Part shown: positions 1 to 64,000 of the stretch, piece after piece
How the letters are laid out: every line of letters begins with the position of its first letter
Position numbering within the stretch: the stretch's first letter is position 1
NCBI RefSeq assembly: GCF_900142535.1
Contig: NZ_FRBE01000008.1
Coordinates: 1-64,000, forward strand
From: Fibrobacter sp. UWEL
GTDB lineage: Bacteria > Fibrobacterota > Fibrobacteria > Fibrobacterales > Fibrobacteraceae
Direction: 5' to 3'
DNA length: 64,000 nt
Translations under genes and position numbers: made by a program
Notes under the pieces: model-generated
Seen by the model: the letters and a program-made list of their open reading frames with translations, nothing else
The model's database searches: none
What the model was told of the DNA's origin: nothing

Positions 1-56
1 TGGTAGAGATCAAAAGCCCGAATCCATTCTTTTTCTGTGTGTTTCTTATACATGAA

Positions 57-88
57 AACCCCGAAGGTTGTGTCCAACTTTCGGGGTT
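57..88. terminator. Hairpin, probable terminator of a gene left of the window
   Basis: An imperfect inverted repeat (AACCCCGAA-G-GTTG, loop TGTC, CAAC-T-TTCGGGGTT) forms a long stem. It is followed by TTTTC when read on the minus strand and by no T-run on the plus strand, so it would work better for minus-strand transcription. No credible gene lies between it and position 267. Confidence 0.45.
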
Positions 89-150
89 CACATCACATTC
101 GCCTTTGGGGATTTTTGTTTTTAGTTCGTCGGAAGTGGAGCGTCCGCGAC

Positions 151-177
151 TTGGTTCCTTTTGAAAACATAAAAATG
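151..177. repeat. Left copy of 27-bp direct repeat bracketing the AT-rich cassette
   Basis: This 27-bp block starts TTGGTTCC and ends AAAAATG, and recurs perfectly at 5394-5420. The two copies enclose exactly the three AT-rich genes at 267-5381. It is too long for an ordinary insertion-sequence target duplication, so an att-like or recombination-derived repeat is more likely. Confidence 0.85.
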
Positions 178-266
178 GTGGGAAATTTTTTAGAAGCCTC
201 GTTTTTTTTTGGTAGATTTAGTAAGGGTTAACTCTTGAGAATAGATGTAAAATTTAAAGGAAAAAA

Positions 267-716
267 ATGAAAAAAGTTTTTTTATCTCTGTTGATGTTTT
301 TCACTTGTAGTGCGATTGCCCAGAACGAACCTGTGTGCAACGGAAGCAACTCCAATGGTTTTGCGGGTATTCCGCTAACGTCTTGCGCATACTCAATATC
401 GTCGTATAGTATAGGGATGAATGCGGGATTGTTTTTTGTAGATACGGGGTATGATGTAACTTATAATGGAAAAAAATATCGTCTACGATTGGCGGTAACC
501 TCTTCCAGTGCTTATTACAAGGATTATCAGGCTATTCTGCAAACGGCATATGCGACAAGAAGCAAGATTCAATTGATTTATCCAAATTTTGCATTGGTGG
601 GTGTAGGCGATGCCAATGTGGGAATGAGTGATACAGAATGCCGTATGAACCATGATAATGAAGGCAACCCAGCAAATATGTATTGTCCAATTCAGGCAGT
701 CGAGTTACTTAACTAG
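267..716 (+). CDS. Small secreted protein of unknown function
   Basis: 149 residues beginning with a clear Sec signal peptide (MKKVFLSLLMFFTCSAIAQ, cleavage expected after SAIAQ). The mature part is about 130 residues with four cysteines (in VCNG, TSCAY, ECRM, YCPI), consistent with disulfides in an exported protein. I recognise no domain. An AAAGGA ribosome site lies just before the ATG. The gene is AT-rich like the next two and unlike the GH9 gene that follows. The large lyase-like gene starts 18 nt downstream, so the two are probably cotranscribed. A helper or inhibitor role for that lyase is only a guess from adjacency. Confidence 0.7.
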   Translation: MKKVFLSLLMFFTCSAIAQNEPVCNGSNSNGFAGIPLTSCAYSISSYSIGMNAGLFFVDTGYDVTYNGKKYRLRLAVTSSSAYYKDYQAILQTAYATRSKIQLIYPNFALVGVGDANVGMSDTECRMNHDNEGNPANMYCPIQAVELLN

Positions 717-734
717 TTTTTCACATAGATTGTT

Positions 735-3700
735 ATGCTTGCCAACTATCGGAATATCCTTGTAGTTTTGTTCATTTTAGCACAATGTGGTTTAGCTTCT
801 GTTCATAAGATTTATCACAATGTTGCGACTATCGTTTCCTTACAAGATGGCGATGAAATTGTACTAGATAGCATGCCTCTGAGTTGGGGCGTGAGTAGGG
901 TTGTGCTAGGTGTGAACTCTGTTCCTGCTTTGCAATTGTCTGGGTATTTGACGATAAATGGGTGTAAGTATTATTTAGATAACTCTTATAAGCAAATAGA
1001 TTTTGCTTACAATAGTGTTATTTCAGTTAAGTATTATGGTTCAGCACAAAAACTTCCTATCCAGTGGTGGGTGGATTCAGCTCCTATTCAATCAAAATGT
1101 GATGATGGCTTCGAGAGTGCTAGGAAAGATTCTATTCGTAGCATTCTTCAGCATTTTGTTGATTCTGTACATGCTTTCAGAATAAAGGATTATGTTGACC
1201 TAGGTGAAATTAACTCAGTGACGAATTTTGAAGGTAGTTCTGAAATGTTTAAAATTACAAAACTGCCTGATTGGTTTTATAATCAAATTAATGTAATGAT
1301 TGAAGCTACAGATGGTCGCGAATTACGTGGGTATGTATATGTCGGTGGAAAAAGGGTGAAGGTTGAGGGATGGAGTTCTAGATTTACTTTGTATCAAAAG
1401 ACTTCTTTGGTACCGTTCTTTGAGATTGCTTTTCCAGAATATAGAAAGGTGAGAGTTAGATGGTGGGTTGAGTCAAAATCGGTTTCTAAAACAGAGGTAA
1501 AGGCTAAAGAAAACATTTTTTCAGAGGATTCTATTAAGGTTGATTACTTATTTGGACAGACTCCTTATACAAAGGAGGTGGTTAGCCTTGTATTTGATAA
1601 AAATTCCTTTAGAGACAAAAAGATTCCTTCGGTAGAACGATTGTCTTTTGATCCGCAAGGACCTAATAGGTCGGCTGATTTAGCTATACGTGGTGCAATC
1701 TATGATGTGCACGCTGTTTTGAATAGTGGCGATAGTGTTGTTTTCGCTTTGCCTTTGGAATTTGTCTATGATGTTGAACGAGATTCTGTAACCATAGAAC
1801 ATTTTATTGAAGAGGAAAATCGATGGATTGAGGAATCTGTTGATAGTATTGTAGGAAATTACGCTTATTTTAAAGTGGGACATTTTTCGTGGCTACGTAC
1901 TCTTTGCCGAACTATAACCACGGGCATTGTACACACAATGTTTCCGGCTGTGGCCGTATGTGAAACACTTTCGGAAGAATGTAAAAGAATTGTAAGTGGA
2001 GCTATTAATAGTGTCGCGGATGTGGAAACGGGTGCTATGAATGGCGTTGGTTGGGTGCTGACGTTGCTTGAAAACATTGCATGTGGTAGTTTTGGTGTTG
2101 TAAAGGATATGTTTTTTCCACCTCAGGATTCAATGTGGAGTATTGGTCAGGGAAAATTGGATACCGCTGCGATTCGAAAGCATGGTGTAGATGTTATTAA
2201 GGAATTGAAAAAATTGAGAGAAATGCCACTCAAGATGCTTTCTAAAACTCAATGCGGTATAGGGACTCCGCTACAAACTTGCAGATGGGAAACAACAAAA
2301 GATAATTTGGACATTTTGCTGGCTGATGCGATACTTGCACAATTTCCACCTAGCGATGGAGACTCTTCTTATGGAAAAAACAAATATGTTTTTTCCATGG
2401 ATGAGGAAAAAGGTATGTTAAAAACAATAGCTGGTGATTCCGTAAAGGAAATGAAGTATACGGATTATTTTATGTCTCATAGTTCCTTTGTCGATGAGGC
2501 TGTAACCTCCATAGATGGTGTTTTGCAATGTTTTAATGTAGTGAATTACAATGGTTCAAAAATACAGAGTTATGTGAATTTCTATAAATCGTTATTTAGT
2601 CTTTCTGGCTATACAGAAACTTGTCATGATTTTTTTGATTTGATTGTTGGTAATGATTTAGGATATCTTGGGTCTACATACGATTGTGCTGTAGATGGGA
2701 TTTCTGGATTAAGTTTTCTTGTTGATAATTTTGGTGGGTATACGGATATTCTTCAAAAAATATCAGATGTTATGGTAAGGGTGTCTTTGTTAGCTTGGTT
2801 AAAAAATGGGGATGACTTTAGAAATTTTTCACTTTTGAAATACAAGACCACATATGACGGGATTCGTGCCTGGCTAGAACTTGTTGGTCCTTTCCTTGCG
2901 GAAAATAACATTGTGGTGAAAACATATGGCAGTTTGGCTCTGTATGAGTATATTCATTATGGAACAAAAGAAAATCTTGACATGATAAATAGTGGTTTAA
3001 ATCGTCATTATGGTCCGAATGGTGGGTATTCCGAAGGTATGGGTTACTCTCAATATATATGGGATGATTTAACCTATGTTCTAGCGGCGCTACAAGATGC
3101 GTATAAATCAAAAAATGTGAATTTTCCTGGTATTAACGGAAAATTCTTGAAATCTCCGGATTACATATTTGAATTCTCGAGGCCGGTGAGAACGGTTGTG
3201 GAAGATGTTTACTATCCTCTAGGTTTAATTCCCGTGGAAGCTGATGATGGTGTGACGTATAATCCAGACTATCGTGTGTGGGCAAAATTAAAGAATGATC
3301 CGAAGTACCTGGCGATGAGTGAAGCATTCCCTTTAAAGGCTGAAAACGGTAAAATTAATGTTCTAGTCTCATTTGGGTTTCCCGATGATAGTTTGTATAA
3401 ATCTAGCAGAAAAATACTTCCTCAAAGGGATTCTCTTTGGGGAAGTTTTAAGGATGGTGTAGGACTGATTACTGTGGTGAAAAATAGGGATACTGTTGCT
3501 CTTTCAATGATTGCCGAAGATGGCGAACTTTGGACTCGTGGGCAGGCGCATGATCAGCAGGACAATTTATCAATTACTCTTTCTAGCTCAAAAAGCGGTT
3601 TTTTGATTCAGGATAGGGGGTATTCTAGTTTTGATAAGAGAGGTTCCTCTGATAAATTTCATCGTTATAATGATCACAATGTGTTGACCTATGAGGAGGG

Positions 3701-4673
3701 ACAAGGTGATAATAAGCATATTCCCTTTAGTGATATTTGGTCAAGAGCGTATGATATTTTGGATGACTACCCTGGTTTCAGTTTAGATTTGCTCATCGGA
3801 ATATTTGATTTATGTAATCGGGTTGGTAATAAGGACTATAATTTTACCGTGGAGGGTGGTCAGGACGCGTCTGTTTTGGAACGTCGAATCGAGGATTATG
3901 AAAATAAGGTCGTTGGTTATACGGCAAGGATGACTTGGTCCCATAAAAAAGATGATACCTATGATGCTGTAATTGAAAATAATCGAACAATTCTGTATTT
4001 TGGCGAAAACTTTTGGGTAATTGACCGGCCGAACATGGCTGGGTTGAATTGGCTAGCAAATTCACCGATTAATTCTTGGAAAAATACGAAATTAAAATTG
4101 TATAGTTCCGCACAGAAGGATGCGGTGGACTTAGGCGCTGAAAATAATCAAAATGGCTTTGATATAGTGCAGAAAGTGTTCAGGGCAGATTTTCATTTTA
4201 ATGATAGAGGAGAGGTTGTGCTTACGAATTATCCTTATTCGTTGAGTGATGAAAATGCCTTGACATACGTAATGACTTATGCTTTGGGTGAAACCTCCCT
4301 TGAAAGGGATGAATTGAATTGTAAAGAGAATTATCAATGTTTTATGAGTTTGAATAAAAGACTGCGGCTTGTCGTTCCGCCAAGGGGTGAAAAATTCAAA
4401 ATTTGTGATGTACTTCCATTTGATGAGTGTTCTGGCGATGTGTTTTCAAATGGAATAACGATGTTTACAAACTTAGAGAATGATGGTAAGTGGAATTCTT
4501 CTTGGGTTTTAGATGGAAGACTGACTTGTGTTGAAAAGGGTAGGGAAGAGGAGTGTGAGTCAGTGAAAGTTTCAAAAACTAATTATTCTTTTGCCAGAAA
4601 GGATGGCTCTGTTGTAAACGGCAAATACTCTAATGCGTATTTACCTGCTGTTCCGATTTTATTGTTGAGGTAG
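735..4673 (+). CDS. Very large secreted heparinase II/III-like polysaccharide lyase
   Basis: 1312 residues with an N-terminal hydrophobic signal (roughly residues 8-22, ending GLASVHK). The first ~400 residues look like beta-rich domains. A helical region follows, with YGPNGGYSEGMGYSQY near residue 757, a pattern typical of the (alpha/alpha) toroid of heparinase II/III and alginate/chondroitin lyases. Near residue 937 is GQAHDQQDNLSITL, then a GFLIQDRGY strand and HNVLTYEEG near 981, matching the C-terminal beta-sheet domain of heparinase II/III proteins. The predicted role is cleavage of uronic-acid-containing glycans outside the cell. It is about twice the usual family length. The substrate cannot be told from sequence. 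The lipoprotein gene begins 3 nt after its stop, so the two are probably coupled. Confidence 0.7.
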   Translation: MLANYRNILVVLFILAQCGLASVHKIYHNVATIVSLQDGDEIVLDSMPLSWGVSRVVLGVNSVPALQLSGYLTINGCKYYLDNSYKQIDFAYNSVISVKYYGSAQKLPIQWWVDSAPIQSKCDDGFESARKDSIRSILQHFVDSVHAFRIKDYVDLGEINSVTNFEGSSEMFKITKLPDWFYNQINVMIEATDGRELRGYVYVGGKRVKVEGWSSRFTLYQKTSLVPFFEIAFPEYRKVRVRWWVESKSVSKTEVKAKENIFSEDSIKVDYLFGQTPYTKEVVSLVFDKNSFRDKKIPSVERLSFDPQGPNRSADLAIRGAIYDVHAVLNSGDSVVFALPLEFVYDVERDSVTIEHFIEEENRWIEESVDSIVGNYAYFKVGHFSWLRTLCRTITTGIVHTMFPAVAVCETLSEECKRIVSGAINSVADVETGAMNGVGWVLTLLENIACGSFGVVKDMFFPPQDSMWSIGQGKLDTAAIRKHGVDVIKELKKLREMPLKMLSKTQCGIGTPLQTCRWETTKDNLDILLADAILAQFPPSDGDSSYGKNKYVFSMDEEKGMLKTIAGDSVKEMKYTDYFMSHSSFVDEAVTSIDGVLQCFNVVNYNGSKIQSYVNFYKSLFSLSGYTETCHDFFDLIVGNDLGYLGSTYDCAVDGISGLSFLVDNFGGYTDILQKISDVMVRVSLLAWLKNGDDFRNFSLLKYKTTYDGIRAWLELVGPFLAENNIVVKTYGSLALYEYIHYGTKENLDMINSGLNRHYGPNGGYSEGMGYSQYIWDDLTYVLAALQDAYKSKNVNFPGINGKFLKSPDYIFEFSRPVRTVVEDVYYPLGLIPVEADDGVTYNPDYRVWAKLKNDPKYLAMSEAFPLKAENGKINVLVSFGFPDDSLYKSSRKILPQRDSLWGSFKDGVGLITVVKNRDTVALSMIAEDGELWTRGQAHDQQDNLSITLSSSKSGFLIQDRGYSSFDKRGSSDKFHRYNDHNVLTYEEGQGDNKHIPFSDIWSRAYDILDDYPGFSLDLLIGIFDLCNRVGNKDYNFTVEGGQDASVLERRIEDYENKVVGYTARMTWSHKKDDTYDAVIENNRTILYFGENFWVIDRPNMAGLNWLANSPINSWKNTKLKLYSSAQKDAVDLGAENNQNGFDIVQKVFRADFHFNDRGEVVLTNYPYSLSDENALTYVMTYALGETSLERDELNCKENYQCFMSLNKRLRLVVPPRGEKFKICDVLPFDECSGDVFSNGITMFTNLENDGKWNSSWVLDGRLTCVEKGREEECESVKVSKTNYSFARKDGSVVNGKYSNAYLPAVPILLLR

Positions 4674-4676
4674 ATT

Positions 4677-5381
4677 GTGCAAAAGCTTTTATGGGTGATC
4701 CCGCCTTTGCTGATTTTTTTAGGGTGTGATATGAATGCTGGCTGTGATGGAACTTTTGTCAGTTGTTGTGACGGAAGCACGAAAAGACATGCCGAGAGTA
4801 ATTTGCTGTTGCACTTTTATACAAAATGTAATTTTGATGATGGATGTGACTTAAACTTGTATTTTTCAGGGGCTTTTCGTGATACTATTCGAGGCTCTTG
4901 TGGCCTTGATTTTAATTTAATGCTTCAGTCGGATGATTCGCTGGTTTCTGTGCGAAGTGATAGAACGTATATGTTTTCTGTAAAAGAGAAAGAAGATGCT
5001 TCCTGGTGGTTTAAAAATGGTGAATATTTCAATTTTCCTTTAATTCATGAAGACCATATTAAGTTCTCTTTAATTGATGCGGATAAGGTGTCGAAGGATT
5101 ATGATATCGATGTATCTGAAATAGTCCATTCCTATGAGTATGATGGTGATTCTGTACGGGTGAAGGTTTTGGATAATTGCCGTGTGACTTTATTTTGGAG
5201 AAAAAAAGGGTATGTTGAAAAAAATTTTGAGTATTATAGAGGTAATATTCAGGGCGAATATTTTTCATTTCCCATATCAGATGATTACCTGTCGTATTTT
5301 GATTGCAATTGTTGGCTTCACAAACAAAGCTCTTTTGGAACGGATGATGTTGAAATGGCCTTTCGTATATACTGGAAGTGA
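4677..5381 (+). CDS. Cys-rich lipoprotein, function unknown
   Basis: 234 residues starting at GTG, 3 nt after the stop of the lyase-like gene, so translation is probably coupled. The N-terminus MQKLLWVIPPLLIFLGC ends in a lipobox, predicting a lipid-anchored envelope protein. The mature N-terminal half is cysteine-rich (GCDGTFVSCCDG, KCNFDDGCD), and a CNC motif lies near the C-terminus. No family recognised. Because it travels with the lyase-like gene inside the repeat-bracketed cassette, a role in binding or presenting the lyase or its substrate is possible but unproven. Confidence 0.65.
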   Translation: MQKLLWVIPPLLIFLGCDMNAGCDGTFVSCCDGSTKRHAESNLLLHFYTKCNFDDGCDLNLYFSGAFRDTIRGSCGLDFNLMLQSDDSLVSVRSDRTYMFSVKEKEDASWWFKNGEYFNFPLIHEDHIKFSLIDADKVSKDYDIDVSEIVHSYEYDGDSVRVKVLDNCRVTLFWRKKGYVEKNFEYYRGNIQGEYFSFPISDDYLSYFDCNCWLHKQSSFGTDDVEMAFRIYWK

Positions 5382-5393
5382 TTTTTGGGGCTT

Positions 5394-5420
5394 TTGGTTC
5401 CTTTTGAAAACATAAAAATG
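5394..5420. repeat. Right copy of 27-bp direct repeat
   Basis: Perfect repeat of 151-177, starting 13 nt after the lipoprotein stop codon and ending 46 nt before the GH9 start. Both copies precede a gene start at short range, so the repeat may carry promoter or leader sequence of the GH9 gene that was duplicated when the cassette arrived. Confidence 0.85.
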
Positions 5421-5466
5421 TGGGTTGCTTTAGCACAAAATCTTGTTTTGTAAGTATATTCAGGAC

Positions 5467-7278
5467 ATGAAAAAGTTTAATTCTGTTGTTTTGTCTGTTG
5501 CGCTGGGTAGCGCCTTGTCCACAAGCGCTGTCGCCGGCCCCCTTTTGATCAACCAGCTGGGCTTTACCCCGGAATCCGAGAAACTGGCCATTGTGCCGGG
5601 CAGTGATGCCAACGAGCTGGAAGTCCGTGACCTTAATGGAAAGACTGTCCTGAAGATGGATGCCCCCATGGTCTATGACTGGGAATACAGCGGGGAAGAA
5701 GTTCAGACATACGACTTTTCCGCCGTGAAGACTCCGGGAACCTACCGCCTCTACCGCGGTGGCGAATACCTGGGCAACCCCATTGTCATTGGTGACTGCG
5801 TTTATGAAGAGTTGACCAAGGGTGCCATCAAGTGGTTCTATTACCAGCGTGCCAGCATGCCTATCGAGGCCCAGTACGGTGGAAAGTGGGTCCGTGCCGC
5901 CGGCCATCCCGATGACCAGGTGATCGTCTATGGTACCGATGCCCGTACCGCTCCTGGCTACGAGAAGGCTGTAGGGAAGAAGCATCCCAAGGCTGGTCAG
6001 AACGTGATGATCAACTCTTCCAAGGGTTGGTACGATGCGGGCGACTACGGCAAGTATATCGTGAACTCCGGCATTACCGTGTTCACCCTGCTGGAAATGT
6101 ACGAGGATTTCCCGACTTATATGGATACCCTCTCCTGGAACATTCCCCGCGAGTTGAAGAACTACCCGGCGCTTCTGGAAGAAGTGAAGTACAATCTGGA
6201 CTGGATGCTTACCATGCAGGATGTTGACGGTGGCGTTTACCATAAGGTTACCACCTTGATGTTTGGCGCTTCCGTGATGCCGGAACTGGATGGCGCTCCC
6301 CGCTATGCCATTATCAAGAACGTCACCGCAACTCTGGATTTTGCCGCAGTCATGGCCCAGGCTTCCGTGATTTACAAGAAGGCCGATGCTGCTTATGCGG
6401 AAACTTGCCTGAAGGCTGCAGAAAAGGCTTACGCCTGGGCTAAGAAGTATCCCAAGGCATTCTACAAGCAGCCTTCTGATGTGCAGACCGGTGAATACAT
6501 GCATGGTGGTGAAGACGGCAAGGATGAATTCCGCTGGGCTGCCGCTGAACTTTATCGCGCCAAGGTTGCCTACGGTGCCGGCAAGGACAAGGCCGCTGCA
6601 GGTTACCTGGCTGACCTGAAGAAGAACAAGTTTACTCCCGATGGCGCCTGGTGGGGCAACGTGAATATGCTTGCCGCATTCCGCGTGGCCAAGGACGCTG
6701 CAACTTTCGGTGCTGACTTGAACAAGGCCGCAAAGAAGGTGGTGATGGACGAAGCCAACAACCTGCGTGCTGTGGGTGATACTAGCGGTTACCATCTGCC
6801 TGCATTCCCCTGGAGCTGGAACTGGGGTTCCAATAGCGCTATGGCCAATAACGCCATGGTATTGCTCCACGCCTATTACCTGACCGGCGACAAGAGCTAC
6901 GTGGATGGCGCACAGCAGGTCCTTGACTATCTGCTGGGCAAGAACCCCATGGAAATCTCCTACGTGACAGGCTTCGGCTATCGTAGCGCTCGATTCCCGC
7001 ACCACCGCCCCAGCGAAGGCGACCTGGTGGACGATCCGGTGCCGGGTATGCTGGTGGGTGGACCTCACCTGGGCAAGCAGGATATTAACCTGGACGGCAA
7101 GGAACTTTGGAAGTGCCCCAACTATGCCGCCGCAGACAAGCCGGCTCTGGCCTACATCGACAACCGTTGCAGCTATGCTACCAACGAAGTGGCCATTAAC
7201 TGGAATGCTCCCCTGGCTTATATCTCTGGCGCCCTCCAGGCGGTTTATCTGGGGAACAAGGCTGCCTCTGTGAAATAA
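5467..7278 (+). CDS. GH9 family endoglucanase (secreted cellulase)
   Basis: 603 residues from the ATG at 5467 (AGGA just upstream; a TTG-started extension from 5443 is unlikely). The signal peptide ends ALSTSAVAG. A cellulase N-terminal Ig-like domain follows (LINQLGFTPES onward, about residues 22-105), then the GH9 (alpha/alpha)6 catalytic domain. Visible GH9 signatures are WYDAGDYGKY with Asp190 and Asp193 (base region), FPHHRPSEGD, and NEVAINWNAP with Glu574 as the expected proton donor. The reaction is hydrolysis of beta-1,4-glucan. There is no C-terminal CBM or sorting domain. The start of a GC-richer, CAZyme-rich stretch, with codon use different from the preceding cassette. A good terminator follows. 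Confidence 0.93.
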   Translation: MKKFNSVVLSVALGSALSTSAVAGPLLINQLGFTPESEKLAIVPGSDANELEVRDLNGKTVLKMDAPMVYDWEYSGEEVQTYDFSAVKTPGTYRLYRGGEYLGNPIVIGDCVYEELTKGAIKWFYYQRASMPIEAQYGGKWVRAAGHPDDQVIVYGTDARTAPGYEKAVGKKHPKAGQNVMINSSKGWYDAGDYGKYIVNSGITVFTLLEMYEDFPTYMDTLSWNIPRELKNYPALLEEVKYNLDWMLTMQDVDGGVYHKVTTLMFGASVMPELDGAPRYAIIKNVTATLDFAAVMAQASVIYKKADAAYAETCLKAAEKAYAWAKKYPKAFYKQPSDVQTGEYMHGGEDGKDEFRWAAAELYRAKVAYGAGKDKAAAGYLADLKKNKFTPDGAWWGNVNMLAAFRVAKDAATFGADLNKAAKKVVMDEANNLRAVGDTSGYHLPAFPWSWNWGSNSAMANNAMVLLHAYYLTGDKSYVDGAQQVLDYLLGKNPMEISYVTGFGYRSARFPHHRPSEGDLVDDPVPGMLVGGPHLGKQDINLDGKELWKCPNYAAADKPALAYIDNRCSYATNEVAINWNAPLAYISGALQAVYLGNKAASVK

Positions 7279-7310
7279 TCCTCCGGATTGTTGAATTAAG
7301 AGTTTAAAAG

Positions 7311-7334
7311 GACCTCGCGCAAGCGGGGTCTTTT
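7311..7334 (+). terminator. Rho-independent terminator after GH9 gene
   Basis: GACCTCGC-GCAA-GCGGGGTC followed by TTTT, 32 nt after the GH9 stop codon. Confidence 0.8.
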
Positions 7335-7473
7335 GTCATTTCTGGCGGTTTGGTTTTTGCAATTTCTGCAAAACTGTTTGCGATGAGGGGGTGGATTTAG
7401 GGCTTTTTCGGTCCTATTTTTAGAATGGGAAATTCCCTGGATAGGTGTATGTAGATAATCACGAGGGAACAAT

Positions 7474-10212
7474 ATGTTCGGAGTATCAATTAAAAGCTCT
7501 ATTCGCGGCTCTCTTTCTGGAAAGTTCCGCTTGGTTGCCTTGTCGCTGGGTCTTGCGGCAGGCATTGGTTTTGCACAGGATCAGCTTTATACGGAAATGT
7601 TTCCGCTGTCTGCTGTTAAGCTCTTGGATGGCCCCCTGAAGGATCGCCAGGACTTGAACGGCGAAACTCTTTTGGCTTATGACACGGATAAGCTGATTGC
7701 GCCTTTTTATGAAGAAGCGGGTATGACCCCGAAGGCAACCAAGTTCAGTAACTGGGCGGGCCTGGATGGCCACGTTCTGGGTCATTACTTGAGTGCCCTG
7801 GCCATGCATTATGCAGCTACCGGCGACGCAAATATCAAGAAGCGTATGGAATATGTGGTGGACGAGCTGGAAATCATCCAGAAGCAGAATTCCAAGGACG
7901 CAAACTTTGTAGGCTACATTAGCGGCGTTCCCAATGGAAAGTCCATGTGGCTGAAATTCAAGGGCGGAAATGCCGGCGCTCAGAGCGGTTATTGGGTACC
8001 CTGGTACAACATTCACAAGACTTACGCAGGCTTACGTGATGCCTGGATGTACGGTGGCATTGACAAGGCCAAGACCATGTTCCTTTCTCTTTGCGACTGG
8101 GGCATCACCATTACCAACGGCCTCAACGATAGCGCCATGGAATCCATGATGGGTACGGAATACGGTGGCATGAATGAAGTGTACGCCGACGCCTACGAAA
8201 TTACCAAGAACTCCAAGTACTTGGATGCGGCCAAGAAGTGGTCCCATAAGTGGCTCTTGAACGCCATGGCTGCAAACAACGACGTGCTTTCCAACAAGCA
8301 CGCCAACACTCAGGTGCCCAAGGTGGTGGGTTTCGCCCGTGTGGCTGAACTGAGTGGCGATAAGACCTACAAGGCCGGCGCCGAAACCTTCTGGGATATC
8401 GTGGTGAACAAGCGTAGTATCGCTATTGGCGGTAATAGTATTTCCGAACATTTCCCGGATTACGACAAGTACAACAAGTACATCGAGGAACGTGAAGGAC
8501 CTGAATCCTGCAACACTTACAATATGCTGAAGCTGACGGAACGTTTGTTCCACATGACGCCCAGCGCCAAGTATGCGGACTTCTATGAACGCGCCTTGTT
8601 CAACCATATTCTTTCCACCATTCATCCGACTCACGGTGGCTACTGCTACTTTACACCGGCCCGTCCCCGCCATTACCGCGTGTATTCCAAGGTGAATGCG
8701 GGCATGTGGTGCTGCGTTGGCTCCGGCATGGAAAATCCGGGTAAGTATGCGCAGTTCATCTACACTAAGGAAAATGACGCTCTGTACGTGAACCTTTATG
8801 CAGCGACGGAATTGAACTGGAGCGAAAAGGGTGTTAAGATCAAGCAGGAAACCGCCTTCCCGAAGGGTGAATCTTCCAAGTTTACCGTCAGCGGTTCCGG
8901 CAGTTTCAAGATGATGTTGCGTCATCCTTACTGGGTGAAGGCCGACGAATTCAAGGTGATCGTCAATGGCGATACCGTGGTGACCAAGTCCGATGTTTCC
9001 AGCTATGTATCTGCGGGAACGGTAAAGTCCGGCGACGTGGTGGAAGTTCTGTACCCCATGTACACCCATACGGAAGACCTGCGTGGTGTGGACAACTACG
9101 TGGCACTTCTTCACGGTCCCATTGTGCTTAGTGCAAAGACAGGTACGGAAGGCTTGAGCGGCTTGGTTGCTGATGACGGTCGCTGGAGCCATATTGCAGG
9201 TGGCGCCTTGCAGTCTCTGGATCAGGCCCCCATGCTGGCTAGCGAAAAGGCTGACATTCCTTCCAAGGTGACTCCGGTAAAGGGCGAACCCTTGCACTTT
9301 AAGGCTCCTTACTTGTTCGCCGCCCAGAAGGATGCGGGCTTGTTGCTGGAACCCTTCTACGAAGTGCACGATGCTCGCTATATGATGTATTGGATGGTGA
9401 TGACCGATCCTACTGTTCTTGAGAAGCTGAAGAAGGAACAGGAAGAAGCCTTGGCTCTGGATGACAAGACGGTGGACAAGGTGGCGCCTGGTGAACAGCA
9501 GCCCGAAGCAGATCACCGCATGAAGAATGAAAATTCTAGTACGGGAACTGCTAACGGTGAATTCTACCGCGATGCCGGTAAGTGCTCTGGCGGCGATGGC
9601 GGATTCATTAGCTACGAGCTGGAAACCAACAGCGAAGACTCTCTGGATCTGATGGTGCGCTACTGGGGTAACGAAGGTTGCACCCGCGCCTTCGACATCA
9701 TGATTGACGGTGAGAAACTTGCCAGCGAAAACATTGTGAACAAGTGGAAGGTGGATGAATTCGTCAATGTGAAGTATCCCATTCCCGACAACATGGTGAA
9801 GGGCAAGAAGGTCATTACCGTAAAGTTCCAGGCAAGTACAGGAATGGTGGGCGGTATCTTTGGAGTGCGCCTCCTGCGTAACAAGCCCAAGCCGGAAGTT
9901 GTTGAAACTGTGGATTCAACTTTGGCGATTCGTCGCGGGGCAACTGATGCTACTTCTGGATTTGAGGGTTTCCGCGCCCGCGCCACATCGAATATCCTGC
10001 AGCTGGATGCGGGAAGACCCTTGCAGGGCAACGTTTCCTTGAAGATCTTCTCCATGGATGGTCGCATGGTGATGACTCAGGTGCTGAAGGCTGGCCAGTC
10101 TGAATTTGCGGTGGATATTTCCGGAATGAAGAACGGCAACTACATCTTGCGCCTGGTACAAAACGGTGCGGTGTACGCAAATACCATCTTCAGCAAGAAG
10201 GGCGGCATCTAG
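7474..10212 (+). CDS. GH127-type beta-L-arabinofuranosidase with C-terminal sorting-like domain
   Basis: 912 residues; signal peptide ends LGLAAGIGFAQ. Residues about 30-560 match the GH127 (DUF1680) (alpha/alpha)6 barrel (GHVLGHYLSALAMHY, WVPWYNIHKTYAGL). The zinc/nucleophile residues known for the family are present: Glu344 and Cys346 in GPESCNTYN, and Cys413-Cys414 in MWCCVGSG. A beta-sandwich and a DUF6805-like region (about 680-800, including MVRYWGNEGCTRAFDIMIDG) follow. The last ~75 residues (VSLKIFSMDGRMV...YILRL...) resemble the C-terminal targeting domain of type IX-secreted proteins. Expected action is release of L-arabinofuranose from hemicellulose or pectin side chains at the cell surface. 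Preceded by GAGGG; a strong terminator follows. Confidence 0.87.
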   Translation: MFGVSIKSSIRGSLSGKFRLVALSLGLAAGIGFAQDQLYTEMFPLSAVKLLDGPLKDRQDLNGETLLAYDTDKLIAPFYEEAGMTPKATKFSNWAGLDGHVLGHYLSALAMHYAATGDANIKKRMEYVVDELEIIQKQNSKDANFVGYISGVPNGKSMWLKFKGGNAGAQSGYWVPWYNIHKTYAGLRDAWMYGGIDKAKTMFLSLCDWGITITNGLNDSAMESMMGTEYGGMNEVYADAYEITKNSKYLDAAKKWSHKWLLNAMAANNDVLSNKHANTQVPKVVGFARVAELSGDKTYKAGAETFWDIVVNKRSIAIGGNSISEHFPDYDKYNKYIEEREGPESCNTYNMLKLTERLFHMTPSAKYADFYERALFNHILSTIHPTHGGYCYFTPARPRHYRVYSKVNAGMWCCVGSGMENPGKYAQFIYTKENDALYVNLYAATELNWSEKGVKIKQETAFPKGESSKFTVSGSGSFKMMLRHPYWVKADEFKVIVNGDTVVTKSDVSSYVSAGTVKSGDVVEVLYPMYTHTEDLRGVDNYVALLHGPIVLSAKTGTEGLSGLVADDGRWSHIAGGALQSLDQAPMLASEKADIPSKVTPVKGEPLHFKAPYLFAAQKDAGLLLEPFYEVHDARYMMYWMVMTDPTVLEKLKKEQEEALALDDKTVDKVAPGEQQPEADHRMKNENSSTGTANGEFYRDAGKCSGGDGGFISYELETNSEDSLDLMVRYWGNEGCTRAFDIMIDGEKLASENIVNKWKVDEFVNVKYPIPDNMVKGKKVITVKFQASTGMVGGIFGVRLLRNKPKPEVVETVDSTLAIRRGATDATSGFEGFRARATSNILQLDAGRPLQGNVSLKIFSMDGRMVMTQVLKAGQSEFAVDISGMKNGNYILRLVQNGAVYANTIFSKKGGI

Positions 10213-10237
10213 ACACTTTTTTAGGAGGGTTGGAGAG

Positions 10238-10266
10238 GACACCTGGCGAAAGCTAGGTGTCTTTTT
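10238..10266 (+). terminator. Rho-independent terminator after GH127 gene
   Basis: Stem GACACCTgGC, loop GAAA, GCtAGGTGTC, then TTTTT; 25 nt past the stop codon. Confidence 0.85.
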
Positions 10267-10302
10267 CGTGTTTTGGGTTTATATTATGGAGGTGAGGTTG
10301 GA

Positions 10303-12072
10303 ATGAAGAATAAAGTTTTAGAATTTGCCTTTGTTTTAATCACTGGCTTATTATTCGTGCAGAATGTGCAAGCCAAGGATTATTTGGTGCTGCAGGATTT
10401 GGACTACACTGATCAGCTAGAGACTTTGCCCAATTATGACCGCGGCTTTTATTATTCACAGGCGCTCCATGTAAAGGCAAACGGTACGAAGCCTCTGGAA
10501 ACCATTTACGGTAAATTGGTTCACCTTCGTGCAGATATTGCGGAGTTCAGTAGCCGCGCTTGGCTCTCCATTGATTCCGTGACCACGCCGGGCAAGCGTG
10601 ATACTACTTGGGGCAAGTCCCAGGATTTGACGGAAGACGCCCTGAGTGTTTTGCAGACCACCTTTGATAACATCCGTAAGAATGGCAGCAAGGTTATTGT
10701 CCGTTTCTGTTACGACCCGTGGTTTGATGGCCACTCTAATACTACTGCAGAGCATGAGTGGGTGCTTCGCCATATTGAACAGCTGGCCCCTCTCCTGACA
10801 AAGAACATTGACATTGTGGTGGCTCTCGAAATGGGCATGCACGGAGCCTTCGGTGAAATGCATTCCGATACCAGTATTACTTATGCGCGTGTGGCTGAGG
10901 CGGTGAACAAGATGTTGCGCCTGACGCCGCCGGAGTTGAAAATTCTCACCCGCACGGCGAACTATTCTGCGGCGGTCCTTGGGTTTGAAAACTGGGGCGT
11001 AGATTTCAACATCGATAGCGATGTATTCAAGCAGATTGCGGAAACCAAGGGCGACACCATGTATCGTGTGGGAATGTTCAACGATGGCTATCTCGGGACG
11101 GAATATGATTACGGAACCTGGGGCAGTGACTGCGCGAAATCCATCTGCCGCGAGGAAGGCGTGGCCTGGCTTGAAAAGTACAGCGTCAATACACCTTACG
11201 GTGGCGAGGCGGTTGCAACAGCCAGCGGCTACAAGGTAATCAATACGCCTGAATTCTTGGCTCACGAAGGCTTCCGTACACACACCAGCTATTTGAATAT
11301 GCATTGGAACAACAATGTCATTGACAGCTGGAAGGCAGCCCACTTTAGCGGCAAGGATTACGAATACGATGGCGAGGAGGATGAATCCCTAACGGGCTAC
11401 AAATACATTGAAGATCACTTGGGTTATCGCTTTGTGTTGCGTGAATCCTGGTTGCCGGATACGGTGTTTGCGGGTGAACAATTGAAAGGTAAAATCAAGG
11501 TTCAGAATGTGGGCTTTGGAAATTTGACTCGAAAGGCTGCTGTAAAGCTATTGCTTTCAACAGATGAATGTCATGTGGAAAATTTGCCAGAAGAAAGTTG
11601 GAATGGTTGTTTTTTCCTGGATACGGTTTCTATCCCTATTGTGTATGTAGATACATTGAAAGATGTAGATTTCAGAAATGTTCATAGCCGTACTATTAAA
11701 GTCAATGGTAACGACACCTCCATGACTTTTGACGGAACAAATGAAATTGAGTTCGAGGTCAATGTCCCTCAAAGACCTGGTGAATTTAGAGTCTATTTAT
11801 ATGTAGAAGATGTTTATTTTGCGAATGGATTGTATTCTAACCTTTATCCTATTCCTAATAATGCAATACACATAGGGTCTTTTTTCTTGACGTCAAAGAA
11901 TAATCCAAACAGAATAATTCCTGCTCGTATGGAGCGAAGCGAGAATGGTGGGAATAATCGAGTCCGCATAGAACGTAATGACCAGAAAATCCAGATCCGC
12001 GATGGTCGCGGCAATTCCCGCGACGGAGCCAGCGACAAATTGTTCCGCGTAAATGGGGCGAAACTCCACTAG
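10303..12072 (+). CDS. Secreted DUF4874/DUF4832 protein (probable glycoside-related TIM-barrel)
   Basis: 589 residues from the ATG at 10303, with GGAGG 10 nt upstream. The signal peptide ends LLFVQNVQAKD. Residues ~15-175 match DUF4874 (NYDRGFYYS, KLVHLRADIAEFSSR, VIVRFCYDPWFDG) and ~180-390 match DUF4832 (GMFNDGYLGTEYDYGTWG), a pair found in exported proteins with a TIM-barrel-like fold. A beta-sandwich follows. The basic, Gly/Asn/Asp-rich C-terminus (IQIRDGRGNSRDG...LFRVNGAKLH) recalls tails of other Fibrobacter secreted enzymes. No catalytic role has been proven for the family to my knowledge; polysaccharide hydrolysis is inferred from the GH9/GH127 neighbours. A terminator follows. Confidence 0.75.
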   Translation: MKNKVLEFAFVLITGLLFVQNVQAKDYLVLQDLDYTDQLETLPNYDRGFYYSQALHVKANGTKPLETIYGKLVHLRADIAEFSSRAWLSIDSVTTPGKRDTTWGKSQDLTEDALSVLQTTFDNIRKNGSKVIVRFCYDPWFDGHSNTTAEHEWVLRHIEQLAPLLTKNIDIVVALEMGMHGAFGEMHSDTSITYARVAEAVNKMLRLTPPELKILTRTANYSAAVLGFENWGVDFNIDSDVFKQIAETKGDTMYRVGMFNDGYLGTEYDYGTWGSDCAKSICREEGVAWLEKYSVNTPYGGEAVATASGYKVINTPEFLAHEGFRTHTSYLNMHWNNNVIDSWKAAHFSGKDYEYDGEEDESLTGYKYIEDHLGYRFVLRESWLPDTVFAGEQLKGKIKVQNVGFGNLTRKAAVKLLLSTDECHVENLPEESWNGCFFLDTVSIPIVYVDTLKDVDFRNVHSRTIKVNGNDTSMTFDGTNEIEFEVNVPQRPGEFRVYLYVEDVYFANGLYSNLYPIPNNAIHIGSFFLTSKNNPNRIIPARMERSENGGNNRVRIERNDQKIQIRDGRGNSRDGASDKLFRVNGAKLH

Positions 12073-12097
12073 AGAAATACGGATCTTTTCCGGATGA

Positions 12098-12127
12098 AAA
12101 AACTCCAGCCCGAAAGCTGGAGTTTTT
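12098..12127 (+). terminator. Terminator after DUF4874/DUF4832 gene
   Basis: ACTCCAGC-CCGAAA-GCTGGAGT flanked by A-run and T-run, so it could act in both directions; 25 nt past the stop. Confidence 0.85.
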
Positions 12128-12174
12128 CATTTTATAAACCCTTGCGGATAGATTTTGCGGAATTTGTAAAAGCT

Positions 12175-12201
12175 AGATCCTTCGACTTCGCTCAGGATGA
12201 C
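12175..12201. repeat. Dispersed intergenic repeat (AGATCCTTCGACTTCG... type)
   Basis: 27-bp element running from AGATCCTTCG to CTCAGGATGAC. Longer variants occur at 21460-21496 and 22794-22834, and coding variants inside both FISUMP linkers. Here it sits between convergent genes. Confidence 0.8.
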
Positions 12202-12238
12202 GTGGGGAACGACGTACCTTCCAGAATGACGGCTTTAA

Positions 12239-12886
12239 TTAACCGTTGACGAGCTTGACGAATTCGCGGCACACTTCTTCAGGATTGGGCTTGCCGAAAA
12301 TGGCGGAACCCACCACGAATACGTTTGCGCCTGCTTCCTTGCAAGCTAGGATGTTGTCCAGCTTGACGCCGCCATCGATCTGGATGTCCAGTTCCGGCTT
12401 CATCTGGCGAAGTTCGCGGATCTTGTCCAGGCAATAGGGGATGAGGCTCTGGCCACCGAAACCCGGGTTCACAGACATGACGAGGACCATGTCCACGATG
12501 TCCAGCACATGCTTGATGTTTGCAAGGGGCGTTGCGGGGTTGATTGCCACAGCGGGCTTGACGCCGAGTTCTTGAATCTGGTGCAGCAGGCGATCCAGGT
12601 GGTTGGTGGTTTCGGCATGGACGCTGATGAGGTGTGCGCCGGCCTTGGCAAATTCAGCCACGTAGTTTTCGGGATTGGCAATCATCAGGTGGCAATCCAG
12701 GGGCAGGTTGGTGCCCTTCTTGACGCAGGCGGAAATGCCCGGGCCAAAGCTGATGTTGGGAACGAAGTTTCCGTCCATGATATCCAGGTGAACGAGGCCT
12801 GCGCCGCCATTCTCGATGGCCTTCAGACCGTTACCCAGTTCCAAAAAGTTTGCGTTCAATACGCTAGGTGCGATAATCTGCTTCAT
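12239..12886 (-). CDS. rpe: Ribulose-phosphate 3-epimerase
   Basis: 215 residues from the ATG at 12886 (MKQIIAPSVLNANF); 19 further in-frame codons upstream look like leader sequence, not protein. Family signatures are APSVLNANFLELG, HLDIMDGNFVPNISFGP, HLMIANPENY, VLVMSVNPGFGGQ and IQIDGGVKLDNI, so active-site histidines and aspartates are in place. It interconverts ribulose-5-phosphate and xylulose-5-phosphate in the pentose phosphate pathway (cytoplasm). Length is normal. It is transcribed alone, divergent from the AK-rich protein gene; the gap between them carries the putative sigma-54 promoter of that gene. Confidence 0.96.
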   Translation of the reverse strand: MKQIIAPSVLNANFLELGNGLKAIENGGAGLVHLDIMDGNFVPNISFGPGISACVKKGTNLPLDCHLMIANPENYVAEFAKAGAHLISVHAETTNHLDRLLHQIQELGVKPAVAINPATPLANIKHVLDIVDMVLVMSVNPGFGGQSLIPYCLDKIRELRQMKPELDIQIDGGVKLDNILACKEAGANVFVVGSAIFGKPNPEEVCREFVKLVNG

Positions 12887-12936
12887 GTATGGCAAGTTAG
12901 AAATTTTGACTATGACTCGCAAGACTCTGGAGCGCC

Positions 12937-12953
12937 TTGGCACAAAATTTGCA
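12937..12953 (+). promoter_or_regulatory. Putative sigma-54 (-24/-12) promoter
   Basis: TTGGCACAAAATTTGCA has GG at 12939-12940 and GC at 12951-12952, the exact 12-nt phasing of sigma-54 promoters (YTGGCAC-N5-TTGCA). The expected start site near 12964 leaves a ~54-nt leader before the gene at 13018. rpoN is encoded at 52459. The enhancer-binding activator is unknown; none is seen nearby. Confidence 0.7.
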
Positions 12954-13017
12954 AAAGATTAGACAGATAAATATTTTTTTACTATTATTGCACGCAAATT
13001 AAACAAGGAGAAAAATA

Positions 13018-13512
13018 ATGTCTAAAGGTACTAAGACTGTTGTAGCAAAGCCCGCTGCTAAGAAGGCTTGCGCAAAGCCGGCTGCTAAGGCTACCGAAAA
13101 GAAGGCTCCTGCAAAGGCTGCTGAAAAGAAGGTTGTTGCCAAGGCCGAAGAAAAGAAGGTTGCAGCAAAGGCTGCTCCCGCCAAGGCTGCCGCTAAGCCG
13201 GCTGCAAAGGCTGCTGCCCCCAAGGCCGCTGCTAAGCCCGCTGCAGAAAAGAAGGCTCCCGCTAAGAAGGCTGCTCCCAAGGCTGCTAAGAAGGTGGCTG
13301 TGGTTCTCGAAGCTGAATGCCCCCTGGCAACCACCGTTTCCGTTGCTGGTTCCTTCAACAACTGGATGGTTGACGTTGACATGCTGAAGAAGGACAAGAA
13401 GTCTGGTCTCTGGAAGATCAAGCTGGAAGTCCTCCCCGGCGAATACGAATACAAGTTCGTTTGCGACGGCAAGAACTGGGACGAAGGTGCCAACAAGGTC
13501 ATCAAGGCTTAA
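13018..13512 (+). CDS. Lys/Ala-rich (histone H1-like) tail fused to a CBM48-like glycogen-binding domain
   Basis: 164 residues. Residues 1-93 are almost only Ala, Lys, Pro and Val in AAKPAAKAAAPK-like repeats, similar to bacterial histone-H1-like proteins and strongly basic. Residues ~94-164 form a compact domain (TVSVAGSFNNW, LWKIKLEVLPGEYEYKFVCDG) matching the isoamylase/AMPK-beta glycogen-binding module CBM48. No signal peptide, so cytoplasmic. AAGGAG precedes the ATG. A probable sigma-54 promoter lies upstream and two terminators follow, so it is a single-gene unit. The composition suggests a polyanion-binding tail (DNA, RNA or acidic polymer) with a glycan-binding head. A role in glycogen granule organisation or as a nucleoid protein is inference. 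Confidence 0.8.
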   Translation: MSKGTKTVVAKPAAKKACAKPAAKATEKKAPAKAAEKKVVAKAEEKKVAAKAAPAKAAAKPAAKAAAPKAAAKPAAEKKAPAKKAAPKAAKKVAVVLEAECPLATTVSVAGSFNNWMVDVDMLKKDKKSGLWKIKLEVLPGEYEYKFVCDGKNWDEGANKVIKA

Positions 13513-13540
13513 ATAGATAAGGGAAGGCATCGCCCTCCCT

Positions 13541-13581
13541 AACACTCTCCTTTCCCAAACGTAAAGAGAGTGTTGATTTTT
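13541..13581 (+). terminator. Terminator after AK-rich CBM48 gene
   Basis: AACACTCTC and GAGAGTGTT separated by 16 nt, then GATTTTT. Confidence 0.8.
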
Positions 13582-13584
13582 GAG

Positions 13585-13616
13585 AAGGTGTCTCCTAGGA
13601 GGCGCCTTTTCTTTTA
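13585..13616 (+). terminator. Second, adjacent terminator-like hairpin
   Basis: AAGGTGTCTCC-TA-GGAGGCGCCTT followed by TTCTTTT. In tandem with the previous terminator, it separates this unit from the CotH-type gene. Confidence 0.65.
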
Positions 13617-13660
13617 TATATTCAAGTTATCTTGTTCATAAAGATTGGTGGTTTTGGAAA

Positions 13661-16585
13661 ATGAAGAGAATGAAATTTGCTTTTGCTGGCATTTTGAGTG
13701 CGCTGGCGTTAGGCCTTGGTGCTTGTGGCGACGAAAAAAGTTCTACGGCCCCGGAGGAGCAACCTTTGGGAGGACTGTCTTCGGATTCTGAAGAATCCTT
13801 GAGCTCCTCTAGTGCGGGGTACTCCGCAGGATCTATAGTCCCGAGTGTTTCCAGTTCATCTGTTGAGGGAACGTCTGAAGGTGCGTCGGCGGGTTCGTCA
13901 GAAGCATCGTCTAGTTCCGCTGCGGACTCTATGGCGAGTTCGTCAGGTTCCGTCGCAGACACGATTGCTGTAGTGGCAAAGCCCCCGGTGGTTTTTACCG
14001 AAGTGGATGTTGTGAACTTGTCTTACAAGGATGAGGAAGGCGGTGACGCCGGCTGGGTGGAAGTTTATAATCCTGCGGACACGGCGGTGAACCTGAAGGG
14101 ATTTTACTTGACCAATACTTTGTCGGATCCCGCGAAGTTCAAGTTCGGTGATGTGGTGGTCAAAGCTAAGTCCCATATGATTGTGTATTTGTCCGGTAGA
14201 AACTTGCCTGACTTTGTGGCGCCCCACGATACCACAGATCTTTTGAGTTCCTATTGCGAAACGGAATCGGATGCGGTAAGTTATGCAGGTCGCGGTAATA
14301 GCGAAATCAAGCCGTTGCCGGGTCAGTCTGATTTTTGCTTTGTGGAAAACGGAGCCAACAGGGCTGGCGCCCAGTATATTCCCGTGAAGGGAACTTTGGG
14401 CTATTATGTTCTGGCCTTGACTATCGGCGCAACGGAAAAGGGCGCGACGGACAAGGAGAAGGTTCCTGTAGATCTTTCCAATGTAAATATGTTCCAGATG
14501 AGGGCCTATATTCCCGAAGGCCATTCCATCAACTTCAAGCTGACCCAGAAGGGCTTCCGCGATGTGAAGGGCTGGACCAAGATTTTGGAAGGCACGGGCG
14601 ATTCCAACACGGTTTATTCCATCAGGCCTACGCTCCACACGGACTATCCTAACATGGCTCAAATTACGGGCGTTCGCCTGGATATTGATAACCACGATTC
14701 CATTGCGAAGAATATTAAGGTTTTCAGCTACATCGCCTATAGCCGCGGTCATGAACCTCATGCTAATTTCAAGTCCAAGAAGGAAGGCGGTTCCCTTTAC
14801 TTGTTTAACGGCGAAAAACAGTTGGTGGATTCTGTGATGTATCCTGCGGCTGTCATTGGAAAAACCTGGTCTTTGGAAGTCGCGACCGGCGCTGGTTCAG
14901 ACGGCGCGAAACGTTGGGGCTTTGCCGCTGCAACTCCTTACGGCGCAACAGCTGGCGCAGTGGAAAACGCAGCATCACAAAATGCGAAAACAGAATTCCC
15001 CAACTCCGGTTTTTATTCAAAGGCATTTAGTATTGCGTTTGGAAGCGCCGACGATTACCGCTGCGAAAAGGGCGGCACTGTTCCTACGGCCACGAGCCCG
15101 CTGATGGCTGCTGAATTGAAGATTGATACCACCACGGTTTTGCGTTGCGCTACTTTTACCGACGGCGCAGTTCCTGGTAATGTCATCAATCGCACTTACA
15201 TTTTCGAGGAACAGCCAACGGTTGCCTCCGTGTTTATTACTGGAGATCCCCTGCAGATGTTCCATGCGGATTCCGGCTTGTTCAAGAACGAGAATTTCTG
15301 GGGCGACAAGGAAATTCCTGTGAACATCGAATTGCTGGAACCGGGGAAAACTGCGCCTGGTTTTAGCGAGAATGCAGGCCTTGCCATGAGCGGTAACGCC
15401 ACCCGCACCTGGGCCAAGAAATCTGTGGAAATCACCTTCCGCGAAAAGTACGGAAAGAACAAGCTGGATTACGCGCTGTTCCCGGAATTCCCCAACCTGA
15501 AAAAGTTCAAGAGTTTCAAGCTCCGCAATAACGGAAATAATTTCCACTTTGACTACATTCGCGATATGCTGGCATCCTCCATTACGGAGGGTCTGGGCGT
15601 TGATTACCAGCACGGCCGCGCTTCTATCGTTTTCTACAACGGTGAATACTACGGCATCCATAACATCCGCGAATCTTCCAACAAGAATTACTACTTGGCC
15701 AACTACAACTTGGACGGTGATCAGATTGATTTGCTGATCAGTTCCGGTGACGTGGCCACAGGTTCTCCGGTGGATTTCAGGGATTTGACCAACCTGCTGT
15801 TGACTTCGAAAATGACCGACGAGGATTTGGAAAAAATCAACGAACAGCTGGACTTGAACAACCTAATCAATTACTACGCTGCAGAAATTTTTGCAGACAA
15901 CCGCGACTGGCCCGGCAACAACCGAAAGATCTGGCGCAGTAAAAATCCCAAGACTGCCTGGAAGTGGTTTATGTTCGATACGGATATGGCTTTCGACAAT
16001 ACCCAGAGCAAGTTGACAGGAAATATTTTCGAGTTTGTCACAGCTGAAAATTCCGGCTGGCCCAACAATCCTGAGTTTACTCTGCACCTGCGCATGTTGC
16101 TGAAGAATGAAAATTTCAAGGCCGCATTTATCAACCAGATTGCAACCACACTTTGTATGAACTTTAGTTCAGAACGAGTGGTTGCCCGCATGAATAAATT
16201 GCAGGGCGACATCTCCGCAGAAATTGCCCGCGATCAAAAGCGCTGGAGCAAGAACGTTGCTACCATGACAGAACACGAAGGCAGAATCAAGACCTTCGCC
16301 ACCACCCGCCAGGATGTGGTCCGCAGCGAAATGCAGGAACACTTCGCCTTAGGCGAAATGGTTGACGTAACTCTCGCAAGTTCCGGCAACGGCACCGTGC
16401 AAGTTCATTACTTGCCGCTGGATAAATCCTCCCAGAAAATAAAGTTTTTCAAGGGAACGCCCGTGACACTCACTGCCGTTCCCAAGGACGGTGCCATGTT
16501 TACTGGCTGGAGCGATGGCATCAAGGACGCAACTCGCACCATTGATCCTACGGATGGCTTGAAGGTGACTGCGAACTTTAAGTAA
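13661..16585 (+). CDS. CotH-type lipoprotein with lamin-tail domain and C-terminal B-repeat-like module
   Basis: 974 residues from the ATG at 13661. The N-terminus ends in a lipobox (LALGLGACGDE), then a ~75-residue Ser/Glu-rich linker. Residues ~105-190 look like a lamin-tail domain (EVDVVNLSYKD, GWVEVYNPADTAVNLKGFYL). Residues ~490-870 resemble CotH kinase-like proteins (FKLRNNGNNFHFDYIRDM, YNGEYYGIHNIRESSN, WKWFMFDTDMAFD). The last ~70 residues (FFKGTPVTLTAVPKDGAMF, GWSDG) resemble a bacterial repeat (InlB B-repeat/Big) module. CotH in Bacillus is an atypical protein kinase of spore coat proteins; in cellulolytic bacteria CotH domains are common on the surface. The substrate here is unknown. 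A terminator overlaps the 3' end of the convergent ATPase gene. Confidence 0.8.
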   Translation: MKRMKFAFAGILSALALGLGACGDEKSSTAPEEQPLGGLSSDSEESLSSSSAGYSAGSIVPSVSSSSVEGTSEGASAGSSEASSSSAADSMASSSGSVADTIAVVAKPPVVFTEVDVVNLSYKDEEGGDAGWVEVYNPADTAVNLKGFYLTNTLSDPAKFKFGDVVVKAKSHMIVYLSGRNLPDFVAPHDTTDLLSSYCETESDAVSYAGRGNSEIKPLPGQSDFCFVENGANRAGAQYIPVKGTLGYYVLALTIGATEKGATDKEKVPVDLSNVNMFQMRAYIPEGHSINFKLTQKGFRDVKGWTKILEGTGDSNTVYSIRPTLHTDYPNMAQITGVRLDIDNHDSIAKNIKVFSYIAYSRGHEPHANFKSKKEGGSLYLFNGEKQLVDSVMYPAAVIGKTWSLEVATGAGSDGAKRWGFAAATPYGATAGAVENAASQNAKTEFPNSGFYSKAFSIAFGSADDYRCEKGGTVPTATSPLMAAELKIDTTTVLRCATFTDGAVPGNVINRTYIFEEQPTVASVFITGDPLQMFHADSGLFKNENFWGDKEIPVNIELLEPGKTAPGFSENAGLAMSGNATRTWAKKSVEITFREKYGKNKLDYALFPEFPNLKKFKSFKLRNNGNNFHFDYIRDMLASSITEGLGVDYQHGRASIVFYNGEYYGIHNIRESSNKNYYLANYNLDGDQIDLLISSGDVATGSPVDFRDLTNLLLTSKMTDEDLEKINEQLDLNNLINYYAAEIFADNRDWPGNNRKIWRSKNPKTAWKWFMFDTDMAFDNTQSKLTGNIFEFVTAENSGWPNNPEFTLHLRMLLKNENFKAAFINQIATTLCMNFSSERVVARMNKLQGDISAEIARDQKRWSKNVATMTEHEGRIKTFATTRQDVVRSEMQEHFALGEMVDVTLASSGNGTVQVHYLPLDKSSQKIKFFKGTPVTLTAVPKDGAMFTGWSDGIKDATRTIDPTDGLKVTANFK

Positions 16586-16601
16586 GCCGTAATCGCTTGT
16601 T

Positions 16602-17876
16602 CTAATTAAGCATCCAGTCGATGGCTGATTGGATGCTTATTTTTTTGTTTTGTACTAGAACCTCGCGGCTTTCGTTAAATGCAATCAAGGTCAGCTTTTC
16701 GCAGTCGCACTTGCTTGCAGCATTAACAAGCGCAGATGTTTCTCTCTTGAAACTTTTTTCTGTGCTGATGTCATAGGCGACTTGCACAAGCTCTACAACT
16801 TTTCCTTGGCTGCATACAGCAAAATCAACTTCCTTAGATTGTGTAGTGGGCTTGTAGAAATAAACATCCTGAAAATCTTTGGCCGCCCTTCGCAGCAATT
16901 CTATGAAAACTACGTTTTCCAGACGCCACCCGAGATTTTCTGGGGAGAGAATATCTTCGCGATTGTCAATAATGCCGGTGTCGACGACATAGCTTTTTTG
17001 GTTGCGAAGACGTTCCTTGCTTTTGAAGGTATGCTTGCTTAAAAGGCAAATCAAAAAAGCTTGCTTTAGGTAGTCAACGTATTTGGCGATGGTAGTTGCG
17101 CTCAATTCAAATTGTTTTGCGATTTCCTTGTAGTTAATCTCCTGACAATTATTGTTGATGAAATGATTCGCAATGGTTTGCAGAACTTCGGCGTTTCGGA
17201 TGTTGAATCTGTGCTTGATGTCTTTTTGGATAATCGATGTGATTAAACTTTGTATGTAAGCTCGCTTATTTTTGATGGACTGCAGTTCTGGAAAACCGCC
17301 GTCGTGCAGGTATTTGTTGAACGCGATCTTTCTTGCGGCATCGGCCTTGGTGGTGACGCCACTAGTTTCAACATTGTGAAACTTGCAGTATTCAGCAAAC
17401 GAGAATGGGTAAAGTTTTATTTCGTTGTAGCGGCCTGTAAGGTGGGTAGCAAGTTCGCTGCTAAGGAGTTTTGCGTTTGAGCCTGTAACAAAAACTCGCA
17501 TTCCAGATCTCAGGAGCCTGTTCACGAAAAGATGCCAGCCGTCGACGTTCTGAATTTCATCTAGGAATACGTACTTAATGTCTGTTCCATAAATCTGGTA
17601 TAAGGCGCAGAGAAGTTTGTTCAAATCCTCTGTGGAAATCCCATAGAGACGGTCATCATCAAGGTTCGCGTAAGCGTACAAAATGTTATTGCTCTTTAGT
17701 GCCTTATGGCAAAGTGTAGATTTTCCACTGCGTCTAACGCCGATGACCACTTGGGCCAAGGCAGAATCAAACTCAAATAGAGATTCCTCAAAACGTGGCA
17801 CGAGGGAAGATGTATCCATGTTCAGGATTTCTTCTTTCTGTTCGGCAAGCACCTGCAAAATGACATTGTCTTCCAT
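16602..17876 (-). CDS. AAA-type ATPase with DUF4143 (ATP-binding, PD-(D/E)XK-like C-terminus)
   Basis: 424 residues. Walker A GVRRSGKST at about residue 47 and Walker B-like YVFLDEIQN near residue 103 define the AAA domain. The region from ~200 matches DUF4143 (winged helix around QFELSATTIAKYVDYL), and the C-terminus contains KEVDFAV, a typical D-x-V nuclease-like core. These proteins are abundant, usually single-gene, and of unresolved role; mobile-element or defence links have been suggested. The start is ATG at 17876. Three 32-bp repeats lie directly upstream and probably form the promoter/operator region. Confidence 0.85.
   Translation of the reverse strand: MEDNVILQVLAEQKEEILNMDTSSLVPRFEESLFEFDSALAQVVIGVRRSGKSTLCHKALKSNNILYAYANLDDDRLYGISTEDLNKLLCALYQIYGTDIKYVFLDEIQNVDGWHLFVNRLLRSGMRVFVTGSNAKLLSSELATHLTGRYNEIKLYPFSFAEYCKFHNVETSGVTTKADAARKIAFNKYLHDGGFPELQSIKNKRAYIQSLITSIIQKDIKHRFNIRNAEVLQTIANHFINNNCQEINYKEIAKQFELSATTIAKYVDYLKQAFLICLLSKHTFKSKERLRNQKSYVVDTGIIDNREDILSPENLGWRLENVVFIELLRRAAKDFQDVYFYKPTTQSKEVDFAVCSQGKVVELVQVAYDISTEKSFKRETSALVNAASKCDCEKLTLIAFNESREVLVQNKKISIQSAIDWMLN
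16606..16645 (+). terminator. Terminator of the CotH-type gene, inside the 3' end of the convergent ATPase gene
   Basis: AAGCATCCA and TGGATGCTT separated by 13 nt, then ATTTTTTT. It overlaps the last codons of the minus-strand gene at 16602-17876. Confidence 0.75.
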
Positions 17877-17890
17877 ATCTCTGTTCCTTA

Positions 17891-17964
17891 GTGTGCTAAA
17901 ATATAATTTTCAGAGTGATAAAGTGTGCTAAAATTTAATTTTTGAGTGTTAAAAGTGTGCTAAA
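17891..17964. repeat. Three phased 32-bp tandem repeats upstream of the DUF4143 ATPase
   Basis: GTGTGCTAAA begins at 17891, 17923 and 17955, exactly 32 bp apart (about three helical turns), with AT-rich, largely conserved spacers. The third copy is cut after ~10 bp. They lie 15-88 bp upstream of the ATPase start, and the third reaches the 3' end of the YhcG remnant. Possible operator sites for a dimeric regulator. Confidence 0.75.
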
Positions 17965-18240
17965 TGGAGTTTTCAACAACTCGTTCATCAATATCTTGCG
18001 GATTTCGTTCGCCAAGCTCTTCAACATTGATGAAGTCCAGCAGGTATTCATCCTTGAACATTGAAATCGCTTTTTGTGCATTTTTGGCATTTTCTAATTC
18101 GCCAGCCGTTGGCTGACGATTTAAAATTGGATTCCATTCTTCAAAGAATTGTCTCATATTTTTGATATTTGATGCAGAAAATCCCCGCAAACCGGGCTAA
18201 TCTTTTCCATATTTCACTTTGCGCTCATGAACAATAATCC
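17960..18240 (-). pseudogene. Remnant of a YhcG/DUF1016-type PD-(D/E)XK nuclease gene
   Basis: The reading frame contains pieces of a DUF1016 protein in the right order. RKVKYGKD is followed by an in-frame TAG, then PGLRGFSASNIKNMRQFFEEW and NRQPTAGE (N-terminal domain), then FKDEYLLDFINVEELGERN (start of the nuclease domain), ending at VVENSI and a stop. About 20 residues are missing before PGLRGF, ~80-100 residues between the two domains, and all of the nuclease core. An intact but divergent family member is encoded at 20301-21347. The longest open piece (18190 to 17960, 76 codons) is unlikely to make a working protein. Confidence 0.75.
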
Positions 18241-19809
18241 TTATAGTGTCTGGCAGAATTCATAAAATTCGTCGTTTTCCACATAGGCACGAACTAAATC
18301 CTGTACTCCATCTGAATTGATACTGACACGAACCATGGGATAATAACGTTCAAATTTTTCTGGATGCGTTTCTATATTCTTAAAAATTTTCTCCCATGTA
18401 TCCTTCATCAAACGAAGGTTTTTGTTCTGTAAGGCAAAATATTTGAACATTTCCTCAAATTTTTTCTTTGAAATTTCAGCATAATATTCTTCCTTAGTTG
18501 CCGCCTTATAAAATTCAATCCATTCTTTAATTTGCTCTAGGAGTTTTGGGCATATTGAATCGCCCTTTTCGTAAAAAGGAAGGTGGTTATAATCTGCAAT
18601 ATCGTATTTTTCTTTTTCAGCTTTTTGTTCTGCGTTAAATTTGTCGTGAACGTCATTCAGCAGGGTGCAATTATCGGGTCTCGCCGAGGCGTTCTTTTTT
18701 AAATATTCTTCAACAATTTTTTCTACATCACATTTTGTGCCGATGACAGATGCAAGTTGTTGCTTCAACTCATCAAGGGGAACAAAACGATCAACATTTT
18801 TATTCCTCGCTCCCATAAGGAATACGCTTGCAAATTGTTTTTCTACACACATTGTTTCGCCGGAGGCTTCATCTACATCTAGGCAGTTGTGTAAATCTTT
18901 TTTCTGCACATGGATATTCGTCTCTAGAATATGATTTAAGAACATCTCGTATGGGTTGCCGGTTTTGTCGTTGCCCAGCAAACTTTCGGGGTTCATGGCG
19001 ACAAACTCTTCGCAAACAACGGAAACGGGAATAGGGTAGGCGAGGATGTCCCGAATACTCCTAGAAAATCCATACGTTCCAAGTCCATTTCCATTCAGTT
19101 TTGCTCTGACAAAATCGCGTTTTGCGGACTCGTCAAACCTTTGTTCAATAAAATCAAAGTATTCCTTGTTCTTTGGACCTAGATAAGTGGCTTCGAAAGT
19201 TAGAATACGTTTTTCATTTTCTATTGGAAGTTTAGACACCCGTTCGAAAAGGCGGTTCAAGTCGCAGCGTAAAGGTGTCTTAATCGGTGTTTTCAGATAA
19301 CGATTTGCTTCTTCAATTGCATAATAGCATTGACCGTAGGTAATATCGCCAGAGCAAATTGCTTCCCCATTCAAACGATCGTCCAGTAAGCAACCTATGG
19401 CAAGTAGCGCCATATGGTATGGCTCACCTTGAGTTTTGCTTCCAAAGTATTCATGAAGGTTATTAATGGAGGGGTTCTCAAAATTGACAATACCATGTTG
19501 TGCAAGAACGTACATCAACGGGTCGGCGTATTCTTCCGTTGGATCAGATTCGGGAATTCTTCTAGGAAGAAAATGGTCTTCTGCAGTCCTCAAAAAAGTT
19601 CCGTCGCCTATTGTAAGCCAGCCAAGTCGACCGTTAATTTCCCTTTCTTTACTGTGTGTTAGACAGTAAATTTTACGATCAAACTTTTTTATTTCATCGT
19701 ATTCTACGAGGTTGAATTTTTCCACTAGAGTTAGGGTTTCTTCGTATGCCTTTTCCCACTGTTCCGGAGAGACCTTATTAGATACGTTTAAATGAATAAA
19801 AACGCCCAT
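18241..19809 (-). CDS. Unrecognised 522-aa cytoplasmic protein preceded by a long structured leader
   Basis: 522 residues, no signal peptide or membrane segment. The N-terminus MGVFIHLNVSNKVSPEQWEK has the look of a ferredoxin-like strand-helix start. The protein is acidic, rich in Glu/Lys/Tyr, and the C-terminal third is helical (KEEYYAEISKKKFEEMFKYF). I do not recognise a catalytic motif or named family, although the opening resembles hypothetical proteins I have seen from gut Clostridia and Prevotella. AAGGAAAT precedes the ATG. It has its own promoter at 20130-20158 and a ~310-nt leader with several hairpins, and sits between a decayed and an intact YhcG nuclease gene. RNA-binding, defence or toxin-antitoxin roles are guesses from context. 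Confidence 0.75.
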   Translation of the reverse strand: MGVFIHLNVSNKVSPEQWEKAYEETLTLVEKFNLVEYDEIKKFDRKIYCLTHSKEREINGRLGWLTIGDGTFLRTAEDHFLPRRIPESDPTEEYADPLMYVLAQHGIVNFENPSINNLHEYFGSKTQGEPYHMALLAIGCLLDDRLNGEAICSGDITYGQCYYAIEEANRYLKTPIKTPLRCDLNRLFERVSKLPIENEKRILTFEATYLGPKNKEYFDFIEQRFDESAKRDFVRAKLNGNGLGTYGFSRSIRDILAYPIPVSVVCEEFVAMNPESLLGNDKTGNPYEMFLNHILETNIHVQKKDLHNCLDVDEASGETMCVEKQFASVFLMGARNKNVDRFVPLDELKQQLASVIGTKCDVEKIVEEYLKKNASARPDNCTLLNDVHDKFNAEQKAEKEKYDIADYNHLPFYEKGDSICPKLLEQIKEWIEFYKAATKEEYYAEISKKKFEEMFKYFALQNKNLRLMKDTWEKIFKNIETHPEKFERYYPMVRVSINSDGVQDLVRAYVENDEFYEFCQTL

Positions 19810-19834
19810 ATTATTTCCTTATGATGACAAACCA

Positions 19835-20129
19835 TACCCAAGGCCTCCATGGACTTTGGGTACGACAAGTCAATACAACACACGCTTGGCGTGCATTGGT
19901 TAAAACAACATTTTTTGGTTAATGGTTCGGTATCAAAATACCGAGGATGTGTTTGCCATTTCGCAGGCGGAGGCCCACTCCCCTAATCAGCCGCGTCACT
20001 CGCTGATCCGATTCCTGCTTTCTTTACCGCTAATGTCAAACGATGCAACTGCCGCGCTGGGACTTGGAAGCTAAACCTTTCGGAAAAAACTTCACACCAC
20101 TATCACACGGATTATCTTCGTCGGCAGTT
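19835..20129 (-). ncRNA. Candidate structured RNA or long 5' leader
   Basis: This ~300-nt stretch has no credible coding sequence but holds several stems. There is a perfect 7-bp hairpin at 19927-19944 (TCGGTAT-CAAA-ATACCGA), CACGC-TTG-GCGTG at 19881-19893, a 7-bp stem closing 19835-19862, and ATCAGC/GCTGAT at 19986-20007. AACTGCCG/CGGCAGTT (20047-20054 with 20122-20129) could close the 5' part, though the second half abuts the -10 box. A CC-GAAA-GG tetraloop lies within that domain. It is GC-richer than the flanking gene. It could be an independent ncRNA, a riboswitch-like leader of the 522-aa gene, or both. No known RNA family was recognised. Confidence 0.55.
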
Positions 20130-20158
20130 AATATAAACTCATTCCAAATGGTTGTCAA
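20130..20158 (-). promoter_or_regulatory. Strong sigma-70-type promoter for the structured RNA/522-aa gene
   Basis: Read on the minus strand: TTGACA, 17-nt spacer, TATATT. This is a perfect -35 with a near-perfect -10 and ideal spacing. The start site is expected around 20123, about 310 nt before the ATG at 19809. Confidence 0.8.
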
Positions 20159-20197
20159 GAGGGACTAAGAAATTACAAATCTTTAACAAAGTAACCC

Positions 20198-20225
20198 TTG
20201 CAAGATTTTTTGAAAAATCTATTGT
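20198..20225 (+). promoter_or_regulatory. Promoter with embedded 18-bp palindrome upstream of the YhcG-type gene
   Basis: TTGCAA, 16-nt spacer, TATTGT. The spacer contains the palindrome AGATTTTT-TG-AAAAATCT (20203-20220), which would place a repressor between -35 and -10. Expected start near 20232. Confidence 0.5.
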
Positions 20226-20255
20226 TTATCCCGAGCGTTACGAAATGTCTCCTGA

Positions 20256-20282
20256 ACACCTGATAAGAATCAGGTGTTTTTT
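20256..20282 (+). terminator. Terminator-like hairpin in the leader of the YhcG-type gene (possible attenuator)
   Basis: Perfect 9-bp stem ACACCTGAT-AAGA-ATCAGGTGT followed by six T. It lies between the putative promoter (20198-20225) and the AAAGGAG ribosome site (about 20290), so read-through or antitermination would be needed for expression unless another promoter exists. Confidence 0.75.
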
Positions 20283-20300
20283 CAATTTAAAGGAGATACT

Positions 20301-21347
20301 ATGGCCAAACAAAAATCCAATATTCTGCCACAAGATTACACTACTTGGGTTTGCGAACTCAAGAAGCGTTATGCTCAATCACAAATCAAGGCATCCATTG
20401 CCGTCAACGGCGAACTGATTGGCTTTTACTACAGTTTAGGCCGCGATATTCAGCAGAAGCAATTTCAGAATACTTATGGCAGCGGGTTTTATAAAAAACT
20501 TAGCGAAGACTTGCGCCGTGAAATTCCAAATGCCAAGGGGTTTTCGCCTACGACTTTGAAATATGCGGTGTATTTCTATGACTTGTACAAAGATTTTGTA
20601 GATGGACAAAATCGTCCACAACTTGTGGACGATTTGAAGAAAATTCCTTGGGGACATCATCGCTTTATCATCGATTCCTGCAAAGGATCCCCTAAAAAGG
20701 CTCTATTCTTCGTAAAAAAGACCATTGAAAACAACTGGTCCCGTTCCGTGTTGCTCACGTTTCTTGATACGGATTTGTATGAGCGTGAAGGTCGAGCTGT
20801 TACAAATTTCACCACGACTTTGCCCAAGGCGCAGGGAGATTTGGCTCGTGAATTGACTCGAGACCCGTATTGCTTTGACTTTGTGGAAGTTCGTGGCGAT
20901 TTTGAGGAGCGGGAACTGAAAGATGCTCTGCTCAAGAATATTGAAATGTTCATGATGGAACTTGGCCGTGGTTTTGCCTACATGGGGCGAGAATACCGTT
21001 TGATGGTTGGCGAAACGGAGCAGTTTTTGGATATGCTCTTTTACAACACTAGGTTGCATTGTTATGTGGTGGTTGAAGTGAAAACAGGAAAGTTTGAACC
21101 TGCGTACATTGGACAGCTTAGCACTTATGTGGTGGCCGTGAATCACCTGTTGAAAACTCCGGAAGACAAGCCCACGCTTGGAATTTTGGTGTGCAAGGAC
21201 AAGGACGAAATTCTTGCGCAGTATTCTTTGGAGGGAACTGTCAATCCCATTGCCATTTCGGAATTTGAATTGGCCAAGATTTACCCGAAGGATTTCAAGA
21301 GCAGTCTGCCCTCTATCAAGGAACTGGAAGATGGATTAAGGGGATGA
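20301..21347 (+). CDS. YhcG/DUF1016-family PD-(D/E)XK nuclease-like protein
   Basis: 348 residues from the ATG at 20301 (AAAGGAG 7 nt upstream). Residues ~10-130 form the DUF1016 N-terminal helical domain (IAVNGELIGFYYSLGRDI, GFSPTTLKYAVYFYDLY, WGHHRFIID). Residues ~180-330 form the PD-(D/E)XK domain (DFVEVRGDFEERELKDALL, FAYMGREYRLMVGETEQFLDMLFYN, VVVEVKTGKFEPAYIGQL), with the E-x-K pair in VEVKTG. Family members are described as nuclease-like proteins often found near restriction systems or mobile elements; the role here is not proven. Divergently placed from the 522-aa gene. The upstream hairpin suggests conditional expression. Confidence 0.88.
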   Translation: MAKQKSNILPQDYTTWVCELKKRYAQSQIKASIAVNGELIGFYYSLGRDIQQKQFQNTYGSGFYKKLSEDLRREIPNAKGFSPTTLKYAVYFYDLYKDFVDGQNRPQLVDDLKKIPWGHHRFIIDSCKGSPKKALFFVKKTIENNWSRSVLLTFLDTDLYEREGRAVTNFTTTLPKAQGDLARELTRDPYCFDFVEVRGDFEERELKDALLKNIEMFMMELGRGFAYMGREYRLMVGETEQFLDMLFYNTRLHCYVVVEVKTGKFEPAYIGQLSTYVVAVNHLLKTPEDKPTLGILVCKDKDEILAQYSLEGTVNPIAISEFELAKIYPKDFKSSLPSIKELEDGLRG

Positions 21348-21459
21348 CTTATAAATCGTTGCGGCTTCTGTTAGGGACCGAAGTGGCGCAGCCATTCGAA
21401 CGGGTTTACGTTTTTTGTAAGATGAAACTATAAACCCGGTTGAACGAAATGTTTTTGCT

Positions 21460-21496
21460 AGATCCTTCGACTTCGCTTCGCTCCGCTCAGGATGAC
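21460..21496. repeat. Dispersed intergenic repeat, expanded variant
   Basis: Same ends as the copy at 12175 (AGATCCTTCGACTTCG ... CTCAGGATGAC) but with ~10 extra bases of TTCGCTCCG-like sequence in the middle. It lies just upstream of lysA; the rest of 21348-21528 shows no gene. Confidence 0.75.
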
Positions 21497-21528
21497 ACCG
21501 GGCGAAGTTTTTCTAAATTTCGCGCCAT

Positions 21529-22791
21529 ATGAAGAACACTAATATCCCCGAAGAACAGTTTGTGAAGGCTGCCGCTCAGTTCGGCACCCCGCTTTGGATT
21601 TACGACCGCGCAACTATCGAACAGCGTTGCAAGGAAGTGAAGGTTTTTGATAACGTCCGCTTTGCCCAGAAGGCATGCCCGAACCTGAGCGTGATCTCCT
21701 TGGTCCGCAAGCAGGGTTGCGTGGTGGATGCTGTGAGCGCTGGCGAAATCGTGCGCGCTCTCAAGGCCGGCTACAAGGGCGGCTGCGAAAAGGGTAAGGT
21801 TCCCGAAATCGTCTACACTGCCGACATCTTCGACAAGGACGCCCTGGAATTGGTGAAGGAACACAACATCGCTGTGAACGTTGGTTCTCCCGACATGATC
21901 CAGCAGCTGGCTGATGCAGGCGTCAAGTCTGAATTGACTATCCGCGTGAATCCGGGTTTCGGTCACGGTCATTCCCGCAAGACCAACACCGGTGGCGATC
22001 TTTCCAAGCACGGTATTTGGCACGAACAGATCAAGGACTGCGTGAAGCTTGCCCAGGCAAACGGCATGTGGATCACTGGTCTGCACATGCATATCGGTTC
22101 CGGTTCTGATTTTGAACATCTGGCATCTGTGGCAGAGGCAATGTGCGACGCAAGCCGTCGTCTCGGTTCTCACCTGCGCACCATCAGCGCTGGCGGTGGC
22201 CTGCCCATCGAATACCACGAAGAAAACAAGGGCCCGCATATCGACATGCAGGCTTACTATGGCATTTGGGACAATGCCCGCAAGAACATCCAGCAGAGCA
22301 TCGGTCACGACGTTCATCTGGAAGTGGAACCGGGTCGTTACCTGGTTGCAGAAAGCGGTTACCTCATGGCAGAAATCCGCGCTGTGAAAAAGCAGGGCGA
22401 TAACTTGTTCTACATCGTGGACGCTGGCTTTACCGACCTGGTTCGCCCCAGCTTCTACGGTTCCTACCATCAGATCTCTGTCATCGCCCGCGATGGCCGC
22501 GAACTGAACGAAACTGTTGATGCTGTTGTTGGCGGCCCGCTGTGCGAATCCGGTGACGTGTTCACTCAGGAAGAAGGCGGTTTCGTTGTGACTCGCAAGC
22601 TCCCGAAGGCTAAGGTGGGCGACCTGTTGGTTCTCCACGACGCAGGCGCTTACGGTGCAGCAATGTCCAGCAACTACAACAGCCGTCGTTACGCTGCCGA
22701 AGTGATGTACACTAACGGCGAAATGAAGGTTGTCCGCGAAAGACAGAGCTGGGAACAGTTGCTGCAGAACGACAGGATTATCGAGTTCTAA
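21529..22791 (+). CDS. lysA: Diaminopimelate decarboxylase
   Basis: 420 residues of the alanine-racemase-fold PLP decarboxylase family. The PLP-lysine region reads RFAQKACPNLSV; other family motifs are GCVVDAVSAGEI, RVNPGFGHGHSRKTNTGG, HMHIGSGSD, SAGGGLPIEY, EPGRYLVAESG, VVGGPLCESGDV and DAGAYGAAMSSNYNSR. It removes CO2 from meso-diaminopimelate to give L-lysine, the last step of lysine synthesis (cytoplasm). Length is typical. AAGAACACT follows the ATG, with no strong Shine-Dalgarno visible upstream. It is a single-gene unit closed by a terminator, flanked on both sides by the dispersed repeat. Confidence 0.9.
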   Translation: MKNTNIPEEQFVKAAAQFGTPLWIYDRATIEQRCKEVKVFDNVRFAQKACPNLSVISLVRKQGCVVDAVSAGEIVRALKAGYKGGCEKGKVPEIVYTADIFDKDALELVKEHNIAVNVGSPDMIQQLADAGVKSELTIRVNPGFGHGHSRKTNTGGDLSKHGIWHEQIKDCVKLAQANGMWITGLHMHIGSGSDFEHLASVAEAMCDASRRLGSHLRTISAGGGLPIEYHEENKGPHIDMQAYYGIWDNARKNIQQSIGHDVHLEVEPGRYLVAESGYLMAEIRAVKKQGDNLFYIVDAGFTDLVRPSFYGSYHQISVIARDGRELNETVDAVVGGPLCESGDVFTQEEGGFVVTRKLPKAKVGDLLVLHDAGAYGAAMSSNYNSRRYAAEVMYTNGEMKVVRERQSWEQLLQNDRIIEF

Positions 22792-22793
22792 TT

Positions 22794-22834
22794 AGATCCT
22801 TCGACTCCGCGCTACGCGCTTCGCTCAGGATGAC
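22794..22834. repeat. Dispersed intergenic repeat, third variant
   Basis: Starts AGATCCTTCGACTCCG and ends CGCTCAGGATGAC, with inner GCGCTACGCGC. It follows the lysA stop codon by 2 nt. Confidence 0.75.
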
Positions 22835-22843
22835 ATTTAAAAG

Positions 22844-22869
22844 GCCGGCGGTAATTCCGTCGGCTTTTT
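22844..22869 (+). terminator. Terminator after lysA
   Basis: GCCGGCGG-TAATT-CCGTCGGC followed by TTTTT. Confidence 0.85.
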
Positions 22870-22882
22870 CATTGTTTGAAGT

Positions 22883-23332
22883 TTATTCTGCGAGGGGTGA
22901 TTTTTGCCAGGGGTCGTCATATGCTGGCTTAGACTTTCTTGCGGGGTCAGGTTCCGCGTCCTTGTATTTGGGAGGTGTGTCGTCGGTTCCTTCGTAAAGT
23001 TCCGGGGGAATCCCTCCGTCATCTCGGTTGTAGGGTTCCAGGTCTCCCAGCAGGAACCAGCGGAACAGGCCCACGGTCCCGCCAATGGCGACTCCGCCTA
23101 CAAATCCTGCACCTGCCAGGACCAGTCCAAGTACTGCCAGTTCAGCACCTTCGTCGCTTTCTGCTGCGGCACCTCCAATTGCTAAACAAGCTAATCCTGG
23201 CAGAGAGCCATAGGTACCTCCATAAGAGGCGTATCGAGCGATGGGATTTGTGGAATTATAGGCGCAACCCGTTGTGCCTAATAATACAGAACAGCATATC
23301 AAGATGCTTAATATCTTCGTAAACCTAACCAT
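22883..23332 (-). CDS. Glycine-zipper-like lipoprotein, function unknown
   Basis: 149 residues. The signal peptide ends in a lipobox (VLLGTTGC). Residues ~35-85 are Gly/Ala-rich and hydrophobic (GGAAAESDEGAELAVLGLVLAGAGFVGGVAIGG), like glycine-zipper outer-membrane lipoproteins. The C-terminus is Pro/Asp/Lys-rich and probably disordered. No family assigned. Convergent with lysA and divergent from the PRPP synthetase-like gene. Confidence 0.7.
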   Translation of the reverse strand: MVRFTKILSILICCSVLLGTTGCAYNSTNPIARYASYGGTYGSLPGLACLAIGGAAAESDEGAELAVLGLVLAGAGFVGGVAIGGTVGLFRWFLLGDLEPYNRDDGGIPPELYEGTDDTPPKYKDAEPDPARKSKPAYDDPWQKSPLAE

Positions 23333-23434
23333 ATCATAAAGTTACAAAAAAATAAGGGGTAAAAAACAAGGGGTAATTCCTTTCTAGGGTGTGCTTGGGG
23401 GCGAAACGATTATGAATATAAAGGTATTTGTAAG

Positions 23435-23463
23435 TTGAAACCTGTAGGAATTCATTCTATATT
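23435..23463 (+). promoter_or_regulatory. Sigma-70-type promoter of the PRPP synthetase-like gene
   Basis: TTGAAA, 17-nt spacer, TATATT; start expected about 35 nt before the ATG at 23506. Confidence 0.7.
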
Positions 23464-23505
23464 TCACTATACAAACCTCAAAAAACCTTAAAACAAGGCA
23501 ATCTT

Positions 23506-24672
23506 ATGTCAGATCGTTTTATCGTGACCGGTAACTTCACCGATGATCCGTTTGCCATCGACATGGCTCAGTACATCGGTCTCCGCGAAGACATTTCCGA
23601 CGTGGTCTCCCTGAAGACTTTCGCCAACTCCGAATTCTGCCCCCGCTATATGCTGGACGCCGACGACTTGGAACATATCGGCCATCGTCTGGAAGGCAAG
23701 ATTGTTTTGATTTGCTCTGTTTCTAACCACGAACGTAGCCGTAACGACTACGCCATGCGCAACATGATCCTGGCTCGCGCCGCTAAGGACAATGGCGCAG
23801 AACGCGTGGTTCTGGTTGAACCGGACCTGTTCTACTCCGCACAGGACCGCGGTCCTCATCGTATCGGCGAACTGGAAAAGGATCGTCCGGATATCGACCT
23901 GAAGAAGTTCGATGGCCAGGCATTCACCAGCATGCTTTACGCTGAATTGCTGAAGAAGTCCGGTGTGGACGCTGTGGTTACTTGCCACAACCACTCCATC
24001 AAGGTTCAGAACCTGTTCTCCGATATTTTCGAAGGTCACTTCCACAACCTGATTCCTACCGACGTTTATGCACATTACATCAAGAACAGCAACTTCGTGC
24101 AGTGCGGTAAGGACGGTAACAACCTGGTGATCGTCTCTCCGGATAAGGGCGCTCGCCCCTTCATGAACGCTGTATACGATGCCCTCCAGCTCCCCGAATG
24201 TAAGCGCGTGGTGATGGACAAGGTCCGTACCGGCGAACGTGAAATCTCCATGACCTTCAACCCGGAACTTTCCGACATCAGCATCGACGAAATCGAAGGC
24301 AAGGACGTGATCGTATTCGATGACATGGTCCGTACCGGTACTACCATCGTGCAGTGCTGCGAACACATCAAGAAGGGTAACCCCAACCGCGTGTGCTTCG
24401 GCGTCACCCACTTCCACACCAGTGCAGAAGCTCGTGAAAAGCTGAACAGCCCCGCTATCGACGAAATCCTTACCACCTCCACTCTTCCGGATATCATGAA
24501 CCGTGACTGCCAGGGTCGTCTGCGCAAGAAGCTCACTATCCTGAAGCTCGGCAAGTGGATGGCTCGCCACATCATGCAGATGTACGGTCTGGATGACGGT
24601 CGCTTCGAACGCGACTTCTACAAGATCGACATGTCTTCCAAGAATCCTCGTTGGCCGCCTCAGCAGTTCTAA
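23506..24672 (+). CDS. prs: Ribose-phosphate pyrophosphokinase-like protein
   Basis: 388 residues with the double phosphoribosyltransferase-fold layout of PRPP synthetases. The N-terminal half has FANSEFCPRYM, VLVEPDLFYSAQDRGPHRI (equivalent of the DRHSAQ loop) and FDGQAFTSM. The C-terminal half has NLVIVSPDKGARPF and the PRPP loop VIVFDDMVRTGTTIV. It would make PRPP from ribose-5-phosphate and ATP (cytoplasm) for nucleotide, His and Trp synthesis. It is ~70 residues longer than classical Prs (~315) and divergent around the ATP loop, so a specialised paralogue cannot be ruled out. Its own promoter and terminator make it monocistronic. Confidence 0.8.
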   Translation: MSDRFIVTGNFTDDPFAIDMAQYIGLREDISDVVSLKTFANSEFCPRYMLDADDLEHIGHRLEGKIVLICSVSNHERSRNDYAMRNMILARAAKDNGAERVVLVEPDLFYSAQDRGPHRIGELEKDRPDIDLKKFDGQAFTSMLYAELLKKSGVDAVVTCHNHSIKVQNLFSDIFEGHFHNLIPTDVYAHYIKNSNFVQCGKDGNNLVIVSPDKGARPFMNAVYDALQLPECKRVVMDKVRTGEREISMTFNPELSDISIDEIEGKDVIVFDDMVRTGTTIVQCCEHIKKGNPNRVCFGVTHFHTSAEAREKLNSPAIDEILTTSTLPDIMNRDCQGRLRKKLTILKLGKWMARHIMQMYGLDDGRFERDFYKIDMSSKNPRWPPQQF

Positions 24673-24713
24673 TCAGCGCTGCGGTATACGACCACAAAAC
24701 CGTTTATCGGAAA

Positions 24714-24751
24714 GAATGCCTCGGATGTCAAAATCCGGGGATTCTTTTTTT
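24714..24751 (+). terminator. Terminator after the PRPP synthetase-like gene
   Basis: GAATgCCtCGGAT, loop GTCAAA, ATCCGGGGATTC, followed by TTTTTTT. Confidence 0.8.
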
Positions 24752-24822
24752 ATATCGAGAAAAAATTTGATTATCTTTTAATGCATAAGGCTGAATATTA
24801 AAACAATCAACCATAGGTGTCT

Positions 24823-26214
24823 ATGTCCGCAAAAGTGACCAGCAGCGACAAGATCGAAGATTTGATCCCGGAAACCCCGGTTCGTAAGATTTTAACCCCC
24901 ATCGAACGCTTGATGCAGGTGGAAACCACCGGCGGCATCGTTTTGATTATCATGACGGTTGCGGCCCTCCTGTGGGCAAACCTGGGTATCCATAGTTACG
25001 AACATGTGTGGCACCTGCCTTTTGCCATTAACATTGCTGGCCACGACCTGGCGACCCTCCTGGGCATCCATCACGGATTTACCCTCCACTGGCTTATTAA
25101 CGACGCCCTCATGACCATCTTCTTCTTCAACATTGGTCTTGAAGTGAAGGGCGAAATGACCTACGGTGAACTTCACGATCCCAAGGCAGCAAGCCTTCCT
25201 ATCCTTGCGGCTGCTGGCGGTATGCTGTTCCCGGCTTTGATTTTCCTTGGCGTAAACGCTGCTACCGGTACCGACGCTTCCCGCGGTTGGGGTATCCCTA
25301 CGGCAACGGATATTGCCTTCGTGGTGGGCTGTATGGCGATCCTTGGCAAGAAGGTTCCCCACGCTCTCCGCGTTATGATCCTGACCTTGGCCATTGCGGA
25401 TGATATTGGCGCAATTCTTGTGATTGCCATCGGTTACCCCAGCGGTGACGGCATTGTGTTTGGCGCCCTGGGCGCAGCCTTTGCTTTGCTGGTTCTCATT
25501 AACGTTCTGTTCCGAATTGGCGTCCGCAATATGTTCCTGCATGGGATTATTGGTGTCGCTGTATGGGCATTCTTCGTAAAGTCCGGCGTTCATCCCACTA
25601 TTGCTGGTGTGCTGCTGGGCCTTTCCGTACCTGCCAAGGCTGTGGTCACTAGCGGTAAGATCCGCGGTTTTGTTACTGGCATGGACCATGTTCTTTCCGG
25701 CGAATCTCAGGACAGCAACGAAAAGTACCGTGTGCTGAGCCTCCTGAGACAGAGCGCTTCCGAAAGTATTTCCCTCCAGGAACGCCTCTACAAGCCCCTG
25801 GTACCTTGGGTCAACTTCTTTATCATGCCCCTCTTCGCTCTGGCTAACGCTGGCGTAGAAGTCAAGCTGGGTGGCGTAGAAGTTCCTGTCATGGGCGCTG
25901 TTGCTCTGGCTCTGATCTTCGGTAAGCCTATCGGTATTTTCGTCTTCAGTTTCCTGGCTGTAAAGATTGGCATTTCCAAGCAGCCCAGCTATAGCTGGAA
26001 GGTGCTGTGGGGCGGTGGCATGCTGGCCGGTATCGGCTTCACCATGGCCCTGTTCGTGGCAAGCCTCGCCTTCGATGTGGGCGACCGTCAGGACTCCGCC
26101 AAGCTGGGTATCCTGCTGGGATCCTTCAGTGCCGCAATCCTCGGTACCATCTACATGAGCCTGGTCTCCAAGCCCAGTAAGGATGAACCCGAAGGTGGTC
26201 ACGGACATCACTAA
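24823..26214 (+). CDS. nhaA: Na+/H+ antiporter NhaA
   Basis: 463 residues from the ATG at 24823 (AGGTG upstream; a GTG 6 nt earlier is less likely). About 11-12 membrane segments. Signatures are HWLINDALMTIFFFNIGLEVKGEM, TDIAFVVG and LAIADDIGAILVIA with the paired Asp193-Asp194 that bind Na+/H+, plus GGGMLAGIGFTMALFVASLAF near the end. It exchanges Na+ for H+ across the inner membrane for pH and salt balance. An extended hydrophilic segment around residues 285-320 (SGESQDSNEKYRVLSLLRQ) is longer than in E. coli NhaA (388 aa). The C-terminus is His-rich (GGHGHH). A strong terminator follows. Confidence 0.96.
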   Translation: MSAKVTSSDKIEDLIPETPVRKILTPIERLMQVETTGGIVLIIMTVAALLWANLGIHSYEHVWHLPFAINIAGHDLATLLGIHHGFTLHWLINDALMTIFFFNIGLEVKGEMTYGELHDPKAASLPILAAAGGMLFPALIFLGVNAATGTDASRGWGIPTATDIAFVVGCMAILGKKVPHALRVMILTLAIADDIGAILVIAIGYPSGDGIVFGALGAAFALLVLINVLFRIGVRNMFLHGIIGVAVWAFFVKSGVHPTIAGVLLGLSVPAKAVVTSGKIRGFVTGMDHVLSGESQDSNEKYRVLSLLRQSASESISLQERLYKPLVPWVNFFIMPLFALANAGVEVKLGGVEVPVMGAVALALIFGKPIGIFVFSFLAVKIGISKQPSYSWKVLWGGGMLAGIGFTMALFVASLAFDVGDRQDSAKLGILLGSFSAAILGTIYMSLVSKPSKDEPEGGHGHH

Positions 26215-26224
26215 GATTTAAATC

Positions 26225-26247
26225 GCGGGCTTCGGCCCGCTTTTTTT
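26225..26247 (+). terminator. Terminator after nhaA
   Basis: GCGGGC-TTCG-GCCCGC followed by seven T. Confidence 0.93.
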
Positions 26248-26248
26248 A

Positions 26249-26348
26249 ATTATGAGTTACGAATTATGAATTACGAACTCATAACTCATAACTCATAACT
26301 CATAACTCATAATTCATAATTCATATCTCGTATCTCGTAACTCATAAC
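26249..26348. repeat. 7-bp tandem repeat tract (AACTCAT/AATTCAT)
   Basis: About five AACTCAT units, two AATTCAT, two ATCTCGT-like units and one more AACTCAT run in series. The left part (ATTATGAGTTACGAATTATG) holds the same words in inverse orientation, so the tract could fold back on itself. It lies between nhaA and the GIY-YIG gene. Copy number may vary between strains. Confidence 0.8.
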
Positions 26349-26363
26349 AAGTAATTCCTCCTC

Positions 26364-26738
26364 GTGTCACACTTCGTCTATATGCTTCGTTGTTCTGGAG
26401 GCCGCATCTACACGGGCTATGCGGTAGATGTCCAGGCGCGCTACCAGCAGCACTGTACCGGCAAGGGGGCGCGGTTTACCAAGGCTTTCCCGCCGGAGTG
26501 TATCCTCAAAACATTTGAGCTGGAGTCCAAGGAACTGGCCCTACGCCTGGAAGCTCGAATCAAGAAGCTGGACAAGCCCCAGAAGGAGCGGCTGACCGCA
26601 GGGGACGAGGTGCTGGAACAGTCCTTGTTCAGCGGGCTGTCCGAGGTTCTTAAACCGAAAAAGAAACGCAAAAAAATTATTTCTGCAAAATCAAATCCAC
26701 GATCAGGTAGATCGCAAGGGCGATGCTGCAGACGCTGA
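26364..26738 (+). CDS. GIY-YIG domain protein (UPF0213/YhbQ-like)
   Basis: 124 residues from a GTG start. The GIY-YIG core is visible: FVYMLRCSGGRIYTGYAVDV, then RYQQHCTGKGARFTK and EARIKKLDKPQKERL. Residues 1-83 match the ~85-100-residue UPF0213 family of small nuclease-like proteins. The C-terminal ~25 residues are very basic (KPKKKRKKIISAK, RSQGRCCRR) and arise because the frame runs 62 nt into the convergent TSUP gene, so this tail is probably recent. No clear ribosome site; the 7-bp repeat tract ends 16 nt upstream and could affect its expression. Confidence 0.8.
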   Translation: MSHFVYMLRCSGGRIYTGYAVDVQARYQQHCTGKGARFTKAFPPECILKTFELESKELALRLEARIKKLDKPQKERLTAGDEVLEQSLFSGLSEVLKPKKKRKKIISAKSNPRSGRSQGRCCRR

Positions 26739-27456
26739 TGAAGTTCTCGATGAACTTGTTGCCTTTCTTGCGCTGGAGGGCGCTGCCGAAGTATCCGCCG
26801 CACCAGGCGCCTGCGGACATGACGATGGCGATGGGCCAGTTCACCTTTCCGGCGACGGCGAGGGCTGCGGTGCTCACAATCAGGAATACGGTGGTAAGGC
26901 AGTTCTTCAGGGCGTTAACGTGAATGGGGTCCAGGCCGGTGTAACGGGTGAGGCTGAAAATCTGGACGAAGCCCACGCCGATTTGCACGATGCATCCGTA
27001 GATGGATACCAGGGCGAATCCGATGGCGCCTCCAGGAGTCAGTTTTTCGGGAGGTGTGGCAGGGGGCTTGCCGAAGATATCCTTGCGCAGTCTGCTCATG
27101 ATGACCACAAGACAGATGGCGCCGGCGATCACTGCCTGGAAGGCCTTGTCGCCGATGCTCACCAGAAAGAAGACGCCAATGCATGCGCCCACTAAAGAGG
27201 GGAGGAACAGCTGCTTGAACAGTTTCTTGTTCAGGTAGCCGTGCTTGGACAAGTTGTGGACGCTGCTGATGTTTCCGATAATGAGGCCGATGCGGTTGGT
27301 GCCGTTTGCCACGGTAGGAGGAATTCCCAGGAATATCATGATGGGAAGACTTAAGGAACTACCGCCGCCAGCGATGCTATTGATGAGGCTAACTACGGCT
27401 CCCAGGATAAAGAATGCGGCGTACTGGCCGTATTCCCACCAACCTGCGTCAATCAC
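26677..27456 (-). CDS. TSUP-family (TauE/SafE) membrane permease
   Basis: 259 residues, mostly hydrophobic with about 8 membrane segments. Motifs typical of TauE/SafE transporters: GAVVSLINSIAGGGSSLSLP, PTVANGTNRIGLI and AWCGGYFGSALQRKKGNKFI. The family exports or imports sulfur compounds or organic anions; the substrate cannot be told here. Its start overlaps the stop of the upstream lipoprotein gene by 4 nt (coupled). Its last 62 nt overlap the convergent GIY-YIG gene. Confidence 0.88.
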   Translation of the reverse strand: MIDAGWWEYGQYAAFFILGAVVSLINSIAGGGSSLSLPIMIFLGIPPTVANGTNRIGLIIGNISSVHNLSKHGYLNKKLFKQLFLPSLVGACIGVFFLVSIGDKAFQAVIAGAICLVVIMSRLRKDIFGKPPATPPEKLTPGGAIGFALVSIYGCIVQIGVGFVQIFSLTRYTGLDPIHVNALKNCLTTVFLIVSTAALAVAGKVNWPIAIVMSAGAWCGGYFGSALQRKKGNKFIENFISVCSIALAIYLIVDLILQK

Positions 27457-28736
27457 TTTGCCATTTCCTTTTCCAGGAAGTTCTTGTTGTCCTGAACCTT
27501 CTTGATCAAGGTGCTTTCGGGATATTCACCCAGGCACTTGTCCAGCGGTTCGATGGCGGCCTTCATCAGGTCCTTCTTCTTGGCGGTGTCCTTCTGCTTC
27601 TGGGCCTTGGCGAACAGCTGGGACGTTTCCTTACGTTGGGCGTTGCAGAATGCGTCTGCCAGCTGGACGTACTTTTCCATGGCTTCCTTGCGGAGAGTGC
27701 TTGCCTTTAACTTGTTCAGAAGTTCCTTGGCCTGGGCATACTTCTTGGCGGCCATCAGCTCGTCGGCTTTCTTCATGGCTTCGGCCGGATCGTTCTTTTC
27801 CCAATACTTGGCGTCCTCGGAATCGGTAGCCTGGGCGAGTCCCTTGATGTAGTCGATGAGGGCCTGAATCTTCAGCTGTTCCTCAAAGTCGCGATGGCGC
27901 ATCTGGAAATCCGTTGCACGCTGCTCGGCTTCCGCAAACTTTGCCTGCTGTTCAGCCAGAGCCTTGATGGAAGCCATTTCCTTCTGGGCACGCTTCAAGG
28001 TGTTGTTGTAAGCGATCTGCTTCTGTTCCTTGGCGAACTGAGTGAGGGAATCGCCGGGAGCCAGGGAAATCAAGCTGTCCGCTGTTTCTGCCACCATGCT
28101 GTAGGCGGTCTGCACGCGGTTCATGTTGATGATCTGCATGACCAGCGGTTCAAACTGCTTGGCCAGTTCTGCATTGGTTTTTCCAAATTCCTGGAGCAGG
28201 GAGTCGGCGGTCTGTTCCCACTGATTCCACAGGGGCTTGATAATGCGAAAACGCTGCAAGTAGGTGACGGCGGAGTCTACCAGACCCTGTTTGTACAAAG
28301 TATCGGCGTGTGCGAAAATCTGGTGTGCCAGAGCGGGGAAGTCCTGATAAGGATCCGGTGCGACAGTCTTCTTTTCCAATTCCGCAGGCTGTACAGTCTC
28401 GGGTTCCTTGGAAGTGCTGGGAGACTTCGTTTCTTGAGAAACCTCGCTGGTCTTTGCCGCAGGTTGTGCTTCCGGCTTGGCGGTCTTTACTTCCGGTTCT
28501 GCGGCCTGTTTTGCTTCGGGCACGTTCTGCACTGCGGGCTGCTGCACCGCCGGCTGTTCCGTGGGGTTGCTTGTTACCGCGGTTGTTTCCGTCGGGTTGT
28601 CCTGAGGAATGTTCTGGACGGGTACGTCGGTGCAGGGGGCAGGCGTGCCGCCTGCACAAGCAGTCAGCAGTGTGGCTGCCGCAGCAACCGCCAGACTCTG
28701 CAATTTCTTCACGTTCTTTGTAATTCTCTTATCCAT
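27453..28736 (-). CDS. Coiled-coil/TPR-like lipoprotein
   Basis: 427 residues. The signal peptide ends in a lipobox (TLLTACAGG). A ~110-residue Pro/Thr/Glu/Ala-rich linker (AAEPEVKTAKPEAQPAAKT) follows. Residues ~130-427 are helical and Glu/Ala/Lys-rich with TPR-like periodicity (HADTLYKQGLVDSAVTYLQRF, KADELMAAKKYAQAKELLNKL). The C-terminal LDKCLGEYPESTLIKKVQDN resembles YfiO/BamD-type TPR ends, but no family is certain. It lies between the PBP1A and TSUP genes in one minus-strand operon, consistent with a periplasmic partner of peptidoglycan synthesis, which remains inference. Confidence 0.7.
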   Translation of the reverse strand: MDKRITKNVKKLQSLAVAAAATLLTACAGGTPAPCTDVPVQNIPQDNPTETTAVTSNPTEQPAVQQPAVQNVPEAKQAAEPEVKTAKPEAQPAAKTSEVSQETKSPSTSKEPETVQPAELEKKTVAPDPYQDFPALAHQIFAHADTLYKQGLVDSAVTYLQRFRIIKPLWNQWEQTADSLLQEFGKTNAELAKQFEPLVMQIINMNRVQTAYSMVAETADSLISLAPGDSLTQFAKEQKQIAYNNTLKRAQKEMASIKALAEQQAKFAEAEQRATDFQMRHRDFEEQLKIQALIDYIKGLAQATDSEDAKYWEKNDPAEAMKKADELMAAKKYAQAKELLNKLKASTLRKEAMEKYVQLADAFCNAQRKETSQLFAKAQKQKDTAKKKDLMKAAIEPLDKCLGEYPESTLIKKVQDNKNFLEKEMAK

Positions 28737-28783
28737 AAACCTAAACCAAAAAATTTCAAGTTCTGTTCCGCATCATCCAGCGG

Positions 28784-31700
28784 TTATTCTGCTTCGATGG
28801 GGACGAACATCTTCTTGCCGTCAAAGTCTGCAGGCAAATCCCATTCGTCATCGCTGGAGGCCTTGGGCGCAGGTGCCGGAGCGGCAACAGGGGCTGCGGC
28901 AGGAGCGGGTGCGCTTGCTGCGGGCTGTGCGGTGGCTGCGGGTGCGTCAACAGTCGCAGCTGCGGCGGTGGCAGGAACTTCGCTGGCAGAACCTTCGCCT
29001 GCGACAGGCTGCGGAGTGCTAGCAGCGGGTGCTGCGTTTGCCTGTTCAGCGGCTGCCTGGGGAACTGCAGGTGCGCTTTCTGCGGTGGCTTCAGCGGGCT
29101 GTTCCGTTGCGGGAACTTCAGGAACTGCGGGTGCAGTGTTCATCATTTCCATGCTGGTCATGATGCCAATTTCCGCTGCGCTTTCTGCAGCAAATTCGTG
29201 AACCTGGGGCGGAATAAATCCCGGCACGTCCAGCCAGGGCATGGGACGTCTTTCGGTAGCTTCGCCGCTGGCAAGTGCGATACCCGTCATGGGGTCCACC
29301 ATCAGTTCGCCTCTCTGCTTCTTAAGAATCAGCGGGACTTCCTTTGCCAGCTGGGACGGAAGATCCAGGAAGTCTACCTGATAGGGAGTTCCCAGCACGC
29401 GGATTTCGTCGGTGGCGAAAGATGCCCACTGGGGGAGGCCACCATAGGCGCCGGAAATGCGAGTGCGGCCCACCTTCATGGGCTTGTTATTATCGAAGCC
29501 CACATAACTGCCGATAGCGACGACGGATTCCGCAGTGGCGCCGCCCAAGTCCTTGTTGTAAGTGGGGATGGCGCCTAGGAAGGCCACGTTCTTGTAATCG
29601 TTGGTGGTACCGGTCTTACCAAAGACAGGATAACGCCAGGTGGTACCGTTATCAGGTGCGGAGACCGTGATGTTGTTGTACTGGCTGCGGGCGGTACCGT
29701 TCTGGAATACGGAATGAAGCATGGCTGCCATCTGGGTGGTGACGTTTTCATCCAGGATGGTCTTGCTTTCGATGGAATCCGTGAAGATCACGTTACCGTT
29801 GCGGTCCTTGATTTCCTTGATCAGGCAGGGCTCGGTCCAAACGTCTCCACCGCTCTTGCACTTGTAAATCTTGCCGGTAAGAATCGTCTGGTAGGCAGTG
29901 GTGATGTCGGACAAGGGAATGTCGTTTACACCCAGCGGCATACTGAACACCTTCTGCAGTTTCTGCTGGATACCGATTTCCTTGGCGAAACGTGCGAACT
30001 CAGCCATCGCAAGAGAGCGCCTGTAGTCGGGCCAGTAGCGAATCTGGTCTGCTTCCAGATAATTCTTTTCCTTGTCCACCTGTTCCATGGTGATGTTCAG
30101 GCGCTTGAAGTCTGCCAGAGAGAAGCTGCCGAACAGCAGTACGGAACTGAGGGGCTGTAAGGTATCTGCCACATCCGGGTCCAGTTCCTTGATTTCGCGG
30201 GCTCTCAGGATTTCGCTATAGCGCTTGAAGTTGTGGTTGATGTAGCGGGTTCTTTCCGGATCCTTCTTGGCTTGTTTCAGGGCTAGATCGTTGTACGTAC
30301 CGTAACGCAGGTTCTGAAGAGCGCGGGCTGTTTCTTCCTTACCTTCGGACATGTACTGGTTAACAAGCTTTTCCTTTGCCTTACTGAACTCAATTTCCTG
30401 ACGGACGTTGTCGTTCATGGTCAGGCCGAACTTATCGCGCAGGCGAATGAAGTAAGCCTTCTGGTCTTCGTCCGGTTTCTGGGAGTAATTGTTCTCGTCA
30501 GCCACGCCCTGGAATTCTTCCGGTGAAAGCTTGTCCAGCAGGTGTTCCAGCAGCCAGATACTTGCAACGTTTTCGGATCGGGTGGCGGCCCAGGCGATGC
30601 TCACAACGTCACCCTTGTTCTTGTGGTCGGGACGGGGGTAGTAGAACTGGTTGGTGAACTGGAATACGTTAAAGTCATTTTCCAGAACGTCCTGGTAATT
30701 CCAGTTGTACTTGATGGCGAGGGCATAAAGCAGGGGTTTCCAGCTGGAGCCCAGCTGACGCAGTGCCTTAAAGCTACGGTCGTAACCAGTATTGTGGAAA
30801 CCGCCCTGGCTTGCAATGACCTGACCGTCCTTAATGGCCAGGAGGCCACCCTGGAGCACCGGTTCCGTTTCAATCTTACAGGGGACGGCGCCATTCACGG
30901 GCTTATCGTCCAGCACGCTTACCAGAATGATGGTGCCAGTGGAAATGTTTCCTGCGAAAACCTTGTCTGCGTCGGCACCAGTCTGGGTGTTAAAGCTCTT
31001 GAGAGCCGCTTCGTTGATTTCGCCCTTCAGCTGTCCGAAGCTTACGGTAATGGAACTGATCTTGCCCTTGGCGTTGGTGGTAATTTTTTCCACGGCGCCA
31101 TAGAGATAATCGCCCTTTCGGGCCTTACTTGCCTTGGTAATGTACTGGGCCTTGGGGAACACGAATCCGCCCAGCTGAAGCTGCAGGTTACTGATGTTTG
31201 CCTGGAGGGCGCGCTTGGCTGCTTCCTGGGATTCCTGGTTCACGGTGGACACGATGGTCAGCTGAGCCTTGTGCCAGTCATCAATATCCTTGCTCTTGAA
31301 AAATTCGGTGAAATAATCACTGTTCAGTCGTTCTTCCACGCGTTCCAGGATCGTACTCATGGTGAAGCGGAAGTTGCCGTGCTTGAATTCCAGAGGCTTG
31401 CTCAGTTCCTTGTCCATCTCTTCCTGGGTGATGTACTTCTGGTCCACCATACGTCCCAGAACATAGCGCAGACGTTCCTGGCCACGCTTCAGTGCGCGCT
31501 GGCGGCGTTCCTCGTTCTTCTGGATAAAGGGGTCATAGTTGAAGGGGCCCTTCACGGAACCTGCGATAAAGGCGCATTCCCCAAGAGTCAGTTTGTCCTT
31601 GGGAGCCTTGCTGAACAAATCCTTGTCGAAGAAATACTGGGCGGCGATGGCTACACCCTTGCCGGTGCCGGAGACATGGAACTGGTTCAGATAGAATTCC

Positions 31701-32260
31701 AGAATTTCTTCCTTGGAGAAGTGGGTTTCCATGCGCAAGGCATTGATCAGTTCCTTCCACTTTTCCTTGATGGAACGTTCCTCGCGGCCAAAGATATTCT
31801 TCACGGTCTGCTGGGTAAGTGTGGAGCCGCCCTGACGCATTTTTCCGTTCTTCACGTTGCTGAACATGGCACGGGTAAAGCCGGAGAAGTCAAATCCCAC
31901 ATGGTTCCAGTAGTTTGCGTCTTCCGCTGCAATGAGGGCGTTCACCACATTGGTGGGAATATCGCCGTAGGGGAGGTACAGACGATGGTTTGCATCGAAG
32001 AAGGCGCCCAAAAGGGTGTCCCCGTTATCGTAATAGACACGAGTTTCACCGGAAAGCACCTGCATGATGGTTTCGCGATTGAACTGGTTGTCCGGATCTC
32101 GGGCGGGCAGGATCTTGAAAACTACGATATAGGCAGGAATACAGCAGATCAGACCCACCAGGGCGAATGCTGCTATGATCTTGAAAAACTTTCTTACGGT
32201 GGCGATGCTGAAGAACTTGGTCTTGGCAGCCACTTTTCTCTTCTTTTTTTGGTCGGCCAT
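28784..32260 (-). CDS. mrcA: Bifunctional penicillin-binding protein 1A (GT51 + transpeptidase) with long Ala/Pro tail
   Basis: 1158 residues from the ATG at 32260 (MADQKKKRKVAAKTK); in-frame upstream codons run into the tRNA and are rejected. One membrane segment (~30-52). The glycosyltransferase domain shows ALIAAEDANYWNHVGFD and MRQGGSTLTQQTVKN, EILEFYLNQ. The transpeptidase domain shows SSWK (serine nucleophile), SEN and KTGTTNDYKN. It polymerises and cross-links peptidoglycan in the periplasm. An insert of ~200 residues before the second half and a ~140-residue Ala/Pro/Glu-rich C-terminal tail (residues ~1000-1140) make it longer than E. coli PBP1A (850). First gene of a three-gene operon. 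Confidence 0.93.
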   Translation of the reverse strand: MADQKKKRKVAAKTKFFSIATVRKFFKIIAAFALVGLICCIPAYIVVFKILPARDPDNQFNRETIMQVLSGETRVYYDNGDTLLGAFFDANHRLYLPYGDIPTNVVNALIAAEDANYWNHVGFDFSGFTRAMFSNVKNGKMRQGGSTLTQQTVKNIFGREERSIKEKWKELINALRMETHFSKEEILEFYLNQFHVSGTGKGVAIAAQYFFDKDLFSKAPKDKLTLGECAFIAGSVKGPFNYDPFIQKNEERRQRALKRGQERLRYVLGRMVDQKYITQEEMDKELSKPLEFKHGNFRFTMSTILERVEERLNSDYFTEFFKSKDIDDWHKAQLTIVSTVNQESQEAAKRALQANISNLQLQLGGFVFPKAQYITKASKARKGDYLYGAVEKITTNAKGKISSITVSFGQLKGEINEAALKSFNTQTGADADKVFAGNISTGTIILVSVLDDKPVNGAVPCKIETEPVLQGGLLAIKDGQVIASQGGFHNTGYDRSFKALRQLGSSWKPLLYALAIKYNWNYQDVLENDFNVFQFTNQFYYPRPDHKNKGDVVSIAWAATRSENVASIWLLEHLLDKLSPEEFQGVADENNYSQKPDEDQKAYFIRLRDKFGLTMNDNVRQEIEFSKAKEKLVNQYMSEGKEETARALQNLRYGTYNDLALKQAKKDPERTRYINHNFKRYSEILRAREIKELDPDVADTLQPLSSVLLFGSFSLADFKRLNITMEQVDKEKNYLEADQIRYWPDYRRSLAMAEFARFAKEIGIQQKLQKVFSMPLGVNDIPLSDITTAYQTILTGKIYKCKSGGDVWTEPCLIKEIKDRNGNVIFTDSIESKTILDENVTTQMAAMLHSVFQNGTARSQYNNITVSAPDNGTTWRYPVFGKTGTTNDYKNVAFLGAIPTYNKDLGGATAESVVAIGSYVGFDNNKPMKVGRTRISGAYGGLPQWASFATDEIRVLGTPYQVDFLDLPSQLAKEVPLILKKQRGELMVDPMTGIALASGEATERRPMPWLDVPGFIPPQVHEFAAESAAEIGIMTSMEMMNTAPAVPEVPATEQPAEATAESAPAVPQAAAEQANAAPAASTPQPVAGEGSASEVPATAAAATVDAPAATAQPAASAPAPAAAPVAAPAPAPKASSDDEWDLPADFDGKKMFVPIEAE

Positions 32261-32355
32261 GGGAAAATTCCGTATATATATGGTAAAATTTAGGTATTTT
32301 CGGATTACCCCTTGAAAAAATCGGGATAAATATCTAAAATTAGAGCCCCAAAGAT

Positions 32356-32444
32356 GGGAAGATGGCCGAGCTGGCCGAAGGCGCGTCCCTGCTAAGGACG
32401 TATAGGACTTAATCCTATCGCGAGTTCGAATCTCGCTCTTCCCG
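32356..32444 (+). tRNA. tRNA-Ser (GCU anticodon)
   Basis: 89 nt with full cloverleaf. Acceptor GGGAAGA/TCTTCCC; D stem GCC/GGC; anticodon stem CGTCC/GGACG with loop CTGCTAA (anticodon GCT at 32391-32393); long class II variable arm TAGGA/TCCTA; T stem GCGAG/CTCGC with TTCGAAT loop; discriminator G. No encoded CCA. Decodes AGC/AGU. Confidence 0.97.
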
Positions 32445-32452
32445 CTGAAAAG

Positions 32453-32480
32453 CCCCAGATCGAAAGATCTGGGGTTTTTT
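32453..32480 (+). terminator. Terminator after tRNA-Ser
   Basis: CCCCAGATC-GAAA-GATCTGGGG followed by six T, 9 nt past the tRNA. Confidence 0.95.
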
Positions 32481-32485
32481 CGTGC

Positions 32486-32691
32486 GCGAAGCGCACTAGA
32501 CGCAAAGGGGGAACTCTGTTCCCCCCTCTGGACTCCCCCTTGCAAGCAGCCTCGTAATCAGGTAAGGACTCGGCTACTTGACTGCTCAAGATGTGTGTGG
32601 GAGTTGGTGTCACGGACTCCCCCTAACTAGCCTGTGGAATAAGTCGTCTGGTTGGTTCGTTATCGGCTAGCGAAGCGCACTAGATGCAAAG
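32486..32691. repeat. Gene-free repeat region with two copies of a 22-bp repeat
   Basis: GCGAAGCGCACTAGAYGCAAAG occurs at 32486-32507 and 32670-32691 with one mismatch. Between them are G/C-rich palindromes (GGGGGAAC...GTTCCCCCC) and a CTCTGGACTCCCC phrase also found at 54158, 54328 and, in altered form, 57935. No gene is visible in 32481-32737. Confidence 0.7.
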
Positions 32692-32737
32692 TTTACAGAA
32701 CTTTTACGTAAAATAGAGAAATTTCCGGACCATTACC

Positions 32738-32793
32738 TCGTGTATAGATAAGTAGGGCAATTTCGCTCTGCGCCTTTGCGGGGGCGTTCCCGC
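32738..32793 (+). promoter_or_regulatory. Conserved leader of Rpn-type genes, copy 1
   Basis: TCGTGTATAGATA (with a TATAGAT -10-like box) is followed exactly 40 nt after its start by the hairpin GCGGG-GGCGTT-CCCGC (32778-32793), 17 nt before the ATG at 32811. The same block with identical spacing precedes the unrelated-looking nuclease gene at 35153. Confidence 0.7.
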
Positions 32794-32810
32794 TGGTATC
32801 GCATAGGTAT

Positions 32811-33695
32811 ATGGATAACAATCGTGATCACGACGGATTTTTCAAGTTCGTCTATTCGGTTCCTGTAAATGCTCGTGCCTTGCTGGAACTGAGCGCAAGG
32901 AACAACGGCAATTTGAGTCGCATGCTTGCCGATATTGATTTGGGGACTCTCGAGCGTTTGCCCAGCACTTACAATAACGTGGGCGAACGGGGTGAAGCCG
33001 ATGTGGCGTTCAAGGCGAAGGCTGCCGGCAAGGACGTGTTCGTGGGCTTGCTTCTGGAGCACAAGTCCTACGATGACAACGCTGTCATTGACCAGATCGG
33101 GCGCTACATGTTTAACGTCATGGTGGATAAGAACAACACGGATTTCCGCTGGTTGCCTTCCAAGGCTGTGATTATCTACAACGGTCGCAAGGACTGGGAC
33201 CCGCTGGCAACGTTCAGGAACAAGGAACGTGCCAAGTTCCAGGGCAATGATTTGCCCTTTGAATGTGTGCTGGTGAATCTCGCGGATATTGCGGATGAGG
33301 ATATTTCCGCTTCAGAAAATCCGGAAGCCGCCCTGGGCGCGCTCATCATGAAGTATGCGTTTAACGCAAAGGCAATTGAGGAACGCCTTTCTCTGGTTGA
33401 GTCTTTGTTCGAAAAGATGCCTAATAATCTCCGCTCTTTGATGTTGGAGAAGATTAAGGTATATTTAGGAGAGTATATCAGCAAGGAGTACTTCATGGAA
33501 CTGGAAAAGGAATTCGTGAGTATCGGCCAGAGGTTGGGATTCGAAAGCGCTGGCGATTATCGCCGGAAGCTCGAAAAGCAGGTCGCCAACCAGGCGAAGG
33601 AAATTTCCACGCTGGCGAATGAAAATTCTTCATTGACAAATGAAAACGCTGCACTTAGGGCCAGAATAGCCGAGTTCATGGCGAATAAGGCGTGA
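32811..33695 (+). CDS. Rpn-family PD-(D/E)XK nuclease (transposase_31/YhgA-like)
   Basis: 294 residues. The N-terminal domain has the hallmarks of Rpn/transposase_31 proteins: HDGFFKFVYSVPVNARALLE, then GEADVAFKAKAAGKDVFVGLLLEHKSYDD (D...E-x-K nuclease core) and QIGRYMFNVMVDKNNTDF. The C-terminal ~40 residues form a coiled coil (ANENSSLTNENAALRARI). Rpn proteins in E. coli are DNA endonucleases that promote recombination and have been tied to phage defence. No transposon ends are visible. Followed 45 nt later by a FISUMP gene. The shared hairpin leader suggests common regulation with the gene at 35153. Confidence 0.85.
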   Translation: MDNNRDHDGFFKFVYSVPVNARALLELSARNNGNLSRMLADIDLGTLERLPSTYNNVGERGEADVAFKAKAAGKDVFVGLLLEHKSYDDNAVIDQIGRYMFNVMVDKNNTDFRWLPSKAVIIYNGRKDWDPLATFRNKERAKFQGNDLPFECVLVNLADIADEDISASENPEAALGALIMKYAFNAKAIEERLSLVESLFEKMPNNLRSLMLEKIKVYLGEYISKEYFMELEKEFVSIGQRLGFESAGDYRRKLEKQVANQAKEISTLANENSSLTNENAALRARIAEFMANKA

Positions 33696-33739
33696 CATTC
33701 TATCTATAAAAGCTCTGGGGAATCGTCCTCGGAGCTCTT

Positions 33740-34945
33740 TTGTTTTTGGCGGCATTGTTGCTGGGACTTGTTGCTTGCGGTGATGATTCTGGTACTGGTG
33801 CGAAGGACGACGATTCCTCTTCCTCCTCGAGTGTGGAAGAATCCTCCAGCAGTGTGGTCTCGAGTTCTTCTTCCGATGTCATCTCGAGCGAAGTCGAGAG
33901 ATCTAGCAGCTCCGCAAAGAGTAGTTCTTCCTCCAGTGTCATCCCCGACCCCGATCGGGGATCTAGCAGTTCCTCTAGCAGTGTCGCAAAGAGCAGCTCC
34001 TCCGGCGATTCTGAGTACGATTTTGAATGGAACAATGCTTATGCTGTACTTGAAAATCCATGTAATGAATCTAATGAAGGAAAAGTTGGCAAAGCCTGGT
34101 ATCGAAAAGACGAAGGTGTATTTGTTTGCAGCTATAATAAAAAAGATAAGGATTGGGAATGGACGCAGATAGGCGGCATTTCCTCCAGCTCCGCCAAGAG
34201 CAGCAGCTCTAGTGTAAAGGTTTCTTCTAGTAGTGTGTATGAACCCTATAATCATTATGATGATCTTGCCGGCAATACACACGTCGGTAGGGATCGTTAT
34301 AAGCAGTTTACGGACTCCCGAAATGGCCGCAGCTACTACTACATTACCATTGTCGGTAAGGATACAAATAATGTGAAGGATTCTGTCACTGTGATGGCTG
34401 AAAACCTTAACATTGGTAAGGATGTGGCTGGCGTGGATGACCAGAACGATGATTCTGTAATTGAACGTTACTGCTATAAGGATGATACCACATATTGTGA
34501 TGAATATGGTGGCTTGTACCAGTGGGCTGAAATGATGGACTTGCCCAGCCGTTGCAACACGGAAAGCTGTGCCGATTTGATTAAGGAAAACCACCAGGGA
34601 ATTTGCCCTGATGGCTGGCGCTTGTTCACTGAAAATGATTTACACATTGTGGTTACATCTGAAGATAATGACGATGGGCTTAAAGGCCTTCGTTCCTCTG
34701 CTTTTACTGGATCCAATGCCTCTGGATTCTCATTGCTTGCCGCAGGAAAGAGAACCACCTATAGAAATCCTTTTGAACAAATAACTGAGACTGCCTATTG
34801 GTTTTATCCGCAGGAACCGGAATCTGAGTTGGAATGGGCTTATGCTGGGTTCATTGGTACCAGTAGTGCCTATTCGGACGGAGCTATGACAGAAAAGAAA
34901 AATGGTGAGTCCGTTCGTTGCGTAAAGCTAGAAACAGAAGAATAA
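33740..34945 (+). pseudogene. FISUMP lipoprotein, copy 1, with lost start region
   Basis: The 401-codon frame encodes a lipobox (GLVACGDD), Ser-rich linkers and a C-terminal Fibrobacter major paralogous domain (VTVMAENLNIG, CYKDDTTYCDEYGGLYQWAEM, GICPDGWRLF, SVRCVKLE), ~95% like the copy at 36172. In copy 2 a TTTGTTTTTG repeat flanks the ribosome site and first codons; here the 67 bp between the two repeats are gone. No ATG or GTG precedes the lipobox in frame. The first possible start is TTG at 33740, leaving a 12-residue signal without its Lys residues and no ribosome site. Probably not made or not exported, although the rest is intact. Confidence 0.75.
33877..33964 (+). repeat. Two 28-bp dispersed-repeat variants inside the FISUMP copy 1 linker
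   Basis: 33877-33904 and 33937-33964 both run TGTCATC...GATCT. The first (TGTCATCTCGAGCGAAGTCG...) is the reverse complement of the intergenic repeat at 12175 with few changes. They are in frame, coding DVISSEVERS and SVIPDPDRGS between serine runs. Confidence 0.75.
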
Positions 34946-34983
34946 CCTCCGTCTCCTAACAACAATCCCATAAAAAGATTCTA

Positions 34984-35015
34984 GGGAACCCTCATGGTGA
35001 GGGCTTCCCATTTTT
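34984..35015 (+). terminator. Terminator after FISUMP copy 1
   Basis: GGGAAcCCTCA-TGG-TGAGGgcTTCCC followed by ATTTTT. Confidence 0.75.
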
Positions 35016-35085
35016 GCATTTGCGGACTACCACACGTTTTTTACAAGATTTTTACAGAAATCTTGGAAATTTTTCGGCAATCACA

Positions 35086-35141
35086 TCGTGTATAGATATG
35101 TAAGGCCAGTCCGCCTTATGCCTTTGCGGGGGCGTTCCCGC
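35086..35141 (+). promoter_or_regulatory. Conserved leader of Rpn-type genes, copy 2
   Basis: TCGTGTATAGATA at 35086 and the hairpin GCGGG-GGCGTT-CCCGC at 35126-35141, 40 nt after its start as in copy 1; the ATG follows 11 nt later. GCCTTTGCGGGGGCGTTCCC is identical in both copies. Confidence 0.7.
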
Positions 35142-35152
35142 CAGGAATCTAT

Positions 35153-36088
35153 ATGGCAACTTTTGAAGAAAAAGTCCAAAAGCAAGTTGAAATCATTAAA
35201 CAGCGTACATTTCTGGATCCAACGCTGGACATGGTGTTCAAGAAAATCTTTTCTAAGGACGTGACGCTGATTCATTTTCTGAATGCGGTCCTGCATCCTA
35301 CGGAAGATCGTAAAATCATTAGCATTGTGCGCAAGAAGCCTGCATCCTCGCTGATGTCTGCAATCGATACCGAGGAGGTTCGCTTTGATGTTCACGCAAG
35401 GCTTAACAACGGAACCTTTGTTGACCTCGAGATGCAGCGGGCTTGGCACGAGGATTTTGCTGATCGCATGGAACTTTATGCCGACCAGCTTTCCATCGAG
35501 TCAAAGATTCACTTTGATAGCCAGCGGACTGCCACGGAGAGGGCGGATCATCCTTACCTGATGCCCACTACCTACTCCGTGTGGATTTGCAATTTTCCTG
35601 TGAACTTCTGCGAGAGTTACCACGAGGAACTTGGGTTGTTTCGCTTTTCCAGCATCGGTGATCCGGACGCCTTGCCTGTATATAATAAAAAAAGGTATAT
35701 TGTAATTGACTTGAGTAAGGTGGACGCCAAGGTACTTGACCTCAATACTGCGGAAACGGAATGGCTGGAACTGTTCACCAGGATGGCTTCGGCGAAGGCC
35801 GCTCCCAAGACCAGCGACCCCATCATCGCGGATGTCTACAGTCGCATGAAGGTAAGCCTCCACGAGAACAACTTTATCACGGAGATTGCAACAGGTATGG
35901 TAACAGAAGCTGAAATCAGTACCCGCATCGGAACCGCCCGCCGCGAAGGCAAGGACGAAGCAAGGTATGAAGACGCCGAGGCTTTCCTTCGCGAAGGGGA
36001 TTCTATTGAGCGTGTGGCTCGCGTGCTCAAACTTCCTGTAGAAAAGGTCCAGGAGTTGGCGGACAAGATTAAAAACGCCAAGCAATAG
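35153..36088 (+). CDS. PD-(D/E)XK nuclease family transposase (Rpn-like, PDDEXK_2)
   Basis: 311 residues. The start FLDPTLDMVFKKIFSKDVTLIHFLN is the signature of the PDDEXK_2 (Rpn-like) transposase/nuclease family. EEVRFDVHARLNNGTFVDLEMQRAW supplies the D...E-x-Q core, and ERMELYADQL-type sequence follows (here DRMELYADQL). The C-terminal REGDSIERVARVLKLPVEKVQ looks like a small helix-turn-helix. Expected to be a nuclease acting on its own DNA; no terminal inverted repeats are seen. It belongs to a different subfamily from the gene at 32811 yet carries the same leader. Followed 83 nt later by the intact FISUMP gene. Confidence 0.87.
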   Translation: MATFEEKVQKQVEIIKQRTFLDPTLDMVFKKIFSKDVTLIHFLNAVLHPTEDRKIISIVRKKPASSLMSAIDTEEVRFDVHARLNNGTFVDLEMQRAWHEDFADRMELYADQLSIESKIHFDSQRTATERADHPYLMPTTYSVWICNFPVNFCESYHEELGLFRFSSIGDPDALPVYNKKRYIVIDLSKVDAKVLDLNTAETEWLELFTRMASAKAAPKTSDPIIADVYSRMKVSLHENNFITEIATGMVTEAEISTRIGTARREGKDEARYEDAEAFLREGDSIERVARVLKLPVEKVQELADKIKNAKQ

Positions 36089-36171
36089 ATTATGGAAGCT
36101 CTGGGGAATCGTCCTCGGAGCTCTTTTGTTTTTGTTATTTTTTCCGCAGGTAAAAACAATTAGGGGTTATG

Positions 36172-37413
36172 ATGAACATTTTGAAAAAGAGTTTGTTTTT
36201 GGCGGCATTGTTGCTGGGACTTGTTGCTTGCGGTGATGATTCTGGTACTGGTGCAAAGGACGATGATTCCTCTTCCTCCTCGAGTGTGGAAAAATCCTCC
36301 AGCAGTGTGGTCTCGAGTTCTTCTTCCGATGTCATCTCGAGCGAAGTCGAGAGATCTAGCAGTTCCGCAAAGAGTAGTTCTTCCTCCAGTGTCATCCCCG
36401 ACCCCGATCGGGGATCTAGCAGTTCCTCTTGCAGCGTCGCAAAAAGCAGCTCCTCCGGCGATTCTGAGTACGATTTTGAATGGAACAATGCTTATGCTGT
36501 ACTTGAAAATCCATGTAATGAATCTAATGAAGGGAAAGTTGGCAAAGCCTGGTATCGAAAAGACGAAGGTGTATTTGTTTGCAGCTATAATAAAAAAGAT
36601 AAGGATTGGGAATGGACGCAGGTAGGCGGCATTTCCTCCAGCTCCGCCAAGAGCAGCAGCTCTAGTGTAAAGGTTTCTTCCAGCAGTGTGTATGAACCCT
36701 ATAATCATTATGATGATCTTGCCGGCAATACACACGTCGGTAGGGATCGTTACAAACAGTTTACGGACTCCCGAAATGGCCGCAGTTACTACTACATTAC
36801 CATTGTCGGTAAGGATACAAATAATGTGAAGGATTCTGTCACTGTAATGGCTGAAAACCTGAATATCGGTAAGGATGTGGCTGGCGTGGATGACCAGAAC
36901 GATGATTCTGTAATTGAACGTTACTGCTATAAGGATGATACCACATATTGTGATGAATATGGTGGCTTGTACCAGTGGGCGGAAATGATGGACTTGCCCA
37001 GCCGTTGCAATACAGAAAGCTGTGCCGATTTGATTAAGGAAAACCACCAGGGAATTTGCCCTGATGGCTGGCGCTTGTTCACTGAAAATGACTTTAACAT
37101 TGTTGCAAAATCAGACGATAATGACGATGGGCTTAAAGGCCTTCGTTCCTCTGCTTTTACTGGATCCAATGCCACTGGATTTTCATTGTTGGGCGCAGGA
37201 AAGAGAAACACCTATAGCAATCCTTTTGAACAAATAACAAAAGCTGCTTATTGGTTCTACCCGCAGGAGTATGAAGGTGACGAAAATAAGGCTTATACAG
37301 GCTTTGTATCAACTTCTAGCATCTATCCGGATGGATCTAGAACAGTGAAAAAAAACGGTCTCTCCGTTCGTTGCGTAAAGCTAGAAACAGAACCGTCTTC
37401 TGTATCGGAATAG
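36172..37413 (+). CDS. FISUMP lipoprotein, copy 2 (intact)
   Basis: 413 residues from the second of two adjacent ATGs (5 nt after AGGGG; the first, at 36169, is only 2 nt away). MNILKKSLFLAALLLGLVAC is a complete lipoprotein signal. Two Ser-rich linkers flank a short ordered segment (YDFEWNNAYAVLENPCNESN), and the C-terminal ~200 residues form a Fibrobacter succinogenes major paralogous domain (TIGR02145 type), with YLYQWAEM-like core and paired cysteines. This domain is abundant in Fibrobacter surface proteins; function unproven, adhesion or surface display suspected. Near-duplicate of the gene at 33740, differing mainly in the last ~80 residues. Confidence 0.9.
   Translation: MNILKKSLFLAALLLGLVACGDDSGTGAKDDDSSSSSSVEKSSSSVVSSSSSDVISSEVERSSSSAKSSSSSSVIPDPDRGSSSSSCSVAKSSSSGDSEYDFEWNNAYAVLENPCNESNEGKVGKAWYRKDEGVFVCSYNKKDKDWEWTQVGGISSSSAKSSSSSVKVSSSSVYEPYNHYDDLAGNTHVGRDRYKQFTDSRNGRSYYYITIVGKDTNNVKDSVTVMAENLNIGKDVAGVDDQNDDSVIERYCYKDDTTYCDEYGGLYQWAEMMDLPSRCNTESCADLIKENHQGICPDGWRLFTENDFNIVAKSDDNDDGLKGLRSSAFTGSNATGFSLLGAGKRNTYSNPFEQITKAAYWFYPQEYEGDENKAYTGFVSTSSIYPDGSRTVKKNGLSVRCVKLETEPSSVSE
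36330..36417 (+). repeat. Two 28-bp dispersed-repeat variants inside the FISUMP copy 2 linker
   Basis: 36330-36357 and 36390-36417, the same positions and sequence as in copy 1, so their presence predates the duplication. Confidence 0.75.
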
Positions 37414-37431
37414 TTTTTAGGACCGGTTTAT

Positions 37432-37462
37432 AAGCCCAAAAACTCGTTTTAGGGGCTTTTTA
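37432..37462 (+). terminator. Terminator after FISUMP copy 2
   Basis: AAGCCC-AAAAAC-TCG-TTTTA-GGGGCTT followed by TTT. Confidence 0.65.
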
Positions 37463-37506
37463 TTCCGAATTGGGTGCGTTTTCCGGGGATATTGTCCGTT
37501 TTTTGC

Positions 37507-37537
37507 TTGACTTTTGGGCTTTTTATTGTGATATTAT
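37507..37537 (+). promoter_or_regulatory. Probable sigma-70 promoter of the small-protein pair
   Basis: TTGACT followed after 18-19 nt by ATATTA/TATTAT; the leader is ~25 nt to the ATG at 37569. Confidence 0.55.
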
Positions 37538-37568
37538 ATCGGAATTGTTTCTATTCTAAGGAGTTCTT

Positions 37569-37739
37569 ATGAAATTGTCCAGTTTTATCACCGGTTTGGC
37601 TGTTGGTGCTGTTGCTGCTCTGTTTGTTTCCAAGAAGCTGAACGAATGTGACTGCGATGATGATTGCGAATGCGATTCTCAGGAAAATGCATCTGAAGAA
37701 AAGTCTTCTGACGACGATTCCATTCCTGAAAACATCTAA
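37569..37739 (+). CDS. 56-aa membrane-anchored protein with Cys/Asp cluster
   Basis: A short gene with an AAGGAG ribosome site. One N-terminal membrane segment (KLSSFITGLAVGAVAALFVS), then KKLNE, a striking cluster CDCDDDCECD (four Cys and five Asp in ten residues) and an acidic tail (SEEKSSDDDSIPEN). The N-terminus resembles YtxH-type small membrane proteins and the next gene. The cluster could bind a divalent metal or form disulfides; no function is known. The next small gene begins 21 nt later with its own AAAGGAG, so the two form an operon. Confidence 0.75.
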   Translation: MKLSSFITGLAVGAVAALFVSKKLNECDCDDDCECDSQENASEEKSSDDDSIPENI

Positions 37740-37760
37740 CTTTTAACTAAAGGAGTCTTT

Positions 37761-38081
37761 ATGAAGATTTCCAATGTGGTCATTGGTGTTGTTGCTGGCG
37801 CTGCAGTTTCCGCCCTGGTTTGCAGTAAGGTTTACAAGAGCCGTCTCAAGGCTGCCGATGCTGACGAAAATCTGGCACAGGCTAACGCTACTATCGACTC
37901 TCTCCGTAGCTCCGTAGACTGTTTTAGCAAGCAGCTCAGCGAACGTATCGAGTCCGAACAGACTTATGCCGCCCGCTGCGAAGAACTGAACGCCAAGGTT
38001 TCCTCTCAGGATGCCGAAATCGCAAAGCTGAAGGATCTGTGTGCCATTCAGGAAGCTCAGAACCGTAAGCTCCAGGGTTAA
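37761..38081 (+). CDS. 106-aa membrane-anchored coiled-coil protein
   Basis: One N-terminal membrane segment (KISNVVIGVVAGAAVSALVCS) followed by a ~75-residue coiled coil (DENLAQANATIDSLRSSVD, EELNAKVSSQDAEIAKLKDL). The membrane part parallels the preceding 56-aa protein (both MKxS...G...GA.....S), suggesting a diverged pair. YtxH-like layout; role unknown. AAAGGAG precedes the ATG. Confidence 0.75.
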   Translation: MKISNVVIGVVAGAAVSALVCSKVYKSRLKAADADENLAQANATIDSLRSSVDCFSKQLSERIESEQTYAARCEELNAKVSSQDAEIAKLKDLCAIQEAQNRKLQG

Positions 38082-38116
38082 TTCCCCTGCAGTTCATCCA
38101 AAAAACTGACCTTTTT

Positions 38117-38148
38117 ATCCGGAAGCCTCCTAGGACTCCGGATTTTTT
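38117..38148 (+). terminator. Terminator after the small-protein pair
   Basis: ATCCGGA and TCCGGAT separated by 13 nt, then TTTTT. Confidence 0.85.
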
Positions 38149-38175
38149 ATTGTCTAAAAAACTAGATTTGCCCCG

Positions 38176-40101
38176 ATGAAGAATTTTTACTGGGTGGTTT
38201 ACGGACTTTTGCTGTGGCTGGCTAGGTTAGCCCAGCTTTGCTTCCTTTATTTTATGGAAATGCCTACGGGCGGCCCTATTGTGGATCGCTGGTATCGTTT
38301 TTTCCCCCATTGTCTAGTTGCCGAACTGGGTGTTGTGATGGGTTTGTCCCTGCTGGGTTTTGCAGGGTCGCTGCTCATTAAGAAGGGGAGCCTCCGTAAG
38401 GTCTGGGGCATCTCCTTTGTGGTCCTGGGCATCCTTTATATTTGGCTCAGCGGTGGGGATGACGAAACCATGCGCTGGATGGGCCAGCACCTTTCCCTCA
38501 GTTTCTTCGAGACCTATGCCAATGCGGCTTCTGACCCGGGCCTGGTGGGGCGAATTTTCATCGGTGGCATCGGGCATTTTGGACTGAATATCCTATGGGC
38601 AATCCTTACATCTGTGGCGGTGGTTTTTCTGTATCGGATATTCTTCAGGAATACCACGCTTGAGTTTTCAAAGAAAGCAATTATTTCCGCTTTGATTCTT
38701 GCCCTTCTGGCTGCAACAGGTTTGTCCAGCCGTTACTGGTTTGCTCCCAGCAAGATGCGTTGGAAGAGAATCGCTCCCTTCGCCTGGCATGTGGGGGAGG
38801 AAATCGCCTATAAGTTTTCCTCTGCGGAAAAGCGTGGGGACTATGTTGTGGGTATCAAGGCGTTGGGCGGAAATCCCGATGCGGAATATCCCTTCTGGCA
38901 CGAGGTTCCTAACGACGCCCAGAATCTGGATTCTTTCAAGAAGCGCCCGCTGGATGAACGTCCCGACGTGATTCTCTTTATGGTGGAAACCTTCCGCGGC
39001 TGGACTGCAGACGTGCGCGTAGAATCTACCTGCAAGCGACTGCCCAACTTGTGCAAGCTGGCGAATTCAGGCTTGTACTTCCCTAACGCACACAGCGTAG
39101 GGTATCCTTCTATCGAAGGTTTCCTGGGGACTCTTACGGGCTTGTGGAGCCACCCCCGATTTACCTTCCTGTCTGACGTGCCCAATACTCAAATGCGGGC
39201 CTTGCCGGATATGCTGAAGGATGCGGGCTACCACCGTATGGTGCTGACTGCTACAGAACCTAGCTTCGACAATTTAAATCCCTGGTTTGAGCGCTGGTTT
39301 GACTACTCCGAATACAAGCCGGAAAATCAGCACGACGTTCCTATCGCCAATCGCTTCCGGGAGCTGTACAACGAGCGCCCCAAGGACAAACCGCTGTTCT
39401 TTAACTGGATGAGCACTTCCACTCATGTACCCTTTACGCTGCCTAGCGAATACGGCCCCACGCCTAAGGATCTTGAAGAGGCATACCTGCGTACCATGGT
39501 TTATCTGGATAGCGCCCTGGGCATTGTGCTGGACGAAATCCGGAAGGGCGATCGAGCCAACAACACCTTGATTGTCCTGACGGGCGATCACGCTTTCGCC
39601 AACAAGGCGCAGCACGGCGTTCCTGAATTTATTGGCGGCGCTCAGGATGGCTACACTTGGGTTCCTCTCATTGTGGCAGGTCCTGGAATCGAGCCTCAGG
39701 TGGTGAGCGCTCCTGTTTCCCATGTGAATATTGGGCCCACCGTCCTTGAATATCTGGGACTGGAACTTTCCAATAATTTTGTAGGTCAATCGCTGATTGA
39801 TAATCGGGTACCGGTGGAGCATCTGTCAAATGTTTTCAGCTTCCGTATGGATGACGTGGCCATGAGAAATTTGGGCTACACCTATTACGTCAATATGGAA
39901 GACGAATCCGAGTGGACTGTATTTGGCACCATGGCAAATCCGGACTGGGACACTTCCCATCCGGTGGAAGGCTTTGTGTCTGCCCGTAAGCTTACAAGCG
40001 CCCCCGCCCGCGCCGAGGAAATCTCCCGAGAAATTCGGGCCGCCGCCTTCGCCTGGGAATACGTGGTGAACAACAACAAGCTGATGCCTTTCCCTCAGTA
40101 G
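38176..40101 (+). CDS. LtaS/MdoB-type phosphoglycerol transferase (sulfatase fold) membrane protein
   Basis: 641 residues with about five N-terminal membrane segments (to residue ~185) and an external alkaline-phosphatase-superfamily domain from ~255. Key sequences are DVILFMVETFRGW (metal ligand Glu and catalytic Thr in the position used by LtaS), GYPSIEGFLGTLTGLW, and IVLTGDHAFANKAQHG (metal-binding D-H). Such enzymes move phosphoglycerol or phosphoethanolamine onto glycans outside the inner membrane. With the GT4, TagB/F-like and flippase genes downstream, it probably decorates or builds a surface polymer. A sulfatase role is less likely because no Cys/Ser-x-Pro-x-Arg motif is seen. Confidence 0.82.
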   Translation: MKNFYWVVYGLLLWLARLAQLCFLYFMEMPTGGPIVDRWYRFFPHCLVAELGVVMGLSLLGFAGSLLIKKGSLRKVWGISFVVLGILYIWLSGGDDETMRWMGQHLSLSFFETYANAASDPGLVGRIFIGGIGHFGLNILWAILTSVAVVFLYRIFFRNTTLEFSKKAIISALILALLAATGLSSRYWFAPSKMRWKRIAPFAWHVGEEIAYKFSSAEKRGDYVVGIKALGGNPDAEYPFWHEVPNDAQNLDSFKKRPLDERPDVILFMVETFRGWTADVRVESTCKRLPNLCKLANSGLYFPNAHSVGYPSIEGFLGTLTGLWSHPRFTFLSDVPNTQMRALPDMLKDAGYHRMVLTATEPSFDNLNPWFERWFDYSEYKPENQHDVPIANRFRELYNERPKDKPLFFNWMSTSTHVPFTLPSEYGPTPKDLEEAYLRTMVYLDSALGIVLDEIRKGDRANNTLIVLTGDHAFANKAQHGVPEFIGGAQDGYTWVPLIVAGPGIEPQVVSAPVSHVNIGPTVLEYLGLELSNNFVGQSLIDNRVPVEHLSNVFSFRMDDVAMRNLGYTYYVNMEDESEWTVFGTMANPDWDTSHPVEGFVSARKLTSAPARAEEISREIRAAAFAWEYVVNNNKLMPFPQ

Positions 40102-40157
40102 CTGGACTGGAATTGTAATTTCTATATTAAAAAAATCACTAAAAACTGGAGTTGAAC

Positions 40158-41273
40158 ATGAAAAAGATTCGTTATGGTATGGCGGTGGGAAATTATCTGC
40201 CCTATAGCGAAACCTTTATTTATGAACAGATCCAGAAGGGGGAACGCTATTCTCCCTATGTCCTTGCTAGAGGTCTTATTCCTTCTCGGAATCTTTTCCC
40301 CTACGATGATGTTGCCGCTCTTTCTGGAATAACCGCCTTATCCTATTTCGTGTGGCGCAATTCCAAACTTTTTGAGCGAACGATCAACGAAAATCACCTG
40401 CAGATGATTCATGCGCACTTTGGTTCCAACGGAGCCCTGATTGCGCCAACTGCAAGACGCTGCAAGGTTCCTTTGGTGGTAACTTACCATGGCGTGGATG
40501 TGGGCGTTCTTCTGGGGGAGAAAGTTCCCTTGAATTATCTCTTCTACAAGAGAATCTATAAGGATGCTTTTGAAACGGCTGATCTCCTTCTGCCAGCTTC
40601 CGAAGAACTGGCGAACTGCCTTGTGGATTTAGGTGCTCCGGCACACAAGATTAAGATTCACCGTTTAGGCGTAAGCTTGGACCGCTTCCGTGTGGCTCCC
40701 CGCACTGAAGGTCCTGTGAAATTCATCATGGTTGGCCGCCTGGTGGAAAAGAAGGGCTTCGATTACGGCATCCGTGCTTTTGCAAAAATTTCTAGCTCTG
40801 TTCCTCAGGCTAGTCTTTCCATTGTCGGGGAAGGCCCCCTGAAGGATCAGCTTAAGGCCTTGGCGGCAGAACTTCATGTGGAATCCAGCGTTCACTTTGT
40901 AGGTAAGATTCCTGCAGACAAGATGCCTGTCTATTTAGAACAGTTTGACGCCTTGGTTGCTCCCTGCGTAGTGGCCAAGAATAATGATCGAGATTCTGGC
41001 TTAATCGTCCTGAAGGAAGCTGGTGCTACGGGCATGGCTTCTATCGGCACCTATTGTGGTGGGCTTCCCGAAATTATTGATGATGGGAAAACTGGCCTTC
41101 TGGTGGAACAGCGTAACGTGGATCAGCTTGCGGATGCCATGCTGGCCTTGGCTGAAAATTTCCAGTACCGTCAGAAGCTGGGCCTTGCCGCCCGAGCCAA
41201 GATGGAGACGGAATACGATTCCGTTATCCAGAATGCAAAACTAGAACAGCTGTTTGATACGGTCTGCAGGTAG
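40158..41273 (+). CDS. GT4-family glycosyltransferase
   Basis: 371 residues from the ATG at 40158 (TGGAG upstream). The Rossmann N-domain has IHAHFGSNGALIAPTARR and VVTYHGVDV. The C-domain has FIMVGRLVEKKGFDYGIRAF, SIVGEGPLKDQL, and the nucleotide-sugar E-x7-E region (DSGLIVLKEAGATGMASIG, GGLPEII). It adds a sugar from an activated donor to a lipid-linked or surface glycan at the cytoplasmic face. It lies in the surface-polymer operon, 3 nt before the TagB/F-like gene. Confidence 0.9.
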   Translation: MKKIRYGMAVGNYLPYSETFIYEQIQKGERYSPYVLARGLIPSRNLFPYDDVAALSGITALSYFVWRNSKLFERTINENHLQMIHAHFGSNGALIAPTARRCKVPLVVTYHGVDVGVLLGEKVPLNYLFYKRIYKDAFETADLLLPASEELANCLVDLGAPAHKIKIHRLGVSLDRFRVAPRTEGPVKFIMVGRLVEKKGFDYGIRAFAKISSSVPQASLSIVGEGPLKDQLKALAAELHVESSVHFVGKIPADKMPVYLEQFDALVAPCVVAKNNDRDSGLIVLKEAGATGMASIGTYCGGLPEIIDDGKTGLLVEQRNVDQLADAMLALAENFQYRQKLGLAARAKMETEYDSVIQNAKLEQLFDTVCR

Positions 41274-41276
41274 AGA

Positions 41277-42455
41277 ATGAAGTATTCTGTAGGATTCCTC
41301 CTTTTCTACCCCCTTGATTTTCTGCTGGCGATGTTCTTTAGGCTCATTGCCCCTCTGTTTAAGAACTGCAGACATAATCACCCCTGGGTGATTGGTGGCC
41401 ATCGCGGACGCATTTACGAGGATAACTCCGGAGCTCTTCATTCCTATATTACCAAGCATACGAATCAGCCTGTGATTTGGATTGCGTCTAACAAGGACCT
41501 GATTAAAAAGCTGGAAGCTGCAAATCAAAAAGTTCTAAGGAAGAATTCTTTTAAGGCGAGGCTTGCGATTGTGCAGGCTCCCGTGTTGATTTATTCCCAT
41601 GGGGAAGATGACCTGGACCAGTTTCTGAAATATTTCAGAACATGCCTAGGCTTGCGAGTGTATTTGAACCATAGTGCCAACTTCTGCAAGACGGGTTACT
41701 TTGCTGTTCCTGGAGCGGCTTTATGGAGCGAAGAAAAACGTAAAGCGATGGCCAAGCGAATCGTGGATTTTGATTATCTCCTGGCTGGATCCAAGTACGA
41801 AAGGGAAATGTTCTTGAAGGCTTTTCCCTACAAGGACGAAAACCGGATCCTTCCGGATTGCGGCGCCGCCCATATTGATAAATTGCTCATGAATAAGGTG
41901 GAACCGGAAAAAAGAATTTTATGGTTTCCTACCTTCCGTGATGAAGAAGACCTGCAGAATCGTCTGGTTGAAATGGAAAATCAGATTCTTCATTCTCAGG
42001 TCATTCGTGACTATCTCCAAAAGACTGGGACAACTTTGACGCTGATCTCCCATATCAATTCTAGGATTCAGGTGTCATCTGATTTTCCTCTGTTGACCGT
42101 GGAACCTATTGGCCGCATTGGAGAACTGATGCCCAAGTCCATGTGTCTGATTTCGGACTATTCCGGGCTGGTGATTGACTGGATTGTTTTCAATCGTCCC
42201 TTCATTCGATTCGCTTACGATGAATCGGACTATATGAAAAAGCGTTCCTTCTACATTCCCCTGCGGGAATTCAGAATTGGTCAAGAGGCCTGGAGCGCAG
42301 AAGAACTTGAAAAGATCATTGCATCAGAATGCTGGAAGGATATGAAACCCTTTGAAGAAAAGAGAAATTTCTACAAGGGAAAAATCTATCCGGAGACTAG
42401 CCCCGTCTATGCCAAGCGTTGTTACGAAAGGATATTAGAACTGGTTTATGGCTGA
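41277..42455 (+). CDS. TagB/TagF-like CDP-glycerol glycerophosphotransferase
   Basis: 392 residues. The N-terminal hydrophobic segment (FLLFYPLDFLLAMFFRLI) suggests membrane association. The rest matches the CDP-glycerol glycerophosphotransferase family: VIGGHRGRIYEDN, DYLLAGSKYEREMFLKAF, RILWFPTFRDEED, and SDYSGLVIDWIVFNRPFIRF with the conserved SD-S/D-D core. The enzyme would move glycerol-phosphate (or a similar polyol-phosphate) from a CDP-linked donor. It is separated from the GT4 gene by 3 nt and overlaps the flippase gene by 8 nt. Teichoic-acid-like chemistry is unusual in a Gram-negative bacterium but known for some capsules and O-antigens. Confidence 0.83.
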   Translation: MKYSVGFLLFYPLDFLLAMFFRLIAPLFKNCRHNHPWVIGGHRGRIYEDNSGALHSYITKHTNQPVIWIASNKDLIKKLEAANQKVLRKNSFKARLAIVQAPVLIYSHGEDDLDQFLKYFRTCLGLRVYLNHSANFCKTGYFAVPGAALWSEEKRKAMAKRIVDFDYLLAGSKYEREMFLKAFPYKDENRILPDCGAAHIDKLLMNKVEPEKRILWFPTFRDEEDLQNRLVEMENQILHSQVIRDYLQKTGTTLTLISHINSRIQVSSDFPLLTVEPIGRIGELMPKSMCLISDYSGLVIDWIVFNRPFIRFAYDESDYMKKRSFYIPLREFRIGQEAWSAEELEKIIASECWKDMKPFEEKRNFYKGKIYPETSPVYAKRCYERILELVYG

Positions 42456-43980
42456 AAACGTTCAACTGCAAGATAATCAAGAGAATAGTATCAAGCAGGA
42501 CCAGAAGTATCTGGTCAAGAGTGCTTTCTACAACCTGGCGGGAACGGTGCTGAAGGTCTTGGCTCCGGTCCTCATGATTGTGGTTGCCCGCGTTTTTGAC
42601 AAGGCCCTGTTTGGCGTGTTCGTCAGTACGCAACTTTGGGTATTGACCATGAGCCGTGTTGCGGTTCTCGGGTTGGATAAAGGCTTGCACCGTCACTTGC
42701 CTCAGAATTTAGTTCAGGGTCGCCCCCGCTACGAAGGCATTATGGAATCCACCTACCGCACCATCCTTTTTGCGGTAATCATTACGGTGGCTGTTCTCGT
42801 TGGAGCTCAGTTCAACTTGCAAAGTCTCAGTTCCGGACTTTCCATGTTGAGTACTACGGAAATTTCCCTGTTCATCTTGTCATTAGTTCCCTGGTCTGTC
42901 CTTCATATTTTTGCAGGTGCCAGCGAAGGCAATCGCAAGCCTCAGTACAAGATGTTCATTAACGACTTTGCGGTTTACACCTTGGCGCCTATGATTGCCT
43001 TGGTGATATACTACGCAGGTGTTCCCGATAAGCTAGCCCTTCCCATTGGACTTTTGGCTTCCAACATTCTCGGTGTCTTGATATTCTATGTAGTCATCAA
43101 AAAGCAGTTCCCTGAAATGCCCTGGCGTACCAAGGAGAAGCTGCCTCCTGGCTTGCTTTCCTATTCCCTCCCGCTGGGCTTTTCCGAGGTGGTGACCTCC
43201 TTCTTGCTCCGTATGGACTTGTGGATGGTTCTTGCCCTCATTGGTCCCGAGGCCGCCGGCATTTACGCCGTGATGGTAACCATTTCCAACGGCCTTAAGA
43301 CCATCCGCCAGAGTTATAACCCCATTCTCACCCCCGTTGTGGCGGGCATGAGTGCGGACCGCATCAAGACGGATCTGAAGCCAGTATTCAGCTATTGCGT
43401 TTCCATGGTGACGTTGATCCAGCTGACCATCGGATTTTTCATCGTGCTGTTCCCGGAACAGACCATGATGATTGCGGGCAAGTCCTTCATTACGGAGGAA
43501 AATCCGGTGGCAGTCCTCGGCATCCTCATGATCGGGAACTTGATCAACGGCATGTTCGGGCTGGCTGGCCCCGTGATCAACGGCCTTGGCAAAAGCAAGT
43601 TCATGCTACTCATGAACATCGTTTCCCTGGTTTTTGCCATCGGGATGAACTACCTGCTGATTCCGAAATTCGGTATTGCGGGAGCAGCACTTTCCAGCAT
43701 GAGCTATCAGATTCTGCAGTGCGTATGGATGAATATCTATGTTCGTCGCATGATTGGATTTTTGCCTTACAAGAAGTCCCTTTCCGTACAGGGATTGTGG
43801 ATCCTTGCGCTTGTAAGTCTCTATGTTCTCTTGAATAGCCAGGCTTCTGCTTTTGATCCCAGCATCCTTATGAAGGCTGGAATTTACGGTGCGGCAATTC
43901 TTATCATCATCGCTACTTTCTATTTCCAGGGACTTGCCGGACAAAAGGCAAAACTTCCCAAGCGAAAGAAGAAAAGTTGA
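42448..43980 (+). CDS. Wzx/MATE-type polysaccharide flippase
   Basis: 510 residues with about 12-14 membrane segments and the layout of the polysaccharide biosynthesis (Wzx-like) transporters: YLVKSAFYNLAGTVLKVLAP near the N-terminus, YSLPLGFSEVVTSFLLRMD in the middle, and paired C-terminal segments. The C-terminus is basic (KLPKRKKKS). It would flip the lipid-linked glycan made by the two upstream enzymes across the inner membrane. Its start overlaps the end of the TagB/F-like gene. No terminator is obvious afterwards. Confidence 0.87.
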   Translation: MAENVQLQDNQENSIKQDQKYLVKSAFYNLAGTVLKVLAPVLMIVVARVFDKALFGVFVSTQLWVLTMSRVAVLGLDKGLHRHLPQNLVQGRPRYEGIMESTYRTILFAVIITVAVLVGAQFNLQSLSSGLSMLSTTEISLFILSLVPWSVLHIFAGASEGNRKPQYKMFINDFAVYTLAPMIALVIYYAGVPDKLALPIGLLASNILGVLIFYVVIKKQFPEMPWRTKEKLPPGLLSYSLPLGFSEVVTSFLLRMDLWMVLALIGPEAAGIYAVMVTISNGLKTIRQSYNPILTPVVAGMSADRIKTDLKPVFSYCVSMVTLIQLTIGFFIVLFPEQTMMIAGKSFITEENPVAVLGILMIGNLINGMFGLAGPVINGLGKSKFMLLMNIVSLVFAIGMNYLLIPKFGIAGAALSSMSYQILQCVWMNIYVRRMIGFLPYKKSLSVQGLWILALVSLYVLLNSQASAFDPSILMKAGIYGAAILIIIATFYFQGLAGQKAKLPKRKKKS

Positions 43981-44103
43981 TTCTGCGTATAGAGTGACAT
44001 TAAGATTGTTTTCGCATTGCCTCAAAAGCATTTTTTCATCAGGCAAAATTGCTTTTAATTTCTCGGGCATTTCAGAGAAGTCTAAATCGTCAGCCAGCTC
44101 ACC
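43981..44103. other. Gap with possible decayed minus-strand coding remnant
   Basis: Read on the minus strand directly after the PIN gene stop, this sequence gives protein-like text (ADDLDFSEMPEKLKAILPDE) that fades out where the flippase gene ends. It may be the start of a truncated gene; nothing more can be supported. Confidence 0.3.
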
Positions 44104-44505
44104 TTATTTTGCTACATATTTTTCTATGTACGCCGCCGGTGTCAGAATCTCGGGCCTTGGAAGATTCAGGTCCATAAAATCCTTGTCGCCTGTGACAAGG
44201 ACATCAATATTCCCAGTAAACGCGCTCAGAAGCACCGGATAGTCATTTGGATCTCGGATTGGTACCACTTGTTTGAATTTTTCCGGGATGATTACAAATT
44301 CGAAAGATATAGCCGAGATGAATCTTTCTAAAGCTTCCGTCTTTGTCGAAAACTTTTTCTTGACGACTTTACGCAATTCATCAAGCAGAAAATTTGAAAT
44401 CAAAAGTTCATGAAAAGAGAAAACATTTTCAAGAAGCAAGTCAAATTTCTGCCCGGGGAATAAAAGCGCGGAAAGCAAGACGTTGGTATCGAGCATTACT
44501 CGCAA
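44104..44505 (-). CDS. PIN-domain toxin
   Basis: 133 residues of the PIN toxin family (COG1569 type). MRVMLDTNVLLSALLFPG carries the first catalytic Asp, SNFLLDELRKVVKKKF the Glu, and RDPNDYPVLLSAFTGNIDVLVTGDKDFMDL the remaining acidic residues. Such proteins are Mg-dependent RNases that act on RNA in the cytoplasm when released from antitoxin. It starts 2 nt after the AbrB-like antitoxin gene ends, the usual order for this module. It sits next to the type III restriction-modification genes. Confidence 0.9.
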   Translation of the reverse strand: MRVMLDTNVLLSALLFPGQKFDLLLENVFSFHELLISNFLLDELRKVVKKKFSTKTEALERFISAISFEFVIIPEKFKQVVPIRDPNDYPVLLSAFTGNIDVLVTGDKDFMDLNLPRPEILTPAAYIEKYVAK

Positions 44506-44507
44506 TA

Positions 44508-44750
44508 CTAATCCCGTTCATCCTTGATCATCTTTGTGACATCGTATTCGCACTTTATGTCGGCGGCCATTGCCATGCCGGAAAATTCAGACTGGGCTTG
44601 ACGCAGAGCCAGCATTGATGAATTCACAAGAACAATCAGGTTGCCTTGCTCAACAAAAGCCACATGGGAGCCTTCTTGAAGGCCCAGTTTTTTGCGGATT
44701 TCGATGGGAATGGTTACTTGTCCTTTTGAAGATACTTTTGCTGTTTCCAT
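44508..44750 (-). CDS. AbrB/MazE-type antitoxin
   Basis: 80 residues. METAKVSSKGQVTIPIEIRKKLGLQEG is a classic swapped-hairpin AbrB DNA-binding domain; the C-terminal part (EYDVTKMIKDERD) probably binds the PIN toxin. The protein should repress its own promoter. Just upstream (44752-44780), GTAAAGAAAGTAAGGAAAGT on the minus strand contains three AAAGTAA-like words that could be its operator. Confidence 0.9.
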   Translation of the reverse strand: METAKVSSKGQVTIPIEIRKKLGLQEGSHVAFVEQGNLIVLVNSSMLALRQAQSEFSGMAMAADIKCEYDVTKMIKDERD

Positions 44751-45124
44751 AATTCTTTACTTTCCTTACTTTCTTTACCTAAATATAATAACATTATTTG
44801 ACAATGGCAACAAAGGAAAGAAAAACGTTTAACTATATTCTCCTTGACATAGCTTGGCAGAAATGCCGGGCGTTTGATTTTAGGGTATTTGTCCTTAATC
44901 TCGCAATCGAAATCTGGAAAATTTTTAATGCGTGAGAATTATGGACGGACGCTCACACCCCATCGGGTGTGGGTCGTTTTGTCTTTTTCGCGCATGGGTT
45001 TTCCAGAACCTCGATTGCAAAAGGCTTGCGATTCCACACCTTTTTTGTATCAACAAAAAAAACGGATTCAAGGTCTTTCAATTTCGGAGCAAAGCCCAGG
45101 TTTCACTTTTGCCCCGAGGTTCCC
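44751..45124 (+). promoter_or_regulatory. Intergenic leader of the type III RM operon with terminator-like hairpin
   Basis: No gene is seen. A perfect hairpin CACACCC-CATC-GGGTGTG at 44954-44971 is followed by T-rich GGTCGTTTTGTCTTTTTCG. An 8-bp inverted repeat (GCAATCGA near 44900, TCGATTGC near 45013) spans it. The long leader could attenuate expression of the methyltransferase operon. Confidence 0.45.
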
Positions 45125-46705
45125 TTGCCCTCCTTACACTGGCTCGGAAAAGATGCTGTTCTAAATCATCACCTGGATGTTCCATACAAGACCCTGGAAC
45201 TGAAGGATTCCTTCAACTGCGAAAAAGGCGCTTCTGAAAACAAGATTATTCATGGCGACAACCTTGAAGCCCTCAAAGCCTTGATGCCAGAATACGAAGG
45301 CAAGGTGAAATGCATCTATATTGATCCGCCGTACAATACGGGCAACGAAAACTGGGTGTACAATGACAATGTGAACAGTCCGAAAATCCGTAAATGGCTG
45401 GGGCAGGTTGTGGGGAAAGAAGCCGAGGATTTAACCCGACACGACAAGTGGCTGTGCATGATGTACCCGCGATTGAAATTGTTGCACAAACTGCTTCGGG
45501 AAGATGGCGCAATTTTTATCAGCATCGACGATAACGAGCAGGCAAATCTGAAACTGATGTGCGATGAAATTTTTGGGGCAGGGAATTTTGTTGCGCAGGT
45601 GATATGGGAAAGAGCCTATGCGCCAGTCAATTTGAAAAAACATTTTTCAGAAAGCCATGATTACATCATCTGTTATGCAAAAAAAATTGACACTCTCATT
45701 TGCAATGGGTTGCCAAGAACAAGTGACGCAAACAGTCGTTACATTAATCCAGATAATGATCCAAGAGGCGTTTGGAAAGCTAGCGATTGTTCGGTCGGTC
45801 CCGCAATCAACGAAAAAATCTATGAAATAGAATTACCTTCGGGGAGAAAAGTTTTGCCATCAAAAGGTAGATGTTGGTTGTATACAAAAGAGCGTTTTGC
45901 AGAAATGATTGCCGATAATAGAATTTGGTTCGGTCCAGAAGGTAATAGCGTCCCCGCCGTAAAAAAATTCCTTTCTGAAGTAAAGCAGGGAATTACGCCC
46001 ATGACTATCTGGAAATACACCGAGGTTGGACATTCTCAAGACGCTACAAAAAAATTAAAGGATTTGTTTGACGGAAAATCTGTATTTGATTATCCTAAAT
46101 CTGTTGATTTAGTAAAGCGTTGTTTTGAATTATATTCTGATTCCAACTCCATCATCCTTGACTCCTTCGCTGGTTCCGGCACAACAGCCCACGCAGTCCT
46201 CAACCTGAACAAACAAGATGGTGGAAACCGTAAGTTCATCCTTGTAGAAATGGAAGACTATGCGAACAACATCACTGCAGAAAGAGTCCGTCGCGTCATC
46301 AATGGTTACGGAGAAGGCAAGAATGCTGTGGAGGGAACTGGTGGCGATTTCAACTATTACGAACTCGGCGCCGAAATGTTGCTGGACGGTTCCTTGAACG
46401 AAGAACAGCCTTTAGAAAACATCCGCAACTACATCTACTATACAGAAACCAATTCCGTCATCGACTCCTCTGAAGTTTCAAAGAACGGAAACGACTTCTT
46501 CTTGGGCAATCACGACAATGCCGCCTACTACCTTTTCTATAAAAAGTCTGAAGTCACGACTCTTGATTTCGAATTCCTTGGAACCATCAGTCAAAAGGCG
46601 GAACGCTATGTGATTTACGCCGACAACTGCGTATTGCCCAAAGATTTTCTTTTCAAGAATAACATCGTGTTTAAGAAAATTCCAAGAGATGTGAGGAAAT
46701 TCTAA
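45125..46705 (+). CDS. mod: Type III restriction-modification methyltransferase (Mod)
   Basis: 526 residues if started at TTG 45125 (GAGGT 4 nt upstream). This start gives LPSLHWLGKDAVLNHHLDVP, the usual Mod N-terminus; the frame stays open upstream to 44969, but that part looks non-coding. Motif IV CIYIDPPYNTG near residue 65 precedes motif I DSFAGSGTTAHAVL near residue 345, the beta-class order of type III Mod enzymes that methylate adenine N6. The region between (~150-300) is the target recognition domain. A rare start codon and structured leader may keep expression low. Its stop overlaps the Res start (TAATG). Confidence 0.9.
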   Translation: MPSLHWLGKDAVLNHHLDVPYKTLELKDSFNCEKGASENKIIHGDNLEALKALMPEYEGKVKCIYIDPPYNTGNENWVYNDNVNSPKIRKWLGQVVGKEAEDLTRHDKWLCMMYPRLKLLHKLLREDGAIFISIDDNEQANLKLMCDEIFGAGNFVAQVIWERAYAPVNLKKHFSESHDYIICYAKKIDTLICNGLPRTSDANSRYINPDNDPRGVWKASDCSVGPAINEKIYEIELPSGRKVLPSKGRCWLYTKERFAEMIADNRIWFGPEGNSVPAVKKFLSEVKQGITPMTIWKYTEVGHSQDATKKLKDLFDGKSVFDYPKSVDLVKRCFELYSDSNSIILDSFAGSGTTAHAVLNLNKQDGGNRKFILVEMEDYANNITAERVRRVINGYGEGKNAVEGTGGDFNYYELGAEMLLDGSLNEEQPLENIRNYIYYTETNSVIDSSEVSKNGNDFFLGNHDNAAYYLFYKKSEVTTLDFEFLGTISQKAERYVIYADNCVLPKDFLFKNNIVFKKIPRDVRKF

Positions 46706-49317
46706 TGCTTTTAAAACCGTACCAGAAACAGATTATAGATGACCTTGCTCGCTATCTTGAAATTTTAAAAGAAAAAGGGAATACCGCTGTCGCCTTCAAC
46801 GATTTTTGGCAGACCCATCCCCGCACTGCAATTACGCCTATACTTGGCGAATCCGTGGAACCGTACAAGAACAATGTTCCCGGCGTTCCTCATGTTTGCA
46901 TCAAGGTTCCGACTGCAGGGGGAAAAACATTTATTGCGGCCAATGCATTGAATACGATTTTCAGCGCATTTGACGCATCTCGCCCAAAAACCGTGGTGTG
47001 GCTTGTGCCATCCAATTCGATTTTGGAACAGACCATCCGCAATTTCAGCAATCCAAGGCATCCGTACCGCGAACAGTTGAATACGGATTTTGGTAACAAG
47101 GTGGAGGTCTTTGACAAGAAGATGCTATTGCAGGGTGCGGGCTTTAATTGCACTTCTGTTCATGAAAACTTGACGCTTTGCATTCTAGGCTTTGACAGCC
47201 TCCGCGCAAGAAAAGCGGAAGACCGTAAAGTCAATGATGAAAATGGAAACCTGCAATCTTTTGCGGGTCGTGTTGAAGAAGATGAAATTTCCGTAATGTC
47301 TGTTTTGCGTTCGTTAAATCCTGTTGTAATTGTTGACGAAAGCCACAATGCGGAAAGCGAACTCAGTGTTGAAATGCTGAAAAATCTGAATCCCAGTTTT
47401 ATTCTGGATTTGACTGCAACGCCTCGCGAGAACAGCAATATCATCAGTTTTACTTCTGCACTTGAACTCAAGAAAGAGAACATGGTGAAGTTGCCGGTGA
47501 TTGTCTATAACCATCGCAAAAAAGAGGATGTGATAAGTTCCGCTCTAGAACTTCGCATGCGCCTAGAAACGGTTGCGGAGGCTGCACGTAAAAACGGTGC
47601 TCCCTACATCCGCCCCATTGTACTTTTTCAGGCAGAACCTAAAATAAAAAATGACAACGCCACTTTTGAAAAAATAAAGTCCATGCTTTTGGAATTGAAA
47701 ATTCCAGAAGAACAGATTAAGATAAAGACTGCCGACAAGAATGAATTGCAGAATGTGGATTTGATGTCTGCCGATTGCCCGGTACGTTATATCATTACGG
47801 TAAACGCGTTGAAAGAAGGTTGGGACTGTCCATTCGCTTATATTCTAGCGAGTCTTGCGGATCGCAGTTCCAGCGTGGACGTGGAACAAATTTTGGGCAG
47901 GGTTTTGCGATTGCCCAATGTTTGCAAAAATGAAAATGCAATGCTTAACATGAGCTATGTGTTTACCGCCTCTGCAAAATTCGGCGAAACTCTGGATAGC
48001 ATCGTGAAGGGCTTGAACCGTGCTGGGTTTAGTAGCAGGGACTATCGCCAAGTTGAAATTGAGGAACCGGAAAATTCTGGTGCGACTGAACCGCCGTTGT
48101 TTGCTGACGTTAATAAGCCTGAAGATTTTGATATTTCAAAAATTTTCTGGAAGCCGGTTCCCGTGCTTGGCGGAAACGTTGTGGAAAAATCCGCAGGCCA
48201 TGCATATATCGACAATGTTGCAGAGCAAAATTCCGTAATCGCAGAAATCACAAAGCAGGCCATTGCCGAAAACCAGAAATTGGAAAATCAAGTTGTGGCA
48301 AACGCAAAATCTCCGTTAATGCCTAGTGAGGTGAGCAAGCAAGTGAAAACATACGACGTGAAGGGAATCTTCAAGGAATCCGTAGCAAATCTCAGACTGC
48401 CGCAGTTCTATTACAGACACGCTCTGCAAAATGATTTGTTCAACTTGAACTCGGAACCTTTTGAAAAGGACATGCTCCTGAAAAAGTTTCCCCTAAAAAA
48501 TGCGGACACGAACATTGATTTTCAAAATGTCGAATTGGACATCCGTCGTATCGACTTGGATGAAGCGCAGAAGGATTTCACTCCCACAATTTTCAATGTA
48601 GATAAGCAAAGGCAAAATGAAATTGTCCAGTGGCTTACGAATGTAAATGACCTAAACAAGAAAAGAGAACTGTGTGCAAAAAATCTTCGCGGTTGGATTG
48701 GCAATATGTATCCCATTCCTGACCCGGATATTATTGAATACATAAACCGGGTTTTGCAGAATTTCTCGGATGCAGACTTGAACAATATGATGAATTCACA
48801 GGCGCTTTACGCTGATAAGATTAAGCAAAAAATCAATGAGCTTTCGGCAAAGTATATCGAAAGCGAATTTGACAAGTCCTTGGATCAAGATAAAATAGAA
48901 TTGAAACCGACTTACGAAATTCCAGAAAAATTAAATCTTTCCGCTGTCGGAAAGCCGCTCCCGAAAACACTTCACGAAGCCGAAGAAAATGTCAATGGTT
49001 TTGAGGAAGAAGTAATCAACGTTGTCGCCAATATGGAGAACGTGGAATTCTGGACACGCAATCGCGAAAAGAAGGATTTCTGCATCAATGGCTTTATCAA
49101 TCACTATCCGGACTTTATCATCAAAACAAAAAATGGCAAGGTCATTTTGTTAGAAACCAAGGGCGACCATCTGGATGCCGAAAAGAAAATTAAATTAGGG
49201 AAAAAATGGGCGGAAAAGGCTGGTAATGAATATCGTTATTGCCTGGTGTATAAAACTCGTATGGTTGAGGGCGCATATACGAAAGATGAATTTCTGAATG
49301 CACTAGAAAATTGGTAG
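46705..49317 (+). CDS. res: Type III restriction enzyme (Res) subunit
   Basis: 870 residues. SF2 helicase: VPTAGGKTFIAANAL (Walker A) near residue 72, VVIVDESHNAE (DESH box) near 210, LDLTATPREN (motif III), ALKEGWDCPFAYILAS and QILGRVLRLP (motifs V/VI). C-terminal nuclease: PDFIIKTKNGKVILLETKG near residue 815, the PD...E-x-K core. With Mod it forms an ATP-dependent complex that cuts DNA when two unmethylated sites are present. Overlaps Mod by 1 nt. Length typical (~850-1000). Confidence 0.93.
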   Translation: MLLKPYQKQIIDDLARYLEILKEKGNTAVAFNDFWQTHPRTAITPILGESVEPYKNNVPGVPHVCIKVPTAGGKTFIAANALNTIFSAFDASRPKTVVWLVPSNSILEQTIRNFSNPRHPYREQLNTDFGNKVEVFDKKMLLQGAGFNCTSVHENLTLCILGFDSLRARKAEDRKVNDENGNLQSFAGRVEEDEISVMSVLRSLNPVVIVDESHNAESELSVEMLKNLNPSFILDLTATPRENSNIISFTSALELKKENMVKLPVIVYNHRKKEDVISSALELRMRLETVAEAARKNGAPYIRPIVLFQAEPKIKNDNATFEKIKSMLLELKIPEEQIKIKTADKNELQNVDLMSADCPVRYIITVNALKEGWDCPFAYILASLADRSSSVDVEQILGRVLRLPNVCKNENAMLNMSYVFTASAKFGETLDSIVKGLNRAGFSSRDYRQVEIEEPENSGATEPPLFADVNKPEDFDISKIFWKPVPVLGGNVVEKSAGHAYIDNVAEQNSVIAEITKQAIAENQKLENQVVANAKSPLMPSEVSKQVKTYDVKGIFKESVANLRLPQFYYRHALQNDLFNLNSEPFEKDMLLKKFPLKNADTNIDFQNVELDIRRIDLDEAQKDFTPTIFNVDKQRQNEIVQWLTNVNDLNKKRELCAKNLRGWIGNMYPIPDPDIIEYINRVLQNFSDADLNNMMNSQALYADKIKQKINELSAKYIESEFDKSLDQDKIELKPTYEIPEKLNLSAVGKPLPKTLHEAEENVNGFEEEVINVVANMENVEFWTRNREKKDFCINGFINHYPDFIIKTKNGKVILLETKGDHLDAEKKIKLGKKWAEKAGNEYRYCLVYKTRMVEGAYTKDEFLNALENW

Positions 49318-49379
49318 TGCGGTGCCTCAAGGATTAAATTCCTATACCTACCGGCCATAAATATTTGTAAATTTGAAAT

Positions 49380-49396
49380 GTGGCACGGATTTTGCG
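49380..49396 (+). promoter_or_regulatory. Putative sigma-54 promoter at the start of the lpt-rpoN operon
   Basis: GTGGCACGGATTTTGCG matches TGGCACG-N4-TTGC with GG at 49382-49383 and GC at 49394-49395. The expected start site (~49407) coincides with the best lptC ATG, so transcripts would be leaderless, or the match is accidental. Confidence 0.4.
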
Positions 49397-49406
49397 TAGA
49401 AATGAA

Positions 49407-50192
49407 ATGCGCTTGAACGCCTGGGTTTCGGGCGGTGTTTTTCTGTGCCTTTTCCTAGGGTTACTGGCTTGCCTTACGGGCTGCGAAGAAATTGAAGAGG
49501 AAAAACCTTGGATTCAGGTTGAGCGCCCTGATATGCTTTTCACGGACACCACCTTGATGGATAGCTACGACAAGGGTGTTCTTGCCTGGAAATTGAAGAC
49601 GGCCTACCTGGAACGCTGGGGCAACAAGGACCTGGTGTTTGTTCGCCCGGTGCTGGTGGATATTTACGATTCCCTGGGGGAACGTACGGCATTTTTGCGT
49701 GCGGATTCCGGCCGGATGGATATGAAGTTTACCTACGTCCACGCTTATGGCCATGTGTATGCCTTGACTCCCAAGGGCGCATCTGTACGCTCCGACTCCT
49801 TGATCTGGGACAAGAAGGATAATCACGTCCGTACGGATAGTTACGTTCGCGTGGTCAGCGAAGATGGCGACGTGCTTCAGGGTAAGGGTTTCATTAGCGA
49901 CGCCCAGTTGGACAACTGGCGCATTCTTTCCAACGTCACGGGTATTTTTCAGGATGCGGCCAAGCGCCTGAAGGACGAAGACCAGAAGGAAGCGGAAGAA
50001 ATCGAGAATCGCAATCGGGCTGCGCAGTCACCGCCGAAGCCTGCTCCCAAGCCGGCGCCTTCCTCTAGTGAATCGTCCAAGGAAGAGCCGAAAAAGGATG
50101 TTCAGGCGGACAATGCACCGTCTCATCAGCCGTTCCATAATTTGCGTCGCGCGGGCAATCGACCTCCTGCAAAGAAAGCGGAGGGCAACTGA
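49407..50192 (+). CDS. lptC: LptC-like LPS-export lipoprotein
   Basis: 261 residues from the ATG at 49407; a GTG at 49380 would add nine residues but lies in the promoter-like motif. The hydrophobic N-terminus ends CLTGCEE, a lipobox, where E. coli LptC has a plain membrane anchor. The LptC core (DMLFTDTTLMDSYDKGVLAW, VHAYGHVYALTPKGASVRSD) shows the beta-jellyroll repeats. The Pro/Ser/Glu-rich C-terminal ~65 residues are extra. It carries LPS from the LptBFG transporter to LptA in the periplasm. The assignment rests strongly on gene order: lptC, lptA-like, lptB and rpoN are packed together. Confidence 0.82.
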   Translation: MRLNAWVSGGVFLCLFLGLLACLTGCEEIEEEKPWIQVERPDMLFTDTTLMDSYDKGVLAWKLKTAYLERWGNKDLVFVRPVLVDIYDSLGERTAFLRADSGRMDMKFTYVHAYGHVYALTPKGASVRSDSLIWDKKDNHVRTDSYVRVVSEDGDVLQGKGFISDAQLDNWRILSNVTGIFQDAAKRLKDEDQKEAEEIENRNRAAQSPPKPAPKPAPSSSESSKEEPKKDVQADNAPSHQPFHNLRRAGNRPPAKKAEGN

Positions 50193-51715
50193 TGAATGGT
50201 TTATTCCTCAGGAACTTTCTGCTAGTATTTTTGACGAGCCTGCTTGTGCTTTCTGGAGAGGCACTTGCACAGAAGTCTCCTTTAATCATGAAGCATGCGG
50301 ATAGCCTTGCGGTGGCCCGCAAGCGCGGTTCCCTCCTGCTGCAGGGCCGAGTTCATTTTATTCACGATAGCGTAAACGTCAAGACCCAACGCGCCACCTG
50401 GAACAAGGACGGCGAAGTGGTTTCCTGCGAAGGCGGTTTCCTGTTTACCCATCCGTCGGGTTGGATTGATGCTAACCAGGGCGTCTACCAGAAAAAGAAG
50501 GGCGTTGCCTCCGCTACGGGAGATGTTCACGCCGGGGATTCCGCCCGCACTTATTACGCTACCGGCGAGTATGTGGTTTACGATAAGGAAAACGAAGTCC
50601 TGACCATGCCGGATAAGCCCAGGCTGTATTACTACGACAAGAAGGACTCTGTCAAAAACGGCAAGACGGAAACCACCGTAGATACGGTGACGGTAATAGC
50701 AAGGCGTATTGTCTACAACAAGAAGGATTCCTTTGCGGAAGCTCATGGGGATGCGTCCATCACCCATAAGGACGTGTCCATCAAGGCAGACGAAATGACT
50801 TACGACCGTAAGGCGGATTATGCCCGCGGGGTGGGACATGTGGTGATTCATCACGACTCCGTGACGGTGTATGCCGACCGCATGAACTACAACAAGAAGG
50901 ACGATTTTGCGGAAGCGTTTAACAACGTGAAGGTGACGCAGGAAGACATGGTGGTGACTTGCGATACGGGCTATTTCGATCGCAAGAATAACTGGATGTC
51001 CATGAAGGGGCACCCCAAATGCGAATTGAAAAATTATAACCTGACGGGAGACTCCATTTTCCTGACCCTGGATTCTACGGGGAAGACCTTGAAGAGCGCT
51101 CTGGTGATTCGCAATGCCCACGGCCTCCAGCAGGAAGATGCCAAGAAGGGAAATCCTGGCAGCGTGACGGAAGCTTTTGGCGACACGCTGTATGCCCAGT
51201 TTGACGGCAACAAGATTGAACGCCTATACGTGAACTTGAATGCCCGCGGATTCTTCTACGAGAAGGACCTTGAAAGCTACCGCAACAACATGAATGGCGA
51301 TCGTCTAGACATGTACTTTGAAAAGGGCAAGATGCATCACGCCATTGTTTCTGGAAAGGCCCAAAGCACTTATTATTACGTGAAGAAGGATCGCTCTGTG
51401 GCAGGGCGTAACGAGGCTGCCGGCGATACCATCTTCATCAAGTTCGACCCGCGAAAGAATGCTGTAAAGACATTGCGCATGTTGGGTGGATCTTCTACTC
51501 CTTCCAGTGGCCGCTATGTGGACATGGAAAAGGAAAACAAGAAAAAGAACGATATGACCGAGAAGAAGGATTTGACAGAATCCATCTCTAAGGACGATAA
51601 AGCCAATGGGGATACTTCTGCGAAAAAGTCCAAATCCATGAAAGACTTGTTCAAGGCTCAAAAGGAAAAGAAGGCTTTGGAACGGAAGGCTCAGGAACAG
51701 GAGAGCAAGAAATGA
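50192..51715 (+). CDS. lptA: LptA/OstA-like periplasmic LPS transport protein (long form)
   Basis: 507 residues; signal peptide ends [11 protein letters not shown]. At least three OstA repeats are readable ([58 protein letters not shown]), the beta-jellyroll that forms the periplasmic LPS bridge. E. coli LptA is 185 residues, so this is a multi-repeat version of a size between LptA and LptD. The Lys/Glu-rich C-terminal ~70 residues are probably coiled or disordered. Overlaps lptC by 1 nt (TGATG) and lptB by 4 nt (ATGA). Confidence 0.85.
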
Positions 51716-52449
51716 AAAACATTGTAAGTACCATTCGTACCGAGAAATTGCGTAAGGTTTATGGTGGTCGCCAGGTGGTGAGCGATGTTTCCATCCGTGT
51801 CTCCCAAGGTGAAATCGTTGGACTTCTCGGCCCTAACGGTGCCGGCAAGACTACGTCCTTCTACATGATTGTGGGCATGGTTCGTCCGGAATCCGGCCAT
51901 ATCTTTCTGGATGATATTGAGGTGACGGACAAGCCTATGTACAAGCGCGCCCGCCTGGGTATTGGATATCTCCCTCAGGAAGCTTCCATCTTCCGTAAGC
52001 TTACGGTGGAAGAGAACATTATGGCGATTCTTGAAACTCAGGACATGAAGCGCGCCCAGCGTAAGACCCGCCTGGAAGAATTGCTGGAAGAATTCAAGAT
52101 CACCCACATTCGAAAGACCAAGTCCATGAGTTGCTCCGGTGGTGAACGCCGCCGTCTGGAAATCGCCCGCGCTCTGGCTTCGGATCCTTCGTTCCTCCTG
52201 CTGGATGAACCTTTCGCAGGTATTGACCCTATTGCCGTTGCGGACATCCAGTCCATTATTTCGGGACTTCGCGACAAGGGTATGGGTGTGTTGATTACGG
52301 ACCATAACGTTCGTGAAACTCTTTCCATTACGGATCGCGCTTACATTATGTACAAGAGCCAGGTGCTGACGGAAGGTTCTTCTGAATATCTGGCCAACGA
52401 TCCCGAGGCAAGACGAATTTATCTGGGCGATAGCTTTAAATTGGATTAA
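51712..52449 (+). CDS. lptB: LPS export ABC transporter ATP-binding protein
   Basis: 245 residues with all ABC ATPase motifs: Walker [14 protein letters not shown]-loop [17 protein letters not shown] (LptB-specific), signature [16 protein letters not shown], Walker [14 protein letters not shown], and the switch His in [11 protein letters not shown]. It powers extraction of LPS from the inner membrane with LptF/LptG, which are not in this window. Length and motifs are near-identical to family norms. The rpoN gene follows 9 nt later, as in proteobacteria. Confidence 0.97.
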
Positions 52450-52458
52450 GGTGTTTGT

Positions 52459-54096
52459 ATGGATATCGGTTTAAATGTCGGAATGAAGACGGGTCTGGAA
52501 CAGACCCTATCGCCTACCATGATTCTGGGGGTCACTATCCTCCAGAAGACTTCCATGGAACTGGAAACTGCCATCCGTGACGAGCTGGAAACGAACCCCT
52601 TGCTGGAAGTGGATGAATCCGTTTCTGACGAAGACCGCGAGGTTCGCGAAAGTGAACTGGACGGTAACGACGTCAACGATGATTATGAAAGTCGCGGAGA
52701 CTCCTTGGACGGTGGCGACTCTATGGATGATTCCGACCGCGGTGCCCTGGATATGGGCGGCGACTTCGACGATTATGGTAGCGACCGCCTGGGGGATGGA
52801 ACCCGCGAAGACGACGCTTCCTTTAACGAAGTGAACATGATGAGGGAATCCCCCGACGAAGAGTGGGACCGTCCCATCAAGGATTTTGGAAAGCCTCTCC
52901 AGGAACAGCTGGAAGATCAGCTGGGTATCTGGAAGGGCACCAGCAAGCTGTTTGAAGACCTGGCGGAAAACGGCTGCGACGAGGCACACTTCCGCGAGCT
53001 GGTGAAGTACATCATCAGCTCTGTGGACGAAGACGGCTTCCTGTCCAGCTGCGATGAAGACAAGGTTTGCGGTATCAATTCCTCCGACAAGTTTATCGTT
53101 GAAATTGAACGAGTCATTCGTGGTGAATTGGAACTGACGGAAGAATCTGTATCCCTTCCGGTTCACGAGGCATTCCATGTGCTTCACGGATTTTCCCCCA
53201 GCGGTGTTGGCGCTCGCAACCAGCGTGAATGTTTCCTGATCCAGGCCAATCGTATTCCTGGTTTCCCTGTGCTGGGAATCAAGATTCTGGAAAGCTGTTA
53301 CGATGACCTGCTGGCCTTGCGTTACGCTAAAATTGGAAAGACCTTAGGTGTCTCCACGGAAGAAGTACAGGCAGCTGTTCGTGCTTTCGCCCGACTGAGT
53401 CCCCATCCGGGTTTCCAGGTAGCTCGCGTTCCTGCCCATACCATTTCTGTGGACTTGAAGCTTGAAGAAAAGAACGGTAAGCTGGATGTGAAATCCGTAC
53501 GTTCTTCTAACAGCAGGCTTCGCGTGAACTCCACCTACAAGGCTCTGGCCAATAGCAAGAGTGCTTCCAAGGAAGATAAGGCTTACATTCGTGCCCACGT
53601 TGCCAAGGCGGAAGAATTCATCAAGGCCATCAACAATCGCTACTCCACCATGGAGTTGGTCATGAAGGAAATTCTCAAGCGCCAGAAAGATTTCTTTACC
53701 AAGGGACCGGCGTTCCTGAAGCCCATGGTGCTGCAGGACATTGCTGATGTGATCGGCAAGGATGTGAGTACGGTAAACCGCGTGACCAACGGCAAGTTTG
53801 TGGATACGCCCTATGGCATTTTTGAGTTGAAGCGTTTCTTCACCTCTGGCATTAAGCAGAAGGCTACCGCCGGCGCGGATGGTTCCGCAGAAGGTGCCGA
53901 AGAGGTGGTGGGCTCCGCTCAGGTCATTGACGCCATGAAGAAGATGATCGAAGAGGAAAATAAGAAGAAGCCTCTTTCCGATCAGGCTATTTCTGACAAG
54001 CTAGCGGAAATGGGTATGAAGGTGGCTCGCCGTACGGTGGCCAAGTACCGCGAAAACGTCCTGCACGTTTTGACTGCAAGCCAACGTAAACAATGA
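52459..54096 (+). CDS. rpoN: RNA polymerase sigma-54 factor
   Basis: 545 residues. Region I (LEQTLSPTMILGVTILQKTSMELETAI) binds activators; an acidic region II (~55-135) is long. The core-binding region includes GVGARNQRECFLIQ. The HTH lies around VLQDIADVIGKDVSTVNRVTNGK, and the RpoN box ARRTVAKYRE is complete near residue 525. It directs polymerase to -24/-12 promoters that need enhancer-binding ATPases. Possible targets in this window are 12937 and 49380. In many bacteria hpf follows directly; here 948 bp of repeats intervene. Confidence 0.97.
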   Translation: MDIGLNVGMKTGLEQTLSPTMILGVTILQKTSMELETAIRDELETNPLLEVDESVSDEDREVRESELDGNDVNDDYESRGDSLDGGDSMDDSDRGALDMGGDFDDYGSDRLGDGTREDDASFNEVNMMRESPDEEWDRPIKDFGKPLQEQLEDQLGIWKGTSKLFEDLAENGCDEAHFRELVKYIISSVDEDGFLSSCDEDKVCGINSSDKFIVEIERVIRGELELTEESVSLPVHEAFHVLHGFSPSGVGARNQRECFLIQANRIPGFPVLGIKILESCYDDLLALRYAKIGKTLGVSTEEVQAAVRAFARLSPHPGFQVARVPAHTISVDLKLEEKNGKLDVKSVRSSNSRLRVNSTYKALANSKSASKEDKAYIRAHVAKAEEFIKAINNRYSTMELVMKEILKRQKDFFTKGPAFLKPMVLQDIADVIGKDVSTVNRVTNGKFVDTPYGIFELKRFFTSGIKQKATAGADGSAEGAEEVVGSAQVIDAMKKMIEEENKKKPLSDQAISDKLAEMGMKVARRTVAKYRENVLHVLTASQRKQ

Positions 54097-54157
54097 TGAC
54101 GCAAGGGGACTCTGTCCCCCTGGACCCCCTTTATTAAGATGCAGAGGGGTTGCCACC

Positions 54158-54251
54158 CCTCTGGACTCCCCACTCGCTCACGTCGCTATCACAGGCTTTG
54201 CCTGTTCAGCTAGCTCCCTCGTGTTTGAGGGGCGCTGAAGCGCCTCCTCAA
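54158..54251. repeat. 94-bp direct repeat, copy 1
   Basis: Starts CCTCTGGACTCCCC and ends CGCCTCCTCAA; repeated at 54328-54421 with a single mismatch (ACAGGCTT here, ACAGACTT there). The right end forms the hairpin TTTGAGG-GGCGC-TGAA-GCGCC-TCCTCAA. Both copies are preceded at some distance by GATGCAGAGGGG. Confidence 0.9.
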
Positions 54252-54327
54252 GAGATGCAGAGGGGCTACTGCACGTCCACAAAGTGGATAATTCTCACTA
54301 AGGGCTAAAGCCCTAAGTGTTCATTTA

Positions 54328-54421
54328 CCTCTGGACTCCCCACTCGCTCACGTCGCTATCACAGACTTTGCCTGTTCAGCTAGCTCCCTCGTGTTTGAGG
54401 GGCGCTGAAGCGCCTCCTCAA
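54328..54421. repeat. 94-bp direct repeat, copy 2
   Basis: 170 bp after copy 1, one mismatch. The near identity suggests a recent tandem duplication of a 170-bp unit. Confidence 0.9.
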
Positions 54422-54465
54422 AGGTTGTGGGGTTGGTTCGACTAACTTCCGCAGGACGCGTTTAT

Positions 54466-54825
54466 AGTATGAATTTGCCGGTTGTTGCTGATTCATACTA
54501 GCTTATTGTGTAATGCAAGGTCTTTTGATTGTTTTGCTAGGATGAAAACGCCTAGTGGTGGCTTTTCGTCCTATCTCAGGGAGCTCGAACGGTGGGGGAC
54601 TAGTATGAATTTGCTTAAAGTCGCGGATTTGCACTATGATTTTTAGCTTGTGTGTAATTTGTCCTCGGAAAGACTAGTGCGAATTCTTCCAAAATGTGAA
54701 ATTCGTACTAGTTCTCTGTGACGATCCAACTATTATACCCTCGCAACTAGTGCAAATTTGGAAAAATCCCAAAATTCATCCTAGTCGCCGTAGTGCGAAT
54801 TTGCTTGTAATCTCGCTTTTGCACT
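54466..54825. repeat. Array of six related imperfect palindromes
   Basis: Six 35-40-bp inverted repeats share half-sites close to CTAGTRYRAATTT: 54466-54500 (perfect 10-bp arms TAGTATGAAT/ATTCATACTA), 54537-54573, 54601-54636, 54673-54712 (12-bp arms, one mismatch), 54747-54784 and 54791-54825. Centres are 43-74 bp apart. Loops and spacers are not conserved. No gene is visible. Each could be a hairpin in RNA or a cruciform/dimer-binding site in DNA. Confidence 0.8.
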
Positions 54826-54887
54826 AGGATTTCTGAAAAGCGCCACCTCAAAGGTTTGTAATTTCTCCTCAAATGCTTTTTTTTGCA

Positions 54888-54942
54888 GGTTTTCGCCCAC
54901 TGGCGAGACTGTTCCAAGTTGGAATAGCGGGCGGACGAAAAA
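54888..54942. other. Extended hairpin between palindrome array and hpf
   Basis: TTTTCGCCC ... GGGCGGACGAAAA close an outer stem, with the inner stem CTGTTCCAA-GT-TGGAATAG. No T-run follows on the plus strand. It may be a structured RNA, terminator or processing site. Confidence 0.5.
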
Positions 54943-54981
54943 TTTGTATGTAAACGTACTCTTTCCCGGAAAAAAGATGTA

Positions 54982-55009
54982 TATACTCTAAACGTGGGAC
55001 GCGAGTCCC
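54982..55009 (+). promoter_or_regulatory. Promoter -10 and leader hairpin of hpf
   Basis: TATACT at 54982-54987 resembles a -10 box. The leader then carries GGGAC-GCGA-GTCCC (54995-55009, GNRA loop), and GGAGG precedes the ATG at 55045. Confidence 0.5.
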
Positions 55010-55044
55010 GGCAAGAATAACTTTTTTCTACGGAGGTTTTTACT

Positions 55045-55362
55045 ATGGATATTCAGTTTTCTGCTCGCCACTTTAACGCATCTGCAGGTCTCCAGGATCG
55101 TATTCAGGAAGAAATGGACAAACTCGCTAAGTTCTACCCGAATATCACCAGTGCTTCCGTTATCCTCGATCACGAAGTAGAACATCAGCGTCATTGCGAA
55201 ATTACTGTTAGCATCACTGGTTCTCAGGTCGTGGCTTCCGCTGACGAAGAAAATATGGGCAAGGCTGTGGATGTTACCCTTGAACGTATCAAGACTCAGC
55301 TGAAGAAGGCCAACGAAAAGCAGAATGACCATCGTGCACAGCCGATTTCTGACGTCGTTTAG
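55045..55362 (+). CDS. hpf: Ribosome hibernation-promoting factor
   Basis: 105 residues of the HPF/YfiA family (short form): MDIQFSARHFNASAGLQDRIQEEMDKLAKFY, HRAEITV-type strand (here HRHCEITVSITGSQV, shown as QRHCEITV), and the basic helix LERIKTQLKKANEK. It binds the ribosome decoding centre and silences translation in slow growth. GGAGG ribosome site. Leads an operon with hprK and mlaD. Confidence 0.94.
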   Translation: MDIQFSARHFNASAGLQDRIQEEMDKLAKFYPNITSASVILDHEVEHQRHCEITVSITGSQVVASADEENMGKAVDVTLERIKTQLKKANEKQNDHRAQPISDVV

Positions 55363-55396
55363 TTCTGTCTGGCCTGAAATTATATAATTTTAGACC

Positions 55397-56428
55397 ATGG
55401 CTGAATCAAGACTGAAAGATATTAAGATCCTGCATCGGGAACGACTCCTGGTGCGGGACTTTTTTTGTCGTTACGGCAAGGACCTGCAGATGGCCTGCCA
55501 TTCTTCGGACTCTAGCTTGGACGCTCCCATTGCGGAAAGCGGTATCCATCGCCCGGGCCTTGCCATGGCGGGTTACACTAAGGTATACAGTTCCCAGCAG
55601 ATCCAGGTAGTGGGCCATACGGAATGGAACTATCTGGAATCCATCGGTCACGAAGGCCGCGTCAAGGTCTTTGAAGGCCTTACGGAGTTTAAGGCTCCCA
55701 TGTGGGTGGTCACTCACGCCCAGAACCCTCATGCAGAACTGAGGGAAATGTGTGAACGCAAGGGTATTCCCCTGTTTTCTACCACCCTCCATACTTACGA
55801 ATTTATCAAGCTCTCCCAGCGAATCCTGGAAGAATTCTTTGCGCCCCATGCCATTATCCACGGAAGCCTTGTGGACGTGTATGGCGTCGGCATGCTTTAC
55901 ATTGGCGACAGCAACGTGGGTAAGTCCGAATGCGTGCTGGACCTGGTGGAAAGCGGCCACCGTATGGTCGCTGACGATGTGGTCCATATCAGTAACGTGG
56001 GTCGTTCCATTATCGGCCGCCCGGATCCCCTGATCAAGCACCATATGGAAATCCGCGGTGTAGGCATTCTGGATATCCGCTCCATGTTCGGTATCCACGC
56101 CATCCGCAAGCAGAAGAAGATTGAAGCTATCGTGGAGCTGCAGCAGTGGCGTCAGGATGGTTCCTATGACCGTACCGGCTTGAACGGTGCCGCCGAAGAA
56201 ATCATGGGTGTCAAGATCCCGAAGATTGTGATTCCCGTGGCGCCGGGCAAGAACCTGACCGTGATTTCCGAAGTCATCGCCATGAATATCCTCATGAAGA
56301 TGAACGGCCAGAACGTGGCAGAAGACTTTAACGAAGCCCTGATGCAGAAGATTAAGGCTAAGGCCAAGGGCGAGTATGTGGATGATTTGTTAGATTTCGA
56401 TCCGCAGAATTGGTCCTACTATGAATAG
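55397..56428 (+). CDS. hprK: HPr kinase/phosphorylase
   Basis: 343 residues. The N-terminal domain (~1-135) includes YTKVYSSQQIQVVGHTEWNYL. The kinase domain carries Walker A YIGDSNVGKSE near residue 170, the catalytic loop MVADDVVHIS, and the family signature MEIRGVGILDIRSMFG near 217. It phosphorylates or dephosphorylates Ser46 of HPr. In bacteria without a sugar PTS it is thought to serve nitrogen or carbon signalling with NPr-like proteins. Its position next to rpoN and hpf fits the ancestral rpoN-hpf-hprK/ptsN order. Overlaps the MCE gene by 8 nt. Confidence 0.95.
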   Translation: MAESRLKDIKILHRERLLVRDFFCRYGKDLQMACHSSDSSLDAPIAESGIHRPGLAMAGYTKVYSSQQIQVVGHTEWNYLESIGHEGRVKVFEGLTEFKAPMWVVTHAQNPHAELREMCERKGIPLFSTTLHTYEFIKLSQRILEEFFAPHAIIHGSLVDVYGVGMLYIGDSNVGKSECVLDLVESGHRMVADDVVHISNVGRSIIGRPDPLIKHHMEIRGVGILDIRSMFGIHAIRKQKKIEAIVELQQWRQDGSYDRTGLNGAAEEIMGVKIPKIVIPVAPGKNLTVISEVIAMNILMKMNGQNVAEDFNEALMQKIKAKAKGEYVDDLLDFDPQNWSYYE

Positions 56429-57335
56429 ATTTGTTCGACTGGTCAAGGAAAACGTACTTCCCTCCATTATCTTTACGATACTGGCGGTTTCTTGTGCTGG
56501 GGCGTGGTATTTCTTCCATCCGTCCAGCCCTTACCATCCTCGCTATTCCTTTGTGGTGTCCTACCAGGCAATTGGTACCCTGTCTCCCGGAAATCCCGTG
56601 GAAGTTCGCGGTATAAAGGCGGGCGAGATTACCAAGGTGCAGCTGACTGAGGATGCGGTGTACGTAACCGCCCGAGTCTATTCTACGGTGAAGATTCCCA
56701 AGAATTCCGAGTTCCGCCTGATTAACTCCGGCCTGATGGGTGAACGTGAAATGTGCATCCTGTCCGGCGATAGCGATCAGCTTATTTCCGATGGCGACAC
56801 CCTGGTGGGCCGTTACGACGAAGGCACTTCCGGCGTGTTCAAGAGCCTGACGGAAGCTTTTGACGACCTGACGGATATTCGAGATACCTTGAAGGCCCTC
56901 GTTGAGGCGGTCACGGAAGGGGATGCCGGCAAGCAGATCCAGCGAGTGATTACCAAGGGACAGAAGATTGTCCGCATGACCAAGAAAGACGTTAAGTCCT
57001 GGATGGGAGATGCGGAAAAACTGCTGGGGGACTTGGATAAATCCTTGACGGATGCTAAGGATATCATGAACAAGGCCATCGATAAGGGTGGGCCTAAGGT
57101 GGACCTACTCCAGGGTTATGTGGAACGTGTGGAAGTTCTCCTGAACCGTGTTGAAAAATCCGCTGACTGGGCCAGGTCTTTCCTGCAGAAGTTCGAGGAA
57201 AAGAACACCATAGGCTTGGTGATGGACCCGCAGGAGAAGCTTGCCAAGGAAATGGAAGCCCTGATGAAGGACACCGATGCCTTGTTTGAGGACATCCGAA
57301 AGAACAGTTTAAAGCTGAATGTAGACTTTTTCTAG
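56421..57335 (+). CDS. MCE/MlaD-domain lipid transport protein
   Basis: 304 residues. One N-terminal membrane anchor (VLPSIIFTILAVSCAGAWYFF), then the MCE domain at ~40-125 (YQAIGTLSPGNPVEVRGIKAGEITKVQL, INSGLMGEREMCI). The C-terminal ~170 residues form a long coiled helix (DDLTDIRDTLKALVEAV). MCE proteins ferry phospholipids between inner and outer membrane. The MlaE/MlaF partners are not in this window. It is the last gene of the hpf-hprK operon. Confidence 0.88.
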   Translation: MNRFVRLVKENVLPSIIFTILAVSCAGAWYFFHPSSPYHPRYSFVVSYQAIGTLSPGNPVEVRGIKAGEITKVQLTEDAVYVTARVYSTVKIPKNSEFRLINSGLMGEREMCILSGDSDQLISDGDTLVGRYDEGTSGVFKSLTEAFDDLTDIRDTLKALVEAVTEGDAGKQIQRVITKGQKIVRMTKKDVKSWMGDAEKLLGDLDKSLTDAKDIMNKAIDKGGPKVDLLQGYVERVEVLLNRVEKSADWARSFLQKFEEKNTIGLVMDPQEKLAKEMEALMKDTDALFEDIRKNSLKLNVDFF

Positions 57336-57433
57336 AATTTTTTTCGGGAAACGTGTCCTTTTTGTAAAAAAAAAGTTATTTATCACTCTATTAGTACAAG
57401 TGAACGATTTTCCCCTTTAAAAAGGAGTTAACC

Positions 57434-57904
57434 ATGGCTGAAAAGAAACCTGTGAAGATGAGCGATGCCGACCTCAAGTTTTTCGAAGATATGCTGATCG
57501 AAAAGCGCCGCGAACTGGTGAACGCCCAGAGCGAAAATGAAAAGGCTGAAACTTTCAAGAGCCAGGTGCAGGCTGGTGACGGTGGCGAATCCAATAGCGC
57601 TGACCTGGCAACCGACTATAACGCCCTGGAAACCAACTTCTCCCTGGCTGCTCGTGAAGGTAAGTACCTGGTGTATCTGGAAGAAGCCCTGAAGCGTATC
57701 AAGAAGGGTACTTTCGGTGTTTGCAAGGTTTGCGGTGAACTCATTCCCAAGCCCCGCCTGATGGCAGTGCCTACTGCTACCAAGTGCGTGAACTGTAAGG
57801 AAGAAACCAAGCGCAAGGAACGTGAAGACAGCCGTCTTGAAATGGCTCGCCTCATGGCCGAAGAACAGCGCCGCGAAATGATGAAGAAGAACGCTGGCCG
57901 TTAA
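57434..57904 (+). CDS. DksA/TraR-family zinc-finger protein
   Basis: 156 residues. An N-terminal helical hairpin (FFEDMLIEKRRELVNAQSENE) and a C-terminal C4 zinc finger (CKVCGELIPKPRLMAVPTA, then KCVNCK) match DksA/TraR. GESNSADLATDYNALE fills the place of the DksA tip acidic residues. It binds the RNA polymerase secondary channel and would adjust transcription, classically with ppGpp. The Glu/Arg-rich C-terminal tail is ~25 residues longer than the finger. AAAAAGGAG ribosome site. Confidence 0.9.
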   Translation: MAEKKPVKMSDADLKFFEDMLIEKRRELVNAQSENEKAETFKSQVQAGDGGESNSADLATDYNALETNFSLAAREGKYLVYLEEALKRIKKGTFGVCKVCGELIPKPRLMAVPTATKCVNCKEETKRKEREDSRLEMARLMAEEQRREMMKKNAGR

Positions 57905-57947
57905 TTCTTATTATGATGCAAGGGGGTTGCACCCCCTTGGAACCCCT

Positions 57948-57997
57948 AAAAAAGAAGCCGCCTTCACAAACGAAGTTTGTTTGGCGGCTTCTTTTTT
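57948..57997. terminator. Bidirectional terminator after the DksA-like gene
   Basis: AAAAAAGAAGCCGCC and GGCGGCTTCTTTTTT form a 15-bp perfect stem over an inner TTCACAAACGAAGTTTGTTT loop. It works in both directions and also serves the convergent hydrolase gene. Confidence 0.92.
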
Positions 57998-58026
57998 GTT
58001 TGAGGGGCGCTGAAGCGCCTCCTCAA
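57998..58026. repeat. Partial copy of the 94-bp repeat hairpin end
   Basis: GTTTGAGGGGCGCTGAAGCG...CCTCAA, identical to the right end of the repeats at 54251 and 54421; shows this hairpin is a unit dispersed on its own. Confidence 0.85.
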
Positions 58027-58041
58027 AGTGGAATTCGTGAA

Positions 58042-59127
58042 TTATCCTATTTCCCCGAAGAATGTATCTGCTAGTAAGGCGCGGAAGGCGTGGATGCGGT
58101 CTGCGTTTGCTTCCCGATGGGGGTAGGTGAAGTTGCTGAGCAGTACTACGGCGGCGCCGCGGTCGGGGTCGGCGACGATGCTTGCCCCGGTAAAGCCCGT
58201 CTTTCCAAATGTGCGGGGAGAGATTTTTGTTCCCATAAATTTCGGGGCGTTCAGTTCCCAGCCAAGAGCGGTGCAGTCGCCGGCGGCACCGGCGGGACAG
58301 CTCCCATAGGCGGGATTCATAAAGGCGTTGGTGCTGGCCAACTGCAGGATTCCTGCAGGGGCGACGCGGATGCCCTCGCTGGACACGCCATCATTGAGCA
58401 TCATCTGGACGAACTTCAACAGGTCGGGAACGCAGCTGAACATGCCTGCGCTGCCTACCGGAAATAGCTGGCGTAATACCCAGGCGCTTTCGTCGTGAAT
58501 TTCCCCCTGGATTTCGCGATTTCTAAAGGCGCACATTTCCGTCGGGGAGATTTCCTCTTTGGGAATCCTATTGAAGTCCCTAGTCAGCGGGTCCCAGCCG
58601 GAGCGGTTCATGCCCAGCGGGTCAAAAAAATACTGGCGGCCTTGTTCCTGCAGTGTCATTCCGGTAATTCGGTCCAGGATCATGCCCAGCAACACGCTGG
58701 CGGGATTGCCGTAATTGAATGCGTCCCCGGGGGCTTTTTCAAACTGGTACGTGTACAGCGCGTTGAGAATTCCCTCCGGCGGTAGCGTGCGCAAGGTCTT
58801 CATGGGAACGCGATAGTCCAGGCTGTGAGTCAGCAGGTGAAAAATGCGGATGTCGTCACGATAGTTTGTCTGTAATTCGGGAATGAAGTCCACGACCTTG
58901 CTGTCTACGGAAAGTTTCCCCTCCAGGATATAACGGAGGGCCAGCGTGGACGTGGGGCATACTTTCGTAAGGCTTGCGATATCGAACACCGTATTCTCGG
59001 GGGTGTTCAGGGTTACAAGCTTTTTTGTGCCGTCGGGGAGGATAAATCCGGCTACGGCCTTGTTGAAAACGCCCTCGTTTTCGGCATTTTTCAGCAGTTT
59101 TACAATTTCGGAATCGTTAAACATCAT
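58042..59127 (-). CDS. Class C beta-lactamase-like serine hydrolase
   Basis: 361 residues without a clear signal peptide. Motifs of the beta-lactamase/PBP4* superfamily: FDIASLTKVCPTS (S-x-x-K nucleophile near residue 52), the Tyr-x-Asn motif as FNYGNPASVLLG near 138, and FGKTGFTGAS (K-T-G) near 311. Family members are esterases, D-aminopeptidases or peptidoglycan hydrolases; true beta-lactamase activity is uncommon outside AmpC. The lack of a signal peptide suggests a cytoplasmic esterase or peptidase. Stands alone between convergent and divergent neighbours. Confidence 0.85.
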   Translation of the reverse strand: MMFNDSEIVKLLKNAENEGVFNKAVAGFILPDGTKKLVTLNTPENTVFDIASLTKVCPTSTLALRYILEGKLSVDSKVVDFIPELQTNYRDDIRIFHLLTHSLDYRVPMKTLRTLPPEGILNALYTYQFEKAPGDAFNYGNPASVLLGMILDRITGMTLQEQGRQYFFDPLGMNRSGWDPLTRDFNRIPKEEISPTEMCAFRNREIQGEIHDESAWVLRQLFPVGSAGMFSCVPDLLKFVQMMLNDGVSSEGIRVAPAGILQLASTNAFMNPAYGSCPAGAAGDCTALGWELNAPKFMGTKISPRTFGKTGFTGASIVADPDRGAAVVLLSNFTYPHREANADRIHAFRALLADTFFGEIG

Positions 59128-59266
59128 GGTCTAAATATAAAACTTATGGACGGCGGGGGCAAACGCCTAAATATGGCGAAAATATGGGGAATTCGCCGGT
59201 TTGTAAAAATAGGGAAATGTATCAAAAAACTTATATTATGCTTGTAAAACGTATGGAGAATAGAAA

Positions 59267-60685
59267 ATGAGCAACGGTGGAAAGACCATCCTGGTTGTAG
59301 ACGATGACAACATGTCCTTAAAGATGACTGAACTGATTGTTCAGGAAAACGGCTATAAGGTCGTTACTGCTGATTCTGGGGAAAAGGCCCTGGAAATTCT
59401 TCGTCAGGGTGGAATAGACCTAGTTCTTCTGGATATTGAAATGCCCGGCATGAGCGGCATCGAGACATTGGAAGCTATTCGTGCCGATCAGCAGCTGAAG
59501 GACGTGAAGGTCATCTTCCTGACGGTGATGATGGTGGAATTTTACAAGCAGGAAGCCACTCGCCTGGGTGCTTCTGATTTCGTGCAGAAGCCTGTGCTGC
59601 CTGTGGAACTGGTTTCCCGAATATCCAAGGTTCTCCGTGCTAGCGAAAAGCAGCGCATCCTGGTGGTGGACGATGACTCCATGAACCTGCGCTTTGCCAA
59701 GCGTATGCTGGGCGATCACTACGAAATCTCCTGCGTCTCCTCCGGTAGTGAAGCTCTTGCGACCATTAGCGGCTTTATGCCACACCTTGCCCTGTTGGAC
59801 CTCCATATGCCGGAAATGAACGGCTATGAACTCCTTGCTGAAATCAGAAAGATTCCTCAGTTCGAAGACCTGCCGGTAGTGTTCCTTACGGCAGACAATG
59901 ACCGCGAAACGGAAATTCAGGTGTTCAAGGCTGGCGCCCTGGACTACATCCAGAAACCTTTCATCGCGGACGTGGTGCTCCATCGCCTGAACCGCATTCT
60001 GGACCTGAAGAGACTTCAGTCTTCCCTTCAGGATGAAGTGGAAAAGCAGACTGCGGAACTTTCCGAAAGCCGCCGCAAGGTAACGAACCTTTCTCTCCAG
60101 GTGGTGACGACTTTGGCAAGCACCATCGATGCTAAGGACAAGTACACCAACGGTCACTCCATTCGTGTGGCCAAGTATTCCCGTGAACTTGGACGACGCA
60201 TGGGCAAGACTCCCCAGGAACTGGAAGAGATTTACTTCATCGCCATGCTTCATGATATTGGTAAGATCGGTATTCCCGATGCGATCATCAATAAGACTAG
60301 CAAGCTGACGGATGATGAATACAATACCATCAAGACCCATCCGGGAATTGGTGCTGAAATTTTGAAGAACATTTCCGAAATGCCCAACATGGAAATTGGT
60401 GCTCACTGGCACCATGAACGTTACGATGGCCGCGGCTACCCCGATGGCCTGAAGGGAACGGAAATTCCTGAAATCGCTCGAATCATTGCAGTGGCGGATG
60501 CTTATGACGCCATGACCTCTCGCCGAAGCTACCGTAGCGCTCTTCCCCAGGAAGTGGTCCGCGGTGAAATCGAGAAGGGCAAGGGCCTGCAGTTTGATCC
60601 CCAGATCGCGGACAATATGCTGGACATGATCGACGATGACAAGAATTATTCCATGAGAGACGAGGGCAACTATGGAACCTTCTAA
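59267..60685 (+). CDS. Response regulator with two receiver domains and HD-GYP output
   Basis: 472 residues. REC1 (~6-120) has VVDDDNMSLK and LVLLDIEMPGMSG with the phospho-Asp. REC2 (~132-250) has LVVDDDSMNLRFA and LALLDLHMPEMNG. A coiled linker follows, then HD-GYP (~285-460) with MLHDIGKIGIPD, HPGIGAEIL, HWHHERYDGRGYPDGLKG. HD-GYP proteins break down cyclic di-GMP. Two phospho-acceptors suggest input from two kinases, probably the two encoded downstream. GGAG precedes the ATG. Overlaps the hybrid kinase gene by 14 nt. Confidence 0.94.
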   Translation: MSNGGKTILVVDDDNMSLKMTELIVQENGYKVVTADSGEKALEILRQGGIDLVLLDIEMPGMSGIETLEAIRADQQLKDVKVIFLTVMMVEFYKQEATRLGASDFVQKPVLPVELVSRISKVLRASEKQRILVVDDDSMNLRFAKRMLGDHYEISCVSSGSEALATISGFMPHLALLDLHMPEMNGYELLAEIRKIPQFEDLPVVFLTADNDRETEIQVFKAGALDYIQKPFIADVVLHRLNRILDLKRLQSSLQDEVEKQTAELSESRRKVTNLSLQVVTTLASTIDAKDKYTNGHSIRVAKYSRELGRRMGKTPQELEEIYFIAMLHDIGKIGIPDAIINKTSKLTDDEYNTIKTHPGIGAEILKNISEMPNMEIGAHWHHERYDGRGYPDGLKGTEIPEIARIIAVADAYDAMTSRRSYRSALPQEVVRGEIEKGKGLQFDPQIADNMLDMIDDDKNYSMRDEGNYGTF

Positions 60686-62954
60686 ACAGTCTCTGTTTAA
60701 AAAGTTCATCCGAATTTTCTTTGCTGACGATATTGACATTCAGACTCGAATGTTGAACTTGATGCTGTGGGCGGTTCTCATTGGGGGCCTGCTTATTACA
60801 GTCCTCTTGTTGATTATCGATGGCATTGGCGCTGCTGCGGTGATTCTTGGCTTGCTTGCTTTTGTGAGCCTTGGCATTTTCTTCTCCGTAAAGAAACGTC
60901 CCCAGCTTTCGGGTACCATTGTTACCTGTTCTGCAAACCTGATTTTCTTTCCCATTATTTTCTGCAAACTGGGTGGGCTCCATAGTGGAGTCATCCTATG
61001 GTTCGTGCTGGGATTGATCTTTGCCTTCATTACCCTGCGTGGCGCCTTGAGTTTTGTGGTTTACGGCTTGGGAATTACCGCCCTCTGTGTCTGTATTTTC
61101 CTGCTGGATGGCCATCCCGAGTTTGTTTCCGTAATGCCGGAAGGCTTCTGGATGGAAAATGTCATTCTGTCCCTGGCTATTGTGTCTGCAATTTTCGGCG
61201 CTATCTTTAAGTACCAGAACTATGTGTACGAAAAGCAGAGCCGACTGCTGATGGATCAGGAGAAGAAACTCCGCGAGACCATGGAAGACTTGAAGGTGGC
61301 TAGCCGTGCCAAGTCTGAATTCCTGGCTAACATGAGCCATGAAATCCGTACGCCCATTAACGGCATTCTGGGTATGAACGCCATGCTGTTGAAGGACTGC
61401 AAGGACGACAGCCAGAAAGAATATGCCATGAATATCCATAGCGCAGGTCACACCCTGCTTTCCATCATCAACTCTATTCTGGATATTTCCAAGATTGAGT
61501 CCGGCAAGATGGAACTGCAGCCTGCGGATTATGAACTGTTCTCCGTATTGAATGACTGCTATAACTTGGTGGCCTCTAGAGCGGAAGACAAGGAATTGAA
61601 TTTTAAGCTGGACGTAAATCCCAACCTGCCGTCTGGGCTGTGGGGTGATGAAGTCCGCGTGCGCCAGATTATTAACAACCTGCTCTCCAATGCGGTGAAG
61701 TATACGGAGAAGGGCTTTATCAAGCTGTCTGTGGATTACGAACTGGCCGGAGGGGAAACGGTCTGTGAAAATGGCTCTCGAGTTTACCTGAAGGTCGTGG
61801 TAAGTGACTCCGGTATGGGTATCCGTAGGGAAGACTTGTCCAAGCTGTTCCAGATGTTCCAGCGTATCGACGAGAACCGCAACCGTACGGTGGAAGGTAC
61901 GGGACTTGGCTTGAACCTGACCAAGAAGCTGGTGGAAATGATGGATGGTTTCATCGAGGCGTCCAGTGAATATGGCAAGGGTTCCGTCTTCTCTGTCACG
62001 ATTCCGCAGATTGTGAAGAATACCGACCCCATGGGTGACTTCGCGGAAAAGTATCGTGCATCTATCGCTAGAACGGAAACTCAGAAGAAGGTGTTCATGG
62101 CTCCTGGCCGCCATATTCTGGTGGTGGACGACGTGAAGATGAACCTGAAGGTGGTGGAAGGCCTCCTGAAGGAAACCAAGATCAAGGTGGATACGGTCAA
62201 TAGCGGAAAGCTTGCTTTGGACTTGATCCAGCGCAATCGTTATGACATGATTTATCTGGACCACATGATGCCCGAGATGGATGGTATCGAGACCATGCGC
62301 CTCATGCGTCTGTTGCCTAATAACCTGAACAGGAATACTCCTATCATCATGCTTACGGCCAATGCCGTGATTGGCGCCAAGGAATTCTACCTGAAGGAAG
62401 GTTTCTCCGATTATCTTTCCAAGCCGGTTCGTGAAGCGGACTTGATCGCGTCTTTGAAGAAGTATCTGCCCCAGGAAGCCGTGGTGGTTACAGAATCACC
62501 TGCGGAACCGGTTGCGGAGTCCGTTGTTGCTCCGGTCGCTGCCGAAAAGATGGAAGAGAAAATCCAGAAGGTGGAAGCCAATGTTGCAGCCGGCGGCAGT
62601 ACCGCTTTTGAAAAGCTGAATGCCCTGCCGGATATTGATGCCAAGGCGGGTCTTGAACTGTGCATGAACGATGAAGAATTCTACCTGGAAATGGTGGAAG
62701 AGTTCTGCAATGGTAACAAGATGGCGGATCTGGAAAGACTGTTTGCCGCTAATGATTTGGCGAACTATAGAATTACGGTACATGCTTTGAAGAGTACTTC
62801 GTTGACGATCGGTCTTGCTGAACTTTCTGCTTCGGCAAAGGCGTTGGAGATGGCTTCTGCAAGTAATGATGTGGAATTTGTCAAAAAGAATCACGCTCCG
62901 TTGATGGAAAAGTATGGGCGTATCCTTCAATTGCTGAAAGAGGCTATTTCCTGA
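60672..62954 (+). CDS. Membrane hybrid histidine kinase with receiver and HPt domains
   Basis: 760 residues. Five to six membrane segments (~33-185). A short coil leads to HisKA (FLANMSHEIRTPINGILGM, His near residue 224). HATPase shows IINNLLSNAVKYTEKG, DSGMGIRREDL and GTGLGLNLTKKL. The receiver (~480-600) has LVVDDVKMNLK and MIYLDHMMPEMDG. A Pro/Val/Ala/Glu-rich linker is followed by HPt (~655-755) with TVHALKSTSLTIG. The full phosphorelay in one chain could pass phosphate to the double-REC HD-GYP protein encoded just upstream. The ligand sensed is unknown. The last gene starts 9 nt downstream. Confidence 0.94.
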   Translation: MEPSKQSLFKKFIRIFFADDIDIQTRMLNLMLWAVLIGGLLITVLLLIIDGIGAAAVILGLLAFVSLGIFFSVKKRPQLSGTIVTCSANLIFFPIIFCKLGGLHSGVILWFVLGLIFAFITLRGALSFVVYGLGITALCVCIFLLDGHPEFVSVMPEGFWMENVILSLAIVSAIFGAIFKYQNYVYEKQSRLLMDQEKKLRETMEDLKVASRAKSEFLANMSHEIRTPINGILGMNAMLLKDCKDDSQKEYAMNIHSAGHTLLSIINSILDISKIESGKMELQPADYELFSVLNDCYNLVASRAEDKELNFKLDVNPNLPSGLWGDEVRVRQIINNLLSNAVKYTEKGFIKLSVDYELAGGETVCENGSRVYLKVVVSDSGMGIRREDLSKLFQMFQRIDENRNRTVEGTGLGLNLTKKLVEMMDGFIEASSEYGKGSVFSVTIPQIVKNTDPMGDFAEKYRASIARTETQKKVFMAPGRHILVVDDVKMNLKVVEGLLKETKIKVDTVNSGKLALDLIQRNRYDMIYLDHMMPEMDGIETMRLMRLLPNNLNRNTPIIMLTANAVIGAKEFYLKEGFSDYLSKPVREADLIASLKKYLPQEAVVVTESPAEPVAESVVAPVAAEKMEEKIQKVEANVAAGGSTAFEKLNALPDIDAKAGLELCMNDEEFYLEMVEEFCNGNKMADLERLFAANDLANYRITVHALKSTSLTIGLAELSASAKALEMASASNDVEFVKKNHAPLMEKYGRILQLLKEAIS

Positions 62955-62962
62955 GATTGCAT

Positions 62963-64000
62963 ATGAAGAAGGAAAAGAATAACAGCGAAAGACGTTTTTG
63001 GTTTCAATACCTGGCCATCCTAGTGGTGACGGTGGTATGCCTTGCTTCTGTTACCTGGTTTACATTCAACTCTTTTTCGAGACTGGCGAAGGAAGACGCT
63101 GTTCGCATCGGTCAGAACTCCATCCAGAAGGATGGCGTTGCCCTGAATAATTTCCTCCTGAAGAAGAAGGAACTGCTGGACGTTGCTGCCATCCTCATGG
63201 AATATGAGCTGAAGCAGGAATCTTCTCAGGAATCTATCAAGTCCCTTCTTTACTATGTATCCCAAAGCTACATCGAGGGAACGGACTCCTTGTTCTCCGG
63301 CCTGTATGGCTTTATCAAGGGCGAATACATGGATGGCTTGGGCTGGGTTCCGCCCGAGGGTTACAATCCCTATAAGCGTCCCTGGTATCAGGAAGCGTTC
63401 AAGTCTCGCGGTGGCATTGCCCTTGTTTCTCCTTACGATGATACTCGTACCCACAAGTATGCGGTTTCCCTGTCCAAGCGCCTGTCTGACCGCCAGAGCG
63501 TTCTTTCCATCGATATTGACATGAGCGAAGTTTTTGAAACTTTGGGCAGAGTCCGCAATGGAAGCGATGGCGACTGGATGGTTATTGATGTAAACGGTCT
63601 TGTGGTGGGACACTCCAACGATTCCTTACGCGGTAAGAATTTCCTGAATGCAGAATTCTGGGGAACGCCTCATGAGGAACTTGCCCGTAAGGTGCTCCTG
63701 GCCAACGGGGATGACTTTGAGTTTTCCTTCAAGGGGAAGAACTATATGGTCTTCTCCGACATTGTGTTTGATAACTGGCGCGTGGTGAAACTTTCTGACG
63801 AGACGGTCCTCTTTGAACGTGCTCGCTGGATTCTTGTCCGCAATATCATGGTGTCCGTATTGCTGTTTATCGTGATCGGTATCTTCTGTACGAACAGCTT
63901 CATTAACCGTATCAAGACCCTCCGTTCCAATCGTGCAAAGTCCATCTTCCTTGCCAACATGAGCCATGAAATCCGTACACCGATTAACGGAATCCTGGGC
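62963..64000 (+). CDS. Cache-domain sensor histidine kinase (5' part, cut by window end)
   Basis: 346 codons visible, open to the last base. ATG at 62963 with AGATTGCAT upstream, 9 nt after the hybrid kinase stop. First membrane segment at ~13-35, a periplasmic dCache-like sensor at ~40-290 (GLGWVPPEGYNPYKRPWYQEA, VSLSKRL, WMVIDVNGLVVGHS), second membrane segment ~300-320, then the H-box FLANMSHEIRTPINGILG at the window edge, identical to that of the upstream kinase. Cache sensors of this type bind small extracellular molecules. The partial sequence leaves later domains unknown. Confidence 0.93.
   Translation, partial: MKKEKNNSERRFWFQYLAILVVTVVCLASVTWFTFNSFSRLAKEDAVRIGQNSIQKDGVALNNFLLKKKELLDVAAILMEYELKQESSQESIKSLLYYVSQSYIEGTDSLFSGLYGFIKGEYMDGLGWVPPEGYNPYKRPWYQEAFKSRGGIALVSPYDDTRTHKYAVSLSKRLSDRQSVLSIDIDMSEVFETLGRVRNGSDGDWMVIDVNGLVVGHSNDSLRGKNFLNAEFWGTPHEELARKVLLANGDDFEFSFKGKNYMVFSDIVFDNWRVVKLSDETVLFERARWILVRNIMVSVLLFIVIGIFCTNSFINRIKTLRSNRAKSIFLANMSHEIRTPINGILG

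Follow-up and report, generated by a model that had tools for sequence, protein, structure and literature searches.

Comparative analysis of a 64,000-nt stretch of contig NZ_FRBE01000008.1 of Fibrobacter sp. UWEL (hereafter the window, to whose positions the coordinates refer) revealed a structured RNA (20123-19836, minus strand) with its own TTGACA-N17-TATATT promoter. The RNA belongs to a family with a covarying structure, which is linked to accessory genes and whose partners have been exchanged; as far as sequence searches can tell, this family is absent from Rfam 15 and previously uncatalogued. We infer, at roughly even odds, that it is a lineage-specific leader RNA controlling exchangeable defence or toxin genes in cis. 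The relevant features of the window are as follows:

16602-17876, minus strand: gene for an AAA/DUF4143 ATPase (PADLOC candidate PDC-S01), adjoining the decayed YhcG piece
17960..18157, minus strand: decayed YhcG/DUF1016 fragment (weak PADLOC PDC-S02 match, E 8.9e-6; no Pfam match)
18241..19809, minus strand: gene for a 522-aa protein, the partner of the RNA in the window; it follows AAGGAAAT, with the Shine-Dalgarno (SD) sequence AAGGAA at 19820-19815
19836..19944, minus strand: 3' hairpins P7, P8 and P9, core-to-gene interval
19861-19854/19843-19836, minus strand: arms of P9
19895-19889/19885-19879, minus strand: arms of P8
19944-19938/19933-19927, minus strand: arms of P7
19945..20120, minus strand: RNA core, P1-P6 (match to covariance model R1, 167 bits, E 2e-38, the window itself being one of the nine R1 training sequences)
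19981-19978/19972-19969, minus strand: P6
20007-20003/19990-19986, minus strand: P5
20018-20014/19967-19963, minus strand: P4
20041-20033/19959-19951, minus strand: P3
20093-20090/20070-20067, minus strand: P2
20110-20106/20056-20052, minus strand: P1
20130..20158, minus strand: RNA promoter (TTGACA 20158-20153, 17-nt spacer, TATATT 20135-20130)
20198..20300, plus strand: class F leader of the intact YhcG gene (promoter-like TTGCAA, anti-SD, terminator hairpin, SD)
20274-21347, plus strand: ORF of the intact YhcG (DUF1016) PD-(D/E)XK nuclease gene, likely ATG 20301 (PF06250, E 1.7e-56)

The RNA promoter matches the consensus at 11 of 12 positions and is the best of nine promoter-like sites in 17900-21400. 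Much of the preliminary description of this DNA is thus borne out: the minus-strand promoter, the non-coding stretch, the SD and the gene starting at 19809 are all present, and the hairpins it named correspond to P7 (19944-19927), P8 (near 19889), P9 (19861-19836) and P5 (20007-19986). Both YhcG pieces, decayed and intact, between which it had placed an accessory spot, were found, and the location is defence-like; the intact gene is a divergent neighbour and does not lie downstream of the RNA.

Folding of the window sequence alone gave a whole-RNA stability not above chance (z -0.82). The stems seen in the window are therefore not in themselves evidence of structure, and the claim of a structured RNA, although correctly anticipated, rests on covariation among copies. 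A DNA search of 101 genomes revealed that the RNA stretch, and not the gene, recurs elsewhere within the genus (84% identity over 241 nt in genome G009; a core of 60-72 nt in others). In an alignment of nine copies, compensatory changes were observed in P1, P3 and P5, and 87% of the cells were paired, compared with 80.4% after shuffling. The covariation score was 0.269 versus 0.146 for shuffled alignments (none of 500 shuffles reached this value), and it was at most 0.114 when the pairing partners were slid. R1, the covariance model built from these nine copies, was used to search 168 genomes of the phylum and detected 14 copies, designated class A, in 10 genomes, all of them Fibrobacteraceae; elsewhere in the phylum none was found. 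Class A comprises few copies; with all 14, the score was 0.272 versus 0.143 shuffled. Chance structure is ruled out by this covariation. Counterparts of P7-P9 occur in most of the other class A copies, with variable sequence and conserved pairing: own arms pair at 95-100% and swapped arms at 25-53%, evidence which is softer than that for the core, since these arms were chosen by eye. The folding z-score of the 3' tail was -3.9 in the window and -0.6 to -6.2 in the other copies.

In each class A group, the -10 of the best -35/-10 pair ends 18-22 nt upstream of P1, and the pair matches the consensus at 8-11 of 12 positions (11 in the window and in locus L027). The window, L027, L030 and L062 have a strong version of this promoter; at L028, L063 and L064 it is weak. 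No small ORF is conserved among the class A copies, and a coding interpretation of the region was therefore rejected.

The genome searches used strict filters, and beyond the phylum the distribution was assessed with a class A-derived pattern only; scanning of 84,980 species genomes yielded ten matches, all in Fibrobacter or Fibrobacterales assemblies. An 18-base match present in many genomes proved to be internal to other genes. No class A copy was detected in viral contigs, phages or plasmids, and a phage, plasmid or viral origin of the RNA was set aside for lack of any match. The window RNA had no match in Rfam 15, either at the gathering threshold or up to E 10 on the RNA strand, and the same was true of seven class A copies at E 1 and, at the gathering threshold, of loci carrying the class B and class C copies described below. 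A literature search retrieved no description of the RNA family and no report linking DUF1016 with RNA motifs.

The protein encoded behind the window RNA matches no family in Pfam, NCBIfam or PADLOC, in line with the preliminary description, which could name no motif in it, and has no relative in PDB by sequence; its single-sequence AlphaFold2 model was unusable (pLDDT 42.6). Homologues (47-50% identity) were found in only one genus, the family having members in five of the 168 phylum genomes, which marks it, on present genomes, as a Fibrobacter-only orphan family. RNA and gene are adjacent, co-directional and probably co-transcribed in the window, as would be expected of a dedicated system composed of the RNA and the 522-aa protein. 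However, four of the five members of the protein family lack the RNA, which was absent from their loci even with filters off, and the remaining 13 class A RNAs are partnered with other genes. The RNA is real, and its partnership with the 522-aa protein is not conserved; this distribution largely refutes a dedicated system, which we regard as very improbable. The covariance search proposed in the preliminary description did yield covarying pairs and conserved RNA-gene linkage in other genomes. As to its suggestion of an "ncRNA-protein pair or RNA-regulated defence/toxin gene", the pair finds no support, the RNA preceding YhcG, Rpn and other accessory genes, and the RNA-regulated gene stands as the best-supported, if unproven, reading.

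Each class A copy lies on the same strand as, and just upstream of, an accessory gene or gene remnant. In 12 of the 14 cases these are genes, or remnants of genes, for (i) YhcG/DUF1016 proteins (L028, L030 and L061; broken or remnant in L029, L063 and L065) or (ii) Rpn (PDDEXK_2) proteins (L027, L031-L034, L064). Genes of these two families constitute about 0.5% of all genes in these genomes, and their presence in six of eight locus groups has a probability of approximately 4e-13. At L062, the partner is a gene for an 87-aa protein followed by a CopG-like gene; the two have an apparent promoter of their own and form a small gene pair reminiscent of a toxin-antitoxin module. No TnpB/IscB-type nuclease was found beside the RNA; the partners match other Pfam families or none. 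The RNAs preceding YhcG proteins are 73-79% identical, whereas those proteins share only 24-35% identity, and a copy preceding an unrelated Rpn gene shares 86% identity with the window RNA. Since the RNAs are far more alike than their partners, the RNA is the constant part of these loci and the protein the variable part. The decayed YhcG fragment downstream of the 522-aa gene is possibly an earlier partner of the window RNA. Two of the loci are decaying: at L065 the 3' end of the RNA is deleted and fused into the YhcG frame, and at L063 an intact RNA stands before a truncated YhcG gene.

At the site of the Rpn-linked class A copies, three genomes are empty, and G033 carries a different RNA and YhcG directly behind the promoter common to that site. 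In a set of leaders from 40 further YhcG and Rpn genes, the strongest of the weak R1 matches lay at the right place and on the right strand; a second model, R2 (class B), was built from five of these leaders and related copies. Of 111 Fibrobacteraceae genomes searched with R2 (threshold E 0.1 or better), 66 contained matches, 153 in all, and most of these had E below 1e-25. In an alignment of 54 class B copies, fitted to the model and so favouring the structure, 96.8% of the cells were paired and two-sided changes were present in 23 of 41 pairs, compared with a mean of 8.9 after shuffling (none of 500 shuffles reached the observed value). A long antisense ORF was seen over class B; a coding explanation cannot account for the two-sided pair changes and the indels. 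Nearly all class B copies have a promoter of the same type as class A at a near-fixed distance. Their partners include YhcG, ORF6N, AlbA_2, RhuM, a CopG antitoxin, an HTH protein and proteins of unknown kind; one copy was assigned a type I restriction R gene, which at a distance of 611 nt is too remote to be confidently counted as a partner. At L061 (4066-4843), a class B RNA is followed by a small gene and a CopG-like gene with an apparent promoter of their own. Over 146 kb of such loci, R1 gave only two matches (E 0.025 and 0.047), both of them class B copies, and from these sequence matches classes A and B are probably homologous. Class C, whose likeness to the other classes was recognized by eye only, in the P1 region, precedes Rpn and YhcG genes (L201, L129, L131, L134, L176). 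The class B copy in the window genome (L181, G000:C8 near 136.05 kb) is internally deleted and followed by an open YhcG frame; at L183 (G009:C4) a complete RNA precedes a YhcG frame that is apparently shifted.

Finding a large RNA in front of numerous unrelated genes usually points to cis control, and the RNA described here has a conserved structure and lies on the same strand as, and directly upstream of, several unrelated genes. We therefore favour a cis-acting leader. Each copy would start at its own sigma70-like promoter, and the transcript would fold into a conserved multi-helix core with hairpins and run toward a downstream gene whose product is potentially harmful or of the defence type. 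Toxicity and anti-phage activity are documented for Rpn proteins (PMC10327210), and PADLOC lists YhcG among its candidate defence families (PDC-S02). Acting in cis, the leader would set the output of the gene, possibly by reading a signal common to all partners (e.g. infection or stress), with self-harmful nucleases and toxins kept low until needed; the 522-aa protein would be one more exchangeable effector, for which no matching to the RNA is required. No terminator was found on the RNA strand of the window leader between the RNA and the 522-aa gene, and most partner genes have an SD-like sequence just 3' of the last hairpin, so read-through into the gene is to be expected. Against the cis reading, neither SD sequestration nor a terminator switch is visible in class A (the predicted fold leaves the SD of the window RNA's gene unpaired), and the toxin-antitoxin-like pairs at L061 and L062 have an apparent promoter of their own, so that the RNA at these two loci could be a separate transcript.

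These last two loci, together with the RNA's own promoter, its upstream placement and its toxic partners, would also suit an RNA acting in trans, i.e. one cut from the transcript or made alone that serves the downstream protein as a bound antitoxin or cofactor, in the manner of type III toxin-antitoxin or AbiF systems; in C. difficile, AbiF is neutralised by its associated ncRNA both in cis and in trans (PMC12373285). This reading is rather unlikely: one RNA family stands before unrelated protein families, all of which it would have to fit, RNA similarity does not track the protein family, and no tandem repeats of the kind that many type III antitoxins contain were seen.

A comparably small chance attaches to the view that the promoter-RNA unit is kept as a site for swapping accessory genes, with its folded strand used in recombination and any regulation secondary. 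Conservation of the class B unit begins at the -35 and stops where P3 ends, and the flanks on either side and the genes vary; RNA-gene units occur in tandem 0.6-1.9 kb apart (G057, G030, G033, G059), and behind one and the same promoter we found class A with Rpn (G059), class C with YhcG (G033) or nothing (G012, G047, G026). Nevertheless, the two-sided changes that keep pairs intact and the fixed spacing of the promoter hexamers fit a transcribed RNA, and no recombinase is known to be linked. We consider it plausible, if slightly short of even odds, that the Fibrobacteraceae-wide superfamily (A, B and probably C) serves the accessory defence repertoire as a shared module for control or exchange, in which one RNA would sense a shared cue or would let unrelated effectors be swapped behind it. 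To our knowledge, no shared RNA of such a kind exists for defence genes.

RNA control of YhcG and Rpn genes probably exists in these genomes in any case, as indicated by the class F leaders. In the window, this leader contains a hairpin (ACACCTGAT/ATCAGGTGT) with a T run and a GTCTCCT anti-SD facing the SD AGGAGATAC; leaders of this type also precede other YhcG and some Rpn genes (L179-L189, L203, L212, L213), and short leaders of this kind are frequent before those YhcG and Rpn genes that lack the class A/B RNA. The anti-SD pairs better with its own SD than with swapped ones (7.5 versus 6.0 pairs), and the class F leader is likely a terminator plus anti-SD attenuator. Other leaders were noted as well: the short leaders of several Rpn genes (L204, L206, L210, L207-L209, L211) share a hairpin motif of the type GGGCGATTCCCGG, and an Rpn gene of the window genome (L216, G000:C23) has a long, structured-looking leader with its own promoter, possibly another RNA class.

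The region 16585-21350 is a variable site. G024 keeps YhcG there, with a different gene (FISUMP-like by eye) in the place of the RNA and the 522-aa gene, and G025 has neither; similarity to G024 ends at 20167, 9 nt before the -35 of the RNA. A 40-nt interspersed repeat at about 21458-21498 (GATCCTTCGACTTCGCTTCGCTCCGCTCAGGATGAC) recurs many times, both in this genome and in genomes across Fibrobacter.

The results define a large, strongly supported RNA family outside Rfam, with well over 100 copies in one bacterial family and linked to genes of the nuclease, toxin and restriction-associated kinds. If cis-acting, it would be an RNA switch that anti-phage effectors have in common, and knowing its signal would explain how self-harmful genes stay quiet and then turn on; if an exchange element, it would represent a new way of assembling defence islands. 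On either reading, the RNA copies provide a sequence tag for unknown defence genes, such as that of the 522-aa protein.

Among known systems, the abiF motif RNA RCd22 of C. difficile (PMC12373285) is likewise a structured ncRNA, associated with a gene that is toxic and anti-phage, and has its own expression control, but it binds its one protein, whereas the partners of the Fibrobacter RNA belong to many unrelated families; the lack of an Rfam match to the window RNA bears on abiF only if that motif is in Rfam. Type III toxin-antitoxin RNAs (ToxIN, CptIN) also lie upstream of a toxin-type gene and have their own promoter. The Fibrobacter RNA differs from them in that no tandem repeats were seen, no terminator was seen between the window RNA and the 522-aa gene, and unrelated families stand behind the same RNA, which is thus not specific to one toxin family. 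With the riboswitch-like and other cis leaders of Rfam it shares a large conserved core placed in the 5' leader of several genes that are unrelated to each other, the usual sign of cis control, although it matched none of those families, no expression platform or ligand was seen, and its partners are of the defence type rather than metabolic. Rpn toxin-antitoxin defence genes (PMC10327210) constitute one of the partner families; the control described for them is by the intragenic RpnS protein, and the abstract of that report mentions no upstream RNA. Integron attC and other cassette sites are, like the RNA copies, folded elements among exchangeable accessory genes; unlike them, the Fibrobacter RNA sits 5' of the gene and carries its own promoter.
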